From assembly GCA_017302715.1 (NCBI GenBank), contig JAFLCD010000001.1, positions 186,001 to 250,000 of the forward strand: DNA of 64,000 nt. The letters run 5' to 3'. Positions within the stretch are counted from its first letter, which is position 1, and each line of letters starts with the position of its first letter. The DNA is from Deltaproteobacteria bacterium. GTDB lineage: Bacteria; Bdellovibrionota; UBA2394. Positions 1 through 64,000 of the stretch are shown here, piece after piece. The notes beneath the pieces are model-generated. The model saw only the letters and a list, made by a program, of their open reading frames with translations, was not told where the DNA came from and did no database searches. A program made the position numbers and the translations under genes.

Positions 1-1
1 T

Positions 2-571
2 ATTCAATTTGAAGCAAGCGATAAGACAAAAATTTTTGTACGCCTCGAATATATTGATTTGCAAGATACTCTCTATTCAACGACAGGAACTTCTTTCTCG
101 GGTTCAGGAGAATACGAAAAAGCAAATCCTCAGAAACTTGCGGGAGATCAGCTCGATAAATTTTCTGAGTTTTTGAAATCTAAAACTTTAGAAAGATTTT
201 CTTCGATGACTCGTATCTTAGATACTGAAATGAAAAAATTTGAGGCTTCTTATTTTGATGGCGTTATTCCCGCGAAGCAGCCCGCTTTCGATTTAAAAGC
301 TCGCGAGGCTGCAGCTCGAAGCGGCTTTGATCGACTCAAGATAGATTTCGCTTTGCGAATACAGCAAGCATCGGAGGTGGCCAATGCGATGCATAAAGAT
401 CCGGAGTTTGTGGCAAAAATCGAAGAGCAAAAAATGGAAATCTTGAACAAAAATTATCCTCTCAAGTATATCAATGACCAAATCGACACAGATCCAAATC
501 CTGTGATCTATAAAGCTACCGAGATTCAGCAATCTAAACCCGATTGCGCCGCATCAAATTTAAAAAAATAG
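2..571 (+). CDS. 3' part of an unrecognised protein gene (5' end outside window)
   Basis: The reading frame is open from the left edge, so the gene begins upstream and the TTG at 59 is unlikely to be its start. About 189 residues are visible and end at TAA 569-571. The sequence is mostly hydrophilic and predicted helical, with many Lys, Glu and Gln and no membrane segment. I do not recognise the family. It lies on the same strand and 54 bp upstream of the sugar-biosynthesis cluster, so it may belong to the same region, but no function can be assigned. Confidence 0.6.
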   Translation: MQFEASDKTKIFVRLEYIDLQDTLYSTTGTSFSGSGEYEKANPQKLAGDQLDKFSEFLKSKTLERFSSMTRILDTEMKKFEASYFDGVIPAKQPAFDLKAREAAARSGFDRLKIDFALRIQQASEVANAMHKDPEFVAKIEEQKMEILNKNYPLKYINDQIDTDPNPVIYKATEIQQSKPDCAASNLKK

Positions 572-625
572 AAGCCTTTTGACTCTGCATGTCAGCCTCT
601 TATTCCAGAGATAATGGAGTAAGCA

Positions 626-1174
626 ATGGAGGCTGCGCGTATTTCACAGGCTGTGACATATTGTCTTCGTCCTTTTTTGGAAGAAGATTTGAAACTGGTA
701 TTTGAATGGCGAAACCAAGATCGCGTTCGCGTGGTTTCGGCTACACGACGACTTATCACTTACGACGAACATCAAAAATGGTTTGAAAAAATTCAAGCAG
801 ATCCAAAACAAGTCGGTTTAATTTTCGAAATGAATTCAAGGCCTGTCGGAACGATAAAGTTTTGGGATCACGATCTTCAAAAAAATTCGGTGAGCTGGGG
901 ATTTTATTTAGGTTACGACGATCTGCCTAAGGGTACGGGAACCATCATGGGTAAGTACGCACTTGATTATGCCTTTTTCAAAATGGAAGTTGGGCAAGTC
1001 GACGCCGAAGTTTTTGTAACCAATCCACGATCCATCGCCTATCACGAAAAACTTGGTTTCATGGAGCACTCAAGAGCTCCCAAGGAAATCGATATTGGAG
1101 GAAGCGAAGAGCTGATTTCGTATACGTTGCCAAAGAAAATTTGGAATGAAAGGCGGAAGAACTTTCATGAGTAA
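626..1174 (+). CDS. pseH: GNAT-family N-acetyltransferase, PseH-like
   Basis: 182 residues, the usual length for PseH. It opens with the typical LRPFLEEDLKLVFEWRN segment. The middle carries WGFYLGYD and a Gly-rich LPKGTGTIMGKYAL segment where the GNAT acetyl-CoA loop lies, and near the end NPRSIAYHEKLGF, the usual GNAT C-terminal motif. PseH acetylates N-4 of a UDP-linked 4-amino-4,6-dideoxy-altrosamine intermediate in pseudaminic acid synthesis. GGAGTAAG precedes ATG 626. The next gene is a PseI-like synthase whose ATG overlaps this gene's end, which supports the assignment. A related sugar acetyltransferase (legionaminic-type) cannot be excluded. Confidence 0.8.
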   Translation: MEAARISQAVTYCLRPFLEEDLKLVFEWRNQDRVRVVSATRRLITYDEHQKWFEKIQADPKQVGLIFEMNSRPVGTIKFWDHDLQKNSVSWGFYLGYDDLPKGTGTIMGKYALDYAFFKMEVGQVDAEVFVTNPRSIAYHEKLGFMEHSRAPKEIDIGGSEELISYTLPKKIWNERRKNFHE

Positions 1175-2261
1175 GAATATGAATAAAAATTTTCGTATAG
1201 CGCATTTTATGGTGGGAAAAGATCATAAGCCTTTCATTGTCGCTGAAATGTCTGGCAACCATAATCAGTCTCTTGATCGTGCACTCGCAATTGTCGATGC
1301 CGCTGCTGCTGCAGGCGCACATGCTTTAAAAATTCAAACCTATACTGCCGATACGATGACTTTGAATCTCAAGCGAGATGAATTTTTAATTAAAGATCCA
1401 AAGAGTCTTTGGAATAATCGCTCGCTCTACGATCTTTACGAAGAAGCTCATACTCCTTGGGCTTGGCACGAACCTATTTTCGATCGCTGCAAAAAATATG
1501 GAATGATTGGCTTTAGCGCGCCGTTTGATGAAACGGCGGTGGATTTTTTAGAGAGCTTAAATGTTCCCTGCTATAAAGTGGCTTCGTTTGAGATGACAGA
1601 TTTGCCATTGATTCAAAAAATCGCGGCGACAAAAAAACCAATCATCATTTCTACAGGAATGGCGAATGAAAAAGAAATTTCGGAAGCTGTGCGAGCCGCA
1701 AAAAATGCGGGATGCGAAAATCTTATTTTGCTTAAATGCACGAGCACTTATCCAGCGACTCCAGAAAATACGAATCTTGTAACTATTCCTCATATGAAAA
1801 AGCTTTACGGATGTCCGATTGGACTTTCAGATCACACGATGGGAATTGGCTGCTCGGTCGCAAGTGTTGCGCTTGGCGCTGTGATGATCGAAAAGCATTT
1901 TACATTGAAAAGATCAGACGGAGGAGTGGACTCAGCATTTTCTTTAGAGCCAGAAGAAATGAAATCCTTAGTGATTGAATCTGAGAGAGCTTTTTTAGGT
2001 TTGGGAAAAATTCAGCAAGGGCCGCAAGCAGCTGAGAAACCTTCGCTTCAATTTCGCCGATCTCTTTATATCGCAAAGGATATGAAGGCCGGTGAAGTTT
2101 TTACAAAAGCGAATTTAAGAAAAATTCGTCCAGGATTTGGACTAGCTCCAAAATTTTATAATGATTTATTAGGTAAAAAAGTAACCAAAGATGTGGTGAT
2201 GGGAACACCTGTTAGTTCGGATCTCGTCGATACTCCACTGGCCGATGAAAGTAAGTTTTAG
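1167..2261 (+). CDS. pseI: Pseudaminic acid synthase-type NeuB family enzyme
   Basis: 364 residues. The NeuB TIM-barrel occupies the first ~280 residues (FIVAEMSGNHNQ near the start, then AGAHALKIQTYTADT, KVASFEMTD, IISTGMA, LLKCTSTYP and IGLSDHTMG). A C-terminal SAF/antifreeze-like domain follows (RRSLYIAKDMKAGEVF). The family condenses phosphoenolpyruvate with a six-carbon amino sugar to make a nonulosonic acid. GNHN and the KIQTYTADT stretch fit PseI better than sialic acid synthase. I chose ATG 1167, preceded by AGGCGGAAG; an in-frame ATG at 1146 lies deeper in the upstream gene. The cytosolic product feeds surface glycosylation. Confidence 0.88.
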   Translation: MSKNMNKNFRIAHFMVGKDHKPFIVAEMSGNHNQSLDRALAIVDAAAAAGAHALKIQTYTADTMTLNLKRDEFLIKDPKSLWNNRSLYDLYEEAHTPWAWHEPIFDRCKKYGMIGFSAPFDETAVDFLESLNVPCYKVASFEMTDLPLIQKIAATKKPIIISTGMANEKEISEAVRAAKNAGCENLILLKCTSTYPATPENTNLVTIPHMKKLYGCPIGLSDHTMGIGCSVASVALGAVMIEKHFTLKRSDGGVDSAFSLEPEEMKSLVIESERAFLGLGKIQQGPQAAEKPSLQFRRSLYIAKDMKAGEVFTKANLRKIRPGFGLAPKFYNDLLGKKVTKDVVMGTPVSSDLVDTPLADESKF

Positions 2262-2287
2262 TTTTTAAATTGAAGGAAGGAATAGAA

Positions 2288-3505
2288 ATGAGTTCATTAT
2301 TTTTATGTAGTCGATGTGTGATGCCAAGTACGAAGCCTGATCTTAAGTTTGATCACGAAGGTGTTTGCTCTGCCTGTAAATCTTATGAAAATCGCAAAGC
2401 TGTTGATTGGGATGCTCGCAAAAAAGAGCTTCTAAATTTGGTCGATAAATACAGATCAAAAAACAAAACGAATTGGGATTGTATTGTTCCGGTTAGCGGG
2501 GGCAAAGATTCTACTTTTCAAGTGATCAAGATGCTTCAACTTGGATTGAATCCACTTTGCGTAACAGCGTCGACTTGTAATCTTTCAGAAATCGGTCGAA
2601 GAAATATTACAAATCTAAAAAATCTTGGCGTTGAACTTATAGAGTTTTCTCCCAATCCAAAAATTCGTGGCAAATTAAATCGCATTGGCTTAACTCAGGT
2701 CGGAGATATTTCATGGCCCGAGCACGTCAGTATTTTCACCATTCCTGTGCGAGTGGCCGTTCAATATAAAATTCCACTTCTTGTTTGGGGTGAAAATTCT
2801 CAGAATGAATATGGTGGTCCGGCGGCCGCAGCAGAGCGACCTTATCTCGATCGACGTTGGCTTGAAGAGTTTGGCGGGCTCTTAGGTCTTCGCGTTACAG
2901 ACTTAGTTGGCCTTGAGGGAATCGAAAAGCATCATATTTTGCCATACGTTTATCCGAGCGACGAAGATATTCGTGAAGTTGGAGTGACTGGATTATTCTT
3001 GGGTCATTATATTCCTTGGGATGGTTTCACGAATGCGATGGTCGCTCAGAACCATGGTTGGGAAGCATGGCCTCAACCGGTCGAAGGTGCAGCTTTAGAT
3101 TATGAAAATCTCGACAATCTTTTTCACGGAATTCATGACTACTTCAAATTTTTAAAATTTGGTTTTGCTCGTGCGACAGATCACGTCTGTATGCAAGTTC
3201 GTCGAGGCCGACTTTCTCGAGAAGATGCTTTAGAGATTGTAAAACGTCGCGATGGAAAATTTCCGGCGACCTATTTAGGCGTGCCACTTGCGGAACTTTT
3301 AAAGCCACTTGAAATGTCTGTGGATGAATTCATCAAAGTTTGTGATCGATTCACTAATAAAAAAATATTCAAAACAGATTCACGTGGAAATCTTATCAAA
3401 GATAAAGATGGCAATCTTCAAAGATTGGATCCAACCAATGTGATTCCAGTTTCGGTTCCAGCAAAATCTTTTGAAGTGAAACCAACAAGTACGATTAGCA
3501 ACTAA
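2288..3505 (+). CDS. N-acetyl sugar amidotransferase (WbpG/PseA-like PP-loop enzyme)
   Basis: 405 residues. Two CxxC pairs (Cys7/10 and Cys27/30) suggest a zinc site. The PP-loop ATPase motif SGGKDS is at residues 70-75. The family (WbpG, PseA) converts an acetamido group of a sugar into an acetamidino group using ammonia from HisH/HisF partners. Here those partners follow directly, with the HisH ATG overlapping this stop. ATG 2288 has a GAAGGAAGG ribosome site; a TTG at 2270 in the same frame overlaps that site and is less likely. The sugar is inferred from the PseI neighbour to be a pseudaminic-type acid. Confidence 0.85.
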   Translation: MSSLFLCSRCVMPSTKPDLKFDHEGVCSACKSYENRKAVDWDARKKELLNLVDKYRSKNKTNWDCIVPVSGGKDSTFQVIKMLQLGLNPLCVTASTCNLSEIGRRNITNLKNLGVELIEFSPNPKIRGKLNRIGLTQVGDISWPEHVSIFTIPVRVAVQYKIPLLVWGENSQNEYGGPAAAAERPYLDRRWLEEFGGLLGLRVTDLVGLEGIEKHHILPYVYPSDEDIREVGVTGLFLGHYIPWDGFTNAMVAQNHGWEAWPQPVEGAALDYENLDNLFHGIHDYFKFLKFGFARATDHVCMQVRRGRLSREDALEIVKRRDGKFPATYLGVPLAELLKPLEMSVDEFIKVCDRFTNKKIFKTDSRGNLIKDKDGNLQRLDPTNVIPVSVPAKSFEVKPTSTISN

Positions 3506-4143
3506 TGAGTCAGAAAATCGTCATTATTGACTACGGCATGTGCAACTTAGGTTCGGTTCGCCGAGCTTTCGAAGAATGCGGTGCCAGTGATGCGATTGTT
3601 TCGTCTGATTTTCGCGATTTGGCTTCAGCAGATAAAATTATTTTGCCAGGTGTGGGTGCTTTCACCAAAGGAATGCAAAACTTAAAAGCGGGCGGATGGA
3701 TAGAGCCACTCAGAGAGGCCGCTTTAGATAAAAAAATTCCTCTGCTTGGGATCTGTTTAGGAATGCAATTGCTCTCGGATAAAGGTTTTGAAGGTGGAGA
3801 GATTGAAGGTCTGGGGTTAATTTCTGGCGAGGTTCGAAAATTAGAATCAAAAAAAAATTCTACTTCAAAAATAAAAGAGCGCATTCCCCATATGGGATGG
3901 AATGAAGTTCATCACGATCAAAAGTCGATTCTCTTTGATGATATTCAAAGCGGAACTGATTTTTATTTTGTTCATTCCTATTATTTTTTACCTAAAGATA
4001 ATAAATCAACGATTGGACAAACTCCTTACTGTGGAAAATTTTCCTCGGTCATCGGAAGCGAAAATATTTTTGGAGTTCAATTTCATCCTGAGAAAAGTCA
4101 AAAGCCGGGCTTTCAACTCATTAGAAACTTTTTGAGGTTCTGA
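3505..4143 (+). CDS. hisH: HisH-type glutamine amidotransferase paralogue
   Basis: 212 residues, class I glutamine amidotransferase. The oxyanion segment GVGAF is near residue 50, the nucleophile Cys84 lies in GICLGMQ, and the His and Glu of the triad lie in FGVQFHPEK near the C-terminus. It releases ammonia from glutamine and channels it to HisF. ATG 3505 overlaps the preceding stop and its own stop overlaps hisF. Flanking genes belong to sugar amidination and no other his genes are visible, so it probably acts with the WbpG-like enzyme rather than in histidine synthesis. Confidence 0.85.
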   Translation: MSQKIVIIDYGMCNLGSVRRAFEECGASDAIVSSDFRDLASADKIILPGVGAFTKGMQNLKAGGWIEPLREAALDKKIPLLGICLGMQLLSDKGFEGGEIEGLGLISGEVRKLESKKNSTSKIKERIPHMGWNEVHHDQKSILFDDIQSGTDFYFVHSYYFLPKDNKSTIGQTPYCGKFSSVIGSENIFGVQFHPEKSQKPGFQLIRNFLRF

Positions 4144-4916
4144 TGTTAAAGATGCGCGTGATTCCAACTTTGCTTTGGAAAGACTTAGGGCTCGTCAAAG
4201 GCATTGGCTTCGATTCGTGGCGACGAGTGGGCACCGCCATGCCTTCCATCAAAGTTTACAATACTCGCGAAGTGGACGAGCTTATCTTAGTCGATATCAC
4301 AGCGAGTGCGGCAAAACGCGAACCCGACTACGATGCGATTTCAGATTTGGCGGCCGAATGTTTTGTTCCACTTACTTTTGGTGGTGGAGTGAATTCGATC
4401 GAGATCATTCGAAATATTCTAAAAGCTGGAGCAGATAAAGTGGCGATTAATTCTGCCGCCTTCGAGCGACCAGAGTTGATCACAGAGGCCTCTGATAAAT
4501 TTGGTGCGCAATGTGTAGTTGCAAGCATTGACGTTCGAAAAAATTCAAACGGAACTTATGAAGCCTACAGACTGAGTGGCACTCAACCCACCGGAAAAGA
4601 AGTGGTGGGGTGGGCAAAAAAACTGGAAGAGCTAGGCGCCGGTGAAATTCTTCTCACTTCGATTGAACGTGATGGAACGATGGAAGGCTACGACCTCGAT
4701 CTTATTCGAGCGGTTACTCAAGCCGTGCAAATTCCTGTCATTGCCTCTGGTGGTGTAGGAAACTACGAGCATATGTATCAGGCCATTCATGCGGCAGGTG
4801 CTTCAGCCGTAGCGGCAGCTTCGATTTTTCATTTCACAGAGCAGACTCCGCTCGAAGCAAAAAAATATCTCGCCGAAAAAGGAATTTCAGTTCGAAACAC
4901 GTCTGTTCGCTCTTAA
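4143..4916 (+). CDS. hisF: HisF-type cyclase paralogue of the sugar-amidination system
   Basis: 257 residues, (beta/alpha)8 barrel. The N-terminus reads RVIPTLLWKDLGLVKG, whereas histidine-pathway HisF has IIPCLDV there, so the first catalytic Asp is replaced. The second catalytic Asp region (LTSIERDGT) and phosphate loops (FGGGV, ASGGVG) are retained. Non-histidine HisF proteins of O-antigen loci look like this and act with HisH as an ammonia source. ATG 4143 overlaps the HisH stop; ATG 4152 is an alternative. Its stop abuts the stop of the convergent lipoprotein gene. Confidence 0.83.
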   Translation: MLKMRVIPTLLWKDLGLVKGIGFDSWRRVGTAMPSIKVYNTREVDELILVDITASAAKREPDYDAISDLAAECFVPLTFGGGVNSIEIIRNILKAGADKVAINSAAFERPELITEASDKFGAQCVVASIDVRKNSNGTYEAYRLSGTQPTGKEVVGWAKKLEELGAGEILLTSIERDGTMEGYDLDLIRAVTQAVQIPVIASGGVGNYEHMYQAIHAAGASAVAAASIFHFTEQTPLEAKKYLAEKGISVRNTSVRS

Positions 4917-5705
4917 TTAATTTGAGAAATTTTCGATTTGAGTTTGAAGATCGATAAACCATTTTGGACTTAAACTCAAAATAGGCATCGAATAAAATTT
5001 TCCGTATGAAATTATTTCAGCGGGTTCAATGGCTTCCATCTCCCACTCATTCGAAGCAGATAAATTTGTAGAAATAGAGAAGCCGTCTGAAGGAGAATCT
5101 TGCTGAAGCGAGTAAGGATTAGATCCGTAATTTCCTATAAAAAATAATCCACCCATGCTTTCAGCTGTGGGCCCCATCACAGCGATGCTCGCAATGACAT
5201 TTCCGTTTTTTAATCTAAAATTTTGAATGGCTAAAAAGTTTTTGGGCAACTGATCAAACTGAGTGCTTAAAATACTACCACCGTTCATCAGTTTGGGCTC
5301 GGATTGATAAAAAAAATCCCAACGCATTTTTTCATCGGTCTTCTTCCAATTTTTTAAAATAGAATCCCCCGTCGCAGGTGGTAAAGCTTTTCCATTTGGA
5401 AAAAGTTTAAGCTCTTCTGTTGGCCATGCATTTTTTAATGAATCCTCTGATGCAGAAAGCTTTGAGCCAATATTATTGCGTGAACTTATTTCATCCCACG
5501 CAAGGTATGTGTCGCCCAAGCTTTCGTAGTCGACAGTTTTTTGAGTTTTAATCTGATAATCCTTTTGAAGATCAAAAGCGACTTGAACCGTCTTCTCTTC
5601 AAACGAAACTTTAAATTTTACTTTATCTGCAATAAAGAATTCTTCGCTTCCACAGGCAGAAGCCACTAGTGAGATCAAAGCGATAGCTAAATGAAAAAGC
5701 TTCAC
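4917..5705 (-). CDS. Predicted lipoprotein, function unknown
   Basis: 262 residues. A type II signal peptide ends in the lipobox LVASAC at about residue 18. The rest is a soluble, probably periplasmic domain without motifs I recognise. Its start overlaps the end of tadA by 4 bp, so it is likely the last gene of the ung-tadA run. Its stop codon directly abuts hisF on the other strand, so no separate terminator fits between them. Confidence 0.8.
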   Translation of the reverse strand: MKLFHLAIALISLVASACGSEEFFIADKVKFKVSFEEKTVQVAFDLQKDYQIKTQKTVDYESLGDTYLAWDEISSRNNIGSKLSASEDSLKNAWPTEELKLFPNGKALPPATGDSILKNWKKTDEKMRWDFFYQSEPKLMNGGSILSTQFDQLPKNFLAIQNFRLKNGNVIASIAVMGPTAESMGGLFFIGNYGSNPYSLQQDSPSDGFSISTNLSASNEWEMEAIEPAEIISYGKFYSMPILSLSPKWFIDLQTQIENFSN

Positions 5706-6169
5706 CTCTTTTTAGCATATCTTTTTTTCTTAAAGAAATCTTGTAAGAGTTTTCTCGACTCTTCAGACGACTCTAATTTTTGTTCAGATAAAGAAATTTG
5801 TTTATAAGCTTTGCCTGAAGCTCCAAATTTTTCTGAGCCAATCAGATAATGTATTGATTCGATGCGGCTTAGACTTGCGGCGGCTTCGCACATTCGACAA
5901 GGTTCAAGCGTAATGAAAATTTCGCAGTCCTTTAAATATTTAGTTTTTAATTTTTTTGCTGCTTTTTCTATGCAGAGAATTTCTGCATGCGCTAGAAAAT
6001 TTCCTTTTTTTTCTGTGAGATTGTGAGCGCGTGCAATAATTTTTTCATTTTTGACAACGACAGCGCCAATCGGGACTTCATTTTTTTTAAATGCTTTACC
6101 TGCTTCAACCAAAGCGGCTTTAAAAAATTTTTTATAAAGCTCAGAACTCAAAGGGATGTCTTTGTCCAA
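5702..6169 (-). CDS. tadA: tRNA-specific adenosine deaminase TadA-like
   Basis: 155 residues, cytidine/deoxycytidylate deaminase fold. The zinc and catalytic residues are His61 and Glu63 in HAE, and Cys91 and Cys94 in PCRMC. TadA converts the wobble adenosine (A34) of tRNA-Arg to inosine. PIGAVVV and AHN early in the protein also match TadA. The gene overlaps the end of ung by 22 bp. A guanine or other nucleoside deaminase of the same superfamily is a weaker alternative. Confidence 0.85.
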   Translation of the reverse strand: MDKDIPLSSELYKKFFKAALVEAGKAFKKNEVPIGAVVVKNEKIIARAHNLTEKKGNFLAHAEILCIEKAAKKLKTKYLKDCEIFITLEPCRMCEAAASLSRIESIHYLIGSEKFGASGKAYKQISLSEQKLESSEESRKLLQDFFKKKRYAKKR

Positions 6170-6822
6170 TCGATTGATAATTCATTTATTTTTTTTAAAA
6201 TCGAATTGGTCTTTGAAAAATGTTGGCAGCCCAAAAACCCTCGATGTGCCGAAAGTGGAGACGGGTGTGGAGCTTTTAAAATAAAGTGCTGCTTATTTTT
6301 AATGAGCTCAGATTTTTTTTGTGCAGGAGATCCCCATAGTAAAAAGATAATCGGCTCTTTTCTTTCGTTAAGAGAAGAAATGATTTTGTCTGTAAAAATT
6401 TCCCATCCTTTTTCACGGTGTGAGAAAGCTTCAGCCGCTCTTACCGTCAAAACGGTATTCAAAAGCAAAACACCTTGATGAGCCCAACCCGATAAATCTG
6501 ATTTAGACATATCAATTTTTTCTTCAAGATCACTTTGAATTTCCTTAAAAATATTCATTAAGCTCGGTGGCTTGATTTTCAAAGAATTGGGAACCGCAAA
6601 CGAAAGTCCAATCGCTTGATTTGGTCCATGATACGGATCCTGACCTAGAATGACGACTTTCACTTTGTCGTAATCGAGCTCTCGAATGGCTCGCAAAATA
6701 TTTTCGCGAGCGGGGTAAATAATTTTTTTGGATTGATATTCTTTTTTTAAAAATTCCGTCAGCGACTGAAAATAAGGTTTAGTCGCTTCTTCCGCTAAAA
6801 GTTTTTTCCAACCCGGAGGCAG
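6148..6822 (-). CDS. ung: Uracil-DNA glycosylase, family 1 (start codon unclear)
   Basis: Removes uracil from DNA in base-excision repair. The water-activating loop GQDPYHGPNQAIGLSF and the C-terminal HPSPLSAHRGF loop are intact. The family-typical N-terminal segment PPGWKKLLAEE starts right after the tRNA-Ala gene. Between the tRNA 3' end (6858) and this segment there is no in-frame ATG, GTG or TTG. The first near-cognate codon is CTG at 6822, used here for the coordinates (224 residues). An in-frame TTG inside the tRNA D-loop or a start further upstream would make the protein overlap the tRNA. The end overlaps tadA. Confidence 0.85.
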   Translation of the reverse strand: MPPGWKKLLAEEATKPYFQSLTEFLKKEYQSKKIIYPARENILRAIRELDYDKVKVVILGQDPYHGPNQAIGLSFAVPNSLKIKPPSLMNIFKEIQSDLEEKIDMSKSDLSGWAHQGVLLLNTVLTVRAAEAFSHREKGWEIFTDKIISSLNERKEPIIFLLWGSPAQKKSELIKNKQHFILKAPHPSPLSAHRGFLGCQHFSKTNSILKKINELSIDWTKTSL

Positions 6823-6857
6823 ATTATTTGGAAAGCGCGAATCATCTGAATTGTTTA

Positions 6858-6930
<73 letters not shown>

Positions 6931-7096
6931 AACTCGCGAAGCTACTTTTGGTCTCAGCAGCATAAGTTAATTAGCTAGCTCAACCCTCTTCACTCGTAAA
7001 GTTTCAAGTCGGCAAGGCGTTGAACGCAAGTAGCCGACACGCCACGGTCGTGACGCTCGAGCGCTTTGGATCGAAGATGGAGAGAGGGGAGAATCT

Positions 7097-8377
7097 ATGA
7101 ACTTGATGAAGAGGTCTTTGATCCTTATTTCTCTATTTTTTATTGCTGCTCATTTTCCTCATCTGACAATGGGCGTTGAAAAATCCGATAAAAAGCTTTG
7201 GACAATTTTAGTTTTTTTAAATGCTGACAATAATCTTGAAGAGTTCGGTTACAAAGACGTTCAAGAGATGGAGCGGGTCGGCTCAAGCGATCTCGTCAAT
7301 GTGGTCGTTCAATTTGACGGAGTGAATCCACTCGGAACAAAAAGATTTTTAGTAAAGAAAACAGACGATAGTTATTATCAGGAAAATACTTTTCACTCTC
7401 CCGTTGTCGAAGATATGCCGGAACAGGATATGGGGGATGTAAATGTATTTAGAGATTTCGTTACTTGGGGAATGGAAAAATATCCTGCCGAACATTATGC
7501 GGTGATTATGTGGAATCATGGATCGGGTTGGAGAAAATCTGGAACTTACGATAAGGGCATTTCGTTTGACGATACTTCGGGAAATTATATTTCAACAAAT
7601 CAACTCGCCGACGGCATAGATGAAATTCTTGCTATCACCGGAAATAAAATTGATGTCTTTGCTTTTGATGCTTGCCTCATGGCGATGCTAGAAATTGCCG
7701 ACTCGATTTCAGGAATGGCAGATTATTTGGTAGCTTCTGAGGATCTTATACCTGGAGACGGATTTCCATATTTTGATTTGTTAAAATCATTTTATGCTCG
7801 TGAAGATAAATCTGCAAAAAATCTGAGCATCGATATGGTTGAGACTTATGGAAAAAGTTATTCCTACGGCTCCCAAGGAAAACAGAATGTAACATTATCG
7901 GCTGTCGATTTATCACAGGTTGAAATGGTCAAGCGTCGGCTCAATAAGTTTGTATCTGCCGTCGAAGAAAGTGGAATGGATACTAAAACTCTTCGCAAGG
8001 TAGTCTTTGGATCTCAAAGATATTTCGACAGCGATTATCGAGATCTTGGAGATTATGTTCAGAATATTTTATCTGAAGTAGTTTCTTCCAAAGATGTATC
8101 TCCACAAAACGTTTCAAAGGAATCGGGTGTAGTGGGTGCCGGACTAAATTTAATTAAAGCTATTCAGTCTTCAGTCGTCGCTAAATTTTCGAGTGCGAAA
8201 TTTTCTCGTTCTCAAGGTCTTTCGATTTATATTCCTTACGGTCGCTGGGAGAGTGACTGGGTTTATAGCCCTTGGCATGATCCGACGAATAAGACTCGTT
8301 TGCGATATCTAAATTTGAAGTTCTCGAAGACGACCGCTTGGCCGTCCCATTTGGATTTACTCTTCCCGAAAATATAG
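7097..8377 (+). CDS. Clostripain-family (C11) cysteine peptidase, exported
   Basis: 426 residues with an N-terminal signal peptide (Lys5-Arg6, then a hydrophobic stretch to about residue 25). The caspase-like fold shows the catalytic His141 in NHGSGW and Cys193 in FDACLM. Earlier, WTILVFLNADNNLE is the usual family opening. C11 peptidases cleave after basic residues and are usually secreted or surface located. The gene stands alone: a structured intergenic region lies upstream and a rho-independent terminator lies 56 bp downstream. Confidence 0.88.
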   Translation: MNLMKRSLILISLFFIAAHFPHLTMGVEKSDKKLWTILVFLNADNNLEEFGYKDVQEMERVGSSDLVNVVVQFDGVNPLGTKRFLVKKTDDSYYQENTFHSPVVEDMPEQDMGDVNVFRDFVTWGMEKYPAEHYAVIMWNHGSGWRKSGTYDKGISFDDTSGNYISTNQLADGIDEILAITGNKIDVFAFDACLMAMLEIADSISGMADYLVASEDLIPGDGFPYFDLLKSFYAREDKSAKNLSIDMVETYGKSYSYGSQGKQNVTLSAVDLSQVEMVKRRLNKFVSAVEESGMDTKTLRKVVFGSQRYFDSDYRDLGDYVQNILSEVVSSKDVSPQNVSKESGVVGAGLNLIKAIQSSVVAKFSSAKFSRSQGLSIYIPYGRWESDWVYSPWHDPTNKTRLRYLNLKFSKTTAWPSHLDLLFPKI

Positions 8378-8433
8378 CGAGTGAACTTGGTGTAATCATG
8401 CCCCGCTCTTAGCGCGATTCGATTCAAAAAAAA

Positions 8434-8463
8434 AGCCCCCAGAATGAAATTCTGAGGGCTTTA
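8434..8463 (+). terminator. Rho-independent terminator of the clostripain gene, possibly bidirectional
   Basis: Inverted repeat AGCCCCCAGAAT / ATTCTGAGGGCT (one mismatch) with a 3-nt loop, followed by TTT. An A-run directly before it (8426-8434) supplies a U-run on the other strand, so it could also stop - strand transcripts. Confidence 0.7.
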
Positions 8464-8470
8464 GAGATTC

Positions 8471-8519
8471 TGAGCGGCAAAGGGGAGGGATAAAGGGTTT
8501 TAAGGGTTTCTGCCGCTCA
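8471..8519. repeat. Inverted repeat enclosing a G-quadruplex motif
   Basis: Arms TGAGCGGCA (8471-8479) and TGCCGCTCA (8511-8519) are perfect over 9 bp. The loop on the + strand holds four G-runs (GGGG, GGG, GGG, GGG at 8482-8506) separated by 1, 5 and 6 nt, a canonical quadruplex pattern. No U-run follows, so it is not a standard terminator. The remaining convergent intergenic DNA up to 8673 is AT-rich and shows no gene. Confidence 0.6.
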
Positions 8520-8673
8520 AAAAATTAAATTGTTGAAACCAACATATGCCTCTTTATTACCAAGTCAAAAATTTTTTCTTTAATTTTTATTACTTCGACT
8601 TTAGTTAGGTAAATTTTACACGAACTTTTAATGCATTATGTCGGAAATGCATTTTATCCGTAAATTTTGTGAA

Positions 8674-10041
8674 TTAAATACTCGACTTATATTTGGCAAG
8701 CTTGTTGTGCAAAGTTTTTAAACTAATATCGAGCATCTTCGCCGCTTTTGTTTTGTTTCCATCCGCATAGCTGATCGTATGAAACAGAAAATGCTTTTCT
8801 ACTTCTTCCATGGTTTGCCCCAAACGAAATTCAACCGTGGGAGCTTTGTGTGCTTTCGAAGTCAGCGCTTCAGGCAAGTCGCCTACATCGATGAATTCGG
8901 AGTTGCAGACGATCACAGATCTTTCAATTACATTTTTAAGTTCGCGCACGTTTCCGGGCCATGTGAATTTTTTTAAAATATTCATTGCCTCGCGAGTCAT
9001 GCCCTTGATGTGGCGATCATTTTTTAAATTAAATTCTTCAATGAAAGTCTGCGCGAGAAGTGGAATATCTTCGCCACGTTCTCGAAGCGAAGGAATCTTA
9101 ATGCTAAAGACATTGAGCCGATAAAAAAGGTCTTCGCGAAAAACACCTTCTTCTACAGCTTCTTCTAAATTTTTGTTTGTTGCGGCGATTACTCGGACGT
9201 CAACTTGAACTTCTTCAGTTCCGCCAATTCTTCTAAAGGTTCCAGTTTCTAAAACTCGCAAAAGTTTAGTCTGTAAGTCGGCAGATACTTCGGCGATTTC
9301 ATCTAAGAAAATAGTTCCACCGTCCGCGACTTCAAAGCAGCCCTTCGTTTGCGAAGTTGCCGAAACAAAAGCACCGACCTCATGTCCAAAAAGTTCATTC
9401 TCTAAAAGAGATTCGGGAATTGCAGCGCAGTTTAAAACAATATAAGGCTTATCATTTCGTTTTGAATTTTGATGAATTGCTTTGGCGACAAGTTCTTTTC
9501 CCGTTCCACTTTCTCCATTGATAAAAACCGAAGCAGTGGTCGGAGCAATAATCTGAATCTGCTTAAAAATATTTTTCATCTTCGGCGTGGAGCCGTTTAG
9601 TTTTCCAAACGTACCGAGCTTTCTTACTTTGTCTTTGAGTTGAGACATCTCAAGATCGATACGAACTCGCTTCGAAATATTTTCGAGCATGATTTTTAAT
9701 CTCACGACGTCGAGGGGCTTCGTCATAAAATCGTAAGCCCCTTTTTTAATCGCTTCGACGGCGGTGTCGATATTCCCGTGAGCAGATAAAATAATGAAGG
9801 TGGTAAATTCAAGAAGTCCCTCTTCTTTAAGAGTTTGAAGAAGGCCCATTCCATCTATTTCGGGCATGACTAAGTCCGATAGAATTACGGTAGGTTGAAA
9901 TTTTTTAACAAACTCAAAACCGGCGCGACCATCGCCGGCCATCGCCACTTCGTAGCCCCAACTTGCGAGCAAATCTTTTAGCCCTTCGCGGGCATTTGGC
10001 TCGTCATCTACAATAAGAACTCGCATTTTTGATGTACTCAC
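8674..10041 (-). CDS. NtrC-family response regulator with altered GAFTGA loop
   Basis: 455 residues in three domains: receiver (phospho-acceptor Asp56 in ILSDLVMP), AAA+ domain (Walker A GESGTGKE at 176-183, Walker B GGTIFLDEI near 241-249) and a C-terminal Fis-type helix-turn-helix (NKTKAAKMLDISLKTLHNKL). The sigma-54 contact loop, normally GAFTGA, reads GAFVSA at 223-228. Its GTG start at 10041 directly follows the kinase stop, so the pair is co-transcribed; an in-frame ATG at 10026 is an alternative start. It probably activates or remodels a target set by the kinase, but sigma-54 activation is doubtful. Confidence 0.9.
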   Translation of the reverse strand: MSTSKMRVLIVDDEPNAREGLKDLLASWGYEVAMAGDGRAGFEFVKKFQPTVILSDLVMPEIDGMGLLQTLKEEGLLEFTTFIILSAHGNIDTAVEAIKKGAYDFMTKPLDVVRLKIMLENISKRVRIDLEMSQLKDKVRKLGTFGKLNGSTPKMKNIFKQIQIIAPTTASVFINGESGTGKELVAKAIHQNSKRNDKPYIVLNCAAIPESLLENELFGHEVGAFVSATSQTKGCFEVADGGTIFLDEIAEVSADLQTKLLRVLETGTFRRIGGTEEVQVDVRVIAATNKNLEEAVEEGVFREDLFYRLNVFSIKIPSLRERGEDIPLLAQTFIEEFNLKNDRHIKGMTREAMNILKKFTWPGNVRELKNVIERSVIVCNSEFIDVGDLPEALTSKAHKAPTVEFRLGQTMEEVEKHFLFHTISYADGNKTKAAKMLDISLKTLHNKLAKYKSSI

Positions 10042-10758
10042 TTAGGCGCACTCACTTATTTTTTTTGGAAAATTTAAATGAAAAGTCGTCCCCTTGCCTA
10101 CTTCGCTTTCAATCCTGATATCGCCGTGATGTTCTTTTACGACTCTTCGAACGATCGTAAGCCCAAGTCCGCTACCCTTATCTTTTGTTGTGAAATAGGG
10201 ATTAAAGATTTTTTCTAAAGTTCGTTCGTCCATTCCAAATCCCGCATCTTGAATTGAAATCAACACCCATTTGTCGGTGGAAGATGTTTTGATCGAAACT
10301 TCACCGCCGTTTGGCTGGGCCTGCAGCGAGTTCAGCATGAGATTGATAAGAGCTTGCTTCATTTGATCTGAACTTCCAAATAAACTTGGATTTTCTTTAG
10401 AAAAATCGGTTTGAAGGCGAATACCTTTTTGCTTCATCTCTTGAGCCATAAAGTCGACAACACTTTGAAGCACTTGATTGATCCCAAACTTCACTTTGGT
10501 GGACTGACTGGGGAGTGAAAGATCGAGAAACCCCTTAATGACTTTATCGAGTCGTTTCACTTCGCCTTCGATGACGTCGAGATATTTTTTGGCTCGAGTA
10601 GACGCCGAATTTTCGTAGCCTCCGGTGACCTCTAAGATAGCCGCGCGCAAAACTTCTATATTAATGATGATCGAATTCATCGGATTTTTGATTTCGTGAG
10701 CTAAGATCGTCGAGAGTTCCCCAACGGTGCTTAGGCGGTCACGGTCTTGAGCGTCCAT
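10042..10758 (-). CDS. Soluble sensor histidine kinase (NtrB-like)
   Basis: 238 residues. HisKA dimerisation domain with phospho-acceptor His21 in AHEIKNP, then HATPase_c with N-box (NLMLNSLQA), G1 (DAGFGM), F-box and G2 (GSGLGLTIV). There is no membrane segment, PAS or other sensory domain, so the input must come from a partner protein. It lies immediately upstream of the GAFVSA regulator. The start is 61 bp from the divergent lipoprotein gene, which places both promoters in that gap. Confidence 0.9.
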   Translation of the reverse strand: MDAQDRDRLSTVGELSTILAHEIKNPMNSIIINIEVLRAAILEVTGGYENSASTRAKKYLDVIEGEVKRLDKVIKGFLDLSLPSQSTKVKFGINQVLQSVVDFMAQEMKQKGIRLQTDFSKENPSLFGSSDQMKQALINLMLNSLQAQPNGGEVSIKTSSTDKWVLISIQDAGFGMDERTLEKIFNPYFTTKDKGSGLGLTIVRRVVKEHHGDIRIESEVGKGTTFHLNFPKKISECA

Positions 10759-10819
10759 TTCTTGCCTCGTTCTTCAGTGAATGCTTATATCTCATCTGAT
10801 AGAAAGATCGAGGTTTAGG

Positions 10820-11953
10820 ATGTCAAAATTACGCTCTCAAAAGTCTATTATTTTCGGGATTTTAGCTTTCGTTTTCGTGGGCTGCGCAGCCCAAGATTCT
10901 GAAAGACTTCGTCGAACAGCCGAAGACAAAATGCGAATGGCGATGCAGATCGCGCCGCATGCTGAGCCCACCAAAGAGGCGAACGATAGATTCGCAGCCG
11001 GTCAGTATTATTTATCTGAAGGTCGCTACGATCAAGCCACTCGAAGTTTCAATCAATCGATCGAAGCAAGTGAGAGAGTTTTAAGCGCAAAGTGGGCTGC
11101 ACCAGCTCCAGTTTCTACTCCGGCTCCGGCGTCAGCTGAGCCCGCTACAATACCTGAGGCACCAGCACAGCCACCGGCGCCAGCTCCGACTGCCGTACCT
11201 CCCGCAGCCGCGACAACGCCACCTGTAGCTGCTCCTTCGACCGAAGCTTCAACGACTGTTCAAGCCCACGCTTCCGCTCCGCAAGTTGTGGCACCTTCTG
11301 CTCCGGCTCCAAAGCCTCCTGTTGTTGTGCCCATAAGTCCGGCTGAGAAAAAGAATATGCCGGCTAAAGCTTATGCAAAATATTTAGCGGCAAAAAAAGG
11401 TGAGGGCGCCGTAGAAAATAAAGCCGCTCCTAAGGCGAGCGCTCAAGTTATAGAAAAAGAAGTTGAGAGGAAAGAAGAGGCTTCGGCGAAGAAACCTTCA
11501 GAGCATGAATCTACAGTCGTCGCACCTGCTGCGCCGGCTTTGAAAAAAGTTCCTGAAGTAAAAGCAGAAAATTCAGAAGCTAAAGAGGAAAAAAAGCCAG
11601 AGCCTAAAAAATTCGACATTGAAAAATCTGTTCCTGAAAAAACAGAGAAAGGTGAGCTTGCCAAAAGAAGAATTCCTGGAAGTTTGCCATTTTCGATCAA
11701 CGATCCTTCTGTTCAGGCCGAAGCACTTGTTAACTTAGATCAGACCAGCAAGTTTCTTCTTGATAACCCAAGCACTACTTTGATTTTGCAGGGTCATTTG
11801 GGTCAGGGAGAATCTGGCACTTTGGTAGATGCGCGATTTGAATCCATTCGTTCTTATTTGACGGGCAAAGGTGTGCCCGAAGATCAGATTCGTTTGGATA
11901 ATGATCGCAAGGTTGGAAAAGCTGAGTTTCAAATGTTTTTGATTGAGCACTAG
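10820..11953 (+). CDS. Lipoprotein with Pro/Ala-rich linker and OmpA-like C-terminus
   Basis: 377 residues. Signal peptide with lipobox FVGC near residue 21. A TPR-like helical segment follows (ANDRFAAGQYYLSEGRYDQA), then about 200 residues rich in Pro, Ala, Lys and Glu. The C-terminal ~85 residues resemble an OmpA/peptidoglycan-associated domain (LILQGHLGQ..., ARFESIRSYLTGKGVPEDQI). The layout fits an envelope spacer protein linking outer membrane and wall, although the family's key Asp/Arg binding pair is not clear. Start chosen at ATG 10820 after AGGTTTAGG; an earlier in-frame ATG lies at 10781. Confidence 0.75.
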   Translation: MSKLRSQKSIIFGILAFVFVGCAAQDSERLRRTAEDKMRMAMQIAPHAEPTKEANDRFAAGQYYLSEGRYDQATRSFNQSIEASERVLSAKWAAPAPVSTPAPASAEPATIPEAPAQPPAPAPTAVPPAAATTPPVAAPSTEASTTVQAHASAPQVVAPSAPAPKPPVVVPISPAEKKNMPAKAYAKYLAAKKGEGAVENKAAPKASAQVIEKEVERKEEASAKKPSEHESTVVAPAAPALKKVPEVKAENSEAKEEKKPEPKKFDIEKSVPEKTEKGELAKRRIPGSLPFSINDPSVQAEALVNLDQTSKFLLDNPSTTLILQGHLGQGESGTLVDARFESIRSYLTGKGVPEDQIRLDNDRKVGKAEFQMFLIEH

Positions 11954-11954
11954 A

Positions 11955-12290
11955 ATGAAGCCAAAAGAAATTAAACGAACGGCAGCCGGTGTAGAAATTC
12001 TTTGGAGCGATAATAAGTGCGAAGTTATTTCTTATGCATGGCTTCGCGTAAATTGTAGTTGCGCAGTTTGTCGAGAAATAAAGCTTCCGCAAAAGTTTGC
12101 GGATGTTTCGAATAACCAAAAAAAAGAGCGAATTCAAATTATGGATCTCGTTGGAAATTACGCTCTCGGAATTACTTGGGGAGACGGACATCGAGGAATT
12201 TTTGCATTCGAGAGAATTCGCGATCATGATTTGCAGCCACCACCGTCAGCGGTGAATATAAAAGATTTTGAGAAAGAATCTCGTCCATGA
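11955..12290 (+). CDS. DUF971-domain protein
   Basis: 111 residues. The pattern (VEILWSD.KCEVISYAWLRVNCSCAVCRE, then YALGITWGDGHRGIFAFERIR) matches DUF971, a small domain also found at the N-terminus of gamma-butyrobetaine hydroxylase and in Fe-S assembly associated proteins. Conserved Cys residues (CSCAVC) may bind metal. ATG 11955 lies 1 nt after the preceding stop. The next gene overlaps by 4 bp, so the genes are translationally coupled. Confidence 0.8.
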   Translation: MKPKEIKRTAAGVEILWSDNKCEVISYAWLRVNCSCAVCREIKLPQKFADVSNNQKKERIQIMDLVGNYALGITWGDGHRGIFAFERIRDHDLQPPPSAVNIKDFEKESRP

Positions 12291-12559
12291 GTTCCTATCT
12301 CGAGATGACCCAACGCTTAGGTCTCGAACCAAAACATTTTACAAATCAATCGGTAGATTTGCCTGTGATCGACTCTCATATTTATACAACACTTGGCCGC
12401 AGACTTTTTGAATTTTATAAAAAATATTCCATCGATGTTGCGGATCAGCGCGAACTTGAAGCTCTTAGTTTTATTTTGATCGCTTTCACAATGAAGCGAA
12501 ATGAGCAGCCTTCTTTGTTTAAAAGGATTAAAAATTTTTTCGTGCGGAGAAGTTCTTAG
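12287..12559 (+). CDS. Small hypothetical protein
   Basis: 90 residues, no signal peptide or membrane span. The N-terminal half is polar; the C-terminus is basic (KRIKNFFVRRSS). ATG 12287 overlaps the preceding TGA and the following methyltransferase begins right after its stop, so it belongs to a tight operon. I do not recognise the family. Confidence 0.7.
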   Translation: MSSYLEMTQRLGLEPKHFTNQSVDLPVIDSHIYTTLGRRLFEFYKKYSIDVADQRELEALSFILIAFTMKRNEQPSLFKRIKNFFVRRSS

Positions 12560-13177
12560 GTGGATCTCTCTCGAAAGTCCGAACATAAAGAAAACTCAAA
12601 AGCTTGGTGGGATGAAAAATATTCTTTAAGCTCCGATTATCTTTATTCTAAAGAACCCTCTTCTTTTTTAATGGAGCAATTAGATTTGCTTCCTTCGGGT
12701 GCGAAAATTTTAGAAATCGCCTGTGGCGAAGGTAGAAATACCGTGGCTCTTGCCGCCAAGGGTTACTCAGTAACCGCTTTTGATTTTTCAGCTAAAGCGC
12801 TGGAGCGAGCGGAAGCCCTGACAAAAGCTTCGGGAGTTTCAGTTACTTTTAAAAGTTTGGATTTGGATTTTTATCTTCCTGAGCTTTTGAGTTTTGATGC
12901 GATTATTGGAATTCAATTTAAACCTCCTCAGACTTTGCTTAAAAATCTTTCGCGAGGTTTGAAACAAAACGGCCATTTAATTTTGGAAGCTCCTTTAATG
13001 GAGTCTTCTCGCACTTATAAAAACATTGAAAGTTTCGAGTGCTTTAAGCCAAATGAATTACTCTATCAGTTTATTCCCTCTCAACAGATGACGTTTCAAA
13101 TTCGATTTTATTCGGAATTAGGGCCTAAATATGGTGAGAATGTTTATATGGTGGCAAAAAAGTCTCAGCTTTTGTAA
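12560..13177 (+). CDS. Class I SAM-dependent methyltransferase
   Basis: 205 residues. Motif I ILEIACGEGRNT at about 50-61 and motif II VTAFDFS downstream define the Rossmann methyltransferase fold; WWDEKYS near the N-terminus is typical of TehB/thiopurine-type methyltransferases. The substrate is unknown. It starts at GTG 12560 directly after the previous stop, with GCGGAGAAG as a possible ribosome site. Co-transcription with the DUF971 gene is likely. Confidence 0.8.
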   Translation: MDLSRKSEHKENSKAWWDEKYSLSSDYLYSKEPSSFLMEQLDLLPSGAKILEIACGEGRNTVALAAKGYSVTAFDFSAKALERAEALTKASGVSVTFKSLDLDFYLPELLSFDAIIGIQFKPPQTLLKNLSRGLKQNGHLILEAPLMESSRTYKNIESFECFKPNELLYQFIPSQQMTFQIRFYSELGPKYGENVYMVAKKSQLL

Positions 13178-13230
13178 TCACTAAAGACGGCCGCGCGGGT
13201 CGGCCCACACACAATCGAAATGGAGAAGAA

Positions 13231-14295
13231 ATGAGCTCTTATATTTTTAAAGCAACGGATATGGTCGGGCGCGATCGAGCCTATACATTTGATGATGTAT
13301 TGTTGGTGCCTTGTCGATCGAGTTTGCAAAGTCGTTTTCACACCGACGTCGAAACTCAATTCACTAAAAGATTTCGTTTAAAACTTCCCGTCGTTGCCGC
13401 AAATATGGATACGGTTTCTGAAAAAGAAATGTGCATCGCCATGAATTCGATGGGTGCGACGGCCATTTTACATCGCTTCATGACGATCGAAGATCAAGTC
13501 GTGCAAGTAAAGGCGATCGTCGCTGCACATAAGTCAGGCGAAGGAACCATCGCGGCTTCGATTGGCGTGAATCAAGATTCAAAAGAGCGAGCCAAAGCTT
13601 TGGTCGATGTGGGCGCACAAATTCTCACCGTTGATATCGCGCACGGACACTCCGATTCGATGATCGATATGGTGAAGTATTTGAAAAAAGAATTTCCAAA
13701 AGTAGATGTGATCGCAGGAAATATCGCAACTCCAAGAGCTGCAGAAGATTTAATTGCCGCCGGTGCCGATGCGGTGAAAGTGGGAATTGGTCCAGGTAGT
13801 ATGTGCACGACTCGAATCATCACCGGAGTTGGGATGCCTCAGTTGTCGGCGATCGCTACATGTTCGGCCGTGGGACAACGCGAAGGCGTTCCTATGATCG
13901 CTGACGGTGGAATCAAAACGAGCGGCGATGCGATGAAAGCTTTAGCGGCTGGAGCTTCGTCTGTGATGCTCGGAAATGTTTTAGCTGGATGTCTTGAAAC
14001 TCCAGGTGAATTGGTGAATGGCCGAAAAGCTTATCGAGGAATGGCCTCTCGCTCGGCTCAAACATCTTGGCGAGGCGGACAACTTCCAGAAGGTATGGCT
14101 CCCGAAGGCGAAAGTACTTTTGTAAACTGCAAAGGTCCCGCTCGAGAAATCGTTCAGGAACTTGTGGGCGGAATTCGAAGCGGAATGAGTTATCTCAATT
14201 CTCGTCAGCTGTCGGATTTAAGCGAGTTCGCGTATTTCGTCGAAGTAAGCCCTAACTGCTTGCGCGAAAACCACGCCCATGGCTTAATGCGCTGA
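13231..14295 (+). CDS. IMP dehydrogenase/GMP reductase family enzyme without CBS domains
   Basis: 354 residues, close to GMP reductase length and shorter than the usual CBS-containing IMP dehydrogenase. Active-site Cys192 lies in [11 protein letters not shown]; phosphate loops are DGGI and MLGN. The flap region ([11 protein letters not shown]) and PEGMAPEGE lie before [11 protein letters not shown]. The GVGMPQLSA segment after the Cys loop looks more like GMP reductase, while YRGM resembles IMP dehydrogenase, so the direction of the reaction in guanine nucleotide metabolism is left open. RBS GGAGAAG precedes ATG 13231. A hairpin follows the stop. Confidence 0.82.
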
Positions 14296-14322
14296 AGTTA
14301 ATCGAGCTTAACTCAATTAACT
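14296..14322 (+). terminator. Possible terminator hairpin after the IMPDH/GMPR gene
   Basis: AGTTAATCGAG / CTCAATTAACT pair over 10 of 11 positions around a 5-nt loop, directly after the stop codon. The following TTTACGAGAATTTTT is only a weak U-tract, so termination may be incomplete and tRNA-Arg could be co-transcribed. Confidence 0.5.
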
Positions 14323-14331
14323 TTACGAGAA

Positions 14332-14431
14332 TTTTTGCTTCAGATGATGAAGACGACGACGAGTGAAGGAGGCGTACAACGATATACGTTGACTGAGCGA
14401 GGAGGAAGTCTGAAGAAATATGAAGCAAAAA
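14332..14431 (+). repeat. Structured tRNA-adjacent element B (100 bp)
   Basis: Perfect closing arms TTTTTGCTTCA (14332-14342) and TGAAGCAAAAA (14421-14431). A central hairpin CAACG-ATATA-CGTTG (14377-14391) sits at the midpoint. Both connecting arms are purine rich with GA-rich triplets and contain AAGGAGG and GAGGAGG. The element ends 11 nt before tRNA-Arg. It shares architecture with the elements at 14521 and 48196. Confidence 0.65.
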
Positions 14432-14442
14432 GGCGAAGTAAA

Positions 14443-14516
14443 GCGGCCTTAGCTCAGCTGGATAGAGCATCTGGCTTCGAACCAGAGGGTCGGGCGTTCG
14501 AATCGCTCAGGCCGCG
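14443..14516 (+). tRNA. tRNA-Arg (anticodon TCG)
   Basis: 74-nt cloverleaf: acceptor GCGGCCT/AGGCCGC, D-arm GCTC/GAGC, anticodon stem TCTGG/CCAGA with loop CTTCGAA (TCG, reads CGA), T-arm GGGCG/CGCTC and discriminator G. CCA is not encoded. It is flanked on both sides by structured repeat elements. Confidence 0.96.
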
Positions 14517-14520
14517 TTTC

Positions 14521-14619
14521 TTTTTCTCTCCAGCATCGTTCTCACCTCCTCAACTTCAGTTACGTATATCACAATACGCGCCTTCGTTTCGTCGGTTGCG
14601 GCCTCGCTGGAGAGAAAAA
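14521..14619 (-). repeat. Structured tRNA-adjacent element A (99 bp)
   Basis: Perfect 14-bp closing arms TTTTTCTCTCCAGC (14521-14534) and GCTGGAGAGAAAAA (14606-14619). A central hairpin CGTAT-6 nt-ATACG (14563-14578) is at the exact midpoint. Read on the - strand the arms are purine rich and include GAGGAGG. It begins 4 nt after tRNA-Arg and is inverted relative to element B. GAAGG, GCGTA, GATATACGT and GAGGAGG occur in the same order in both. Confidence 0.65.
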
Positions 14620-14638
14620 TAAAAATATGTCTCTGTAA

Positions 14639-15484
14639 TTAATGTCCGACGTACATCGTGGGAATAGGGCCGTCTTGATTTTCATATTCTACAAAACGAA
14701 ATACTGGTGGTTTGCCGACTTGGACATCGAGAATTCTTAATGTCGGTACATACATGTGCTCAGATGTTCTTTGCAAAATGAGACGAACACCTTTTTGATC
14801 TTTATTGTCCTCGAGAATTTTAAATCCTCTTATTTTTTCTAACCAAGCATCTCTTAATCTTCGATTTGGAAAGTTTGGGTTAAATCCAGAAATATAAATT
14901 TTTGCATTAGCTTCAGCGAGCTGCCCAAATTGATACAAAACAAAATCAAGATGTGGAGAATAGGCGACTGAAGAAAGCACATCCGTAATGGCATGAAATT
15001 TTCCAATATCTTCTGGATCGACTTTTTCAATGTAAGTTTGATCGAGAACGACTAATTTTTGTCGTACGAATTTTCGTGGCTCTTTCATGAATCCTTGTAT
15101 GGATTTTGGCCAAACATAGGCGGGGTCTAATTTGTGAATATTGATAGAGACTATCTGAGGGGATTCATCTCCTTTTTTAGCAATCATATCGGCTTCGGCC
15201 TGCAAAGCTCCGCCTCCAACATTTAGCCATCGTTGATCGGAACCTAACTCAAAAAGTTCAGAAACGGATTCGGGTTTTAATAACGTTTTGAAGCTGGTGT
15301 TATTTCCTAAACTGCGTGTCACTAAGCCTCGGTCCATAAAAAAAGAGTGGTCAGACGCGTTCTCTAGCGAATCTCTTAAGCTGGCAATTCTTTGAGCGGT
15401 TTCGATACATTCGACAACTGCCGCTTCAAGGCTTTGAAAGCCGCTAATAACTAGAAATAGAAGTAGAAAGAACTGCATCACCAT
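14639..15484 (-). CDS. Exported protein with a SAM-methyltransferase-like segment, unknown
   Basis: 281 residues from ATG 15484. The N-terminus MVMQFFLLLFLVISGF is a hydrophobic export signal; a GTG at 15523 in the same frame is an alternative start. The mature part has LNVGGGALQAEADM, which resembles methyltransferase motif I (LDVGCG), then a block like a class I methyltransferase core (AITDVLSSVAYSPHLD, AKIYISGFNP). A methyltransferase with a signal peptide would be unusual, so the resemblance may be only structural. It ends near element A and stands alone. Confidence 0.7.
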   Translation of the reverse strand: MVMQFFLLLFLVISGFQSLEAAVVECIETAQRIASLRDSLENASDHSFFMDRGLVTRSLGNNTSFKTLLKPESVSELFELGSDQRWLNVGGGALQAEADMIAKKGDESPQIVSINIHKLDPAYVWPKSIQGFMKEPRKFVRQKLVVLDQTYIEKVDPEDIGKFHAITDVLSSVAYSPHLDFVLYQFGQLAEANAKIYISGFNPNFPNRRLRDAWLEKIRGFKILEDNKDQKGVRLILQRTSEHMYVPTLRILDVQVGKPPVFRFVEYENQDGPIPTMYVGH

Positions 15485-15610
15485 AAGATATTTCTCTGCA
15501 GGTTCTATGCCAAAAAATGACACGATGCATAGTGATTCAAAGAAAAATCAGGGTATTAATAATTGACGAAAATCTCTGGGCCTGGCGTCAGAATATGCTA
15601 ATTAAGCCGT

Positions 15611-15841
15611 ATGAATGCCTTTTATACGTATTTGATCGCGCTATGTGTCGCTCTATCGACAGTGTGCATAAGTTGTGCAAAGAATGATAACGCGCAAAGC
15701 CAGAATTCATCGGATTTGCAGAAGTCTTCACGAAAATATGAGGTCGAGGTGCGTCAGATGATCCAGGATTTCGAACGAACGCAAGTCTCGATGGTAAGCG
15801 GTTTTACGACCCAATTCGATAGTCAAAAAGGGATTCAGTGA
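15611..15841 (+). CDS. Small lipoprotein
   Basis: 76 residues. Hydrophobic signal peptide ends at a Cys in VCISCAK (about residue 22), a probable lipobox. The remaining ~50 residues are polar and helical. Its stop overlaps the GTG start of the next exported protein, so the two are coupled. Function is unknown. Confidence 0.7.
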   Translation: MNAFYTYLIALCVALSTVCISCAKNDNAQSQNSSDLQKSSRKYEVEVRQMIQDFERTQVSMVSGFTTQFDSQKGIQ

Positions 15842-16413
15842 AAATTTTTTTTCTAACTTTAGTAAGTTCCTTTATTTTTTCTAATATTTTTGCCGTAGAA
15901 AAAAATGAATTGGCGGGTCCGCTCGCGACTAAAGTTTTGGAGTCAGAAAATGCAATTCTGATTCGGGTCGACTGGAGCGGTTCAAAGATAATTCAAGAAT
16001 TTTTTGAAAAAAATAAAATAGACTCAAAGAAATTTGAATGCCGCGAATGGAGTGAAGATGAAAGCAATGGCGCAACTTCTTGTTTGCTTCGATGGGGTGC
16101 CAAAGGTTTTGAAGACCTAAACTTAAAAGATTCCGATTTAATTAATGAAAGCGCGGGTTTTAAAAATGACGGTTCCGCAGCTGTTTTTATAGAAGACAAT
16201 AGCTTAAATATTCGAATGCGTTCTGGCGCCGCCGCGAAAATTTTAAAATTGATGGAGCCGAATTATATAAAAATTCCTGAAATGAGTTTTCAGAATGCAG
16301 AAATGTACTGTGCTAAACTTTTCTCGAAAAAATTCTATCCGTATGTGAGTTGCAGATTTATCTTTAATGCGAATGGAAATTTCAAAGCCAATCCGCCAGC
16401 AGAAAAAAAATAG
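15838..16413 (+). CDS. Exported protein of unknown function
   Basis: 191 residues, starting at GTG 15838 that overlaps the preceding TGA. A signal peptide (MKIFFLTLVSSFIFSNIFAVE) is followed by an acidic soluble domain with about four Cys residues that could form disulphides in the periplasm. No family was recognised. It is convergent with the DUF2203 gene, whose stop lies 3 bp away. Confidence 0.72.
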   Translation: MKIFFLTLVSSFIFSNIFAVEKNELAGPLATKVLESENAILIRVDWSGSKIIQEFFEKNKIDSKKFECREWSEDESNGATSCLLRWGAKGFEDLNLKDSDLINESAGFKNDGSAAVFIEDNSLNIRMRSGAAAKILKLMEPNYIKIPEMSFQNAEMYCAKLFSKKFYPYVSCRFIFNANGNFKANPPAEKK

Positions 16414-16416
16414 AAT

Positions 16417-16791
16417 TTAACAAACTCGTTTGCGAGTTTTATAGCTTCCCGAATATTCATGAAAATAACGAACGCGCTTTTCGGGATATTTCCAGCAGAG
16501 ATAGCCATCACCCGTATCAAAATCGACGAGCCAAATTCCTTTAGCGAGAGCGCCGATGCGATGAATTTTTTCTGTCCAGCGAACCACAGCCGCATCGTAT
16601 TCCTCGCAGAGTGCTTTATAGGGTGGAGTATCTTTTACGACATAAGGAATTTTCTTAAGGATTTCATCAGTTTCTTGAATAGCTTCTTGCGTTAGACGTC
16701 TAACGATTGGCAAAAGCGCATTCGCCGACTCATTGGTGAAAGTGTCGGGAGGAGCTTCAGAGGTAGAAAATAGATTATAAATTTTTGCCAT
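16417..16791 (-). CDS. DUF2203-family protein
   Basis: 124 residues. The N-terminal TFTNESANALLPIVRRLTQEA helix and the C-terminal signature GIWLVDFDTGDGYLCWKYPE...YFHEY match DUF2203, a small conserved protein of unknown function. No signal or membrane segment. It is divergent from the transketolase pair, 23 bp away, so their promoters are close or overlapping. Confidence 0.82.
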   Translation of the reverse strand: MAKIYNLFSTSEAPPDTFTNESANALLPIVRRLTQEAIQETDEILKKIPYVVKDTPPYKALCEEYDAAVVRWTEKIHRIGALAKGIWLVDFDTGDGYLCWKYPEKRVRYFHEYSGSYKTRKRVC

Positions 16792-16814
16792 ATCAGCTAA
16801 TTACATAGTTAGCC

Positions 16815-17660
16815 ATGCAAACACAATCATCCAAGCCAGAAAATATTTCTTCGCAAAAACTGATAAATGACGACGCCACGGCCAAGCGCCTGCGAGCTGT
16901 CATTTTGAAAATGATTCATGCAGGAAAATCCGGGCATCCGGGCGGAAGTTTTTCTTGCTTAGAAATTATCATGACATTGTTTGGAGATATTTTGCGGTTC
17001 GATGCAAAAAATCCAGAGTGGGATGAACGCGATCGATTTATTTTATCTAAAGGTCATGGTGTTCCTGCACTCTACGCTGTTTTGGCAGAGTGCGGATTTT
17101 TTCCAAAAGATTGGCTGCTGACTTTGCGACAACTGGGATCACCGCTTCAAGGTCATCCGGATCGCTTGCGAATTCCAGCGACTGAAGCGGCAACTGGATC
17201 GCTCGGTCAAGGTTTGTCGATCGCACAAGGCATGGCGATGGCTGGAAAAATGGATAAAAAAGATTTTCGAGTTTATTGCGTGATGGGTGACGGCGAAATT
17301 CAAGAGGGGCAAGTTTGGGAAGCGGCGATGAGTGCGCCAAAGTTTAAGTTGGATAATTTAACGGCGATTATTGATTTCAATCACGGGCAAATCGATGGAA
17401 CTTCGGATGAAGTGATGAGTCTTGATCCACTCGCTGATAAATGGAAGGCGTTCAATTGGAACGTGGTTGAAGTGCAGGGGCACGATCGAAAGGAGCTTCG
17501 AAAAATTTTGCCTACGCGAGTGAGCGGAAAACCCACACTTGTGATTGCTCATACGATCAAAGGTAAAGGCATTAGCTTTATGGAAAAAATTATTGATTGG
17601 CATGGAGTGGCTCCTAATGACGAGCAACTCGCCAAAGCTTTAAAGGAGCTCGAATCATGA
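16815..17660 (+). CDS. Transketolase, N-terminal (thiamine diphosphate binding) subunit
   Basis: 281 residues. It covers the first transketolase domain: AGKSGHPGGSFSCLEI, SKGHGVPALYAVL, GSLGQGLSIAQGMA, and the ThDP/Mg motif GDGEIQEGQVWEAA. The second half of the enzyme is the next gene, overlapping by 4 bp. Two-gene transketolases are known in many bacteria and the subunits assemble into one active site. The enzyme moves two-carbon units in the pentose phosphate pathway. Confidence 0.9.
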   Translation: MQTQSSKPENISSQKLINDDATAKRLRAVILKMIHAGKSGHPGGSFSCLEIIMTLFGDILRFDAKNPEWDERDRFILSKGHGVPALYAVLAECGFFPKDWLLTLRQLGSPLQGHPDRLRIPATEAATGSLGQGLSIAQGMAMAGKMDKKDFRVYCVMGDGEIQEGQVWEAAMSAPKFKLDNLTAIIDFNHGQIDGTSDEVMSLDPLADKWKAFNWNVVEVQGHDRKELRKILPTRVSGKPTLVIAHTIKGKGISFMEKIIDWHGVAPNDEQLAKALKELES

Positions 17661-18574
17661 AAGCAACTCGAGATAGTTTTGGAGAAGAAGTCGCAGCTCT
17701 TGGAGAAAAAAATTCCGCGATCGTTGTGCTCGATGCTGATTTAGCTAAATCAACGAAGTCCGAAAAATTTGCCAAAAAATTTCCGAATCGTTTTTTTGAA
17801 ATGGGAATTGCTGAAGCGAATATGATCGGAACAGCTGCCGGCTTGGCGTTGTCTGGTAAAATTCCGTTCGCCTGTAGTTTTGGATGTTTTATCACAGGTC
17901 GATACGATCAAATTCGAATGTCGGTTTCTTATAATCGAGCGAATGTAAAAATTATTGGAACTCATTCGGGAGTATCGATTGGCGAAGACGGACATTCACA
18001 AATGGGACTTGAAGATGTGGCCGTGTTGCGATCGCTTCCTGAATTTACGATTTATCAACCCGCGGATGACGAAGAAACCAAGCAAATTATTCGCGCTGCC
18101 GTTGAACTTGATGGTCCTTGTTATATTCGTTTAACGAGGCAAAAAGTTCCGAATCTTTTTAAATCAGATTATCAATTTCAAACCGGTAAATGGGCAAAGC
18201 TCTCTGAAGGAAAATCCATCGCTCTCATTGGAACGGGTGGATTAGTTGGCGCGTGCGTTGAAGCCAACGAAAAAGTCGGAAAAAAATTCACCGTCGTCAA
18301 TGCTTCAACGATTAAACCAGTAGATAAGAAAATGATTGAAGAACTTGCGAGCTCACATGATTGGCTCGTCACGGCCGAAGATCATTATGTTACTGGTGGT
18401 TTGGGTTCCGCTGTCGCTGAAGTGATGAGCGAAATTTCTACGAAGGCTCGTCTTTACAGAATCGGAGTGGAAACTTTTGGAGAATCTGGCTCGCCCGAAG
18501 ATGTGATCAAGCACTTTAAACTTGATGCCGCCGGGGTGGCTGAGCACCTAAGTAAAATTTCAAAGCTGTCTTAA
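17657..18574 (+). CDS. Transketolase, C-terminal subunit
   Basis: 305 residues. Pyrimidine-binding domain (VLDADLAKSTKS, FFEMGIAEANMIGTAAGLALSG with the catalytic Glu) and C-terminal domain (IGTGGLVGACVEA..., TAEDHYVTGGLGSAVAE). ATG 17657 overlaps the stop of the N-terminal subunit. The last 59 bp overlap the 3' end of the convergent squalene/phytoene-synthase-like gene. Confidence 0.9.
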   Translation: MKATRDSFGEEVAALGEKNSAIVVLDADLAKSTKSEKFAKKFPNRFFEMGIAEANMIGTAAGLALSGKIPFACSFGCFITGRYDQIRMSVSYNRANVKIIGTHSGVSIGEDGHSQMGLEDVAVLRSLPEFTIYQPADDEETKQIIRAAVELDGPCYIRLTRQKVPNLFKSDYQFQTGKWAKLSEGKSIALIGTGGLVGACVEANEKVGKKFTVVNASTIKPVDKKMIEELASSHDWLVTAEDHYVTGGLGSAVAEVMSEISTKARLYRIGVETFGESGSPEDVIKHFKLDAAGVAEHLSKISKLS

Positions 18575-19415
18575 GACTGATCCAAAACTTTTGAAATCCT
18601 GAGAGGCGCTTTGGATTTCCATGTCGCCAATATTTTTGAGAAGCACGAATGTAAAGAGCGGCCATCAATTCTGCAGGCAAACATTTTTTTGAATAAGGCT
18701 GTGCATTTTGTCTAAAGGTCATTGCTCTCGAAAAAAGTTCGCGGCGAATGTCGGGCAAGCAATGGATCGGCGGAAATCTATCCTTCGTTAAAGTCTTTAA
18801 AAATTCTCGCGGAATATAAATTCTTCCATTGGTCTCATCTTCCTCGATATCGCGCATGATATTCAAATACTGCAAACATTTACCCATCGCGTCTGCGTAA
18901 TTTTTTGCCTCTGGAGAATTCGCTCCCAAAATCGCGAGCACGCATTCGCCTACACAACAGGCGACGCCATAAATATAAAGATCGAGTTCTACCCAAGTTT
19001 GAAATTCAACTCGCTCGCGATCGATGTCTTGAGAGACTCCGTCTAAAATTCCCATTAACGCACGATCTGGAATCTGAAATTCCTTTCGAGCTTTTAAAAA
19101 TCGACTCCAAAATGGATGGCTCTTTGGTTCACCTGTTTTCACCCAGTGACGAATGCTTTCGATTAAATTCTGGCGAGTCTCTTTGTCTAAATCTTTTTGA
19201 TCCGAAATATCATCGGCGATTCTGCAAAAAGCATAGAGATCCGCTAAGGCTTGCCGTCGCTTTTGTTCCCAAACAAAATAAAAAGTAATTTGAAAATGAC
19301 TTTTACCCTCTGAATAATTTTCGGGAGAAAAAGCCGGAGAAAAAGGATCAAAGGCTTCTGGCTTAGTTGCCTGATGAAGAGGAAATTTTTCAGCTGTAGG
19401 TGAAGACCAGCTCAC
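18516..19415 (-). CDS. Squalene/phytoene synthase family protein (HpnC-like)
   Basis: 299 residues. Both Mg-binding aspartate motifs are present: DLYAFCRIADDISD near residue 75 and YLNIMRDIEED in the middle. It also has YIYGVACCVGE. The family joins two prenyl diphosphates head to head (squalene, phytoene or hydroxysqualene). It lies divergently from a second family member, 64 bp away. Its C-terminal end overlaps the transketolase subunit gene by 59 bp. Product identity cannot be fixed from sequence alone. Confidence 0.85.
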   Translation of the reverse strand: MSWSSPTAEKFPLHQATKPEAFDPFSPAFSPENYSEGKSHFQITFYFVWEQKRRQALADLYAFCRIADDISDQKDLDKETRQNLIESIRHWVKTGEPKSHPFWSRFLKARKEFQIPDRALMGILDGVSQDIDRERVEFQTWVELDLYIYGVACCVGECVLAILGANSPEAKNYADAMGKCLQYLNIMRDIEEDETNGRIYIPREFLKTLTKDRFPPIHCLPDIRRELFSRAMTFRQNAQPYSKKCLPAELMAALYIRASQKYWRHGNPKRLSGFQKFWISLKTALKFYLGAQPPRRHQV

Positions 19416-19479
19416 ACTTAAAGGAGTAGCAAAATTTTGAAAGCTTTCCAGTCAAATTCTCGTTAAGGTCGCTGCGTTT

Positions 19480-20439
19480 ATGAATCTTGACGATCTAACC
19501 AGACGCGTATCGCGATCTTTTGCGCTGACGCTTTCAGCTCTACCTGCAAAACAGCGAGGTGCCGTCGCCCTTACTTATTTAATCGCCCGCTTTGCCGATA
19601 CCTTAGCCGATGCAGGAAAATTAAAACTTGAGGAGCGACTTCAATTTCTAGCTGCTTGGAAAGACGCTTTCTTACAGTTAAAGCCTGAGTTATGGAAACC
19701 CTTAGCAAATGTGGGAAGTTTCTCAGAATCTGAGGCTTACTTATTGTTAGAAGGAAGAAACATTCTTAGCGAATTTTCAAAGCTCTCACTTTCTCAAATA
19801 GATGCAGGCCAAGAAGTTTTGAAAACTCTCGTAGCCGGAATGGAGTGGGATTTAAAAAATTTTTCGTCGGCTTTTGATCAATCGGCTACTCCAAAATTTG
19901 GAGTGAAAGATCCACAAACTTTTGATTGGTATTGTTATTCGATTGCGGGATGTGTTGGCGCTTATTGGGTAAAAATTTTTAAGCTTCCGATTTCTTTGGA
20001 ATCATTAGCGGTTGCTTACGGAAAAGGGTTGCAGAGAATTAATATTATTCGAGATGTCAAATCAGATTGGAATCGCAAACGAGTTTACCTGCCAGATTCT
20101 GAATTACAGAAATTAAATTTGGTAGGTGCGGAATTTTGGAAAAAAGCCGAATGGAAAATTTTTCTTAAAAATTATATCGCAGAAACCAAAAAGCTTCTTT
20201 TTTACGGAGCAAACTTTTGTGATTCGATTCCTTATTTTTCGTTTAAATTGCGCTGGGCTTCTGCCATGCCGTTAAAAATAGGATTAGCCACATTAAATAA
20301 GATAGCTTTGATTCAAGATGGAGGCACTGAAGCCAAGATCTCTCGACGTGAGGTTAAGAAGTTGGCAATCTCGACCTTATGTTCAGTGATTTTAGGGAGA
20401 AAGTTTTCAAATGAAAATTTATACCAAGACGGGCGATGA
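19480..20439 (+). CDS. Second squalene/phytoene synthase family protein (HpnD-like)
   Basis: 319 residues, ATG 19480. Motifs: SRSFALTLSALP at the N-terminus, first Asp motif ARFADTLAD and second motif INIIRDVKSDW. It is divergent from the HpnC-like gene. HpnC and HpnD act in a three-gene route to squalene with HpnE, but no hpnE-like gene is visible here. The 3' end overlaps the cobalamin adenosyltransferase gene by 29 bp. A carotenoid (phytoene) role is an alternative. Confidence 0.83.
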   Translation: MNLDDLTRRVSRSFALTLSALPAKQRGAVALTYLIARFADTLADAGKLKLEERLQFLAAWKDAFLQLKPELWKPLANVGSFSESEAYLLLEGRNILSEFSKLSLSQIDAGQEVLKTLVAGMEWDLKNFSSAFDQSATPKFGVKDPQTFDWYCYSIAGCVGAYWVKIFKLPISLESLAVAYGKGLQRINIIRDVKSDWNRKRVYLPDSELQKLNLVGAEFWKKAEWKIFLKNYIAETKKLLFYGANFCDSIPYFSFKLRWASAMPLKIGLATLNKIALIQDGGTEAKISRREVKKLAISTLCSVILGRKFSNENLYQDGR

Positions 20440-20956
20440 CGGAACGACCGGACTTTTTTCGGGCAAACGCGTGCCGAAAACTTCATCTTATATTGGAGCT
20501 TATGGCACAGTAGATGAACTTAATTCATTTGTGGGTTTCGCGGCCGTTGTTTCTAAAGATTCAGAAATTTCAAAAGAGTTATTTCAGATTCAAAATGACC
20601 TGCATGTTTTATGCTCAGATCTTGCCACTCCTTTGGATGCCAATGCAAAAATCCATCGAATCGAATCAGCTCGTACTTCGCGCTTAGAAAATGCGATCGA
20701 TCTTTTTGAAAAAGAACTTCAGCCCTTGAAACAATTTATATTGGCTGGCGGCTCAGAACTTTCGGCTCGACTTCATTTAGCGAGAACCGTTTCTCGAAGA
20801 GCTGAGAGAGAAGTTCTCTTGCACGCTGAAAAAGAAAAAATCAACGCGGAGGCCTTGATCTATCTCAATCGTTTATCCGATTACCTTTTTGTTTTAGCTC
20901 GTTTGGCCAATCACCGAGCTCAGATCTCAGACGTTTTTTGGGATAAGAGCTTGTAA
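20411..20956 (+). CDS. ATP:cob(I)alamin adenosyltransferase, PduO type
   Basis: 181 residues. The N-terminal ATP site KIYTKTGDDGTTGLFSG, the Arg/Asp-rich middle (ARLHLARTVSRRAERE) and the C-terminal YLNRLSDYLFVLAR all match PduO/MMAB-type transferases, which make adenosylcobalamin. ATG 20411 overlaps the upstream gene by 29 bp. The following 116 bp hold a 12-bp palindrome (TCGACGCGTCGA, 20997-21008 region) but no clear terminator. Confidence 0.9.
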   Translation: MKIYTKTGDDGTTGLFSGKRVPKTSSYIGAYGTVDELNSFVGFAAVVSKDSEISKELFQIQNDLHVLCSDLATPLDANAKIHRIESARTSRLENAIDLFEKELQPLKQFILAGGSELSARLHLARTVSRRAEREVLLHAEKEKINAEALIYLNRLSDYLFVLARLANHRAQISDVFWDKSL

Positions 20957-21072
20957 AGGGGGCTGGGACCTTCCCCTTAGACGACCCCTAAATTCGACGC
21001 GTCGAGTCAAAAAAAGCTTGAAATGAGAGCCTCTCCTCATGAAATATAGAGGGACGAGAGTGAGGGGACATC

Positions 21073-22128
21073 TTGATTATTGCGATTAGTACTTTAAGTT
21101 TGTTGTTAACTTTAGACTGTGCGGATGACGTTCGTAAGGTTTCAGGAACCACTGAAGCGCGAATAGTTAAAAATGAATCGGCTGGGGTTCCTCTGGCTGA
21201 GCTTAAAGAAGTTTTTAATATGCCCGCCTCTTACGACGGTGAAATTGCTGTCTTGATGCAAGCTGAAGGTCTGCGCGTTTATGGAATCACCAATCAAGAA
21301 CGAACGGGTTTTGAATTTATTCAAATTTGGGGATTTGAAAGATATCCCATGTTGCTCTCTACCATTTTTGTAGAGACAAAACCGACCACTTTGATTTCTC
21401 CCATCGTTATTACTCAGGGCGCGGCAATGCTCTATGCAAATATTTATCGTCAGCCGAAGCTTCTTAAATTTTTTGCCGATCGTGGGCTGGTGGATGTTGA
21501 TTCTGCTCAGCATTTAAAGCAACTCGCTCAAGCGGATACATTTGTAAATTTTGAAATGGGTAAGGCAGCGGAAAACGAAACTGAGATCAAGCCTTGGGAT
21601 CAGATTCAAGCTACTCTACACAAAGCTGAATTAGATCGCAAAAGTCACTGGCGAGAATTATCCGAAGTCGCTGACGGAACTTTGCCTAAAAATTTATCAG
21701 CTAAGGCTCGTCAAGCGACGATTCCAACTCCGCCTTTTCGTGAGGATATTTCAGCTAAATTTGCGGGCTGGCTTTCTCTTCGTGATGGAGCAGCCGTAGC
21801 GATGCTTCAATATGTTTTGAGAGGAAAAGTTCAAGGCCTTGAGGTTTATTTAAATCCGCTGACTAAAAAAACTTATCACTCTTCGTTTCCAACCATTGCG
21901 CGTCGAATTGGACTTGAAAAATCTTTTTCTCTGAAATGGTTGAAGCTTGAGACACCAGTCGTTGTTGAACTCGATTGGTTAGATGATTTTAAAAATATCT
22001 ATCTTGTTTTTGAATCGAAAGCAGATGTTCCGCGAGGAATTCCATTTTATTATATCGATTTGAAAACTGGTCAGAGACAAAGTGATACGCCGATTATTTT
22101 GGCGAAGTCCGTTCGCTTAGCCGAATAA
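21073..22128 (+). CDS. Hypothetical protein with N-terminal hydrophobic segment
   Basis: 351 residues from TTG 21073, preceded by GAGGGGAC. The first ~16 residues are hydrophobic (IIAISTLSLLLTLDC) and may be a signal peptide or, with the Cys, a poor lipobox. The rest is soluble with no motif I recognise. It is convergent with and overlaps by 12 bp the DnaQ-like exonuclease gene. Confidence 0.65.
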   Translation: MIIAISTLSLLLTLDCADDVRKVSGTTEARIVKNESAGVPLAELKEVFNMPASYDGEIAVLMQAEGLRVYGITNQERTGFEFIQIWGFERYPMLLSTIFVETKPTTLISPIVITQGAAMLYANIYRQPKLLKFFADRGLVDVDSAQHLKQLAQADTFVNFEMGKAAENETEIKPWDQIQATLHKAELDRKSHWRELSEVADGTLPKNLSAKARQATIPTPPFREDISAKFAGWLSLRDGAAVAMLQYVLRGKVQGLEVYLNPLTKKTYHSSFPTIARRIGLEKSFSLKWLKLETPVVVELDWLDDFKNIYLVFESKADVPRGIPFYYIDLKTGQRQSDTPIILAKSVRLAE

Positions 22129-22752
22129 GCTTCTGGTTTTAGGTTTTTCACTTTTCATTAAAGATTCTGGTTTGACGAAAGCTTGTTCGATTTCAGGAAG
22201 CGTATGAATTCCCTGCTGAGCCAGAAGTTTAATAAATTCTATCAAAACTAAAGCTGTATATTTTGAATCGTCGACCGATCGATGGCGCTCACCCGTGCGC
22301 GCAATTCCGAGGCGATTCATGATTACATCCAAATTATGGTACTGCTCGTAAGGAAATAAAATTTTCGATATGCCGATCGTATCGATGACGATCGTTTGCT
22401 TGAACTGCATATTCAATTGTTTCATTTTTGTTAAAATGAAACCCAAATCAAATTTTGCATTTTGCGCGACCCAAATTCGATTGCCCATAAAGCTTAAAAA
22501 CTCGGGCAATATTTTGCTCATCGAATCGGCCTTCTCTATGTCTTTATCTTTAATGCCGTGAATAGCAGTAGACGCAGCGGGAATAGGTTTTCCTGGATTC
22601 ACCATTCTGTGAAAATGCTTTTCAGCGATTTGAAAATTTTCAACAACAACGGCTCCAATTTCGATAACTTCATCGCCTTGATCAGGATAAAGACCGGTGG
22701 TTTCGAGGTCAAAAATAACAAAGCTTAAGTCCTTTAAAGTCAGCGGAAGCAT
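22117..22752 (-). CDS. DnaQ/PolC-type 3'-5' exonuclease (DEDDh)
   Basis: 211 residues. Exo I motif FDLETTG (Asp15, Glu17), Exo II NAKFDLGF and Exo III ERHRSVDDSKYT with the His and Asp of the DEDDh class. It could be the proofreading subunit of DNA polymerase III or a general 3'-5' exonuclease; PLYPDQGDEVIEIGAV-type text resembles the epsilon/PolC family. RBS GGGGAT precedes ATG 22752. It is divergent from the CorC-like gene. Confidence 0.85.
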   Translation of the reverse strand: MLPLTLKDLSFVIFDLETTGLYPDQGDEVIEIGAVVVENFQIAEKHFHRMVNPGKPIPAASTAIHGIKDKDIEKADSMSKILPEFLSFMGNRIWVAQNAKFDLGFILTKMKQLNMQFKQTIVIDTIGISKILFPYEQYHNLDVIMNRLGIARTGERHRSVDDSKYTALVLIEFIKLLAQQGIHTLPEIEQAFVKPESLMKSEKPKTRSLFG

Positions 22753-22802
22753 TTATATCCCCTCGAAATCAGGCCTTTGTCTTCATAGAGGGTTTTGATA
22801 GC

Positions 22803-24113
22803 GTGACTTTTCGACTCATGATTGAAGGCAGCGTATCTTATCTTTTTTGGATTAGCATTTGTTTTTTAAGCTCATGCTTTTTCTCGTGCGCCGAGACTGC
22901 GCTCACTGCCTTAACCCCTACGCAGACTCAGCGCATTTTAGAAAGTGGTCGTTGGTTTGCAAAATCTTTACAACATTGGAAAAAACAGCCCAATCGTTTA
23001 CTCGCGACAGCTTTAGTTTGTAACACTCTTGCCAATACGACTGCTGCGACAATTGGTATTTTATATATTGAGAGATTTTATCCCACTACCTCTGTGGCCT
23101 TGGCGACAATGGTGATTACGTTATTAATTTTAGTCCTCGGCGAAATTATGCCAAAAATGCTTGCGCGCTCTTATGCCGAAACGATCGCCCCCTTCGCTTG
23201 CAAAATCATGGTGGGTTTTAATTATATTTTTTATCCATTCACTTATTTACTGACTGGCGGAGTTTCAGTCGTTCTTGGAACTTTTGGAATTATCATGAGC
23301 AATAAGCAGCTCATTAAACCTTCGGATATCGAATATATGGTTTTGCTCGCTGGTCGCGAAGGTTCGATCGAGCGCGACAAAACAAAAATTCTTTCATCCG
23401 TTTTTGAATTTTCGAAGCGGCGCGTAAAAGACATTATGATTCCGCGCGATCGCATCTCAGCGATTTCGGTGGATGCGAATTTAATGGAAGTTCTCGACAT
23501 CGTTCGCCAAGAAAATCACTCGCGCTATCCTGTTTACAATAACTCCCTCGATCGCGTTGTCGGATTTTTACATTCGCGAGATCTTTTTGGAATGCTTCGG
23601 ACTTATGGATTTTCAAATCAGTCGGCACTCTCGACAATTTCTCTTCGCACTTGCTTGCGGCGAGCCTTTTTTGTTTCGGAACAGACAATGATTTCTAGAG
23701 TTCTTAATGAGATGAAATCGAATCGCATCCACTTAGCGATCGTTAAAGACGAATGGGGAAACGTCGTGGGTCTCGTCACTCTCGAAGATATTTTAGAAGA
23801 AATTTTTGGAGAGATTGAAGATGAGCATGATGAATATGTTCCGCGCCCGCTTGGCGATTTGTATGCTTCAGGAATTGAAGTCGAAGGCGGCGAGTCGCTC
23901 GTTGATTTAAAATCCAAATATGAAATCGATATCGAGCCTTCAGAATCGTACTCGACTTTGAATGGATTTTTGCAGCATTATTCAAGCCATCAGACTTTGA
24001 CGCCTAAGACCGTTGTAATTTGGAACAATTACGTTTTTTCGATTATAAGCGTTAAAGATGGTGAAATTGAAAAAGTAAAAATCACCGAAATACCTGAAGA
24101 TAAAAAAGATTAA
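22803..24113 (+). CDS. CNNM/CorC (HlyC) family membrane protein with CBS pair
   Basis: 436 residues. Several N-terminal membrane spans form the CNNM (DUF21) domain, first near residues 12-32, then around 70-160. Two CBS domains follow (VKDIMIPRDRISAI..., IHLAIVKDEWGNVVGLVTLEDILEEIFGEI) and a C-terminal CorC/HlyC domain. Members are implicated in Mg2+/Co2+ efflux. Start GTG 22803; an ATG 15 bp later (22818) is an alternative. It is 14 bp from the acyl-CoA dehydrogenase gene and probably co-transcribed. Confidence 0.86.
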   Translation: MTFRLMIEGSVSYLFWISICFLSSCFFSCAETALTALTPTQTQRILESGRWFAKSLQHWKKQPNRLLATALVCNTLANTTAATIGILYIERFYPTTSVALATMVITLLILVLGEIMPKMLARSYAETIAPFACKIMVGFNYIFYPFTYLLTGGVSVVLGTFGIIMSNKQLIKPSDIEYMVLLAGREGSIERDKTKILSSVFEFSKRRVKDIMIPRDRISAISVDANLMEVLDIVRQENHSRYPVYNNSLDRVVGFLHSRDLFGMLRTYGFSNQSALSTISLRTCLRRAFFVSEQTMISRVLNEMKSNRIHLAIVKDEWGNVVGLVTLEDILEEIFGEIEDEHDEYVPRPLGDLYASGIEVEGGESLVDLKSKYEIDIEPSESYSTLNGFLQHYSSHQTLTPKTVVIWNNYVFSIISVKDGEIEKVKITEIPEDKKD

Positions 24114-24127
24114 TCTGGGAGAAGCTC

Positions 24128-25291
24128 ATGCAGCCTTATGATGGCGTCGATTTTTTACAACTAGATGATTTATTAACCGATCAAGAAAAGCAAGTTCGCG
24201 AGTCGGTTCGAGAATTTGTTTCTGAAAAATTTATGCCCGTCGTTGCTAAACATTATCAGGCAGGAACTTTTCCATTTAATTTAGTTCCTGCGATGGGCGA
24301 GATGGGATTGCTTGGATGCAATCTTCAAGGATACGGCTGCGCCGGAATGAGCGATGTCGAATATGGGCTCATTATGATGGAGCTTGAGCGAGGAGATTCA
24401 GGACTTCGTTCGCTCGCCTCTGTGCAAACTTCGCTTTGCATGTATCCGATTTATTCTTTTGGATCCGAAGCTCAGAAGAAAAAACATTTACCTGAAATGG
24501 CGGCCGGAAGAAAAATTGGATGCTTTGGATTAACCGAGCCAGACTTTGGAAGCAATCCTTCTGGAATGCTCACCACCGCAAAGAAAAAAGGAAAAGGCTA
24601 TGTGCTTAACGGCACGAAGCGATGGATCACGAATGCGAATATCGCCGATCTCTATATTGTTTGGGCAAAGTTGGATGGAGAAATCCAAGGGTTTTTAATT
24701 CCAAAAGATACGCCCGGATTATTGCCAAAAGAAATTGGCGGAAAACTTTCGCTTCGTTGCTCAGTAACTGGTGAATTCGTTTTAGATAATTGTGAAATTC
24801 CTGAAGATGCGATTTTGCCAGAGGCAAAAGGTTTGAAGGCTGCGCTTTCTTGTTTAAGTTCTGCGCGATACGGAATTGTGTGGGGCGCGCTTGGCGCTGC
24901 CATGTCTTGCTATCATGAAGCTTTAAATTATGCGAAAGAGCGCGAAGTTTTTGGTGAGCCTTTGGCTGCTAAGCAACTTGTGCAATCGAAACTGGTTTGG
25001 ATGATTACAGAAATTACGAAAGGCCAGCTGCTTGCGTATCGTTTGGGTCAACTCAAACAACAGGGAAAAATTCGCCCGCAACAAATCTCGATGGGCAAAA
25101 TGAACAACGTTCAGATGGCTTTAGATATCGCCCGCGTTGCGCGGGATATCTTAGGCGCCAGTGGAATCAGCGATGAATATCAATGTATGCGCCACGCCTG
25201 CAATTTAGAGAGCGTAAATACCTATGAAGGTACATTCGATGTACATAAGTTGATCATCGGTGAAAAGATTACTGGCATCGCAGCGTTTTAA
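24128..25291 (+). CDS. gcdH: Acyl-CoA dehydrogenase, glutaryl-CoA dehydrogenase-like
   Basis: 387 residues. Motifs CFGLTEPDFGSNPSGM (FAD/substrate loop) and KRWITNANIADLYIVWAK. The C-terminal NTYEGTFDVHKLIIGEKITG carries the catalytic base Glu367, positioned as in glutaryl-CoA dehydrogenase rather than short-chain enzymes. It oxidises and decarboxylates glutaryl-CoA to crotonyl-CoA in lysine/tryptophan breakdown, with electrons going to ETF. RBS GGGAGAAG precedes ATG 24128. A strong hairpin terminator follows the stop. Confidence 0.88.
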   Translation: MQPYDGVDFLQLDDLLTDQEKQVRESVREFVSEKFMPVVAKHYQAGTFPFNLVPAMGEMGLLGCNLQGYGCAGMSDVEYGLIMMELERGDSGLRSLASVQTSLCMYPIYSFGSEAQKKKHLPEMAAGRKIGCFGLTEPDFGSNPSGMLTTAKKKGKGYVLNGTKRWITNANIADLYIVWAKLDGEIQGFLIPKDTPGLLPKEIGGKLSLRCSVTGEFVLDNCEIPEDAILPEAKGLKAALSCLSSARYGIVWGALGAAMSCYHEALNYAKEREVFGEPLAAKQLVQSKLVWMITEITKGQLLAYRLGQLKQQGKIRPQQISMGKMNNVQMALDIARVARDILGASGISDEYQCMRHACNLESVNTYEGTFDVHKLIIGEKITGIAAF

Positions 25292-25292
25292 A

Positions 25293-25345
25293 AAAGAAAA
25301 AGAAGGAGAGCTTAAAATCTCCTTCTTTTTCTTTCTTTTCTTTTT
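25293..25345 (+). terminator. Terminator of the glutaryl-CoA dehydrogenase-like gene
   Basis: A 17-bp perfect stem (25293-25309 with 25318-25334, purine-rich arm AAAGAAAAAGAAGGAGA) and an 8-nt loop, followed by a U-rich tail. It starts 2 bp after the stop codon. Confidence 0.85.
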
Positions 25346-25358
25346 TGTAATTAAGTTA

Positions 25359-25398
25359 TTTTCTTCATCATTGGTCCCGGGACCAATGATGAAGAAAA
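25359..25398. promoter_or_regulatory. 40-bp perfect palindrome upstream of mutY
   Basis: TTTTCTTCATCATTGGTCCC (25359-25378) is followed without spacer by its exact reverse complement (25379-25398), centre CCCGGG. It ends 7 bp before the mutY ATG and contains the only purine stretch that could serve as its ribosome site (GAAGAAAA). It may be a dimeric operator, a cruciform or an RNA hairpin masking mutY translation. Confidence 0.7.
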
Positions 25399-25405
25399 GT
25401 TTATT

Positions 25406-26398
25406 ATGAAAATACTTCGTTTTCAAAATTCAATCGTCCATTGGTTTGAAACGGCGGCTCGAGATTTGCCGTGGCGAAAAACTTCAGACCCCTACAAAAT
25501 TTGGATTTCAGAAATCATGTTGCAGCAGACCGGTGTTTCAACAGTCATTCCTTATTTTGAAAGATTTATGAAAAGATTTCCGGATGTGAAATCTTTGGCT
25601 CGATCTACTGAAGACGAAGTTTTACATCTTTGGCAGGGGCTTGGTTATTATCGGCGCGCCAAAAATTTAAGAGAGGGCGCAAAGCTCATCGTTGAAAAGT
25701 TTGCTGGAAAATTTCCGGATACAAAAGAGGATCTGCTCGAAGTGCCAGGGATAGGACCTTATTCAGCCGGAGCCATTTTAAGTATTGCTTTTAGAAAGCA
25801 AGCTCCCGCTCTCGATGGAAATTTGATTCGTGTTTATTCCAGATTCTATGGAATTCAAGATTTTGTTAACGATACAAAAACTCTAAAAAAACTTTGGGCG
25901 ATTGCCACGGAACACACTCCCTCTGCATCCAAAATATCACGAGAATTTTGCGAAGGAATGATGGAGTTGGGGGCTACGATTTGCACGCCCAAAAATCCTA
26001 AGTGTAAAATTTGTCCGGTGGCTTGGGGATGTATCGCTCGCAAAGATGGCAATGCCGAAACCTTGCCGCGAAAAAAAATGCTAAGAGCGCGAGAAAAGTA
26101 TTTAGAAAAAGTTTATCTCATGGAAAAAGCAGGAAAATTTGGATTTTTAAAAAAAGGTGGAGATCCAAAATTTCCAGATTTCTTGCGATTGCCTTATGAG
26201 GCTTTGACGACAGAACCTTCGCCAAACGTAGATCAAAGGTTGTTTAAGTACTCTGTCACTCACCGAGACTTTAAGGTTTTCGTTGAAAGAAAGACCTTTC
26301 GATCGAAAGCAAAGCTCATTTGGGTCTCTAAATCTAAATTATCTAAAATTCTTCTTCCTGCTATTGATCGAAAAATTTTGAACGCCTATATCGGTTAA
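25406..26398 (+). CDS. mutY: A/G-specific adenine glycosylase MutY
   Basis: 330 residues. HhH-GPD domain with catalytic Glu36 (SEIMLQQT) and Asp137 (ALDGN), hairpin VPGIGPYSAGAI, and the 4Fe-4S cysteines 193, 200, 203 and 209. The C-terminal NUDIX-like domain is present but short. MutY removes adenine mispaired with 8-oxoguanine. Its start lies just after a 40-bp palindrome. The AlkA-like gene begins immediately after its stop, so the two repair genes form an operon. Confidence 0.9.
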   Translation: MKILRFQNSIVHWFETAARDLPWRKTSDPYKIWISEIMLQQTGVSTVIPYFERFMKRFPDVKSLARSTEDEVLHLWQGLGYYRRAKNLREGAKLIVEKFAGKFPDTKEDLLEVPGIGPYSAGAILSIAFRKQAPALDGNLIRVYSRFYGIQDFVNDTKTLKKLWAIATEHTPSASKISREFCEGMMELGATICTPKNPKCKICPVAWGCIARKDGNAETLPRKKMLRAREKYLEKVYLMEKAGKFGFLKKGGDPKFPDFLRLPYEALTTEPSPNVDQRLFKYSVTHRDFKVFVERKTFRSKAKLIWVSKSKLSKILLPAIDRKILNAYIG

Positions 26399-27070
26399 AT
26401 GAATAAAAAAACCCTGCGTGAACTTTCGGCTGCCGACAAATGGATGGCGAAGCTGATTAAAGATGTCGGCCCTTTTACTTTAAAGCCTGACTTTAAATTA
26501 CATCCTTATCATGCGTTGATTGAGTCTGTAGTTTATCAGCAGCTTACGGGCAAAGCTGCTGCCACTATTTTTGCGCGAGTGAAGGCGCTCTTTCCCAATA
26601 AAAAAATTCCTAAACCAGAGCTGATTTTAAAAACTCCTGATGAAAAATTTAGATCGGCTGGCCTTTCGGGCGCAAAGACAGCGGCAATTAAAGATATTGC
26701 ACAAAAGACATTGGATGGAATTGTTCCCTCATCAAAGATGATTGAAAAAATGCATGAGACAGAAATTTTGGAGCGTCTCACGCAGATTCGAGGCGTGGGC
26801 CCATGGACAGTGGAGATGCTTCTGATTTTTAAATTGGGGCGTCCAGATATTTTGCCTTCAACGGATTATGGTGTTCGAAAAGGTTTTTCGATTGTTTATA
26901 AAAAGAAAGACCTTCCGAAGCCTAAAGATCTGCATGCTTTTGGAGAGCGTTGGAAGCCTCATCGTACAACTGCGGCTTGGTATCTGTGGCGGGCGATTGA
27001 TTTAGAGAAAGCAAAAATAAAACAGCCGACTAAAAAGCCGGCTGTTAAAAAATTAGCTAAGAAAAAATAA
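26399..27070 (+). CDS. DNA-3-methyladenine glycosylase II-like (AlkA/HhH-GPD)
   Basis: 223 residues. HhH motif IRGVGPWTVEML and catalytic Asp156 in LPSTDYGV, plus the RWKPHRTTAAWYLWRA segment typical of AlkA. It excises alkylated bases. It has no N-terminal AlkA-specific domain, so it is the short class. A Lys-rich tail (about 20 residues) ends the protein. DNA encoding this tail also contains a - strand terminator hairpin. It is directly adjacent to mutY. Confidence 0.85.
   Translation: MNKKTLRELSAADKWMAKLIKDVGPFTLKPDFKLHPYHALIESVVYQQLTGKAAATIFARVKALFPNKKIPKPELILKTPDEKFRSAGLSGAKTAAIKDIAQKTLDGIVPSSKMIEKMHETEILERLTQIRGVGPWTVEMLLIFKLGRPDILPSTDYGVRKGFSIVYKKKDLPKPKDLHAFGERWKPHRTTAAWYLWRAIDLEKAKIKQPTKKPAVKKLAKKK
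27009..27046 (-). terminator. - strand terminator embedded in the alkA-like 3' end
   Basis: Perfect 8-bp arms AACAGCCG / CGGCTGTT (27021-27028, 27039-27046). On the - strand they are followed by TTTATTTTTGC. The position, 25 bp past the stop of the convergent lipoprotein gene, fits a terminator for that gene even though the DNA is also coding on the + strand. Confidence 0.7.
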
Positions 27071-27868
27071 TTATTTTCGAATCGGTTGTTTTGAACCGCA
27101 GGCCTCGATTCCTAAGACAACCCACTGAGAAACAACTGAAGTGAGGCGTCTGCTCACTTCATCTTCTGCGATCTTGTGGCTGCAACCTTTTGTGGCAAAA
27201 TCTTTTGGATAAGTTGCGATGAATTTTTGTACGCAAGCAATATCTGTTTGATGTCCGCAACCTTGCTTAGCAGCTTCGTTACATAAACGATCTATTTGTT
27301 GAGTGAGAGGATCAAAGAGAGCGACACAATCGTTAAAGGTATCATAGAGGCTAGAGTCTAAATTAACTTTTACGAATGATCCTTTAGTCGAAGCCGGACT
27401 TGTATTGTAGAGCTGACGATAGTTTGAAGCGATTTCTGCTCGAGCGACATCAGATCGAGTAACTGCATTTTTTGCATCTTCATATTGCCAAGAAGCGATA
27501 TCGATTTCTGCAATCGATGGTTTAGACAGAAGATTGTCGATTGATTTTCGAAGATCAGAAAGTTGAGTAGAAAAGGCTGCGCGATCGCTGGCATCAAGTT
27601 TATTTACCTTCGTAGTTAAGCTTGAAACCTGCTTGCTAATACTATCTAAAGATCGACTCCAGCTAAATAGAGCCGAGTAATTAGCTTCACCTTGCTGGCC
27701 TTTGCGTGATTCCAAGTCCATATAAGCAGATTCTTCGAGCGAAAAGGCGATGCTAAGTTCTTGTGCAATATCATCTGGGCTTTTGCAGCCAGCTACAAAA
27801 ATAAATCCTGCGATCGTCAAAATTGAGATCGAATAGAGATTTAAATATTTGAAACGAGAACGAGACAT
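27071..27868 (-). CDS. Lipoprotein, function unknown
   Basis: 265 residues from ATG 27868, preceded by GGGAGG (a GTG at 27880 overlaps that ribosome site). Signal peptide with lipobox FVAGCK near residue 29. The mature part is largely helical, probably coiled, with several Cys residues near the C-terminus (KQGCGHQTDIACVQ, KGCSH). It is monocistronic, with its terminator inside the alkA-like gene. Confidence 0.78.
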   Translation of the reverse strand: MSRSRFKYLNLYSISILTIAGFIFVAGCKSPDDIAQELSIAFSLEESAYMDLESRKGQQGEANYSALFSWSRSLDSISKQVSSLTTKVNKLDASDRAAFSTQLSDLRKSIDNLLSKPSIAEIDIASWQYEDAKNAVTRSDVARAEIASNYRQLYNTSPASTKGSFVKVNLDSSLYDTFNDCVALFDPLTQQIDRLCNEAAKQGCGHQTDIACVQKFIATYPKDFATKGCSHKIAEDEVSRRLTSVVSQWVVLGIEACGSKQPIRK

Positions 27869-27970
27869 AGAACCTCCCACAAAATAATTTCTGATTTGAA
27901 ATAAAAAACCCTTAAAAAAACTAATGACACTATGCGTCTATCTTAGAATTTTGGGGAAGTCATGAAATTT

Positions 27971-28813
27971 TTAGGTGCGCTCAAAACTTTTCCAAGTATT
28001 TTCTAAAAGTGTGCAGATCGTCATGGGGCCAACGCCTCCAGGAACGGGAGTAATGGCAGAGACTTTATCTTTTGCACTTTCAAAATCTACATCTCCGACA
28101 ATTTTTCCGTCAGCTAATCGATTGATGCCGACATCAATAACGACAGCTCCTTTTTTAATTTGATCTGCTTTCACAAAGTGAGGTTTGCCAACAGCTACGA
28201 CTAAAATATCTGCCGATGAAATCATTTCATTAGGATTTTGTGTCTGTGAATGAACTACTGTCACAGTGGCACCAGCGTGGTCGAGCAATAAACTAATCGG
28301 TCTGCCGACAATTCTAGATCTACCGATGACAACCGCACGTTTTCCTTTGATCTCGATTTTATTATCAACGAGTAAATTCATAATGCCGAGTGGAGTACAG
28401 GGCACAAAACCATTTTGTTGAGCGACGAGTCTGCCGAGGTTGATGGGATGAAAGCCATCCACATCTTTTTCAGGAGAGATGGCTTCAATTACAGCTGCTT
28501 CAGAAATATGTTTTGGAAGAGGCAGCTGAGTGAGTATCCCGTGAATTTTCGGATTTTGATTGAGCGACTGAATAATTTTTAGCAATTCACTTTCAGAAAT
28601 TTTTTCGGAGTGGTGAAGCTCTTGTGAATAAAATCCTATTTCAGAGCAAGTCTTCACTTTTTTTCCGACATAAATTTTAGAGGCTGGATCTTCTCCGATT
28701 CGAATCACAGCTAAGCCAGGTTTTTTCCCGGATTTTTTTTCTGCCGCTGAGACTTTCTCTTTTAATTTTTCAAGTCGAGCTTTTGAAGATTTATTTCCGT
28801 CGAGAAGAATCAT
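27971..28813 (-). CDS. folD: FolD bifunctional methylene-THF dehydrogenase/cyclohydrolase
   Basis: 280 residues. Motifs SKIYVGKKVKTCSEIGF (catalytic Lys in the YVGKK segment), GILTQLPLPKHI, PEKDVDGFHPIN, the NADP loop VVIGRSRIVGRPISLLL and the C-terminal PVPGGVGPMTICTLLENT. It interconverts 5,10-methylene-THF and 10-formyl-THF in cytosolic one-carbon metabolism. Its start overlaps the end of the NtrC regulator by 4 bp, making it the last gene of a long - strand run. Confidence 0.95.
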   Translation of the reverse strand: MILLDGNKSSKARLEKLKEKVSAAEKKSGKKPGLAVIRIGEDPASKIYVGKKVKTCSEIGFYSQELHHSEKISESELLKIIQSLNQNPKIHGILTQLPLPKHISEAAVIEAISPEKDVDGFHPINLGRLVAQQNGFVPCTPLGIMNLLVDNKIEIKGKRAVVIGRSRIVGRPISLLLDHAGATVTVVHSQTQNPNEMISSADILVVAVGKPHFVKADQIKKGAVVIDVGINRLADGKIVGDVDFESAKDKVSAITPVPGGVGPMTICTLLENTWKSFERT

Positions 28814-30225
28814 GCGTGATCTTCCTCTGCGTCTACATCTGCAGTAGAAATTCCATCAATTTTATATTCTTGAACTTTATAGATAAGTGCTCGTCGGCTA
28901 ATTCCTAAAAGTTCTGCAGCTTTTGTTTTATTATTTTTTGTAAACACTAAAGCTTTTCGAATCATGCATTCTTCGGTGTACGACTGAACTTGCTCAGTAG
29001 CCTTCTTTAAATCCCATTCATCGACGGGGACTTGGGCGGGTTCGCTGACTGCAGCCGAAGAATTATTAAGTGGTGGAGGCAGAGTCTCTTCGGTCAATGC
29101 TGCGCCTTCTGTCATGACCACCATCTGCTCGATTAAATTTTCGAGCTGTCGAATATTTCCAGGCCATTCAAAAGCCATGAATTTATTCATTACTGCTGGA
29201 TCAATGCTGGTGATATTTCGAGAATATTCTTTTGCGAAACGCTTTAAGAAAGAATGTGCAAGAAGTGGAATATCCTCTCGGCGCTCTCGAAGCGAAGGCG
29301 AATGGAGAGGTACGACATTCAATCGATAAAATAAATCCTGTCTAAATCTTCCTGCTTTAATTTCTTCTTCCAAATTTCTGTTCGTTGCAGCGATCACTCT
29401 CAAATCGAGAGAAATCGATTTTGTATCTCCCACTTTTCGAATCGTGTTTTCTTGCAAAAGTCGCAACAACTTACTTTGAAGTTCGATCGGAAGCTCCCCG
29501 ATTTCATCTAAAAACAGACTGCCCTTATCGGCTTCTTCGCAAAGTCCTTTTTTGATTCTGTCAGCTCCTGTGAAAGCGCCCTTCACATGACCAAAAAGTT
29601 CTGACTCAAGTAAATTGGCGGGGATGGCTCCGCAATCAACGACTACAAAAGGCTTATCTTTGCGCGAGCTATTGTAATGAATAGCTTTGGCGAGAAGTTC
29701 TTTTCCGGTTCCCGATTCTCCCAAAATGAGAATGGTACTTTTTGTGTCAGCGGCTTTTCGAATTTTTTGAAACAAATTTTTAATAGGTGCCGAGTTGCCG
29801 ATGATATTTGAAAAATCATATTTATTCGAAACTTCATTTCGAAGACGTAAATTTTCATCTTTAAGTTGAGTTTCTCGAATGGCTCGTTCGGCGACGAGTT
29901 TGATTTCCTCAGGTTCAAAAGGTTTTTGAATATAATCATAAGCCCCTCGCTTCATGGCTGTCAGAGCTGTTTGAATGGAGCCGTGGGCTGTGATCATTAC
30001 CACAGGGACTTCGGGGCGTATCATTTTTAATTCTGCTAACACATCCAAACCGTCTTTGTCAGGAAGGCCAATATCACAGAGAACCAAATCAAATAATTCA
30101 GATCGAAAATTTTCTAAACCTTTGCTCGCATTTTCAGCAGTAACGACAGCGGTTTTATCGTCGGCAAGGCTCAATTGTAAAAGTTTAAGAAGACTGACTT
30201 CATCGTCGATGATGAGAACTTTCAT
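28810..30225 (-). CDS. NtrC-family sigma-54-dependent response regulator
   Basis: 471 residues from ATG 30225. Receiver with Asp51 (LVLCDIGLP), AAA+ with Walker A GESGTGKE, canonical GAFTGA loop and Walker B GSLFLDEI, and a C-terminal Fis-type HTH (NKTKAAELLGISRRALIYKV). Unlike the regulator at 8.7 kb it has all elements needed to activate sigma-54. It follows a membrane kinase gene by 50 bp, forming a two-component pair, and is coupled to folD. An in-frame upstream extension to 30261 is unlikely because MKVLIIDDE is the typical receiver start. Confidence 0.92.
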   Translation of the reverse strand: MKVLIIDDEVSLLKLLQLSLADDKTAVVTAENASKGLENFRSELFDLVLCDIGLPDKDGLDVLAELKMIRPEVPVVMITAHGSIQTALTAMKRGAYDYIQKPFEPEEIKLVAERAIRETQLKDENLRLRNEVSNKYDFSNIIGNSAPIKNLFQKIRKAADTKSTILILGESGTGKELLAKAIHYNSSRKDKPFVVVDCGAIPANLLESELFGHVKGAFTGADRIKKGLCEEADKGSLFLDEIGELPIELQSKLLRLLQENTIRKVGDTKSISLDLRVIAATNRNLEEEIKAGRFRQDLFYRLNVVPLHSPSLRERREDIPLLAHSFLKRFAKEYSRNITSIDPAVMNKFMAFEWPGNIRQLENLIEQMVVMTEGAALTEETLPPPLNNSSAAVSEPAQVPVDEWDLKKATEQVQSYTEECMIRKALVFTKNNKTKAAELLGISRRALIYKVQEYKIDGISTADVDAEEDHA

Positions 30226-30275
30226 GATTTTTATGCTCTCAATCTGATGATGAAGGGTCAAGAACTAGGCAGAAT

Positions 30276-31622
30276 TTAAGCTCGTTTCAATCGAATCTCG
30301 AAGGTCGTTCCTTTTCCTTCTTCTGATTCAAAATTCAGGCTTCCGCTTTGATTGTGGATGATCTCTTGAGCGACGGAGAGTCCTAGCCCTGTCCCCTCTT
30401 TCTTTGATTTCGTTGTGAAAAAAGGCTCAAATATTCTCGATTGAATTTCTTTGGGAATTCCACTGCCGTAATCTTCGATTTCAACGGCGACTTCATCCTT
30501 TAAATTTTTAACTCGCAGATTCACTTGATTGCCTGCCGCAGATGCATGAATGGCATTGAGTAATAAATTAAGAAGCACTTGTTGAATTTGTTGCGCTGAT
30601 CCTACGACGACTGCGTCGGTATCAGCCTCTACTTTTAAATCAATATGTTGAGTTTTAGCTTCGGCCTTTAAGAGCAAAGCTGCGGATTGAATCACTTCTT
30701 TTAAAGCGTAAGGTTTATTCTCAGTGGGATCATTTCTCGCAAATCTCAACATTTGTTGCAAAATTTGGTTACATCTTTCGCCCTCGCTCTGAATAATTTC
30801 TGCAGCTTCAATTAAATGAGGATCAGAGATTTTTGATTTAATAACTTTTGCATAACCCATCATGGCGGTGAGAGGATTTTTTACTTCGTGAGCGATGCTG
30901 GCGCCCATTTGTCCGATGGTTGCTAGACGAGTGGAGTGCGCGAGTTTCATTCCTGCAATTTTAAGGTTTTTCTCTCGATCTTGAATGACTCCAATCATTT
31001 TTTTGAAAGCTTTCGCGAAGCCACCGATCTCGTCTCTTCTTTGAAGAGGAAGTTCAATGGATTCATAACTACCTTCGGCAACTAACTGTGTTGCTTTAAA
31101 AAACTTTCGAAGAGGTGCGAGTAAGAATCGAGACAGTGCGTAAGTCAAGGCGAGCCCGCCTAAAATAAATGCTGCAGCAATACTCAAAATATTCTTCAGT
31201 AACTTTTGAATAATCGCAGAAAGTGAGGCGTCCGTTGTGTAATCAAATACCCAATAAGTCCTTCCGGCGACGGGAGCAAAGGCGCAGATGTATTTTTCGC
31301 CGCTGATGCCGTGACATTCAGTCACGACGGATCCCGCTGCAGGAATTAAAGGCTTAATAAGTTCACGTGGAAATTCAGATCTAAGTTGAGGGTCTAAAAT
31401 CTCGCCGTCGCTTTTGACGAGCGCAATCGTTTGCGGCTCTCCTTTTTTATTGAACTTCACTTGCGAAGCCGCAAGCTGAGATCGGCTAGAGATCATTTCT
31501 AAAATAGAAGTTTTGGATTCGCGTACAACCAGTTTTCCAAAATAAAAGGAAAGAACTGCGACTTGAATGATAACGAGAAAAGAAAACCCTAGAAAAATTT
31601 TAGTGCTTGTTTTTTTGAACAT
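30276..31622 (-). CDS. Membrane sensor histidine kinase
   Basis: 448 residues from ATG 31622. TM1 near 9-29, a periplasmic sensor region of ~110 residues, TM2 near 145-165, HAMP, HisKA (His245 in AHEVKNP) and HATPase_c (DYGSGIP, GTGLGLSVA). It probably phosphorylates the NtrC regulator encoded next. The start overlaps the 3' end of the FecR-like gene by 23 bp. The periplasmic part has two Cys (ECHG, YICAF) that might form a redox-sensitive pair. Confidence 0.92.
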   Translation of the reverse strand: MFKKTSTKIFLGFSFLVIIQVAVLSFYFGKLVVRESKTSILEMISSRSQLAASQVKFNKKGEPQTIALVKSDGEILDPQLRSEFPRELIKPLIPAAGSVVTECHGISGEKYICAFAPVAGRTYWVFDYTTDASLSAIIQKLLKNILSIAAAFILGGLALTYALSRFLLAPLRKFFKATQLVAEGSYESIELPLQRRDEIGGFAKAFKKMIGVIQDREKNLKIAGMKLAHSTRLATIGQMGASIAHEVKNPLTAMMGYAKVIKSKISDPHLIEAAEIIQSEGERCNQILQQMLRFARNDPTENKPYALKEVIQSAALLLKAEAKTQHIDLKVEADTDAVVVGSAQQIQQVLLNLLLNAIHASAAGNQVNLRVKNLKDEVAVEIEDYGSGIPKEIQSRIFEPFFTTKSKKEGTGLGLSVAQEIIHNQSGSLNFESEEGKGTTFEIRLKRA

Positions 31623-32907
31623 ACAGCCTTCGAACTTCACTTTTGTAGGCGATGCCATCGATCGTCGAGGTCACTTGCCAATAAACTTGTCCCAAATCTA
31701 AATATTGAAGAGTCAATTCTGGTTTTGAAATTTCTTCCGATAATAAAATCGATTTCATTTCTGGATCTGTAGCTACACTAAAATGATAAGTAATTTTTTC
31801 GCCGAGATTTTCCCAAAAGAATGAAATCGTATCTCCACCTTGTGGATCCATCGCCACTTGCGCATTATTTGCAGGTAAGCGTAGCGACAGTGTAGGAGAG
31901 TAGGCAACAGGAGCGCTCACGCTCGTAGATGTAGCCGTCAGTTGCTGCAGCTTTTGAATTTCAATGGGCTTTGCATCTTTAAGACTAGGCTTTAAAATTG
32001 CAGTGCCTTGAGCGACGGCCACTGTTAACTTTCCATCCTTCATTTTTGTTTCGATGCGAGTTTCAGGTTGAGGTGCATCACCCATTTTTGGGCTTACCAT
32101 TTCCAAAGTTCCAGTCGGTGTTTCGATAGAGAGACGTTGAGTTTCTTCGGACGGTGGTATTCTCGCCGAGATCGTTCCATTTTCTAACTTCACTGTTCTT
32201 GTATCTACGCTTGGCTTTTCGCCGATGATCAAAAGTGTATTAGATTTTACAATGACTCTTGAGCCTTCACTATATTGGATGACGGCTTCTGAATCTTCAA
32301 ATGTGCGAACTCCATCTTTCTGATCGAGAGCAAGTTGCACTTTTGCTTTTGACCAAAGCAAATCCTTTGATTTTCTAAACTCAACGTCGTTGAGAAGTCT
32401 TTCAATCTTTGCATCAAACTTTTCTGGAATTGCTACAGGAGTAAGCTTTTTAAATGTTGCTGGTTCAGTATGTATAAATTTTGGAGAGAAGTGAAAAGCG
32501 CCAAAAATGAGACCTGCCAGAATTACAAAAGCAAAAAAAATGCTGATTATTTTTTTTGAAAAGGGAGCCCCTTTTTTAAATGAAGAATTTTTTGCTACTT
32601 CCTTTTTTTGAGATAGACTCTCTTTTTTTTCATTGTTTGGATCATATTCAATATTTTCACTCTCACCAGAGAGGCTTTGAAATCGATGCCCCACTTTTAA
32701 GGTTCTAAAGATTTGATTAAGTTTGAGAACTTCCTCTTGTGGAAAACTTCTTCCGATTACATAAGGTACGGTCGAGAGTGACGCTATGAGATTTTTGTCT
32801 CGAGATGCATAGAGAAGCTCGCATATATCTGAAATTTTTTCTTCAGATGGGTAGCTGAAAATAGTCAGCTGATAGCGACTTTCAGAGGGCATTTTGTTTA
32901 GTTGCAT
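31600..32907 (-). CDS. FecR-domain membrane protein
   Basis: 435 residues. A cytoplasmic N-terminal domain (~115 residues) is followed by TM 119-140. A FecR-like segment (LALDQKDGVRTFEDSEAVIQYSEGSRVIVKSNTLL is its conserved core, ~190-230) and a periplasmic C-terminal domain follow. FecR proteins transmit envelope signals, usually to sigma factors; here the partner genes are a kinase and an NtrC regulator. The start overlaps the lipoprotein gene upstream by 10 bp. Confidence 0.78.
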   Translation of the reverse strand: MQLNKMPSESRYQLTIFSYPSEEKISDICELLYASRDKNLIASLSTVPYVIGRSFPQEEVLKLNQIFRTLKVGHRFQSLSGESENIEYDPNNEKKESLSQKKEVAKNSSFKKGAPFSKKIISIFFAFVILAGLIFGAFHFSPKFIHTEPATFKKLTPVAIPEKFDAKIERLLNDVEFRKSKDLLWSKAKVQLALDQKDGVRTFEDSEAVIQYSEGSRVIVKSNTLLIIGEKPSVDTRTVKLENGTISARIPPSEETQRLSIETPTGTLEMVSPKMGDAPQPETRIETKMKDGKLTVAVAQGTAILKPSLKDAKPIEIQKLQQLTATSTSVSAPVAYSPTLSLRLPANNAQVAMDPQGGDTISFFWENLGEKITYHFSVATDPEMKSILLSEEISKPELTLQYLDLGQVYWQVTSTIDGIAYKSEVRRLYVQKNKH

Positions 32908-34304
32908 GGAAAGCCAAAGAATTTATAAACCAAACCATCTTCGGTTAAGTTTCCGTCAATTCCTTTGCAGCTACCCAAAGCAATCCAGCCCTTGCTTTGA
33001 AACAAATCTTTATCTTTTGTCATGATGGTTCGATTTTCAAAGCCAGGCGTCGTTAGAAAAATAGAATTTGGATAAGCTAAATTAACAGCCTTTTTCTCAG
33101 GGATATATTTTCCTGAAACAGAGAAGTAAATATTTCCATTGAGCAAGGTTTTAAGTCCGACACTCATTTTCATCGAAGCAAAACCATTTTTTAATGGAGT
33201 AGGTGTATCCTTTGGCAAGGATGCTTGCATCACTACCATTTTTTGCATCAAAGCATAGTAAGGATCGAGTGAGAGCACTTGCCAGTTTTTATATTTCATC
33301 GGCACACGTTGAGCGATCCAGCCTAAATAGCGTTGGCGATCAAAACGTATATCCATCACAGCACTTAACTCGCCACTCTGATCGAGTTCGAATTTTAGTT
33401 TTACAGGCTTATTTGTATATTTTTTTAGAAGCTCTTCAAGGTCGGCAGCTTTGATGGCTTGTTGAATATAGGCCTGACTCGCTTCAGGAATTTTTCCAAA
33501 ATCAACGGTGAAGCTAAAGCCTGCTTTAAGTTCATCATTGCAGTCTTTTAATATTTTTACTTTCTCTGAAGCTTCTTCGAGACGAGTACCCACTTGATGA
33601 GCTTCGGATTGTTGCCCAACAATTCTCGACGAGCCTCTTTCGTTTGCCATTTTGTAGAGCTCTTCTGTTTTTTCGTAATACTGCAAAATGTCTTTAGCGG
33701 TCTCACAAGTTAAGCTTTGCTCTCCATCCTGCTCTCGCTTTTTGCTAAGTACGTATAAAAGATTGGCAAAATGTTTTGGATCGCCCTTTGGATAAATATT
33801 TGGATTTGGAAAGGCTCCAACGGCAGCCCTTTTAAAATTCTCGATAAATTTCTTTTGAAACTCATTCATCTCTTCTGGCGATATTCTTACTTTGAAAATA
33901 TTAACGACTTTAAGATTTGAGCCATTCATCACAGAAAAATTAATTTCTGTCGCGGCATCTGTAATTTCTGCGTCCACTACAAACAGATCATCAATTTCTT
34001 TACTTCCAATCTGATAAAGATTTTCTGGCGATTCGATCAAACTGTCTTTTGTAAAATCGAGTTCTACAATTCTTGGCTGATAAGTTTCTTTGAGAGCTGC
34101 TGTTGAAGCCTCAAGAATATTTTTCTGCCATTGCTCGGCAGTCGCTGGATCTTTTGCTTTGATTCCTCGAATGCCGAGACCCATGACTCGATTTCCAGAA
34201 AGTTGGACTGACTGAGTTTCTTTTTTTGAGGCACAGCCAACAACTAAAGAAAAAAAAGTGAAAAGACTTAATAACTTAAGGGGTAAAAAAGATAGATGTC
34301 GCAT
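32898..34304 (-). CDS. Large lipoprotein, function unknown
   Basis: 468 residues. Signal peptide with lipobox VVGCASKK near residue 24. The mature protein has an early alpha/beta domain (residues ~30-170) and a larger C-terminal domain rich in Lys and Leu with Cys pairs. No family was recognised. It lies 7 bp downstream of trpS and overlaps the FecR-like gene, so it is translated with the envelope-signalling cassette and may be its outer membrane sensor (inference). Confidence 0.78.
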   Translation of the reverse strand: MRHLSFLPLKLLSLFTFFSLVVGCASKKETQSVQLSGNRVMGLGIRGIKAKDPATAEQWQKNILEASTAALKETYQPRIVELDFTKDSLIESPENLYQIGSKEIDDLFVVDAEITDAATEINFSVMNGSNLKVVNIFKVRISPEEMNEFQKKFIENFKRAAVGAFPNPNIYPKGDPKHFANLLYVLSKKREQDGEQSLTCETAKDILQYYEKTEELYKMANERGSSRIVGQQSEAHQVGTRLEEASEKVKILKDCNDELKAGFSFTVDFGKIPEASQAYIQQAIKAADLEELLKKYTNKPVKLKFELDQSGELSAVMDIRFDRQRYLGWIAQRVPMKYKNWQVLSLDPYYALMQKMVVMQASLPKDTPTPLKNGFASMKMSVGLKTLLNGNIYFSVSGKYIPEKKAVNLAYPNSIFLTTPGFENRTIMTKDKDLFQSKGWIALGSCKGIDGNLTEDGLVYKFFGFPCN

Positions 34305-34311
34305 AGGACTA

Positions 34312-35301
34312 TTATAGTCCCACGACCTCTCTGACTCGCTTGATCATTTTTGTGGCTTTTTCACGAGCCTGAACGGCGCCACGCGCTAGTTCTTGATCGA
34401 GTGCCGCTGTATCCTTCATCCAACGATCATATTCTTTACGCATCGCGCCAAAATCTTCCAAAAACTTAGCGAGTAATGCTTTTTTTGCATCTCCGTAACC
34501 GTATCCACCTGCTTCAAGCTTACGTTTCATCTCATCTGATTCAGATTTACCGGCAATGAGTTTGAATATCTGATAAACAACACATTCTTCGGCGACTTTT
34601 GGATCATCTAAGCCTTTTGAATCGGTTTTGATTCCCATAATTTGTTTTTTTAATTCAGCCTCAGAAGCAAAGAGATCTATTCCATTATTGTAAGATTTTG
34701 ACATCTTGCGTCCATCGGTTCCCGGAATCGTCGCTACATCTTCTAAAATAAGAGCTTCAGGAAGAGTAAAAGTTGTTCCATAAGTTTCATTGAAATAAGT
34801 CGCCATATCTCGAGTCATTTCTAAATGCTGAGCTTGGTCTTTTCCAACGGGAACAAAATCAGAATTATAAAGCAAAATATCTGCAGCCATTAAAACGGGA
34901 TAAAATAAAATTCCTGCTTTAATAATTTTTTCTTTTGCGAGCGCATCTTTATAAGAATGTGCGCGCTCAAGTAAGCCCACGCTTGTTAAACAAGTGAGCA
35001 CTTGGGCAAGTTCCAGAACTTCTGGAACATCTGATTGCTTCCATAGCACCGTTTTTTTTGTATCAACGCCGGCGGCTAGCCAAGCGGCCGCGATAGATCG
35101 CGTATGCTTTCGAAGCTCTTCAGCTTTTGGCGTTGTCGTCAGTCCATGAAAATTAGCGATAAATAAATACGACTGATACTTTGTTTGAAGCTGAAGGGCT
35201 TGCCTCATCGCGCCTAAATAGTTTCCAAGATGAATATCTCCTGAAGCTCGAATGCCCGTCAGAAGAATTTTAGAATTCTGCGAAGAAGAATCAGCTGCCA
35301 C
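34312..35301 (-). CDS. trpS: Tryptophanyl-tRNA synthetase
   Basis: 329 residues, class I. The HIGH-equivalent is GDIHLGNYLGAM (HLGN) and the KMSKS motif is intact in GRKMSKSYNN. LTCLTSVGLLERAHSYKD and GKDQAQHLEMTRD match TrpS. It charges tRNA-Trp. It overlaps the oppF gene by 11 bp, an unusual setting between transporter and envelope genes. Confidence 0.93.
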   Translation of the reverse strand: MAADSSSQNSKILLTGIRASGDIHLGNYLGAMRQALQLQTKYQSYLFIANFHGLTTTPKAEELRKHTRSIAAAWLAAGVDTKKTVLWKQSDVPEVLELAQVLTCLTSVGLLERAHSYKDALAKEKIIKAGILFYPVLMAADILLYNSDFVPVGKDQAQHLEMTRDMATYFNETYGTTFTLPEALILEDVATIPGTDGRKMSKSYNNGIDLFASEAELKKQIMGIKTDSKGLDDPKVAEECVVYQIFKLIAGKSESDEMKRKLEAGGYGYGDAKKALLAKFLEDFGAMRKEYDRWMKDTAALDQELARGAVQAREKATKMIKRVREVVGL

Positions 35302-36274
35302 CGGTCATTTTTAAGCGAGGCCCTCTTAAATGACAAGCCACAGAATTTTCGAGAACAGGAATTTCTGTTTTGCAAATATCAATGGCCTCTGGGCATCTCG
35401 TATGAAAAACACATCCCGAAGGGGGACGTGCTGGAGATGGAATATCACCCGCTAAAGCGATTTGCTTTTTCACATGATCCGGATGCTTCTTTGGTGCAGC
35501 TGAAATGAGAGCTTCGGTATAAGGATGCATTTTGTGATTTGGATTCTGCAATTGTTCGCGCGTGAGAACTTCCATCACTCTTCCCAGATACATAACGACG
35601 ACTCGATCGCAGAGGTAGCGGATCACATTGAGATCGTGAGAAACAAAAAGATAAGTGAGTTTAAAATCTTTTTGCAAAGTTTTTAAAAGATTTAAAATTT
35701 GAGATTGAATCGAAACATCGAGAGCCGAAACAGGCTCATCAGCAACAATAAAATCGGGCTTTACCGCGAGAGCTCGAGCGATGCCGATGCGTTGACGTTG
35801 GCCACCTGAAAATTCATGTGGATATTTGTCATAGGATTCAGGTCTGAGACCGACAATCTTTAAAAGTTCTCTTACCCGCTGTTCGATTTCAGATCTCGGA
35901 CAAAGTTTGTGAATGATAAAAGGCTCGGCAAGAATACTTCCCACTTTCATGCGCGGGTTGAGAGAAGAAAATGGATCCTGAAAAATCATCTGCATTCGCT
36001 TGCGAAGTTTGCGAAGCGAATCCGCATTCATCTTGGTGACCTCTTGCCCATCAAAATAAATTTCGCCTTTGCTCGGTTCAATCAGTCGAAGAAAAGCTTT
36101 TCCTAAAGTTGATTTTCCACAACCGCTCTCTCCAACTAATCCCAGCACTTCGCCTTTTTCTATAGTGAAGCTGACATCGTTAACCGCTTTCACATCTCCG
36201 ACTCGTCTTCCAAGAAGGCCGCCATAGATGGGATAGAAAACGCTTAAATTTTGAATGCGAATAAATGAACTCAT
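35291..36274 (-). CDS. oppF: Oligopeptide/dipeptide ABC transporter ATPase, OppF/DppF type
   Basis: 327 residues from ATG 36274, which overlaps the oppD stop. Walker [10 protein letters not shown], signature [14 protein letters not shown], Walker [13 protein letters not shown], and the C-terminal oligopeptide-transporter extension ([11 protein letters not shown]) with Cys residues. It energises peptide import together with OppD. No permease or binding-protein genes are adjacent, so the membrane part must be encoded elsewhere. Confidence 0.9.
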
Positions 36275-37257
36275 GAAGTTTGGTTTCTCGGATAAAAACA
36301 CGCGGCTTCATGTGGAATAGAATCCGAAGAATTTTGAAGCGGCATAAGTTTTGGTTCGCTTTCGTTGCAATTGGGTTGTCTATAGTCGCAGCGATCCGAA
36401 AAGCGGCATCCATCTGGAAGCGCCGACAAATCAGGAACAATTCCTGGAATGGTATAAAGTGGTTCGTCAGGTTTTACAAAAGTAGGAATCGATTTCTGTA
36501 ATCCCACCGTATAAGGATGCGCGGGCTTATCAAAAATTTCTCTGACCGAAGATCTTTCGATCATTTTTCCTGCATACATGACGGCAACTCGATCTGCCAT
36601 CTCGGCGATCACACCAAAATCATGCGTGATTACAATCACAGCCATATTTAATTTTTTTTGCAGATCTTTAATCAGCTCTAAAATTTGCGCCTGAATCGTA
36701 ACGTCGAGGGCGGTAGTGGGTTCATCGGCGATTAAAAGTTGTGGTCTGCAGGCGAGTGCCATCGCGATCATCACACGCTGACGAAGTCCTCCCGACATTT
36801 GATGAGGATAATAATCGATACGCTGATCGACGTCGGGAATTCCAACAAGCTCCATAATTTCTAAGCAACGTTTTCGCGCTTCAGTTTTAGAAACATTTTG
36901 ATGAAGTAAGATAGCTTCTTCAATTTGATTGCCGACAGTAAAAACGGGATTCAGTGAAGTCATCGGCTCTTGAAAAATCATCGAGATCTGTTTTCCACGA
37001 ACAGCCCGCATTTCGCTGGCATTCAATGAAAGTAAATTGGTGCCATTTAATAAAATTTTTCCGCTCTCGATTTTTCCAGGTGGCTCTTGAATGAGTCGAA
37101 TAATTGACAGTGCCGTCACCGTTTTTCCGCAACCACTTTCACCTACAATGCCTAAAGTTTCTCCGGCGTTTAAAGAAAAGCTGACGTCATCAACGGCGCG
37201 AATAATTCCATTAGGTGTGCGAAAACTAGTGACGAGATTTTCAACTTTTAAAAGCAT
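36271..37257 (-). CDS. oppD: Oligopeptide/dipeptide ABC transporter ATPase, OppD/DppD type
   Basis: 328 residues. Walker [10 protein letters not shown], signature [14 protein letters not shown], Walker [13 protein letters not shown], and the C-terminal extension with [14 protein letters not shown]. Pairs with OppF. It starts at ATG 37257, 1 bp after the MshEN-domain gene stop, so these are co-transcribed. Confidence 0.9.
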
Positions 37258-37258
37258 T

Positions 37259-37879
37259 TTATTTCTTTTTCTTTTCGCCGACTTCGGTGGGCTTGCTAAA
37301 ATTCGTTAGGCCCGTAAATTCGGCATCAAAAAAGATATCCGAGATGGGATCAGGAAAAAACTGTTTTTCATCGCTAGATTCGATAATAGAAATTCCACTG
37401 ACATAATTTAGCGGCAAGGTCTCTGTTTCGCTTAAAAAATATTTACGAATAAACCACTCAATATCCGAATCTGGAGCGACCATTACGAGTAAGGGCTGGC
37501 CGATACGAAATTGAATATCATCAAAAATTTTGTAATTGGTGGGATCTGAAGTCGCCACAATCAGCCGCTTTTTTGCCCGAATTTCCTTAACCGCGATCGG
37601 CACCACTCGCTGAGTTCTTGCAGTCTGAAGGTTGATTGTACTTAAAATTTCTTTCGTTAATTTAGCAGAGTCGATTTTTGTAATATCGATGAGAGGAATT
37701 CTCAGGCTCTTTGAAAGAGTCTGGCAGAGCTGAAGTTCAGTAATAAATCGAAGTTGTACAAGACATTGGCCTAATTTTCGGCCCCATCGCCGCTGTTGAG
37801 CGAGAGCCGCTTGAAGTTGAGCGGCATCGATCTTTCCTTCTTGAATCAGAAGCTCACCAAGTCGAGCGCGGCCAGTCAA
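37259..37879 (-). CDS. Stand-alone MshEN-domain protein (GspE/PilB N-terminal type)
   Basis: 206 residues, TTG start at 37879 with AGGAGG at 5-6 bp. Residues ~4-140 match the T2SS/T4P ATPase N-terminal domain: [12 protein letters not shown]...[20 protein letters not shown], then LRIPLIDI. No ATPase domain follows. MshEN domains of this kind can bind c-di-GMP. A free-standing copy in an operon with peptide-transport genes suggests a regulatory adaptor (inference). The C-terminal ~60 residues are acidic and end in a Lys tail. Confidence 0.82.
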
Positions 37880-37906
37880 AAAAACCTCCTACTTAAATCA
37901 CATCCA

Positions 37907-38557
37907 TCATAATGGCGATTGGCACTCCACGGAAGAGAAATTGAGGCTTCCCGTGAGGCCCTCATCACTAATCTTACAAACTTGAGGTTGCGTTTCAAAG
38001 CTTTCAAACTCGCATTCCATACGTCTTTTATTCTTATGATAAAGAACGGGCTGCTGGCTTTCATTCATCCAAATAAATGCCGCAGTTTCTTCAGTCACTG
38101 TTCCCAAACTAAATGCGATCTCTTTCCACCAATCGTTTGAAAACCATTTTTTAAAGAGAGGTTGCTTCTGAAGAGAGCGAGTTCCAGATTCATCTGTCCA
38201 AGTTGCGAGACGTTTTGAAACTTCGATTTTTGCGAAAGGAGTTAAAATCGGAGTATAAAGAATGAGCTTCATTTCAGAATCTTTTCCTTTGAGCGAAAAA
38301 GTTAAGCTCGCATCCGCTCTCACCGTTTCTTCTGGCGTCTCTAGTTGAATGACCAAGCGAGCTTGGCAAATTTGTGACTGATTTGATTTTTTAAAATCTT
38401 TTGGCCAAGCAATTAAATTTTGACGATGAGCAGAGCAGGCTATCGTTGATAAACTAATTAGAATTAGCGGTATCCAAAAGAGCCATCTTATCTTTGACTC
38501 GATCTTGAACAGCTTTTGTTTCGGCTGTACTTTTCTCTTCAGCTTTTGAGTTTTCAT
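37907..38557 (-). CDS. Lipoprotein, function unknown
   Basis: 216 residues. A long basic N-region precedes the hydrophobic stretch WLFWIPLILISLSTIAC, whose end is a probable lipobox. ATG 38557 overlaps the TPR gene by 104 bp, which is long; a non-ATG start nearer the signal peptide is possible (for example CTG near 38512). The mature domain (~175 residues) is soluble with several Trp residues. A LolB-like fold is imaginable but not supported by motifs. Confidence 0.65.
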   Translation of the reverse strand: MKTQKLKRKVQPKQKLFKIESKIRWLFWIPLILISLSTIACSAHRQNLIAWPKDFKKSNQSQICQARLVIQLETPEETVRADASLTFSLKGKDSEMKLILYTPILTPFAKIEVSKRLATWTDESGTRSLQKQPLFKKWFSNDWWKEIAFSLGTVTEETAAFIWMNESQQPVLYHKNKRRMECEFESFETQPQVCKISDEGLTGSLNFSSVECQSPL

Positions 38558-40235
38558 TTTCAGCCGACATTCTCATGATTCGTTGATAGATCTCAAGCGC
38601 CTGTTCTCGTTTTCCAAGTTTTTGATAGAGATCCGCTAAGTGTTCTAAAATGACGGGTTGTCCAGGGCTCAATTTATTGGCGCGCTCGATTAATTCTGTA
38701 GCCAATTTATATTTGCCCATTCGATAATAGGTCCAGCCTAAAGAATCTTGAATGAATCCATTCTCGGGTGCAATTTGCACAGCTTGTTTTAAATAAGATT
38801 CAGCCTGCTCCAAATTAATATTGTGTTCGGCATAAGTGTAGCCAATGTGATTAAGGGCATGCTCGTTATTTGGATTTGCTTTGAGCACTTGCTTCATTTT
38901 ATCTACGCCAGCTTCAAAATCTCCAGTGCGATCTAAAAAATGTCCTAACATAAAGAGAATTTTTTCATTCTGTTTAAATGTCGCACTACCTTTTGTAAGA
39001 ACTCGAATCGCTTCTGGCAGTTGATCCTGTCGATCATGAAACGCTGCAAGGGCGATCACAAGTTCTGGAGCATCTGGTCTTAGAGAAATTCCCTCTGCCA
39101 AACTTAATGAAGCTAAATCAGCTTTGTTAAGTTTAGATTCAAGAATCAAGCCAATCTGCAATCTTGATTCGATAAAATATTCTGATTTGGCATCTACTTT
39201 TTCGTAATATTTTAATCCGTCTGCGAATCGATTATCTTCTTCGCAAAGTGTTCCTAAATAAAAAAGAATTCTATCTTGAGGAACAGAATCATTATTGAGC
39301 ATTCCCTGAAATATTTTTTGCGATTCTGTGAAGTCCTTTAATTTGTAATAAATTAAAGCGGCTCGCATTTGGCTTTGCGTGTCTTCAGGTCGAATAGTTA
39401 AAAACTGATTCAAATAAACTAAAGCCATCGGATAATTTTCAGAGATTAAAGAAAGATTAATGAGCTTCTGAATAATTTCTTCATCCGCTCCATTTGTGCT
39501 TAAAGCTTGTTGATAGACGGCGATTGCCTGTTGAGCATTTCCTTCTAATTCGAGTTGAAGGCCCAGAGCTTTTGCAGCGGCGCCAAAGCCCGGTCGTAAA
39601 TCGAGAGCTTTTTGAAATGCTTTTTTAGATTCTTTTCGATTTTGAAAAATCGAATGAATCTTACCTAAAAAGTAGAACCCAATTTCGTCGTTAGGCTCTT
39701 TCTTTAAATATGAATTCAGTGTCATTACACTTTCGCTGTATCGACGATGATCTGCCAAAATCGCAACTTTCGTCAGCAAACTTTCGCGACCTTTACTTGT
39801 GTTGTTAGAAGCGAAGTAAAGTTTTGTAGCTTGATCCAAAGCTTTGGTGGCTGTTCTTAAATCTGATTCTTGCGAAGCTACCTTGGCGACTAATAAATGA
39901 TAGTCAGGATTTTTTTTCTCTTGGTTTTGAATAGAGGTTAGAAGACTTTTAGTCTCAGTAATATGACTTAAGCTTAAATGCTCTTCAGCCTGCTTCAATT
40001 TTAAAAGAGAAGACTGAGGATCTAATTGTGCAGCTGTTTTAAAATGTTCGAGCGCAGATTGAGAGTTATTATCGAGGCTCGCAAAACTTCCTAGAATAAA
40101 ATGCAGATAAGCATCTGCACTCGATTCATTGGTTTCTTTGCCGACTGCGATTTGAAAGTGCAGCGGCCAGCAGAAAAAAACACTAAAAAACAAAGATGAA
40201 ACGATATTTTTACTAAAGCTTTTTTTCAAAGACAT
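38454..40235 (-). CDS. Exported TPR-repeat protein
   Basis: 593 residues from ATG 40235, preceded by GGGGGAGGG. A signal peptide (LKKSFSKNIVSSLFFSVFFCW) is followed by about a dozen TPR units (for example DAYLHFILGSFASLDNNSQSA, GYTYAEHNINLEQAESYL, GWTYYRMGKYKLATELIE). It probably scaffolds an envelope complex. It is the first gene of the - strand run through to folD. An in-frame ATG at 40295 lacks a ribosome site. Confidence 0.85.
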   Translation of the reverse strand: MSLKKSFSKNIVSSLFFSVFFCWPLHFQIAVGKETNESSADAYLHFILGSFASLDNNSQSALEHFKTAAQLDPQSSLLKLKQAEEHLSLSHITETKSLLTSIQNQEKKNPDYHLLVAKVASQESDLRTATKALDQATKLYFASNNTSKGRESLLTKVAILADHRRYSESVMTLNSYLKKEPNDEIGFYFLGKIHSIFQNRKESKKAFQKALDLRPGFGAAAKALGLQLELEGNAQQAIAVYQQALSTNGADEEIIQKLINLSLISENYPMALVYLNQFLTIRPEDTQSQMRAALIYYKLKDFTESQKIFQGMLNNDSVPQDRILFYLGTLCEEDNRFADGLKYYEKVDAKSEYFIESRLQIGLILESKLNKADLASLSLAEGISLRPDAPELVIALAAFHDRQDQLPEAIRVLTKGSATFKQNEKILFMLGHFLDRTGDFEAGVDKMKQVLKANPNNEHALNHIGYTYAEHNINLEQAESYLKQAVQIAPENGFIQDSLGWTYYRMGKYKLATELIERANKLSPGQPVILEHLADLYQKLGKREQALEIYQRIMRMSAENENSKAEEKSTAETKAVQDRVKDKMALLDTANSN

Positions 40236-40362
40236 CACCCTCCCCCGAGGATTCAAACACCTTCTAATATTGTAAGGCTGATTATTAAAACCCACAATTC
40301 ATGCAGGTTTGACGGCTTTTAAGCTGAAAGAGCGGGGCATCTAAATCGTGTAGGGGGGACTA

Positions 40363-40407
40363 GAAAAAAAGAGGCCGCTGTGAGCTAAGGGAGAAACTCA
40401 CAACGGC
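40363..40407 (-). terminator. Rho-independent terminator
   Basis: On the - strand: GCCGTTGTGAG, 12-nt loop, CTCACAGCGGC (one mismatch in 11), then CTCTTTTTTT. It would end the candidate small RNA and any transcript running on from the S41 peptidase gene. Confidence 0.8.
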
Positions 40408-40463
40408 ACCTAGGGAGTAATAAGAGTTAGGGGTATTCTTCCTAAGATTTCTCTCAGGAATGT
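40363..40463 (-). ncRNA. Candidate sigma-54-dependent small RNA (~100 nt)
   Basis: A sigma-54-type promoter (40473-40490) predicts a start near 40463. About 60 nt later comes a terminator stem (40374-40407) followed by a run of U. No ORF with a ribosome site lies between. It occupies the gap between the S41 peptidase gene and the TPR gene. Expression is not shown; readthrough into the TPR gene is also possible. Confidence 0.5.
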
Positions 40464-40472
40464 TTAGAGATA

Positions 40473-40490
40473 TTGCAAACTTGATGCCAA
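40473..40490 (-). promoter_or_regulatory. Sigma-54-type promoter
   Basis: On the - strand TTGGCATCAAGTTTGCAA: TGGCA and TTGC elements with exactly 10 nt between the invariant GG and GC. It matches the -24/-12 consensus except at two less conserved positions. Tandem AACTGCT-type repeats lie about 15-40 bp upstream (40503-40529) and could bind an activator. Confidence 0.6.
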
Positions 40491-40594
40491 GCTGTCGCGA
40501 CGCTAAGCAGTTGAATTACCTAGCAGTTTTAGAGATATTGAATCGATAAATGGAAAACTTTTCATAGTGATCGCAGACAAATTTTGGCTTTTGC

Positions 40595-42046
40595 CTATTT
40601 GGCTCGGATTATTTTGCTATCGCGAAAAAGAATTTTTGCAGCTGATAAAACGACGTCGGAGTTCCGTGTGGAAGCGCTCTCTTCCTCCGCTCGTTTTTGC
40701 AAATCTTTATCAGATGAAAATTCTACCTGAAAAGAAACCTTCGCTTGGTTCATTGTTTCTTTTACATTTTTTCCCGTCTCAATAGTTTTTAAGCCAAATT
40801 TCGAAAGATCTTTTTCTTTCAAAATAGCAGAGGAATCTACGCTTTGAGATGTCTGCTTAAATTTCTCCCATTTTATATCCTTAATTTCGTAGTCTGGCTC
40901 GACTCCTAAAAGCTGGAGCGAAACTCCTAGAGGTCCGTAAAAAAATTCTGAAGTAATGGCGAGGCTTCCGCCTAAATGTTTTTCAGGTTCAAAGTTTTCA
41001 AAATTGAAAATCAGGCTTTGCCCAACTAATTTGCCAAAACTAGTTTCGCCTACAATTTTAGCTCGACCTGTTTCTTGCAAAACGAGACTGAGCATTTCGC
41101 TTGCAGATGCACTAAAATTATTAATGAGAACAATCAAAGGGTTCTCAGAAAAATCATGATCAAATTTTGGGTTAATTATTAAAGGAAGCTCTTCGAATCT
41201 GGATTTCATTTTTCCAATTTCACCCTCTGAAAAAAAGAAATTCACGATCATCAATAGTTCATCAAGATTTCCACCCATATTAGATCGAAGGTCTAAAATA
41301 ATTTTAATGTCCTTTGCTTGAAGCGACTGATCGGCGGCCTTTAGTTCACTCACTTTTTCTAAAATATTTTCTCGAAGGTTTTTAGCAGAGTCTTTAGAAA
41401 ATTTTTCTAAGGTTACATGAATGGTGTCTGTGCTGATGCCTTCAATATGCACATTGGAATTTTTGTCTGGCCACTTTCGATCCATGAAAAAAACGCGAGG
41501 CCCCTTAGTTGATAAACGAAGGGCGACATATTTAGCTGGGGGTTCATACCGACTATTCGCATCTAAGCTGATCGCAAAATGACTTAAGAAACTCCAAAAT
41601 AATTCTGGCTGCGCATAGATAAGATTTGAATTCAATTGTTCGACATAAAAATTTCCAATTTGAATTAAATCTGAGCAATCCGTGATGTGATGAAAGTTTG
41701 CAAGAGTTCCAGATTCCAGAGGAGTTAAAGTTTTCTTAAGCCTAACGTAATCATTTTGAAGTGAAGTGGGATTGCCTTTGATTTGAACAATAGAGATGTA
41801 AACGTGATCTAAAGTTTGTAAAAGTGCTTCCGTATAAAGCTTTTCTTTTTGTGTTTCATTCTGAGTGAGATGAACTTGAAGAGCATTATTGAAACCCTTA
41901 TTGAGTTCATCACAATAACTTTTGCCTGAAATTCCATAGACCTTCTCAAGTGGGGTCGAAGTCGGTTGGCTACCACATCCTGCGAGCAAAAAACTAAAGA
42001 GGACTAAAATCGGCGATAGGCGAATCAAGATGGGGCTTTTTAGCAT
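40595..42046 (-). CDS. S41-family (C-terminal processing) peptidase, lipoprotein
   Basis: 483 residues. Lipobox LLAGC at about residue 24. The S41 core shows IILDLRSNMGGNLDEL, PLIVLINNFSASASEML (nucleophile Ser in SASASE) and GRAKIVGETSFGKLVGQS with the general-base Lys. A PDZ domain is not obvious. The C-terminal ~100 residues are charged. It likely trims or degrades envelope proteins. It is separated from the downstream TPR gene by the candidate small RNA. Confidence 0.85.
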   Translation of the reverse strand: MLKSPILIRLSPILVLFSFLLAGCGSQPTSTPLEKVYGISGKSYCDELNKGFNNALQVHLTQNETQKEKLYTEALLQTLDHVYISIVQIKGNPTSLQNDYVRLKKTLTPLESGTLANFHHITDCSDLIQIGNFYVEQLNSNLIYAQPELFWSFLSHFAISLDANSRYEPPAKYVALRLSTKGPRVFFMDRKWPDKNSNVHIEGISTDTIHVTLEKFSKDSAKNLRENILEKVSELKAADQSLQAKDIKIILDLRSNMGGNLDELLMIVNFFFSEGEIGKMKSRFEELPLIINPKFDHDFSENPLIVLINNFSASASEMLSLVLQETGRAKIVGETSFGKLVGQSLIFNFENFEPEKHLGGSLAITSEFFYGPLGVSLQLLGVEPDYEIKDIKWEKFKQTSQSVDSSAILKEKDLSKFGLKTIETGKNVKETMNQAKVSFQVEFSSDKDLQKRAEEESASTRNSDVVLSAAKILFRDSKIIRAK

Positions 42047-42074
42047 AGTCGGCTTAAGTGGCCAATAGGGGGCT

Positions 42075-43376
42075 TTAACGCAGTCTAGAGGCTAAATTGC
42101 GGGCTTGAGAATTGCGAGGGTTAAGCTTTGTGGCTCGCTTAACATGCTGGATAGCTTCTGATCGGCGATTGAGATCGAGCAAAGTAAGAGCTAAAAAATA
42201 GTGAACTTGATCGGTTTCTTGGAGTGCCAAGGAGCGCTGAAGTGCACCCAAAGCAGCCTGGAATTTTTTCATTTTATAAAGTGCGTAGCCATAGTTCATC
42301 CAAACTTCAGAATTGTTTGGAGATAAATTTAGCGCCGCTTCAAATTCTTTTGCAGCTTTCCGCGGACTAGAATTAAGCATCATGATGCCAGCAGACAAAT
42401 GTACTTCGGCATCACTTTCAGATTTTCCATTTCGACGTTTCGTTGTTTTCTTGACGGTTTTCGAATTCGTTTTGGTATGAGGCGCAACTTTAACTTGAGG
42501 GGTGGGAGCTAATGTGGGCGCGCCAGTAGAAAGTGGATCAGCTTGAGCCACTGGAGTGGGCTCGCGATGAGGTGAAATTTTCTCTGCCTCAATTTTTTGC
42601 GGTTCATCGAGTGAGGGAATCGGCGCTTCAGGAGGAGGAGTTAAAAGTTTAGTGAGATAAGGATCCTGTGGCTCAATTTTTACTCGCAAAGCTTCGGCAA
42701 TAAAATATCCGATGAATCCACAAAAAGTGAGTGCTCCACAGAGTGCGATCATTTGCACTTTTGGTGAAATATTTGGTGTCGCGCGCTCTACAACTTTTTT
42801 TGTTTTCGGCGAAACGGAGGCTAAGGATTCCTTTTGTAAGCTTGGATCGATATAACTTTCGCGGAAAATTTCGCCTTCATCTGCCATCTCGGCCGGATGC
42901 CTTGTCTCCATGGTCTCATCATTCTGAAGAGCTTCGTCCATCGACATCAGCTCATCCATCGTAGACTTTTCTTTTTTCTTTGCGTTCTCGACCAACTCAA
43001 GACGCATCGAAACAGCATTCACATTTTTTTGAGGAATAGGTCTTATATCCGCGTCTTCTTTTGCCAACTGGTCGCGCGAAGCCTTTAAATTTGAAAGATA
43101 AGAATTCATATCGTCGTCAGAAATATTGGATTCGTATTCTTCGAGCTCTTTGTTTGCGATACGAATTTGACTTTCATCATCTCTCAGTTTTTCAGGCGCC
43201 TCAGAAACTTCCGCAACTTCTTCACTTAATTTTTCCACTGAGACGGCTTCTTCGTTTTTGATTTCTCGACCCGGTGTGGGACGAAACAAAGCTTTGCACT
43301 GACATTTTAAAAGTCGATGAGACTGCTCTTTCTTAATCTCAAATATTTTTCCGCACTCGGGGCATTTTACTTTCAT
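42075..43376 (-). CDS. Zinc-ribbon, single-TM protein with C-terminal TPRs
   Basis: 433 residues. N-terminal MJ0042-type zinc finger (KCPECGKIFEI...LLKCQC), an acidic linker, TM near 205-228, a Pro-rich region, a basic patch and C-terminal TPRs (AEVHLSAGIMMLNSSPRKAAKEFE, VWMNYGYALYKMKKFQAAL). ATG 43376 overlaps the HD-GYP stop, so it is translationally coupled to it. Similar proteins are common in delta-type bacteria; function unknown. Confidence 0.75.
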   Translation of the reverse strand: MKVKCPECGKIFEIKKEQSHRLLKCQCKALFRPTPGREIKNEEAVSVEKLSEEVAEVSEAPEKLRDDESQIRIANKELEEYESNISDDDMNSYLSNLKASRDQLAKEDADIRPIPQKNVNAVSMRLELVENAKKKEKSTMDELMSMDEALQNDETMETRHPAEMADEGEIFRESYIDPSLQKESLASVSPKTKKVVERATPNISPKVQMIALCGALTFCGFIGYFIAEALRVKIEPQDPYLTKLLTPPPEAPIPSLDEPQKIEAEKISPHREPTPVAQADPLSTGAPTLAPTPQVKVAPHTKTNSKTVKKTTKRRNGKSESDAEVHLSAGIMMLNSSPRKAAKEFEAALNLSPNNSEVWMNYGYALYKMKKFQAALGALQRSLALQETDQVHYFLALTLLDLNRRSEAIQHVKRATKLNPRNSQARNLASRLR

Positions 43377-44230
43377 GCGGACTCTCTTTCGGCCGAGGCT
43401 TCGGTTAAAATATCGTTGATTTGAATCTCGTGATCTTCAGGAAACTCCGATTTTAAAATTCGCAAATCTTTAAATTGAGGATCCATCAAGTTGAGATGTC
43501 TCGCTTCTTTTTTCTCAATTAAAAAAATCTCAGGTCTATCGAGAGTTGAAGTTTCTTGATAGCGAAGCACAACGGCGAGCTCATCATTTGAAAGCTTGAC
43601 GAGACTTCCGACTGGATAAACTCCCATGCACGTGATGAAAGCTTGCAAAACAGTGGGATCAAAAATAGTTCCAAATCCCTGCGCCATAATTTTAAGAGCA
43701 ACATCCGGCAAAACTCTTCGCTGATAAATTCTATCAGTCGTCATCGCATCGAAAGTATCGGCGATCGCAACAATTCTGCTAAAGGGATGCAGATTAAGTT
43801 TTTTCTGAACGATCGGATAACCTTTAAGATCGTATCGTTGATGATGCTCAAAAGCTGCACTCAATCTTCGAAGTCTCTCAAGCGTAACAGTGTGAGTTTC
43901 TGCAAACGAGGTGAGCGCTTCGACGGGATGAGATTGCATAATGGCGAGTTCATCGCCCGAAAATTTTTTCATTTTATTTAAGATGTCGAGAGGCACATGC
44001 AATTTTCCGATATCGTGTAAAAGTGCAGCCCATCCAAGATCAATAATCATTTCGTCGGTGAGGCCCAGCCGCTTTCCAAGCGCAACTGAAAGTCGAGCAA
44101 CATTGAGTGAATGAAGATACGTGTACTCATCGTACTTTCTGACTTTGCTGAGTGCTGCGATCTCGGCTTCGAATAATCTAAAGTCGCAGGTAAAAACGCT
44201 CGAAATATTTTTAATGATGAGCGCTTTCAT
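43373..44230 (-). CDS. HD-GYP domain protein (putative c-di-GMP phosphodiesterase)
   Basis: 285 residues. HD motif in LLHDIGKLHVPLDIL, preceded by HSLNVARLS; the later HHQRYDLKGYP corresponds to HHExxDGxGYP but has Leu in place of the first Gly and Gln for Glu. Metal-binding residues otherwise look present (HSL, HDIGK, SHP, EHH). No sensory domain precedes it. Start and stop overlap both neighbours, giving a three-gene operon. Activity on c-di-GMP is plausible, not certain. Confidence 0.83.
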   Translation of the reverse strand: MKALIIKNISSVFTCDFRLFEAEIAALSKVRKYDEYTYLHSLNVARLSVALGKRLGLTDEMIIDLGWAALLHDIGKLHVPLDILNKMKKFSGDELAIMQSHPVEALTSFAETHTVTLERLRRLSAAFEHHQRYDLKGYPIVQKKLNLHPFSRIVAIADTFDAMTTDRIYQRRVLPDVALKIMAQGFGTIFDPTVLQAFITCMGVYPVGSLVKLSNDELAVVLRYQETSTLDRPEIFLIEKKEARHLNLMDPQFKDLRILKSEFPEDHEIQINDILTEASAERESA

Positions 44231-45447
44231 TTTTTTGATCCCGCAGGTTTGAAATGTTGAAGAAGTTCTTCGATGCGATTTGAAATTTCTACGCTCGCTC
44301 GAGGATGAATCTCTTGTAAAAATGCATAAGTTTCAGAATTTCGATCTTCAGAAAGCGCTGAAACAATTTCTTTTTGGATTGAAATGTCGACAGGCGGTCT
44401 CTTCCAAAAAAAATTTCTCTTTTTGAATAATTTTTTCAACTCCAAAAAAGCTTCTCTTCTCGAACTTCTTAGTAGGGCATGAATCCATCCGTGAATAAGT
44501 TCGAGATCGCGATCTTTACGTTTTAAAGTCTTTAAAAAACTTTCCCGAATGCGCGCGTAATGTTTTTGTCTCCAGTGCGGAGCAAGCCACTGCAAAAGCT
44601 GACGAGTAAATTTTCCTTCATAAGAGAAGCAAATTTCAATTAATTCTTCGGCTTGGTTTTGTGCGCGATAATTCATCAGCTTGATCATCTGCGGACCACC
44701 CACACTGCTTAAATGATTTTCAAGGCAGCGAAGAAGATCAGTGGTGGAGCAGGTTTCAAATAACTTTGCCCATTGAGAAAGCTCTGATCCTTTGGGATCA
44801 TAAGCTGCAAAAATTTGAACCACTCGATCGGTTTGCGACCAAATAGATTTTAAAACTTCTGTGTGATCATTTGCAACTTGCAGCGATTTATCGAGCAAAT
44901 GATTTTGCAGAGAAATACACAGAACATCGGCAACTAAATTTGACCAAATCGTTAAATCTTTCGCTCTCGCTTCTCGATCGTACTCTTTTAAAATTTGTAA
45001 AATCCGGTGAAGAGTTTCTTTGGCAGATTGAGTTTGAATTTCTTCGACAAATCTTCTCGCGGCCTCTTCAGGAATTCCTAATGGGGCTTCCATCGGGGGG
45101 ACGGGACCCAGACTGATTTGAATCTTTTCAACTTGAAGTTCCGCAAATTCACAGCGAATCAAATTAACAGAAAGATTCGAAGATTTTTCATTCCAGAAAT
45201 GATCGGCCGTCGTAAAATTTTCAGGATCTTGAATGAATTCTTGCTCATACTCACTCATTCGCTGAGTCCAAAGATCGAGCACTTCTTTGGCTTGTGGTTC
45301 AAAATAAACTTTCTGACAGCCGATTCCTTTAAGAAATAAAAAAATCGGCCAGTCTTCTGTTAAACTTTGCAAATCGATGCAGACTTGTTGGCCTTCGGCC
45401 CCCAAAAACAAGCTCTCATTCCAGGTCTTTTTTACAGACAGACTCAC
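44227..45447 (-). CDS. Hypothetical protein with helical-repeat C-terminus
   Basis: 406 residues from GTG 45447. The first ~120 residues appear to be alpha/beta; the rest is alpha-helical and resembles HEAT/ARM-type repeats (RRFVEEIQTQ, LLRCLENHLSSVG, RESFLKTLKRK). There is no signal peptide, so it is cytoplasmic. Its stop overlaps the HD-GYP start, suggesting a partner of that protein. Divergent from pyrF, 24 bp away. Confidence 0.68.
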   Translation of the reverse strand: MSLSVKKTWNESLFLGAEGQQVCIDLQSLTEDWPIFLFLKGIGCQKVYFEPQAKEVLDLWTQRMSEYEQEFIQDPENFTTADHFWNEKSSNLSVNLIRCEFAELQVEKIQISLGPVPPMEAPLGIPEEAARRFVEEIQTQSAKETLHRILQILKEYDREARAKDLTIWSNLVADVLCISLQNHLLDKSLQVANDHTEVLKSIWSQTDRVVQIFAAYDPKGSELSQWAKLFETCSTTDLLRCLENHLSSVGGPQMIKLMNYRAQNQAEELIEICFSYEGKFTRQLLQWLAPHWRQKHYARIRESFLKTLKRKDRDLELIHGWIHALLRSSRREAFLELKKLFKKRNFFWKRPPVDISIQKEIVSALSEDRNSETYAFLQEIHPRASVEISNRIEELLQHFKPAGSKK

Positions 45448-45471
45448 CCACTTATTGTATCACCTCAGGTC

Positions 45472-46179
45472 ATGACGCGAAGGCGCCCAAAACACAAAGA
45501 ATGGCCGATAGTTGTAGCTTTAGATGAGTCTTGGTCAGAGTCAAAAATTTGGACAAAAAGACTCAAAGGAAAAGTTTGGGGATTCAAAGTCGGCAGTATT
45601 TTATTTTCAGAAATGGGTCCTAAAGTTGTTCAAAAATTAAAAGCCGAAGGTTTCAGAATTTTTTTAGATTTAAAGTATCACGATATTCCAAATACGGTCG
45701 CGGGAGCCGTACGCCAAGCTTTTGATTTAGGAGCCGATCTTGTCACATTGCATTCATCTGGTGGGCGAGCGATGTGCGAAGCAGCAGCGAAACTTCAGAA
45801 TTCAAAGCAGAGTGTTTTGGCTGTCACTGTCTTAACCAGTTTCGATGAAAAAGATTTAAAAGACCTGGGAATCGATCGCTCACTTCCTAAACAAGTGGAG
45901 TCTTTGGCTTCACTTGCTATCAAATCTGGAGTGCACGGATTGGTTTGTTCTCCACTCGAAGTCGCAAATTTGCGAAAAAAATTTCCGAAAGCCATTTTAG
46001 TGACTCCCGGAATTCGACTTGAAGCGAATGGTACTCAAGATCAAAAACGCACTTCAGGGTTACAAGACACATTTTTAAATGGAGCCTCACTCGCCGTCGT
46101 TGGTCGAGCATTGACGGGCGAAAAAAATTGGAAGGCAGCATGGGAAAAGATCAACTCCTCTTTGGAAGAAATATTTTAA
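45472..46179 (+). CDS. pyrF: Orotidine 5'-phosphate decarboxylase
   Basis: 235 residues from ATG 45472. Motifs VVALDESWSE, GFKVGSILFS, the active-site FLDLKYHDIPNTV (Lys and Asp), VTLHSSGG, LVTPGIR and VVGRALTG. It converts OMP to UMP in pyrimidine synthesis. The frame is open upstream to 45367, but that would overlap the divergent gene and lacks family residues. It overlaps the next gene by 40 bp. Confidence 0.93.
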   Translation: MTRRRPKHKEWPIVVALDESWSESKIWTKRLKGKVWGFKVGSILFSEMGPKVVQKLKAEGFRIFLDLKYHDIPNTVAGAVRQAFDLGADLVTLHSSGGRAMCEAAAKLQNSKQSVLAVTVLTSFDEKDLKDLGIDRSLPKQVESLASLAIKSGVHGLVCSPLEVANLRKKFPKAILVTPGIRLEANGTQDQKRTSGLQDTFLNGASLAVVGRALTGEKNWKAAWEKINSSLEEIF

Positions 46180-46859
46180 AAGAAGCTCTGTCGGTACGCG
46201 CAGAAATTTCTAAAATTTATTTTGAAAACGAATCATCACTCGCGTTTGCAAAAGATTTACTGCAATCGTTTAAATTAAAAAAATCCCCAGAGATGAAACA
46301 CGGAATTCCCGGCGAAATTTCTAAGCTCGGTCATCAAGGAATTGCTTTTTCGACGCCTCATCAGTTTTACGAGATGAATTGGAATATTGAAAAAGATTCG
46401 TATCCTTTTATTTTGCTCTGTAACCATATCGAAGATGTGCAAAATCTTGGGGCTATCACTCGGTCCGCAGCCGCTTTTGGAGTGAATATGATTGTGCACG
46501 AAGAGCGAAGATCCGTTCGCGTAAATGCTGCCGCTGTAAAAATTTCTGCGGGCCAAGCTTTTCGAATGAAATTTTTAGAAGTCGCAAACCTCACTCCACT
46601 TTGTAAAAAACTTACTGATGCCGGCTATTCGGTTATTGGCTTGGATGCAGGCGAAAACTGTACGGATCTTTTCGATTGGAATCCAAGATTTCCGTTAGCG
46701 CTCGTTATTGGCTCTGAATCTTCAGGCATCTCGAAGCCCGTTCAAGGCCAGCTTGAAAGCCTCGTAAAAATCCCCATGCGCGCTGAAGTAGAATCGATGA
46801 ATGCGGCCAATGCTGCATCAGTTGCAATGGCCTGGGTTTTTAAGTTTTTGAAGAATTAA
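46140..46859 (+). CDS. SpoU/TrmH-family rRNA 2'-O-methyltransferase (RlmB-like)
   Basis: 239 residues from ATG 46140 (GGAAGG upstream; the stretch overlaps pyrF by 40 bp). N-terminal substrate-binding domain (FGRNILKEALS), then the SPOUT knot: DVQNLGAITRSAAAFGV, IGSESSGISKPV and PMRAEVESMNAANAASVA. RlmB methylates G2251 of 23S rRNA; other TrmH-type targets are possible. Its stop overlaps the convergent gene by 4 bp. Confidence 0.88.
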   Translation: MGKDQLLFGRNILKEALSVRAEISKIYFENESSLAFAKDLLQSFKLKKSPEMKHGIPGEISKLGHQGIAFSTPHQFYEMNWNIEKDSYPFILLCNHIEDVQNLGAITRSAAAFGVNMIVHEERRSVRVNAAAVKISAGQAFRMKFLEVANLTPLCKKLTDAGYSVIGLDAGENCTDLFDWNPRFPLALVIGSESSGISKPVQGQLESLVKIPMRAEVESMNAANAASVAMAWVFKFLKN

Positions 46860-47857
46860 AAACTTTGCCCATATTTGCTGCTGTAGCGACCTTCTTGTAG
46901 CGAAAAATTTCCGACAGGTTTTTTCTCAGTCACTGCCTTTTTCTGAGCAGCTTCTTCTGCAGCCCTTTGTTCAATAGCTTTTTGTTCGATTTTATTTTTC
47001 GCCTGTGAAAATTCAGAAATGGCTCGATCAAAATTTTTACTTTCAAACTTTTTTAAGTTTTGCAGATTGAATTTTCTAACCATCGTCTCGCCATTACGAT
47101 CAATCCACGCATTATATGAATCAACGACATTTTCAGTGCCTTTATAGTTAAGAGTATATTTTAAAGTGTCGTTTTGATTATCGAAATTTGGATCTGGAAT
47201 AATAGAAGTTGTTTCAGGATCTGCACATCGTCTCATAAAAGTTCCGATATTATGTGATACGTTTTCGACAGTCTCCACAGTTGCATAAGTTACAGTCGTC
47301 AGTGCTCCCGCTCCATAGATTAACGACTGATTAAGAAGGTGAAGGGACCACTCTCCGGCGCCTGGCACATTCAAGATATCATTCTGAACAGCATGAATAT
47401 CTCGCTGGCTGACGTATGCCCAGTTAGCAGTCGTTTTGTCTTGAATTAAAAAACCATCTTCATAAGCGACAGCTAAAAAAGTTTTGCCATCAGTAATATC
47501 AGAAGCTTTATTTATAAAAAGAGAATGATCTTTTAAGCCCTGAAGACTTGCATCGTTTTTATCTAAAGCAATTTTGATCGTCATTTCATTATTTTTAAGG
47601 AGGCCTTTGGTGATCTGAACTTTTTTCGTTCGTTTAAGGTAAGAAGCCAATTCAGAATTTTCAGTAAAATTATTTGAGATCAGAATCAGGTTGCCCTCTT
47701 TCAACTTTTCCTCTGCCAGAGCATGAGTTCCTACGAGTGGTGCTGATTTTGGAATTTCATTCACCATCTCCATGCGACCTTGAGCTTTTAAATTTTGCGG
47801 CTGGATAAAAAGACCAAAGCCTAAGGTTAAAAAAATATACGTTTTCAAATGGGTCAT
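46856..47857 (-). CDS. Exported protein under a sigma-54-type promoter
   Basis: 333 residues from ATG 47857 with AAGGAG at 8 bp. A signal peptide (MTHLKTYIFLTLGFGLFIQ) is followed by a soluble domain and an Ala/Gln/Lys-rich coiled C-terminus (KIEQKAIEQRAAEEAAQKK). Function unknown. A -24/-12 element lies 13-26 bp upstream of the predicted start of transcription, so expression probably depends on an NtrC-type activator. Confidence 0.78.
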   Translation of the reverse strand: MTHLKTYIFLTLGFGLFIQPQNLKAQGRMEMVNEIPKSAPLVGTHALAEEKLKEGNLILISNNFTENSELASYLKRTKKVQITKGLLKNNEMTIKIALDKNDASLQGLKDHSLFINKASDITDGKTFLAVAYEDGFLIQDKTTANWAYVSQRDIHAVQNDILNVPGAGEWSLHLLNQSLIYGAGALTTVTYATVETVENVSHNIGTFMRRCADPETTSIIPDPNFDNQNDTLKYTLNYKGTENVVDSYNAWIDRNGETMVRKFNLQNLKKFESKNFDRAISEFSQAKNKIEQKAIEQRAAEEAAQKKAVTEKKPVGNFSLQEGRYSSKYGQSF

Positions 47858-47879
47858 GAGATTCTCCTTAAGCAAAATT

Positions 47880-47895
47880 TTGCAAGATCCATGCC
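47880..47895 (-). promoter_or_regulatory. Sigma-54-type promoter of the exported-protein gene
   Basis: On the - strand AGGCATGGATCTTGC, followed by AA. GG and GC are separated by exactly 10 nt. The predicted start near 47871 leaves a ~13-nt leader holding the AAGGAG ribosome site. The first T of the consensus (TGGC) is A here. Confidence 0.6.
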
Positions 47896-48085
47896 TAAGA
47901 CCCGTTAAAACTAATTTTCTAATTTGCTTTAAATTTCAAAGGTTTAATGAAAGCGCTTTATGGGCCTAAGCTGGCAATCAGCTTCCTCGGTGAGATACGA
48001 ATGTCTCAGCAAATGAACTGCACAATTTCCACACAAGCACTTGCCGAACTGCAAACTTCAGTGGAATATTGCTTTGGTTTTTGAT

Positions 48086-48158
48086 GCTGGTGTAGCTCAG
48101 CTGGTAGAGCAACTGATTTGTAATCAGTAGGTCGCGGGTTCGACTCCCATCACCAGCT
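48086..48158 (+). tRNA. tRNA-Thr (anticodon TGT)
   Basis: 73-nt cloverleaf: acceptor GCTGGTG/CACCAGC, D-arm GCTC/GAGC, anticodon stem ACTGA/TCAGT with loop TTTGTAA (TGT, reads ACA). The T-stem GCGGG/CCCAT has one mismatch (C-A). CCA is not encoded; a run of T follows. Confidence 0.94.
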
Positions 48159-48195
48159 TTTTTTATGCGAGAGTAGAATCTTGATTTAAGTCTCA

Positions 48196-48298
48196 TTTTT
48201 CACTGAGATGAGGCGTCTCGAGGAGCGCAGCGGTTGAGCTGGCCTTTAATGGCCGCGAAATCCGAGCACCGAAGAGCAACGAAATATTCAGTGAAAAA
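48196..48298 (+). repeat. Structured tRNA-adjacent element C (103 bp)
   Basis: Perfect closing arms TTTTTCACTGA (48196-48206) and TCAGTGAAAAA (48288-48298). A central hairpin GGCC-TTTAAT-GGCC (48241-48254) sits at the exact midpoint, between GA-rich arms (GAGGAGCGCAGCGG, GAGCACCGAAGAGC). It ends 2 nt before tRNA-Gly. Architecture matches elements at 14332 and 14521 although the stem sequences differ. Confidence 0.65.
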
Positions 48299-48300
48299 GT

Positions 48301-48375
48301 GCGGGAGTAGCACAGTGGTAGTGCGTCTGCCTTCCAAGCAGAAGGTCGAGGGTTCGATCCCCTTCTCCCGCTCCA
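48301..48375 (+). tRNA. tRNA-Gly (anticodon TCC)
   Basis: 75 nt including encoded CCA: acceptor GCGGGAG/CTCCCGC, D-arm GCAC/GTGC, anticodon stem TCTGC/GCAGA with loop CTTCCAA (TCC, reads GGA), T-arm GAGGG/CCCTT. It begins 2 nt after element C. Confidence 0.96.
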
Positions 48376-48384
48376 ATTCTCTAA

Positions 48385-49380
48385 TTAAAATCTAAATTTT
48401 TCTTCTTTTTCCACGGCTGGTTTTTGATCGAGAGGCTTTGCATCAAGCTTTTTGGCCTCCTTTAATTGATTCATCATTTCCTTCTGAGTCTTAAGAAGTT
48501 CAGCATTATTTTTAACATTCTTTTCTGACCATTCCGAATGTCTTGCTAATAATTTTTCAAAAATATTTTCTAACTTTTCCAATTTATCAATGGCATCTTT
48601 AATTTCTTCTTTTTTGTCGTTTAAATTTTCATCCAATTCTGCCGCTTTAAATAAATCCTTAATATTTTTACATTGAGTTAAAAAATCAGAACCCATCTCG
48701 TGAAATGCAGCATCATAAATAATAACATCTGTAAGTGGCAGGTTAAACGCTTTGTACCCCTCAAGAATAATTTGAAAACTTTTCAATTTTTGTAGATCTA
48801 TCAATCCCATTGAAAGAATCGCTGAGATCAATGAATCTATAGTTGCGCGCAAAACTTCGTCGCTAGCTTTCTTTTTACTTTCTTCATCATTTGCAGCTTT
48901 TAATTTGGCAGCCGCAACTAAGAGAGCTTGGGTGCGTTCGTTTTCTACTAAAATGACGGGAATGCTGCCTGCAAATTCGATACCTTCTTCTATAGCTAAT
49001 TTGGGCAAAGACAATTTTTGGCCTAAAAGATGACGGACATAGTCGGCTCTCAAATCCACCAATTGCATATCAGTAGAAAGAAAAATCAGATTTTTATTTT
49101 CTTTTACGATCTCAGCAATATCTGAAAGTTCTAAATATTTTTGGATTTTAGGACTCACAACAAAGTCAGCACCCTCCAAAGTTCGATACATTGTTTTAGT
49201 TTTGGACGTTGAGCTTAAAATGATTTGTGCCTCTTCATTTTTTTGCCATTCCTTTAAAAATTCATCTTTTGTTGTGGAATTAAGAATCTCAAGATCTTTA
49301 GCAGCAAGGGCATCATTCTCTTGTGCAAAGATATTTTGGCTTAAGGCTAAGGAAAAAATAAGGCTAAGTATGGCTTTCAA
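48385..49380 (-). CDS. Exported coiled-coil protein, unknown
   Basis: 331 residues from TTG 49380 with GAGGAG at 7 bp. Signal peptide MKAILSLIFSLALSQNIFAQ. Residues ~60-230 form an alpha/beta region (LAIEEGIEFAGSIPVILVENERTQALLV). The C-terminal ~100 residues are Lys/Glu-rich and coiled coil. 31 bp from the beta-barrel gene upstream, so probably an operon. Function unknown. Confidence 0.76.
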   Translation of the reverse strand: MKAILSLIFSLALSQNIFAQENDALAAKDLEILNSTTKDEFLKEWQKNEEAQIILSSTSKTKTMYRTLEGADFVVSPKIQKYLELSDIAEIVKENKNLIFLSTDMQLVDLRADYVRHLLGQKLSLPKLAIEEGIEFAGSIPVILVENERTQALLVAAAKLKAANDEESKKKASDEVLRATIDSLISAILSMGLIDLQKLKSFQIILEGYKAFNLPLTDVIIYDAAFHEMGSDFLTQCKNIKDLFKAAELDENLNDKKEEIKDAIDKLEKLENIFEKLLARHSEWSEKNVKNNAELLKTQKEMMNQLKEAKKLDAKPLDQKPAVEKEEKFRF

Positions 49381-49411
49381 GGTTCACTCCTCATTGTTTG
49401 GTTGTTAAAAA

Positions 49412-49915
49412 CTAAATATCCACTCGAATTCCTGGCGTAAAGAAGTTCAGGACATAATTTGATCCAGCGATTACTTCTAGCCAAAGCGATCTATAAATTC
49501 TCACCGACGCAGAACCCGTCGCCATCAGCATGGGAGCCACTTCGAATGTCTGATTTTTATAAGACAAGGGAAATCTCATTTCAGCCATGCTTTCGCGCAT
49601 ATAGGCTCCGCCCACAAGTCCAAGCGTAAAATGCCGTTTCCAAAAATCCATTTTTGGTCCGAACATCAGTCCGCCAGAATTTTGATTCACTGAATTTTTA
49701 AAATAAATTCCTGTCAGCTGAAAATATTGTGAGCGATAAGTGAGGCCAATTCCTTTGTGAAAAGTCGCTCGGCCTTCGCCATCGAGAGTGGTTCCACGTT
49801 TGCGAATATTTTTCAGATCTTCTTTCGAGGCCATCCCGTGATAAGTGAATGCAACGGGTTCAACCGTCAAACTACTCATAGAAATTAGAGCGGAACAAAT
49901 ACCCACAAACAACAT
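49412..49915 (-). CDS. Small outer membrane beta-barrel-like protein
   Basis: 167 residues. A hydrophobic N-terminus (MLFVGICSALISMSSLTV) serves as signal. The mature part alternates polar and hydrophobic residues with aromatic girdle positions (FTYHGM, YRSQYFQLTGIYF, MLMATGSASVRIYRSLWLEVIAGSNYV) and ends in ...RVDI, consistent with a small barrel. The final residue is not the usual Phe, so assignment is tentative. Confidence 0.65.
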   Translation of the reverse strand: MLFVGICSALISMSSLTVEPVAFTYHGMASKEDLKNIRKRGTTLDGEGRATFHKGIGLTYRSQYFQLTGIYFKNSVNQNSGGLMFGPKMDFWKRHFTLGLVGGAYMRESMAEMRFPLSYKNQTFEVAPMLMATGSASVRIYRSLWLEVIAGSNYVLNFFTPGIRVDI

Positions 49916-49979
49916 GGAGGCGCGACCTTTCGTTGTCGCGTTTTATAGCTTCAAATTCTAATGCGCACAATGGGGGTGA

Positions 49980-50582
49980 CTATTGAGTGCCGCCAAGTGA
50001 TTTAGGTACGTTTCTGCAGGTGGAGCTAGGAAAAGGCAGCAAGATCGCTCCCGTTAATTTAGCTTTAACGGCTAAGACCTTCTCTCGATCGAGATGGCCC
50101 ATTTTGCTGTAAGCCTGGCGGGCTTCTAGATAACTCAATAAAATTTCCTGATGGTTTCTTACAATTTTATCAACAACTTCTGGATCAGTATCTTGTACGT
50201 AGCGATCGATATTGAAATTTTTCATGGCAGATGCCCCGCGACCAGATGCCACGTCATGAATGACGCTTTTAATTTTGTGTTGTGTATCCATAATGGACCA
50301 AACACGTTTCTGAAGGGCAGTCTCATCTAAAAGTGCATCGATTACTCGATCTCGGCAGAGATCTTCGGTGCGTTCCTCAGGCTTTAACTTTTCAAAAATT
50401 TCGACAAATAAGAAGAGAGGATTAAGGGCATCAACCACATCTTTTTTTGTTTTTATCATTTCTCTTAAAGCCGGCAAATCAGGCTGATCTCTTGAAAACG
50501 TCCATAGGTCGAGGAAGTCATCTGCATGTAAAAGGGGCGTAAATCCCATACAAATGGCCATACTGAGCATAAATTTTCTCAA
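49980..50582 (-). CDS. Exported hypothetical protein
   Basis: 200 residues if it starts at TTG 50582, which has GGAAGGGG at 7 bp and gives the signal peptide MRKFMLSMAICMGFTPLLHA. ATG 50621 or 50570 are alternatives. The frame remains open up to 50822, but that part is the antisense of tRNA-Tyr and not real. The mature domain (~180 residues) is helical, with a Cys pair possible. Function unknown; the terminator was not seen. Confidence 0.7.
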   Translation of the reverse strand: MRKFMLSMAICMGFTPLLHADDFLDLWTFSRDQPDLPALREMIKTKKDVVDALNPLFLFVEIFEKLKPEERTEDLCRDRVIDALLDETALQKRVWSIMDTQHKIKSVIHDVASGRGASAMKNFNIDRYVQDTDPEVVDKIVRNHQEILLSYLEARQAYSKMGHLDREKVLAVKAKLTGAILLPFPSSTCRNVPKSLGGTQ

Positions 50583-50695
50583 GGATTTACCCCTTCCACC
50601 CAAGACATGCTTTGAACTCATAGCAAATTTTTCTGTGATCTTCCAGTTTTCCAGAATCTGGGCACCCCAAAATGCGTTTTTTACGCTTTCATCAC

Positions 50696-50725
50696 ATGAC
50701 AAGTCGAAATCCTCATGGCTATGTT
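50696..50725 (+). promoter_or_regulatory. Possible sigma-70 promoter for tRNA-Tyr and the downstream block
   Basis: ATGACA (50696-50701), 18-bp spacer, TATGTT (50720-50725). The predicted start near 50732 lies 17 bp before tRNA-Tyr. The match is moderate. Confidence 0.4.
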
Positions 50726-50748
50726 TTGTGCTTGCCGAAGAAACTTTG

Positions 50749-50834
50749 GGAGAGGTACCGAAGTGGCCAACCGGGGCAGACTGTAAATCTGTTGGCGCAA
50801 GCCTTCGATGGTTCGAATCCATCCCTCTCCACCA
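50749..50834 (+). tRNA. tRNA-Tyr (anticodon GTA)
   Basis: 86 nt with a long variable arm and encoded CCA: acceptor GGAGAGG/CCTCTCC, anticodon loop CTGTAAA (GTA), variable arm TTGGCGCAAGCC, T-arm GATGG/CCATC. Type II tRNA with this anticodon is tRNA-Tyr. Confidence 0.96.
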
Positions 50835-50865
50835 GTTTTATTTTATTCTGCAAAGAATAGCAGGC

Positions 50866-50941
50866 GCCCACGTAGCTCAGTTGGTAGAGCACATCCTTGG
50901 TAAGGATGAGGTCATCGGTTCGATCCCGATCGTGGGCTCCA
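50866..50941 (+). tRNA. tRNA-Thr (anticodon GGT)
   Basis: 76 nt with encoded CCA: acceptor GCCCACG/CGTGGGC, D-arm GCTC/GAGC, anticodon stem CATCC/GGATG with loop TTGGTAA (GGT), T-arm ATCGG/CCGAT. It is followed directly by rpmG; tuf, often next, is missing. Confidence 0.97.
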
Positions 50942-50973
50942 GTTAATTGGTTTGAAAACGAAAGGAAAATAAA

Positions 50974-51126
50974 ATGAGAGATATTATCGGATTAGAATGT
51001 ACGACATGTAAGCGAAAAAATTATACGACGACCAAGAATCGAAAGACGGTCACCGAAAAATTGCATTTGAAAAAATATTGCCGCTCATGCCGTAAACATA
51101 TCGATCACAAAGAAGTTAAAGTTTAA
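50974..51126 (+). CDS. rpmG: 50S ribosomal protein L33
   Basis: 50 residues. It contains two CxxC pairs (Cys9/12 and Cys36/39), so it is the zinc-binding form of L33, and has the typical NYTTTKNRK segment. AAAGGAAAAT precedes ATG 50974. It sits between tRNA-Thr and tRNA-Trp in the usual order upstream of secE, and likely shares their transcript. Confidence 0.95.
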
Positions 51127-51131
51127 GGCGT

Positions 51132-51207
51132 AGGTCAGTAGCTCAGTTGGTAGAGCATCGGTCTCCAAAACCGAGGGTCGAGGGTTCAAGTCCTTCCTGA
51201 CCTGCCA
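51132..51207 (+). tRNA. tRNA-Trp (anticodon CCA)
   Basis: 76 nt with encoded CCA: acceptor AGGTCAG/CTGACCT, D-arm GCTC/GAGC, anticodon stem TCGGT/ACCGA with loop CTCCAAA (CCA), T-arm GAGGG/CCTTC. It begins 5 bp after the rpmG stop. Confidence 0.97.
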
Positions 51208-51271
51208 TTTTGAACTTAAATTCCCCTCTTTTTTTGTTGATCTATATATAAGCTTCAAGTCAAATCGCCCC

Positions 51272-51293
51272 TGATCGTCGCTTCTAACGATCA
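51272..51293 (+). other. Hairpin between tRNA-Trp and secE
   Basis: TGATCGT / ACGATCA (7 bp, perfect) around an 8-nt loop. The tail is only weakly U-rich (ATTAATTTG), so it may be a processing or attenuation structure rather than a strong terminator. Confidence 0.4.
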
Positions 51294-51363
51294 ATTAATT
51301 TGTAGTAAATTTTTGGGCATCGCCACTGGTCGCGGTTGCAACCTGATTAAGGAGTTTTGGTTC

Positions 51364-51762
51364 TTGGAAACTGAAAATCGAAAATACACCATCCTGACTT
51401 TTTTCATCTTCGCGGTGATGTTTGGTTATCTCTCTTATTTAGCTCTCACCCAAATCTCTGACTGGCTGAAGTTCGGCGGCGGAAATGTTTTTGGAACGGG
51501 CTACGGTTGGCAAGTAGTGGGCGGAACGATGAGCGCCACTTTGGGAATCATCCTTTTCATAGGACTTTCTTTAAGCTCTAAGGCCACAACATTTTTTGAC
51601 GATGTTTTCTCTGAAGTTTTTAAAGTGACCTGGCCAACAATGAAGGAAACAACAGCCTCCACAGTAGTTGTTACCGTGATGGTGCTTGTGGCTGTTCTTG
51701 TTTTAGCAATCATGGATTATTTTTGGGGAGCTTTCTTCAATCTGATTTTGAATAAACTCTAG
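51364..51762 (+). CDS. secE: Protein translocase subunit SecE
   Basis: 132 residues from TTG 51364 with AAGGAG at 9 bp; the open frame continues upstream but lacks a ribosome site. Three predicted membrane spans (residues ~9-30, ~52-70, ~100-128), as in the long E. coli-type SecE. The conserved cytoplasmic stretch EVFKVTWPTMKET precedes the last span. It anchors SecY in the Sec channel. nusG follows by 12 bp. Confidence 0.9.
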   Translation: METENRKYTILTFFIFAVMFGYLSYLALTQISDWLKFGGGNVFGTGYGWQVVGGTMSATLGIILFIGLSLSSKATTFFDDVFSEVFKVTWPTMKETTASTVVVTVMVLVAVLVLAIMDYFWGAFFNLILNKL

Positions 51763-51774
51763 GCAAAGGATTTT

Positions 51775-52305
51775 ATGAGTAAGAATTGGTACGTCGTACA
51801 TGTTTATTCAGGTTTTGAAGCGAAAGCAAAAGACGCTTTACTTGAACGCGTTCGCCAAAATCATATGGAAGAAAAATTTGAAGAAGTTTTGATTCCTGCT
51901 GAGACTGTGGTCGAAGTTAAAAAAGGCGAGAAGCGATCCAAGTCTAAGAAGTTTTTTCCAGGATATATTTTTGTAAAGATGGAGTTGACCAACGAAACTT
52001 GGCACCTCATCAAAAATACTCCTCGGGTGACTGGATTTGTAGGTAGTTCAACCAATCCTCCAGCAGTTCCAGAGGAAGAAGTTTTACGCATCACTCAACA
52101 AATTAAAGAAGGCAAGATGAAGCCCAAACTCAAGATCGAGTTTGAAAAAGGTGAAAGTGTTCGCGTAAAAGAAGGCCCATTCGCAAACTTCGCCGGAACA
52201 GTTGACGATGTGAATGCAGAAAAAGGCCGTCTTAAAGTTTTGGTAAGTATTTTTGGTCGATCCACTCCGATCGATTTGGAATTTCAACAGGTCGAAAAGG
52301 CTTAA
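51775..52305 (+). CDS. nusG: Transcription termination/antitermination factor NusG
   Basis: 176 residues. N-terminal NGN domain (KNWYVVHVYSGFEAKAKDAL, FFPGYIFVKMEL, HLIKNTPRVTGFVG) and C-terminal KOW domain (GESVRVKEGPFANFAGTVDDVN). It binds RNA polymerase and influences Rho termination and coupling with the ribosome. Gene order secE-nusG-rplK is conventional. Confidence 0.96.
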   Translation: MSKNWYVVHVYSGFEAKAKDALLERVRQNHMEEKFEEVLIPAETVVEVKKGEKRSKSKKFFPGYIFVKMELTNETWHLIKNTPRVTGFVGSSTNPPAVPEEEVLRITQQIKEGKMKPKLKIEFEKGESVRVKEGPFANFAGTVDDVNAEKGRLKVLVSIFGRSTPIDLEFQQVEKA

Positions 52306-52323
52306 TAAAAAAGGTTAAAGATT

Positions 52324-52746
52324 ATGGCAAAGCAGCTCGTAGCAAATGTGAAATTGCAAATTCCAGCAGGAAAAGCGAACCCAGCTCCTCCTGTAGGACC
52401 CGCGCTCGGTCAGCACGGCGTAAACATCATGGATTTTTGCAAACAATTCAACGCAAAGACCCAGAAGATCGGCGATACCATTATCCCCGTAATCATCTCT
52501 ATATATAATGATAGAACTTTTACGTTTATCATGAAGAGCCCTCCAGCTTCGGTGTTATTAAGACAAGCTGCGAAGGTCGAATCAGGTTCGGCAACTCCAA
52601 ACCGAGTGAAGGTTGGTAAAGTCACCAAAGCTCAGGTCACTGAAATTGCGAAAACAAAAATGCCTGACTTAAATTGTTACACGGTTGAAGTGGCAGAATC
52701 GATTGTGCGAGGAACTGCACGTTCGATGGGAATTGACGTCGCTTAA
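52324..52746 (+). CDS. rplK: 50S ribosomal protein L11
   Basis: 140 residues. [36 protein letters not shown] and the C-terminal [24 protein letters not shown] match L11. It forms part of the GTPase-associated centre with L10/L12. It is followed by rplA after 26 bp, as usual. Note: the longer stretch above is quoted only by its ends: [10 protein letters not shown] ... FCKQFN. Confidence 0.96.
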
Positions 52747-52772
52747 TTAATTTTTAGAAAAGGTAGTTTATC

Positions 52773-53516
52773 ATGCAAGCAGCTCTAAGTATCGAAACCA
52801 TCAAAAGACGACACGGCAAACGCTATGCTGCCTCGTACTCAAAAATTCGCGAAACTTTGCCAACGATTGAATCTTCGGTTCCGTTTGCAAAAGCTTTCGA
52901 AGTTTTAACATCTACAACGAAAGCAAAGTTCGACGAGTCTGTTGAAGTTTCTATCCGATTAGGAGTTGATCCGACTCAGTCTGATCAAATGATTCGTGGC
53001 GCGGTAACTTTGCCACACGGACTTGGAAAAAAATCTGTCATCGTTGTTTTCGCTAAAGGCGAAAAAGCTAAAGAGGCTACCGCAGCTGGCGCAGACTTTG
53101 TCGGCGCAGATGATTTAATCGAAAAGATTAACGGCGGCTGGCAAGATTTTACTTCGGTCGTAGCTACTCCAGATATGATGGGAACAGTTTCTAAACTTGG
53201 TCGAGTTCTTGGGCCTCGAGGTCTAATGCCTAATCCAAAAGTAGGAACAGTTACTTTTGATCTCGCAAAAACAATTCCCGAAATGAAAAAAGGTCGCGCT
53301 GAATTTCGCGTAGAAAAAGCTGGAGTAGTTCAGACTTCCGTTGGCAAATTTAGTTTTGGCGCTGAAAAATTAGTAGAAAACTTTAACTCCTTGATGGAGC
53401 AAATCATGCGAGCCAAACCAGCGAGCTTGAAGGGTCATTATATTTTGTCGATTTTTATTTCTTCGACAATGGGCCCTGGAATCCGTGTTGATCATCAAGA
53501 ATTTTTAACGAAATAA
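52773..53516 (+). CDS. rplA: 50S ribosomal protein L1
   Basis: 247 residues, slightly longer at the N-terminus than E. coli L1. Motifs [45 protein letters not shown] and GPGIRVD. L1 binds 23S rRNA at the stalk and often represses its own operon by binding the rplK leader. No L1-site mimic was identified by eye. rplJ begins 12 bp downstream. Confidence 0.96.
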
Positions 53517-53528
53517 AAGGAATTTACT

Positions 53529-54053
53529 GTGAACCGAGCTGAAAAATTAGAATCAACAAATGAACTGAGAGATAACTTCGCAAAAGCGAATGCGATTTTT
53601 ACGGCTGACTATCGCGGCATTACAGTTGCAGATATCACCCTTCTTCGTTTTGAACTCAAAAAGTCCAAAACAGATTTGAAGGTTGTAAAAAATCGATTGG
53701 CTCTTCGCGCTCTCGATCAAAAAGATTACGGAAACTTTAAATCGCAGTTCGATTATATGACGGCTGTTGCGCTGAACTACGGAGATCCCGCCGCAGCTGC
53801 AAAGTCGCTGACCAAATTTGCAAGTGATAACGATAAACTTAAACTCAAAGGCGCCTTTTTAGACGGCAAAGTGATTTCTATTGCTGAAGTCAAAGCTCTG
53901 TCCAAATTGCCCTCTAAGAACGAATTACTTGCAAAATTGCTGGGTACTTTGAATGCAGTGCCTACGGGCTTTGTCCGAGTACTTAACGGAGTTCCAGCTA
54001 AATGGGTTTATTTGCTTCAAGCGATTAAAAACCAAAAAGACCAAAAGGGTTGA
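53529..54053 (+). CDS. rplJ: 50S ribosomal protein L10
   Basis: 174 residues, GTG start at 53529. Signature LRDNFAKANAIFTADYRGITVADITLLRFELKK and GAFLDGKVI. The C-terminal helix binds L7/L12 dimers. The 12-bp gap before it leaves no room for the classical L10 leader, so any autoregulation must lie elsewhere. Only the ends of the longer motif (LRDNFAKANAIF, LRFELKK) need checking. Confidence 0.95.
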   Translation: MNRAEKLESTNELRDNFAKANAIFTADYRGITVADITLLRFELKKSKTDLKVVKNRLALRALDQKDYGNFKSQFDYMTAVALNYGDPAAAAKSLTKFASDNDKLKLKGAFLDGKVISIAEVKALSKLPSKNELLAKLLGTLNAVPTGFVRVLNGVPAKWVYLLQAIKNQKDQKG

Positions 54054-54108
54054 GTAAATAATTAAGAAAGATGTTTGATTTTTAAGTTAGAACAATTAAG
54101 GAGAACAT

Positions 54109-54489
54109 ATGGCAATTACCAAAGAAGAAGTCGTTAATTTTATCTCGAATATGAGCGTTTTAGAACTCTCAGAACTCGTAAAAGAGTTTGAAACTAAATT
54201 CGGAGTTTCTGCTGCTGCGCCAGTCGCTGTTGCTGCTGCAGGTGGAGGCGCCACTGCCGGTGCTGCTGCCGAAGAGAAAACCGCTTTCAACCTTCATCTC
54301 GAAGCTGTTGGTGACAAGAAAATCGATGTCATCAAGGTAGTTCGAACCGTCACTGGTCTTGGCTTGAAAGAGGCTAAAGATTTGGTTGAAGGCGCTCCAA
54401 AACTCGTTAAAGAAGGCCTTAGCAAAGAAGATTGCGAAAAATTCAAAAAAGAATTTGAAGCAGTTGGCGCTAAAGTCAAAGTCGACTAA
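54109..54489 (+). CDS. rplL: 50S ribosomal protein L7/L12
   Basis: 126 residues. N-terminal dimerisation domain ([16 protein letters not shown]), an Ala/Gly hinge ([19 protein letters not shown]) and C-terminal factor-binding domain ([41 protein letters not shown]). AAGGAG precedes ATG 54109. It forms the flexible ribosomal stalk. A terminator-like hairpin lies between it and rpoB. Confidence 0.97.
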
Positions 54490-54592
54490 TCAGTTTTATT
54501 TTAGTTTTGCATTTCGTTGATCCTGAGAACGCTGTGATCTTCTCTCTCTCCTCTTAATCAACGCAGATTTAGTTAGTTTAATTTATTGAAGG

Positions 54593-54632
54593 CAGTCGAG
54601 GTCGAAAAAACGACCTCGACTGTTCTTTTCCT
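54593..54632 (+). terminator. Attenuator-like hairpin between rplL and rpoB
   Basis: Perfect 12-bp stem CAGTCGAGGTCG / CGACCTCGACTG (54593-54604, 54611-54622), loop of six A, then TTCTTTTCC. It is 22 bp before the rpoB ATG. Since rpoB must still be expressed it probably terminates only part of the transcripts, as known for the rplL-rpoB gap of E. coli. Confidence 0.75.
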
Positions 54633-54654
54633 TTCAATCCTTAAAAGAGGGCGT

Positions 54655-57600
54655 ATGGCAAAAAAAGACAGTATCCAAGACGAAATCAAATCTTTTTCTA
54701 CTTCGAATTTTCGATATCGAAAAACTTACGGAAAAATTCCTCGCATTGTTGATATTCCAAATCTCATCGAGATGCAGAAAGAAAGCTACCATCGCTTTTT
54801 GCAGGCTGAAATAGCTCCAGACAGACGCCAAGACATTGGTCTTCAAGGCGTTTTCAAAAGTGTTTTTCCAATTCGCGATTTCAATGAAACGGCTTCGCTT
54901 GAATTCGTTCAGTATGTTCTTGAAGAACCTAAGTACGACGTCAATGAATGTCGTGCTCGAGGCATGACGTATGCAGCCCCTTTAAAAGTTACAGTTCGTC
55001 TCGTTTTGTGGGAACTCGATGAAGACGGAAAGCCTCTCAATATTCGCGATGTAAAAGAACAAGAAGTTTATTTCGGTGAAATTCCGCTCATGACTCGAAA
55101 TGGAACTTTCGTCATCAACGGAACCGAGCGGGTTGTTGTTAGCCAACTTCACCGATCTCCTGGTGTTTTCTTCGACCGCGACAAAGCTAAAAATGTTGGA
55201 GCTACTGGCCGAGCTAATTTTACGGCTCGCGTTATTCCTTACCGTGGTTCATGGCTCGATTTCGAATTCGATAGCAAAGACATCATGTATGTTCGTATCG
55301 ATCGACGTCGCAAATTTCCTGCGACCATTTTGCTTCGCGCCCTTGGAATGGCTGAAGAGCAAATTATTAATTATTTCTATCAAAATGAAATTTTCAGTTT
55401 GGATGGAAAGAAAATTACAAAGAATGTTGTTCCAGATGTTCTCTCTGGGCAGGTCGTCAATTTCGATATCAAAGATAAAGCCGGCAATGTCATTATCAAA
55501 GCAGGGCGTCGCTTCACTAAGTTTGCTGTAAAGAATCTCGAAAAAAATAATATCGATGAGATTCCAGTTAAAGATGACGAATTGGTTGGCCGAATCGCTG
55601 CTACAAATATCGTAGATCCTGCGACCGGAGAAATTTTGATCGAAGTTAATCAGCAATTAACTGAAGATCATTTGACCAAAATTTTCGAAGCGAAAATTAA
55701 GGAATTAAAACTTATCTACATTAACAACCAAACGGTTTCGGGCTCGCTCCGAGATACTTTGCTTGGCGATAAGATCGAAAGTCCTGAAGAGGCCATGATG
55801 GAGATCTACAAGAAACTCCGCCCTGGAGATCCTCCCACTATCGAATCGGCTCGCTATTTCTTTAAAGGCTTATTCTTCGATGCCGAAAAATATGACCTTG
55901 CTCAAGTCGGCCGTTTGAAGATGAATCACAAATTTAGATTGAACACTCCTCTTGAAGAGCGAGTGCTCACCAAAGACGATATCTTAGGAACACTTCGTTA
56001 TTTGCTCGGCCTCAAAGTTGCCAAGGGTGATATTGATGATATCGATCATCTTGGAAATCGACGCGTTCGTTCGGTTAGCGAACTTTTAGAAAATCAATAT
56101 CGTGTTGGTTTGGTTCGTATGGAGCGCGCAATCAAAGAACGTTTGAGTTTGCAAGAACTTGAAACGTTGATGCCGCATGAATTGATCAATGCGAAACCAG
56201 TTTCTGCTGTTGTGAAAGAGTTCTTCGGAACTTCGCAACTTTCGCAGTTCATGGATCAAACGAATCCACTTTCTGAAATTACACATAAGCGACGTCTTTC
56301 CGCCCTAGGACCTGGCGGTCTTACGCGTGATCGCGCGGGCTTTGAAGTTCGTGACGTTCACCCAACGCATTACGGAAGAATTTGTCCGATTGAGACTCCG
56401 GAAGGTCCGAATATTGGATTGATCGCCTCACTTTCTACTTACGCTCGAATTAACGAGTTCGGATTTATCGAAACTCCTTATCGAAAAGTAGTGGATGGTC
56501 GAGTGACCGATGAAGTCATCTATGCCTCTGCACTTGAAGAGCAGGATAAGATTATCGCTCAAGCAAACGTTAAGGTGGATGAAAAAGGTCGAATGACCGA
56601 AGAGCTTGTTTCGGCAAGACGCTCCGGTGAGTTCGTTTTGATTCCTCCGGCTGAAGTTAATTTAATCGACGTATCTCCTAGCCAGATCGTTTCGGTTGCC
56701 GCGTCTCTCGTTCCATTCTTGGAGCACGATGATGCAAACCGTGCGCTCATGGGTAGTAATATGCAGCGACAAGCTGTTCCACTTATTCGTTCTTCTGCCC
56801 CGGTGGTTGGAACAGGAATGGAAAAAGTTGTCGCCAAAGATTCTGGAGTTACCGTTGTAGCTCAGCACACCGGTTGGATCGAAAGTGTAGATTCTTCTCG
56901 AATCGTACTTCGCGTCGATACGGATGCCCCTGATTATAAGAAAACTGAAACAGGAACAGGGGTTGAAATTTACAGCCTTCTTAAATATATGCGCTCGAAC
57001 CAAAATACTTGCATCAATCAGACGCCGATCGTGAAAGCCGGTCAGTATGTGCGAGCTGGAGAAATTTTGGCTGATGGACCTGCCACTGAGCTTGGTGAAT
57101 TAGCACTTGGACAAAATGTCACGGTCGCGTTCATGTCTTGGGGCGGATACAACTTCGAAGATTCTATTTTGATTTCTGAAAAAGCTGTTCGCGAGGATTA
57201 TTTCACTTCGATTCACATCGAAGAATTTGAAGTTCTTGCTCGTGATACAAAGCTTGGAATGGAAGAAATCACACGAGATATTCCAAACGTCGGTGACGAT
57301 GCATTGGCAAGTCTCGACGATTCCGGAATTATTCGCATCGGCGCGAAAGTTCGCCCTGGAGATATTCTCGTCGGAAAAGTAACTCCAAAAGGTGAAACTC
57401 AACTTTCTCCTGAGGAAAAATTGCTCCGCGCTATTTTCGGTGAAAAAGCAAGCGACGTAAAAGATACTTCGCTTCGAGTTCCTCCAGGCGTTGTCGGAAC
57501 AATCATCAACACTCGCGTTTTCCAACGTGAAGGAGTTGAAAAAGATTCACGCGCTAAACTCATCGAAGATTACGAAGCAAAGCGAATTCTTCAAGATCAA

Positions 57601-58830
57601 GAAGACGAAGTTCGTATCATTCGCGAATCTGGCTTGAGAACCATTCGAGCACACCTTGTTGGACAAACAGTGAACGGTCCTGTGTCTGGACGCGATGGAA
57701 ATCCTGTCTTGAAAAAAGGCGAAAAGATTTCTGAAGATGTACTCAACCAGGTTTCTGAAAATGACTGGAGTCGAATTCCACTTTCGAACGAATCGAAAGA
57801 GAATGAAATTCGCCAAGTCTACGAGTCCATTAGTAATCAGATCGAAGCTATTAAGATTTTGGCTCAAACTAAAATTGAAAAACTTTCTAGAGGTGATGAA
57901 TTACCTCCTGGAGTTATCAAGATGGTTAAAGTCTACATCGCGATTAAGCGAAAAATCGAAGTGGGCGATAAGATGGCCGGTCGTCACGGAAACAAGGGGG
58001 TTATTTCCCGAGTTCTCCCTGAAGAAGATTTGCCATACTTAGCAGACGGTACTCCAGTAGATATCATTTTGAATCCACTCGGCGTTCCTTCTCGTATGAA
58101 TGTGGGTCAGATGCTTGAAACCCATTTGGGTGGAGCCGCGACCGGCATTGGAAAAGTCATCAATCAGATGCTTGAGAAAAATGCAGAAATTGATCGATTG
58201 CGAGATTATCTTGCTCGAGTTTATCCAGCTGAAAGCGTGCAAAAATTTGTGAAAGCCGCGAGCCGCGAAGAGCTTGTTGAGTTTGCAAAAAAACTAAAGA
58301 CAGGTGTTACGCTCGCTGTTCCCGTTTTCGATGGTATCGACGAAAAAGAAATCGCTAATATGTTCGATCTTGCGAACTTACCTAACGACGGTCAGGTCTA
58401 TTTATTTGACGGTCGAACAGGTGAGACTTTCGAAAGACGAGTCACTGTTGGAACGATTTATATTCTGAAATTACATCATATCGCTGAAGACAAGATTCAC
58501 GCGCGAAGTATCGGACCTTATTCAATCGTCACTCAACAACCTCTCGGTGGTAAGGCCCAGTTTGGTGGTCAGCGCCTCGGAGAAATGGAAGTTTGGGCGA
58601 TGGAAGCTTACGGTGCTGCGCACGCACTTCAAGAATTCCTCACAGTGAAGTCAGATGACATCATCGGAAGAACTCGAATGTATGAATCGATCGTGAAAGG
58701 TGAATATAATTTAGAGCCAGGCTTGCCTGAATCTTTCAATGTACTCACCAAAGAACTTCGAGCCTTAGGCCTCAACGTCCAGTTGGTTCAAGATATGCCG
58801 ACAGACGGAAGTGCGGGTCACGGAGCTTAA
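54655..58830 (+). CDS. rpoB: DNA-directed RNA polymerase subunit beta
   Basis: 1391 residues from ATG 54655 with AAGAGGG upstream (an upstream in-frame extension passes through the attenuator and is not used). Rif-region signatures [17 protein letters not shown] and [19 protein letters not shown], then [15 protein letters not shown] and the C-terminal [18 protein letters not shown]. Catalytic core subunit of RNA polymerase. The Rif-binding stretch has the ordinary wild-type look (DQTN, HKRR), suggesting rifampicin sensitivity at that site. Confidence 0.97.
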
Positions 58831-58869
58831 AAGTAGATCGCGTTTATAAGCGAATGAAGGAAAGAAATT

Positions 58870-61800
58870 ATGGAAAACTTTTTTAATTTATTTCAGAAGC
58901 CAAAAAATCCAAGCACGATTAAAGCGTTTAAGCTTGGCATCGCCTCTCCAGAACAAATTCTGGAGTGGTCGTATGGTGAAGTGAAAAAACCAGAGACGAT
59001 CAATTATCGAACTTTCAAACCAGAAAGAAGCGGACTTTTTTGTGGTGCGATTTTCGGACCTATTAAAGATTACGAATGTATTTGTGGAAAATACAAACGT
59101 ATGAAACATCGCGGAGTTGTCTGCGAAAAATGCGGTACCGAAGTTATCGAAAGTAAAGTTCGTCGCGAGCGAATGGGCCATATCAAATTGGCTACGCCCG
59201 TTGCTCACATTTGGTTTTTAAAATCGTTGCCCTCTCGAATTGGTGCGGTTTTGGATCTCACTTTACGCGAGCTTGAGCGAGTTCTCTATTATGAATCCTA
59301 TGTAGTACTCGATGCAGGAGAAACTCCTTTCAAGGTCGGTCAAATTTTAAGTGAGGCCGAATTTCGAAGAGCTCAAGATCAATTTGGAGCCGAGTTCACT
59401 GCTGGAATGGGCGCTGAATCGATTAAAGAGCTTCTCGTTAAAATTGATTTAGAAAAATTGCGCGTAGAACTTCGCACTGGTCTTGAAGAAGTTACTTCCG
59501 AAGCGAAACGTAAAAAATATATTAAACGTCTTCGCGTTGTAGAATCTTTCTGTAATTCAGAAAACAAGCCAGATTGGATGATCATGGACGTTGTTCCAGT
59601 TCTTCCTCCTGATTTGCGACCTTTAGTGCCACTTGATGGCGGTCGATTCGCAACTTCTGACCTCAACGATCTCTATCGGCGTGTTATTAACAGAAACAAT
59701 CGATTGAAGAGACTTCAAGAGCTTGATGCTCCAGAAATTATTTTAAGAAACGAAAAGCGAATGCTTCAAGAAGCAGTCGACTCACTTTTCGACAACGGTC
59801 GTCGTGGTAAAGTTGTAACCGGAACGAACAAACGTCCGCTTAAATCTTTGTCCGACATGATCAAAGGTAAACAAGGTCGATTCCGTCAAAACTTGCTCGG
59901 AAAGCGCGTCGATTATTCTGGTCGATCCGTTATTGTTGTTGGTCCAAACTTACGTTTGCATCAATGCGGTCTTCCAAAGAAAATGGCGCTTGAACTTTTC
60001 AAACCATTTATTTTTAACAAACTCGAAGAACGAGGATACGTAAGCACGATCAAAGCTGCAAAGCGAATGGTCGAGCTTGAAGCTCCAGAAGTTTACGATG
60101 TACTTGAAGAAGTCATCAAAGAGCATCCCGTTATGCTTAACCGAGCTCCAACTCTTCACCGGCTTGGAATTCAAGCGTTCGAACCCGTACTCATCGAAGG
60201 AAAGGCGATTCAATTGCATCCGCTCGTTTGTACAGCTTTCAACGCAGACTTCGACGGCGATCAAATGGCCGTTCACATTCCACTTTCGATTGAAGCACAA
60301 GTTGAAACTCGCGTTCTTATGATGTCGACAAATAATTTGCTCTCTCCGGCAAACGGAAAGCCCATTATTTCTCCCACACAAGATATCGTGCTTGGACTTT
60401 ACTCGATGACTCGCGAAGAGCCTTATGCTCGTGGCGAAGGAAAAACTTTCTTAAACGCTGACGAAGTAAAAATGGCTTACGAAAATGGAGTCGTTGATTT
60501 GAACGCTCGAATTTTCTGCCGCATCGATAATAAAAAAGAAACGACCACAGCGGGTCGAGTTATCGTTCGATCTGCAGTCCCGGATGAAGTTCCTTTCAGC
60601 TTCTGTAATAAAGAGCTTGATAAGAAAACTTTAGCAAAACTTGTAGAGATCAGTTTCAAGCAAGCTGGTCAAAAGAAAACAGTTTTGATGTCGGATCGTT
60701 TGAAAAATTTAGGTTTTGAATATGCAACTCGCTTTGGAATTTCCATCGCGATGAAAGATATGACAATTCCTGCGACAAAAACTGAATTATTAGCGAACGC
60801 AAAAAAAGAAGTGAAAGATATCGAAGTTCAATACGCTGAAGGTATCATCACCGATGGCGAGCGATATAATAAGGTTGTCGATATTTGGACAAATCTTTCG
60901 GATCGTATCGCGAAAGACATGATGTCGAATCTTGGAGTTCAAGAGTTTCAAGCGAAACCTGAATCCAAGACGAAAGCATTCGCTGATCGCAATGGCGAAA
61001 ATGTTAAGTCTAAATCTTTCAATACTATTTTCATGATGGCCGACTCCGGAGCTCGGGGTTCGAACCAACAAATTCGTCAACTCGCAGGTATGCGGGGACT
61101 TATGGCGAAACCATCAGGAGAAATTATTGAGACTCCTATTATTTCAAACTTCCGCGAAGGTTTGACGGTTCTCGAATACTTTATTTCTACTCACGGTGCT
61201 CGAAAAGGTTTGGCCGATACCGCTCTTAAAACAGCGAACGCCGGTTACCTTACTCGACGTCTTGTCGACGTTGCTCAAGATTCCATCATCATGGAACCTG
61301 ATTGCGGTACGCTCGAAGGAATTGAAGCAGAAGCTTTAGTTGAAAGCGGTGAAGTAATTGAACCACTTGGCGAGAGAATTCTTGGACGAACAGCACTTTT
61401 CGATGTGAAAGATCCTGTCTCCAAAAAAACTATTTTAAAAGCGAACGAAGAGTTTTCAGAAGAAACTGTTGCGCAAATCGAAGCCTTGCAACTTTCTCGC
61501 GTAGCGATTCGTTCTCCACTTACTTGTAAGTCTCGTCGCGGTCTTTGCATTCTTTGCTACGGTCGCGATTTAGCTCGAGGAAATATGGTGAACATCGGTG
61601 AAGCGGTTGGAATTATCGCTGCTCAATCGATCGGTGAACCAGGTACTCAGCTTACCATGCGTACGTTCCACATCGGGGGAACTGCGAGCGCGATGGCCGA
61701 ACAAAGTACAGTTGAAATTCGTCACGACGGTAAAGTTAAATTCCTCAATTCTCAGTCGATCAAAAATAAAAATGACGAAACCATCGTCATGAACCGCAGC

Positions 61801-63063
61801 GCCGAAGTTGTGGTTGTAGATAATGAAGACCGAGAACTTGAGAGACATCGTTTACCCTCTGGAGCTCGTTTGAAATTCGCAGAAGGCTCAAAGATCAAAG
61901 CTGGTCAAATTGCAGCCGACTGGGATCCTTACGCAACTCCAATTTTGACGGAATTCCAAGGTCGAGTGAAATTTGAAGACTTAACTGAAGGCACAACTTT
62001 CAAAGAACAGCGAGATGCTGCGACTGGACTTTCTCGAAAAGTAGTTATCGAGCATCGAGGCGCTCAAGATTATCGTCCTCGTATTTTGATTGTTGATCCT
62101 AAAACCGGTGCGACTTTGATCAATCCAAGAACCAATACCGAAGTTCGATATTGGTTACCGCTGAACTCGACGATCAACGTTTCGGACGGACAAGAAGTTT
62201 TGTCTGGCGATGTTCTTGCGAAGATTGCAAAAGAAACAACGAAGTCTAAAGATATTACCGGAGGTCTTCCTCGCGTTGCCGAATTATTCGAAGCACGTGC
62301 TCCTCGCGAACACGCTGCCATTATCGCCGACGTCGAAGGCTTTGTAGCTTTCGGAAAAGATACCAAAGGTAAGAGAAAAGTTATTGTGACTCCTGAAAAG
62401 GGTGAGCCGATTGAATATCTTATTCCAAAAGCTCGTCACATTATTGTTCGCGAAGGTGACTTCGTTCGAGCAGGTGAAGCTTTGGTCGACGGCGCGATTA
62501 ATCCGCACGATATTTTGCGAGTACTTGGTGTAAAAGCCTTGGCAAAATATTTGGTCGATGAAATTCAAGAAGTTTACAGACTTCAAGGTGTAAAAATTAA
62601 CGACAAACATATGGAAGCCATCGTTCGTCAGATGCTTCGAAAAGTTCGCATTTTAAATGCAAATGATTCGATGTTCCTCGAAGGCGAACCAGTAAGTCGT
62701 TGGGTTTTTGAAGAAGCGAATGAAAAATTGATGAACGAAGGCAAAAAACCAGCAACTGCTGAGCCAATGCTTCTCGGTATCACCAAAGCAGCGCTTAACA
62801 CCGACTCCATGCTTTCAGCAGCGAGCTTCCAAGAAACCACAAAGGTTTTCACCGAAGCCGCGATCGCAAGCAAGGTTGATAACCTTTACGGACTTAAAGA
62901 GAACATCATTATGGGACGTCTACTTCCAGCAGGAACAGGCTTACCTATGTACCAAGCTCACGAAATCCTCGTCGAGGGGGGAGACGATGAGTTTTTTGGT
63001 GATGTAGATGTCGATACGACAGCTGCTGCTAATCACGATGCGCCGAAGGTCGCTTCGAGCTAA
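58870..63063 (+). CDS. rpoC: DNA-directed RNA polymerase subunit beta'
   Basis: 1397 residues. N-terminal zinc finger ([20 protein letters not shown]), the catalytic [12 protein letters not shown] (Mg ion) and the second zinc site ([13 protein letters not shown]). The bridge-helix/trigger-loop region includes [30 protein letters not shown] precedes ATG 58870. rpoB and rpoC are separate genes, 39 bp apart. A strong terminator follows. Confidence 0.97.
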
Positions 63064-63091
63064 GCACTCTTAAAATCTGTCTTTTGATTTA

Positions 63092-63128
63092 GGCCCCGCT
63101 GAAGTGTAACGGCGGGGCCTTTTTTTTG
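63092..63128 (+). terminator. Rho-independent terminator after rpoC
   Basis: GGCCCCGC / GCGGGGCC (8 bp, 12-nt loop) followed by eight T. It ends the secE-rpoC transcript. Confidence 0.93.
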
Positions 63129-63185
63129 GCCACCTATTCATCTCACTCAGCCCTATATTTCAAGCCATTTTCCCCATTCTCTCTG

Positions 63186-63214
63186 TTGACACCCTAGGCC
63201 CACCCACCTAATTA
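63186..63214 (+). promoter_or_regulatory. Sigma-70 promoter of the rpsL operon
   Basis: TTGACA (63186-63191), 17-bp spacer, TAATTA (63209-63214). The predicted start near 63221 leaves a leader of about 210 nt before rpsL. The -35 box is perfect; the -10 box is fair. Confidence 0.65.
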
Positions 63215-63220
63215 ATAGGG

Positions 63221-63429
63221 CAATAGTTTGGGTGCTGTTTTCGTTGCGGAAAACCAGTTGCGCCCCCACTCTTAGTGTCTTTCTGTGTATTCGCCCAACG
63301 AATGCGAGAGAAGGACCAAAACAAAAATTTGAAAATAATGTGGATGTTCCACATAAAAATTAAAAGGCGAATGCCTTTGGCAGAAATATTTTTATTAACT
63401 TTTGTTGTTAATAATTTTTGGAGAAGTGA
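63221..63429 (+). promoter_or_regulatory. Structured rpsL leader
   Basis: No gene is visible here. Four stems can be drawn: GGGTGC/GCGCCC enclosing GTTTTC/GAAAAC (63230-63265), ATGTGGA/TCCACAT (63338-63354), AAAGGC/GCCTTT (63363-63378) and TTATTAAC/GTTAATAA (63392-63414). The last ends a few nt before the ribosome site GGAGAAG. Such a leader could host ribosomal-protein feedback control. Confidence 0.5.
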
Positions 63430-63804
63430 ATGCCTACAATTAATCAACTCGTCAGAAAAGGTCGCAGAAAGCCTTTCTACAAATCGAAATCACCGGCCCT
63501 CAAACAAGCCCCTCAAAAGCGCGGAGTTTGTACTCGGGTTTATACCATGACACCGAAGAAACCGAATTCGGCTCTTCGAAAAGTTGCTCGTGTTCGTTTG
63601 ACGAACAAGCATGAAGTCACGGCCTACATCGGTGGAGTTGGACACAATTTACAAGAGCACTCTGTAGTTTTAATTCGTGGTGGCCGGGTAAAAGATTTGC
63701 CAGGAGTTCGTTACCATATCGTTCGTGGCTCGCTTGATGCCACTGGAGTTGCTAACCGAAAGAAAAGCCGTTCGAAATACGGCGCGAAACGACCTAAGTC
63801 ATAA
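63430..63804 (+). CDS. rpsL: 30S ribosomal protein S12
   Basis: 124 residues. [11 protein letters not shown], the [18 protein letters not shown] loop with the streptomycin-related Lys, and [17 protein letters not shown]. The Lys residues targeted by resistance mutations look wild type. It acts in decoding accuracy. GGAGAAGTGA precedes ATG 63430. rpsG follows after 51 bp. Confidence 0.97.
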
Positions 63805-63855
63805 GTTTAGCTTTTTAAGGTCGCACCTATAAGAGTGCGTGAAAGGAAATAAGAA

Positions 63856-64000
63856 ATGCCACGACGAAAAAGAGTTTTAGCCCGCCCCTCCGTAGAAGCG
63901 GACGGTCGTTACAACGATGTAGTTGTTTCAAAGTTTATTAATATGATCATGTATCACGGCAAAAAAACCATCGCGACACGCATCGTTTACAAAGCCATGG
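63856..64000 (+). CDS. rpsG: 30S ribosomal protein S7, 5' part
   Basis: The first 48 residues are visible (MPRRKRVLARPSVEADGRYN...), running off the right edge. S7 nucleates the 30S head. GAAAGGAAATAAGAA precedes ATG 63856. Position after rpsL is the conserved str operon order, so fusA and tuf may follow outside the window. Confidence 0.95.
   Translation, partial: MPRRKRVLARPSVEADGRYNDVVVSKFINMIMYHGKKTIATRIVYKAM

Follow-up and report, generated by a model that had tools for sequence, protein, structure and literature searches.

Few small RNAs (sRNAs) driven by sigma-54 have been described; most come from Gammaproteobacteria and myxobacteria, and Hfq is a partner of many. Most members of the class that includes Qrr, GlmY/GlmZ, CrcZ, and NrsZ act through Hfq or RapZ. 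In enterobacteria, the Hfq-dependent sRNAs RybB and MicA are driven by sigma-E and constitute the repressive arm of an envelope regulon. Qrr1-5, GlmY/GlmZ, CrcZ, and NrsZ are encoded by stand-alone genes under the control of NtrC-type regulators and sigma-54 (PMC7602753, PMC3162934), the arrangement that we also predict for the locus analyzed here, and its control likewise resembles that of Pxr from Myxococcus xanthus and other myxobacteria (PMC5568312). A different comparison is offered by LhrC of Listeria (RF00616), which pairs with the Shine-Dalgarno (SD) regions of surface-protein mRNAs, an interaction shown to be independent of Hfq, and is induced by an envelope-stress two-component system (PMC8079631).

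The locus in question lies in a 64-kb window (the whole stretch of DNA that was analyzed) of a Bdellovibrionota genome (Table 1) and, insofar as a case can be made from sequence, is close to certain to be a sigma-54-driven sRNA gene. Such a gene had been proposed in an earlier note, which located it between the S41 peptidase and TPR genes and described a -24/-12 element with GG and GC 10 nt apart; both the location and the element stand. On the minus strand, GG and GC are spaced exactly 10 nt apart in TTGGCATCAAGTTTGCAAT, and the predicted +1, inferred from promoter geometry, falls at 40463, 12 nt past the C of the -12 element. The stem of the terminator, which had been expected about 60 nt past the start, begins 56 nt past the predicted +1, and is followed on its 3' side by CUC and then seven U (U tail at 40373-40364). 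The same note held that no ORF lies in between, that the window encodes NtrC-type activators, and that the RNA has no recognized family. The predicted RNA indeed contains no credible ORF, two NtrC-type activators are encoded in the window (one listed in Table 1, the other at 8674-10041), and no Rfam sRNA family was matched at the gathering threshold in the window, nor was any credible match found in the sRNA region at E <=5.

Table 1. Features of the sRNA locus and its surroundings (positions within the window)
Feature	Position	Strand	Basis
Predicted small RNA, about 100 nt	40364..40463	(-)	Promoter geometry and terminator; predicted +1 to end of U tail
Sigma-54 -24/-12 promoter TGGCATCAAGTTTGCA	40474..40489	(-)	Exact consensus; conserved as TGGCAYNNNNYTTGC in 5/5 genomes
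5' hairpin UUCCUGAGA-GAAA-UCUUAGGAA	40439..40460	(-)	Folds and leader alignment
Near-invariant single-stranded linker AAUACCCCUAACUCUUAUUACUCCCUAGGU	40408..40437	(-)	Five-genus alignment
Intrinsic terminator hairpin, 13 bp, 8-nt loop UCUCCCUU	40374..40407	(-)	Stem paired in 5/5 genomes
TPR-repeat gene with signal peptide, downstream neighbor	38454..40238	(-)	Pfam TPR; syntenic in all five
S41 peptidase gene, upstream of the RNA	40595..42046	(-)	Pfam PF03572
Zinc-ribbon/TPR gene, conserved upstream neighbor	42075..43376	(-)	Pfam; synteny
Histidine kinase, linked candidate sensor	30276..31658	(-)	Pfam HisKA/HATPase; syntenic in three relatives
NtrC/AtoC-type response regulator, candidate sRNA activator	28810..30261	(-)	Pfam PF00158, PF00072, PF02954

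A DNA search of 39 relatives recovered the element in four other genomes of the family, a little-known group related to predatory bacteria, each representing another genus, and in all five genomes it is present in a single copy. The 66-nt core, AUACCCCUA(UU)ACUCUUAUUACUCCCUAGGUGCCGUUGUGAGUUNCUCCCUUARCUCACARCGGCC, is nearly invariant, with 91-100% identity over the five genera, and the linker and the loop are conserved as strongly as the stem. The -24/-12 element is retained in all five genomes, whereas the DNA between the -12 and the core has diverged, and the distance from the predicted start to ACCCC ranges from 4 to 30 nt. The -24/-12 element is accordingly conserved next to the terminator in five genera, as the test set by the earlier note required; together with the presence of RpoN (identified by its DNA-binding domain) in all five genomes and a rearrangement in one of them that excludes a cis-acting leader there (see below), this conservation supports the reading of the locus as a sigma-54-driven sRNA gene. 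Each of these genomes also encodes many NtrC-type activators. When 369 genomes of the phylum were scanned with a covariance model built from the core, exactly those five scored 93-105 bits; the next matches (<28 bits) fall within coding regions or coincide with unrelated terminators and have no -24/-12 element. The named MAG records that carry the core are Bacteriovoracaceae UBA2394 and RYN_335, Deltaproteobacteria CG11_45_16, and Bradymonadales DLM2.Bin98, of which UBA2394 is placed in Bdellovibrionota by NCBI. No match to the core was found in plasmids, and an 18-mer match in Acaryochloris, located near ribosomal-protein genes and lacking the remainder of the RNA, was rejected.

The predicted 100-nt RNA folds with a free energy of -35.4 kcal/mol (z = -5.67), a stability reached by none of 200 shuffled sequences. 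The 5' hairpin occurs at the same place, with a differing sequence, in G000, G001, and G002, and is absent from G003 and G004. Three C-rich, anti-SD seeds reside in the parts predicted to be unpaired, namely, ACCCCUA (40434-40428, minus strand) and CUCCCUAGG (40417-40409, minus strand) in the linker, and the terminator loop UCUCCCUU. The earlier note mentions neither these seeds nor, among the features considered below, the candidate target and the linked two-component system.

The layout of a hairpin, a single-stranded stretch, and a terminator is shared with LhrC, and so are the UCCC motifs that recur in the single-stranded part and in the terminator loop and are invariant in the new sRNA (PMC8079631). 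However, LhrC is a multicopy sRNA of Firmicutes under LisRK control, whereas the new sRNA is single-copy and predicted to be sigma-54-dependent, and its LhrC-like pairing with SD regions is likewise a prediction; homology of the two was rejected given a covariance score of 17.7 bits, at chance level, against the RF00616 cutoff of 110. Compared by description rather than by sequence, Pxr has three stem-loops and is encoded directly downstream of nla19, whereas the new sRNA consists of the linker and the terminator with an optional 5' hairpin (one or two predicted hairpins) and its linked regulator is 9-11 kb away. Membership in the Qrr, GlmY/GlmZ, CrcZ, or other Rfam sRNA families was rejected because no Rfam model was matched. 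Furthermore, the Qrr/GlmY/CrcZ/NrsZ class is mostly linked to Hfq or RapZ, whereas neither Hfq (PF17209) nor ProQ (PF04352) was detected in any of the five genomes by searches that were positive in control genomes, and assignment to an Hfq- or ProQ-dependent class was rejected on this ground. RybB and MicA offer a conceptual parallel, in that an envelope regulon under a sigma factor includes a noncoding arm that represses, although they use another sigma factor and have no known sequence relation to the new sRNA, whose own link to targets is a prediction. The sRNA belongs to a known class, and the combination of its features is unusual.

The best-supported mechanism, which we consider probable, is that the sRNA represses the translation of envelope proteins by anti-SD pairing. 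The stand-alone gene would be transcribed by the sigma-54 RNA polymerase, most likely upon activation by an NtrC-type response regulator, with the linked kinase/regulator pair as the first candidate, and the RNA would terminate at its own terminator. The unpaired ACCCCUA and UUACUCCCUAGG in the linker, along with UCUCCCUU in the terminator loop, could then pair with G-rich SD regions and keep ribosomes from entering a set of mRNAs for the cell envelope, the candidates including the mRNA of a conserved single-TM protein of 63-70 aa that is itself located behind a sigma-54 promoter. Within a sigma-54 program for the cell exterior, the sRNA would thus represent the noncoding, repressive arm, operating without Hfq or ProQ. 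More specifically, and more tentatively, it is possible that, in this family of Bdellovibrionota, a chaperone-free anti-SD sRNA represses sigma-54-driven envelope mRNAs, those of the small membrane protein and of several lipoproteins. If so, this would be a convergent mix of LhrC-like pairing with sigma-54 and two-component control, paralleling the sigma-E sRNAs of enterobacteria; it would demonstrate RNA control of the cell surface without the usual chaperones, in uncultivated Bdellovibrionota, and would add a post-transcriptional layer to the role of sigma-54 as a controller of the bacterial exterior.

The target tests covered stretches amounting to ~20% of the window genome and all sigma-54 sites; the gene starts were picked by a simple script, so that some of the control ribosome-binding sites are expected to be wrong. 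Across the five genomes, long (17-nt) complementary sites showed no enrichment relative to control patterns. One long-site match falls within the 5'UTR of the gene for a 63-aa single-TM protein that has its own sigma-54 promoter. This small membrane protein (63-70 aa; L097, L098, L099, L100, and L101), for which no Pfam family was found, is preceded by a sigma-54 promoter and a G-rich ribosome-binding site in all five genomes, where the duplexes of the sRNA with its 5'UTR have predicted energies of -24.9, -23.5, -22.5, -18.8, and -16.1 kcal/mol. In the four genomes that were not used in picking this target, the combined p value for pairing is 1.6e-4 against the all-gene background (length-matched upstream regions of 428 genes) and 9e-4 against the confident-SD background, with pairing sites that differ among the genomes and are weak in G003 and G004. 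This mRNA appears to be the best candidate target.

Beyond this gene, exact matches of 9-10 nt to the RNA occur at the ribosome-binding sites of the lipoprotein or secreted-protein genes L132, L148, and L116, and exact matches of at least 9 nt were found in 3 of the 31 sigma-54 UTRs compared to 3 of 421 other UTRs (p = 0.005). Complementarity to the RNA is higher at the ribosome-binding sites of genes for membrane and secreted proteins than at those of other genes (p = 8e-5), also after the removal of SD strength (p = 0.004), and none of 60 shuffled seeds gave an effect as strong. When the sigma-54 genes as a whole were compared with controls that have confident SD sites, they were not clearly more complementary (p of about 0.09); plain anti-SD complementarity accounts for part of the target signal.

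An alternative on the unlikely side is a genuine sigma-54 sRNA that acts in another way, that is, as a protein sponge, through activating pairing, or on targets outside the envelope; it deserves consideration because the near-invariance spans the entire core, beyond the C-rich seeds, as would be expected also for protein binding. CsrA, encoded in four of the five genomes, could have been the sponged protein, but no GGA motif is present in the conserved core, and the CsrA sponge was rejected for this reason; titration of Hfq in the manner of CrcZ fails in that there is no detectable Hfq to titrate. Against this entire group of explanations stands the complementarity to targets, which is above that of the controls.

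That the unit instead acts in cis, as a leader that starts at the sigma-54 promoter and carries an attenuator or terminator controlling the downstream TPR gene, is very unlikely, even though it is co-oriented with the TPR gene in four of the five genomes (lying about 130 nt ahead of it in the window) and, among 428 ribosome-binding sites, that of the TPR gene ranks 15th for pairing with the RNA. In G002, the unit is unchanged but inverted with respect to both flanking TPR genes, so that the sRNA is an independent unit rather than a TPR-gene leader; with this inversion, the attenuator is largely refuted and was rejected. In addition, a plain terminator does not require the linker and the loop to be conserved to the same extent as the stem.

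The surrounding gene cluster has a conserved order: o406, an HD-domain gene, the zinc-ribbon/TPR gene, the sRNA, the TPR gene, genes for LolB-like and MshEN-domain proteins, two Opp-type ATPases, TrpS, two further ORFs (one with a FecR domain), the histidine kinase, the NtrC/AtoC-type regulator, and FolD. This synteny was traced by tblastn in G001, G003, and G004, the G002 contig being short. The S41 peptidase gene separates the sRNA from the zinc-ribbon/TPR gene in the window genome only, with no match in the corresponding loci of the four relatives; judging from this comparison, it is an insertion specific to the window genome. When 34 genomes from other families were searched, no similarly strong match to the MshEN-domain protein of the cluster was found, so the sRNA and the cluster seem to share one distribution.

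A third possibility, that a chance promoter-like match happens to sit beside an ordinary conserved terminator, with transcription coming from elsewhere, for example, by upstream read-through, is extremely unlikely. Short motifs do recur at random, and with two mismatches allowed, matches to the sigma-54 pattern in the window are no more numerous than in shuffled sequences. However, TGGCATCAAGTTTGCA is the sole exact match to TGGCAYN5TTGCW within the window, and the whole window genome contains 57 exact matches compared to none for the reversed control pattern, so most of these can be taken to be real promoters. The sRNA site is the only one of the 57 with a strong non-coding terminator <=200 nt downstream. 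Moreover, the element is correctly placed in all five genomes amid diverging adjacent DNA, and only 4-7 nt separate the predicted start from the conserved core in G003 and G004. A short peptide gene is hardly conceivable: tiny GTG frames are present, but no ORF, and in particular no ATG frame, is common to the five genomes, no ribosome-binding site is seen, and the conservation is concentrated in the unpaired C-rich stretches and the stem instead of following a coding pattern.

If the locus is indeed a sigma-54-driven sRNA gene, the linked NtrC/AtoC-type regulator is a plausible, if tentative, candidate for its activator. The regulator is syntenic and 57-73% identical in three relatives, and the kinase/regulator pair is found 9-11 kb from the sRNA wherever the contig is long enough (four genomes). 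A motif search upstream of the sRNA promoter in the five genomes detected no significant shared enhancer motif, with results not above those for shuffled sequences. In the window genome (L105-L159), we observed the palindrome TGnGACATnnATGTCnCA about 65-130 nt upstream of many of the sigma-54 promoters that serve secreted-protein genes; matches at 10 or more of its 12 positions accompany 27% of the sigma-54 promoters and 0.75% of the background windows. It is likely to be the binding site of one dominant activator. Apart from a distant match at -299 in G002, the DNA preceding the sRNA promoter lacks this palindrome in all five genomes, which makes it probable that the sRNA responds to an activator other than that of the secreted-protein genes.

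The plausible genes downstream of the 57 sigma-54 sites nearly all encode signal-peptide proteins or lipoproteins, and the picture is similar in G002 and G004. Such an envelope-heavy regulon fits the published view of sigma-54 as a controller of the bacterial exterior (PMC3162934). Some of these sigma-54 genes (loci L105-L159 and L180-L239) are apparently paralogous and share an N-terminal C-x2-IL motif. Many sigma-54 promoters end 12-14 nt before the ATG of secreted-protein genes, in the window genome (L109, L127, L142, L143, L149, L152, L156, and L157) as well as in G002 (L203, L207, L209, L222, L225, L232, and L238). With this spacing, the mRNAs for these secreted proteins would have no leader or almost none, and leaderless sigma-54 transcripts seem unusual.
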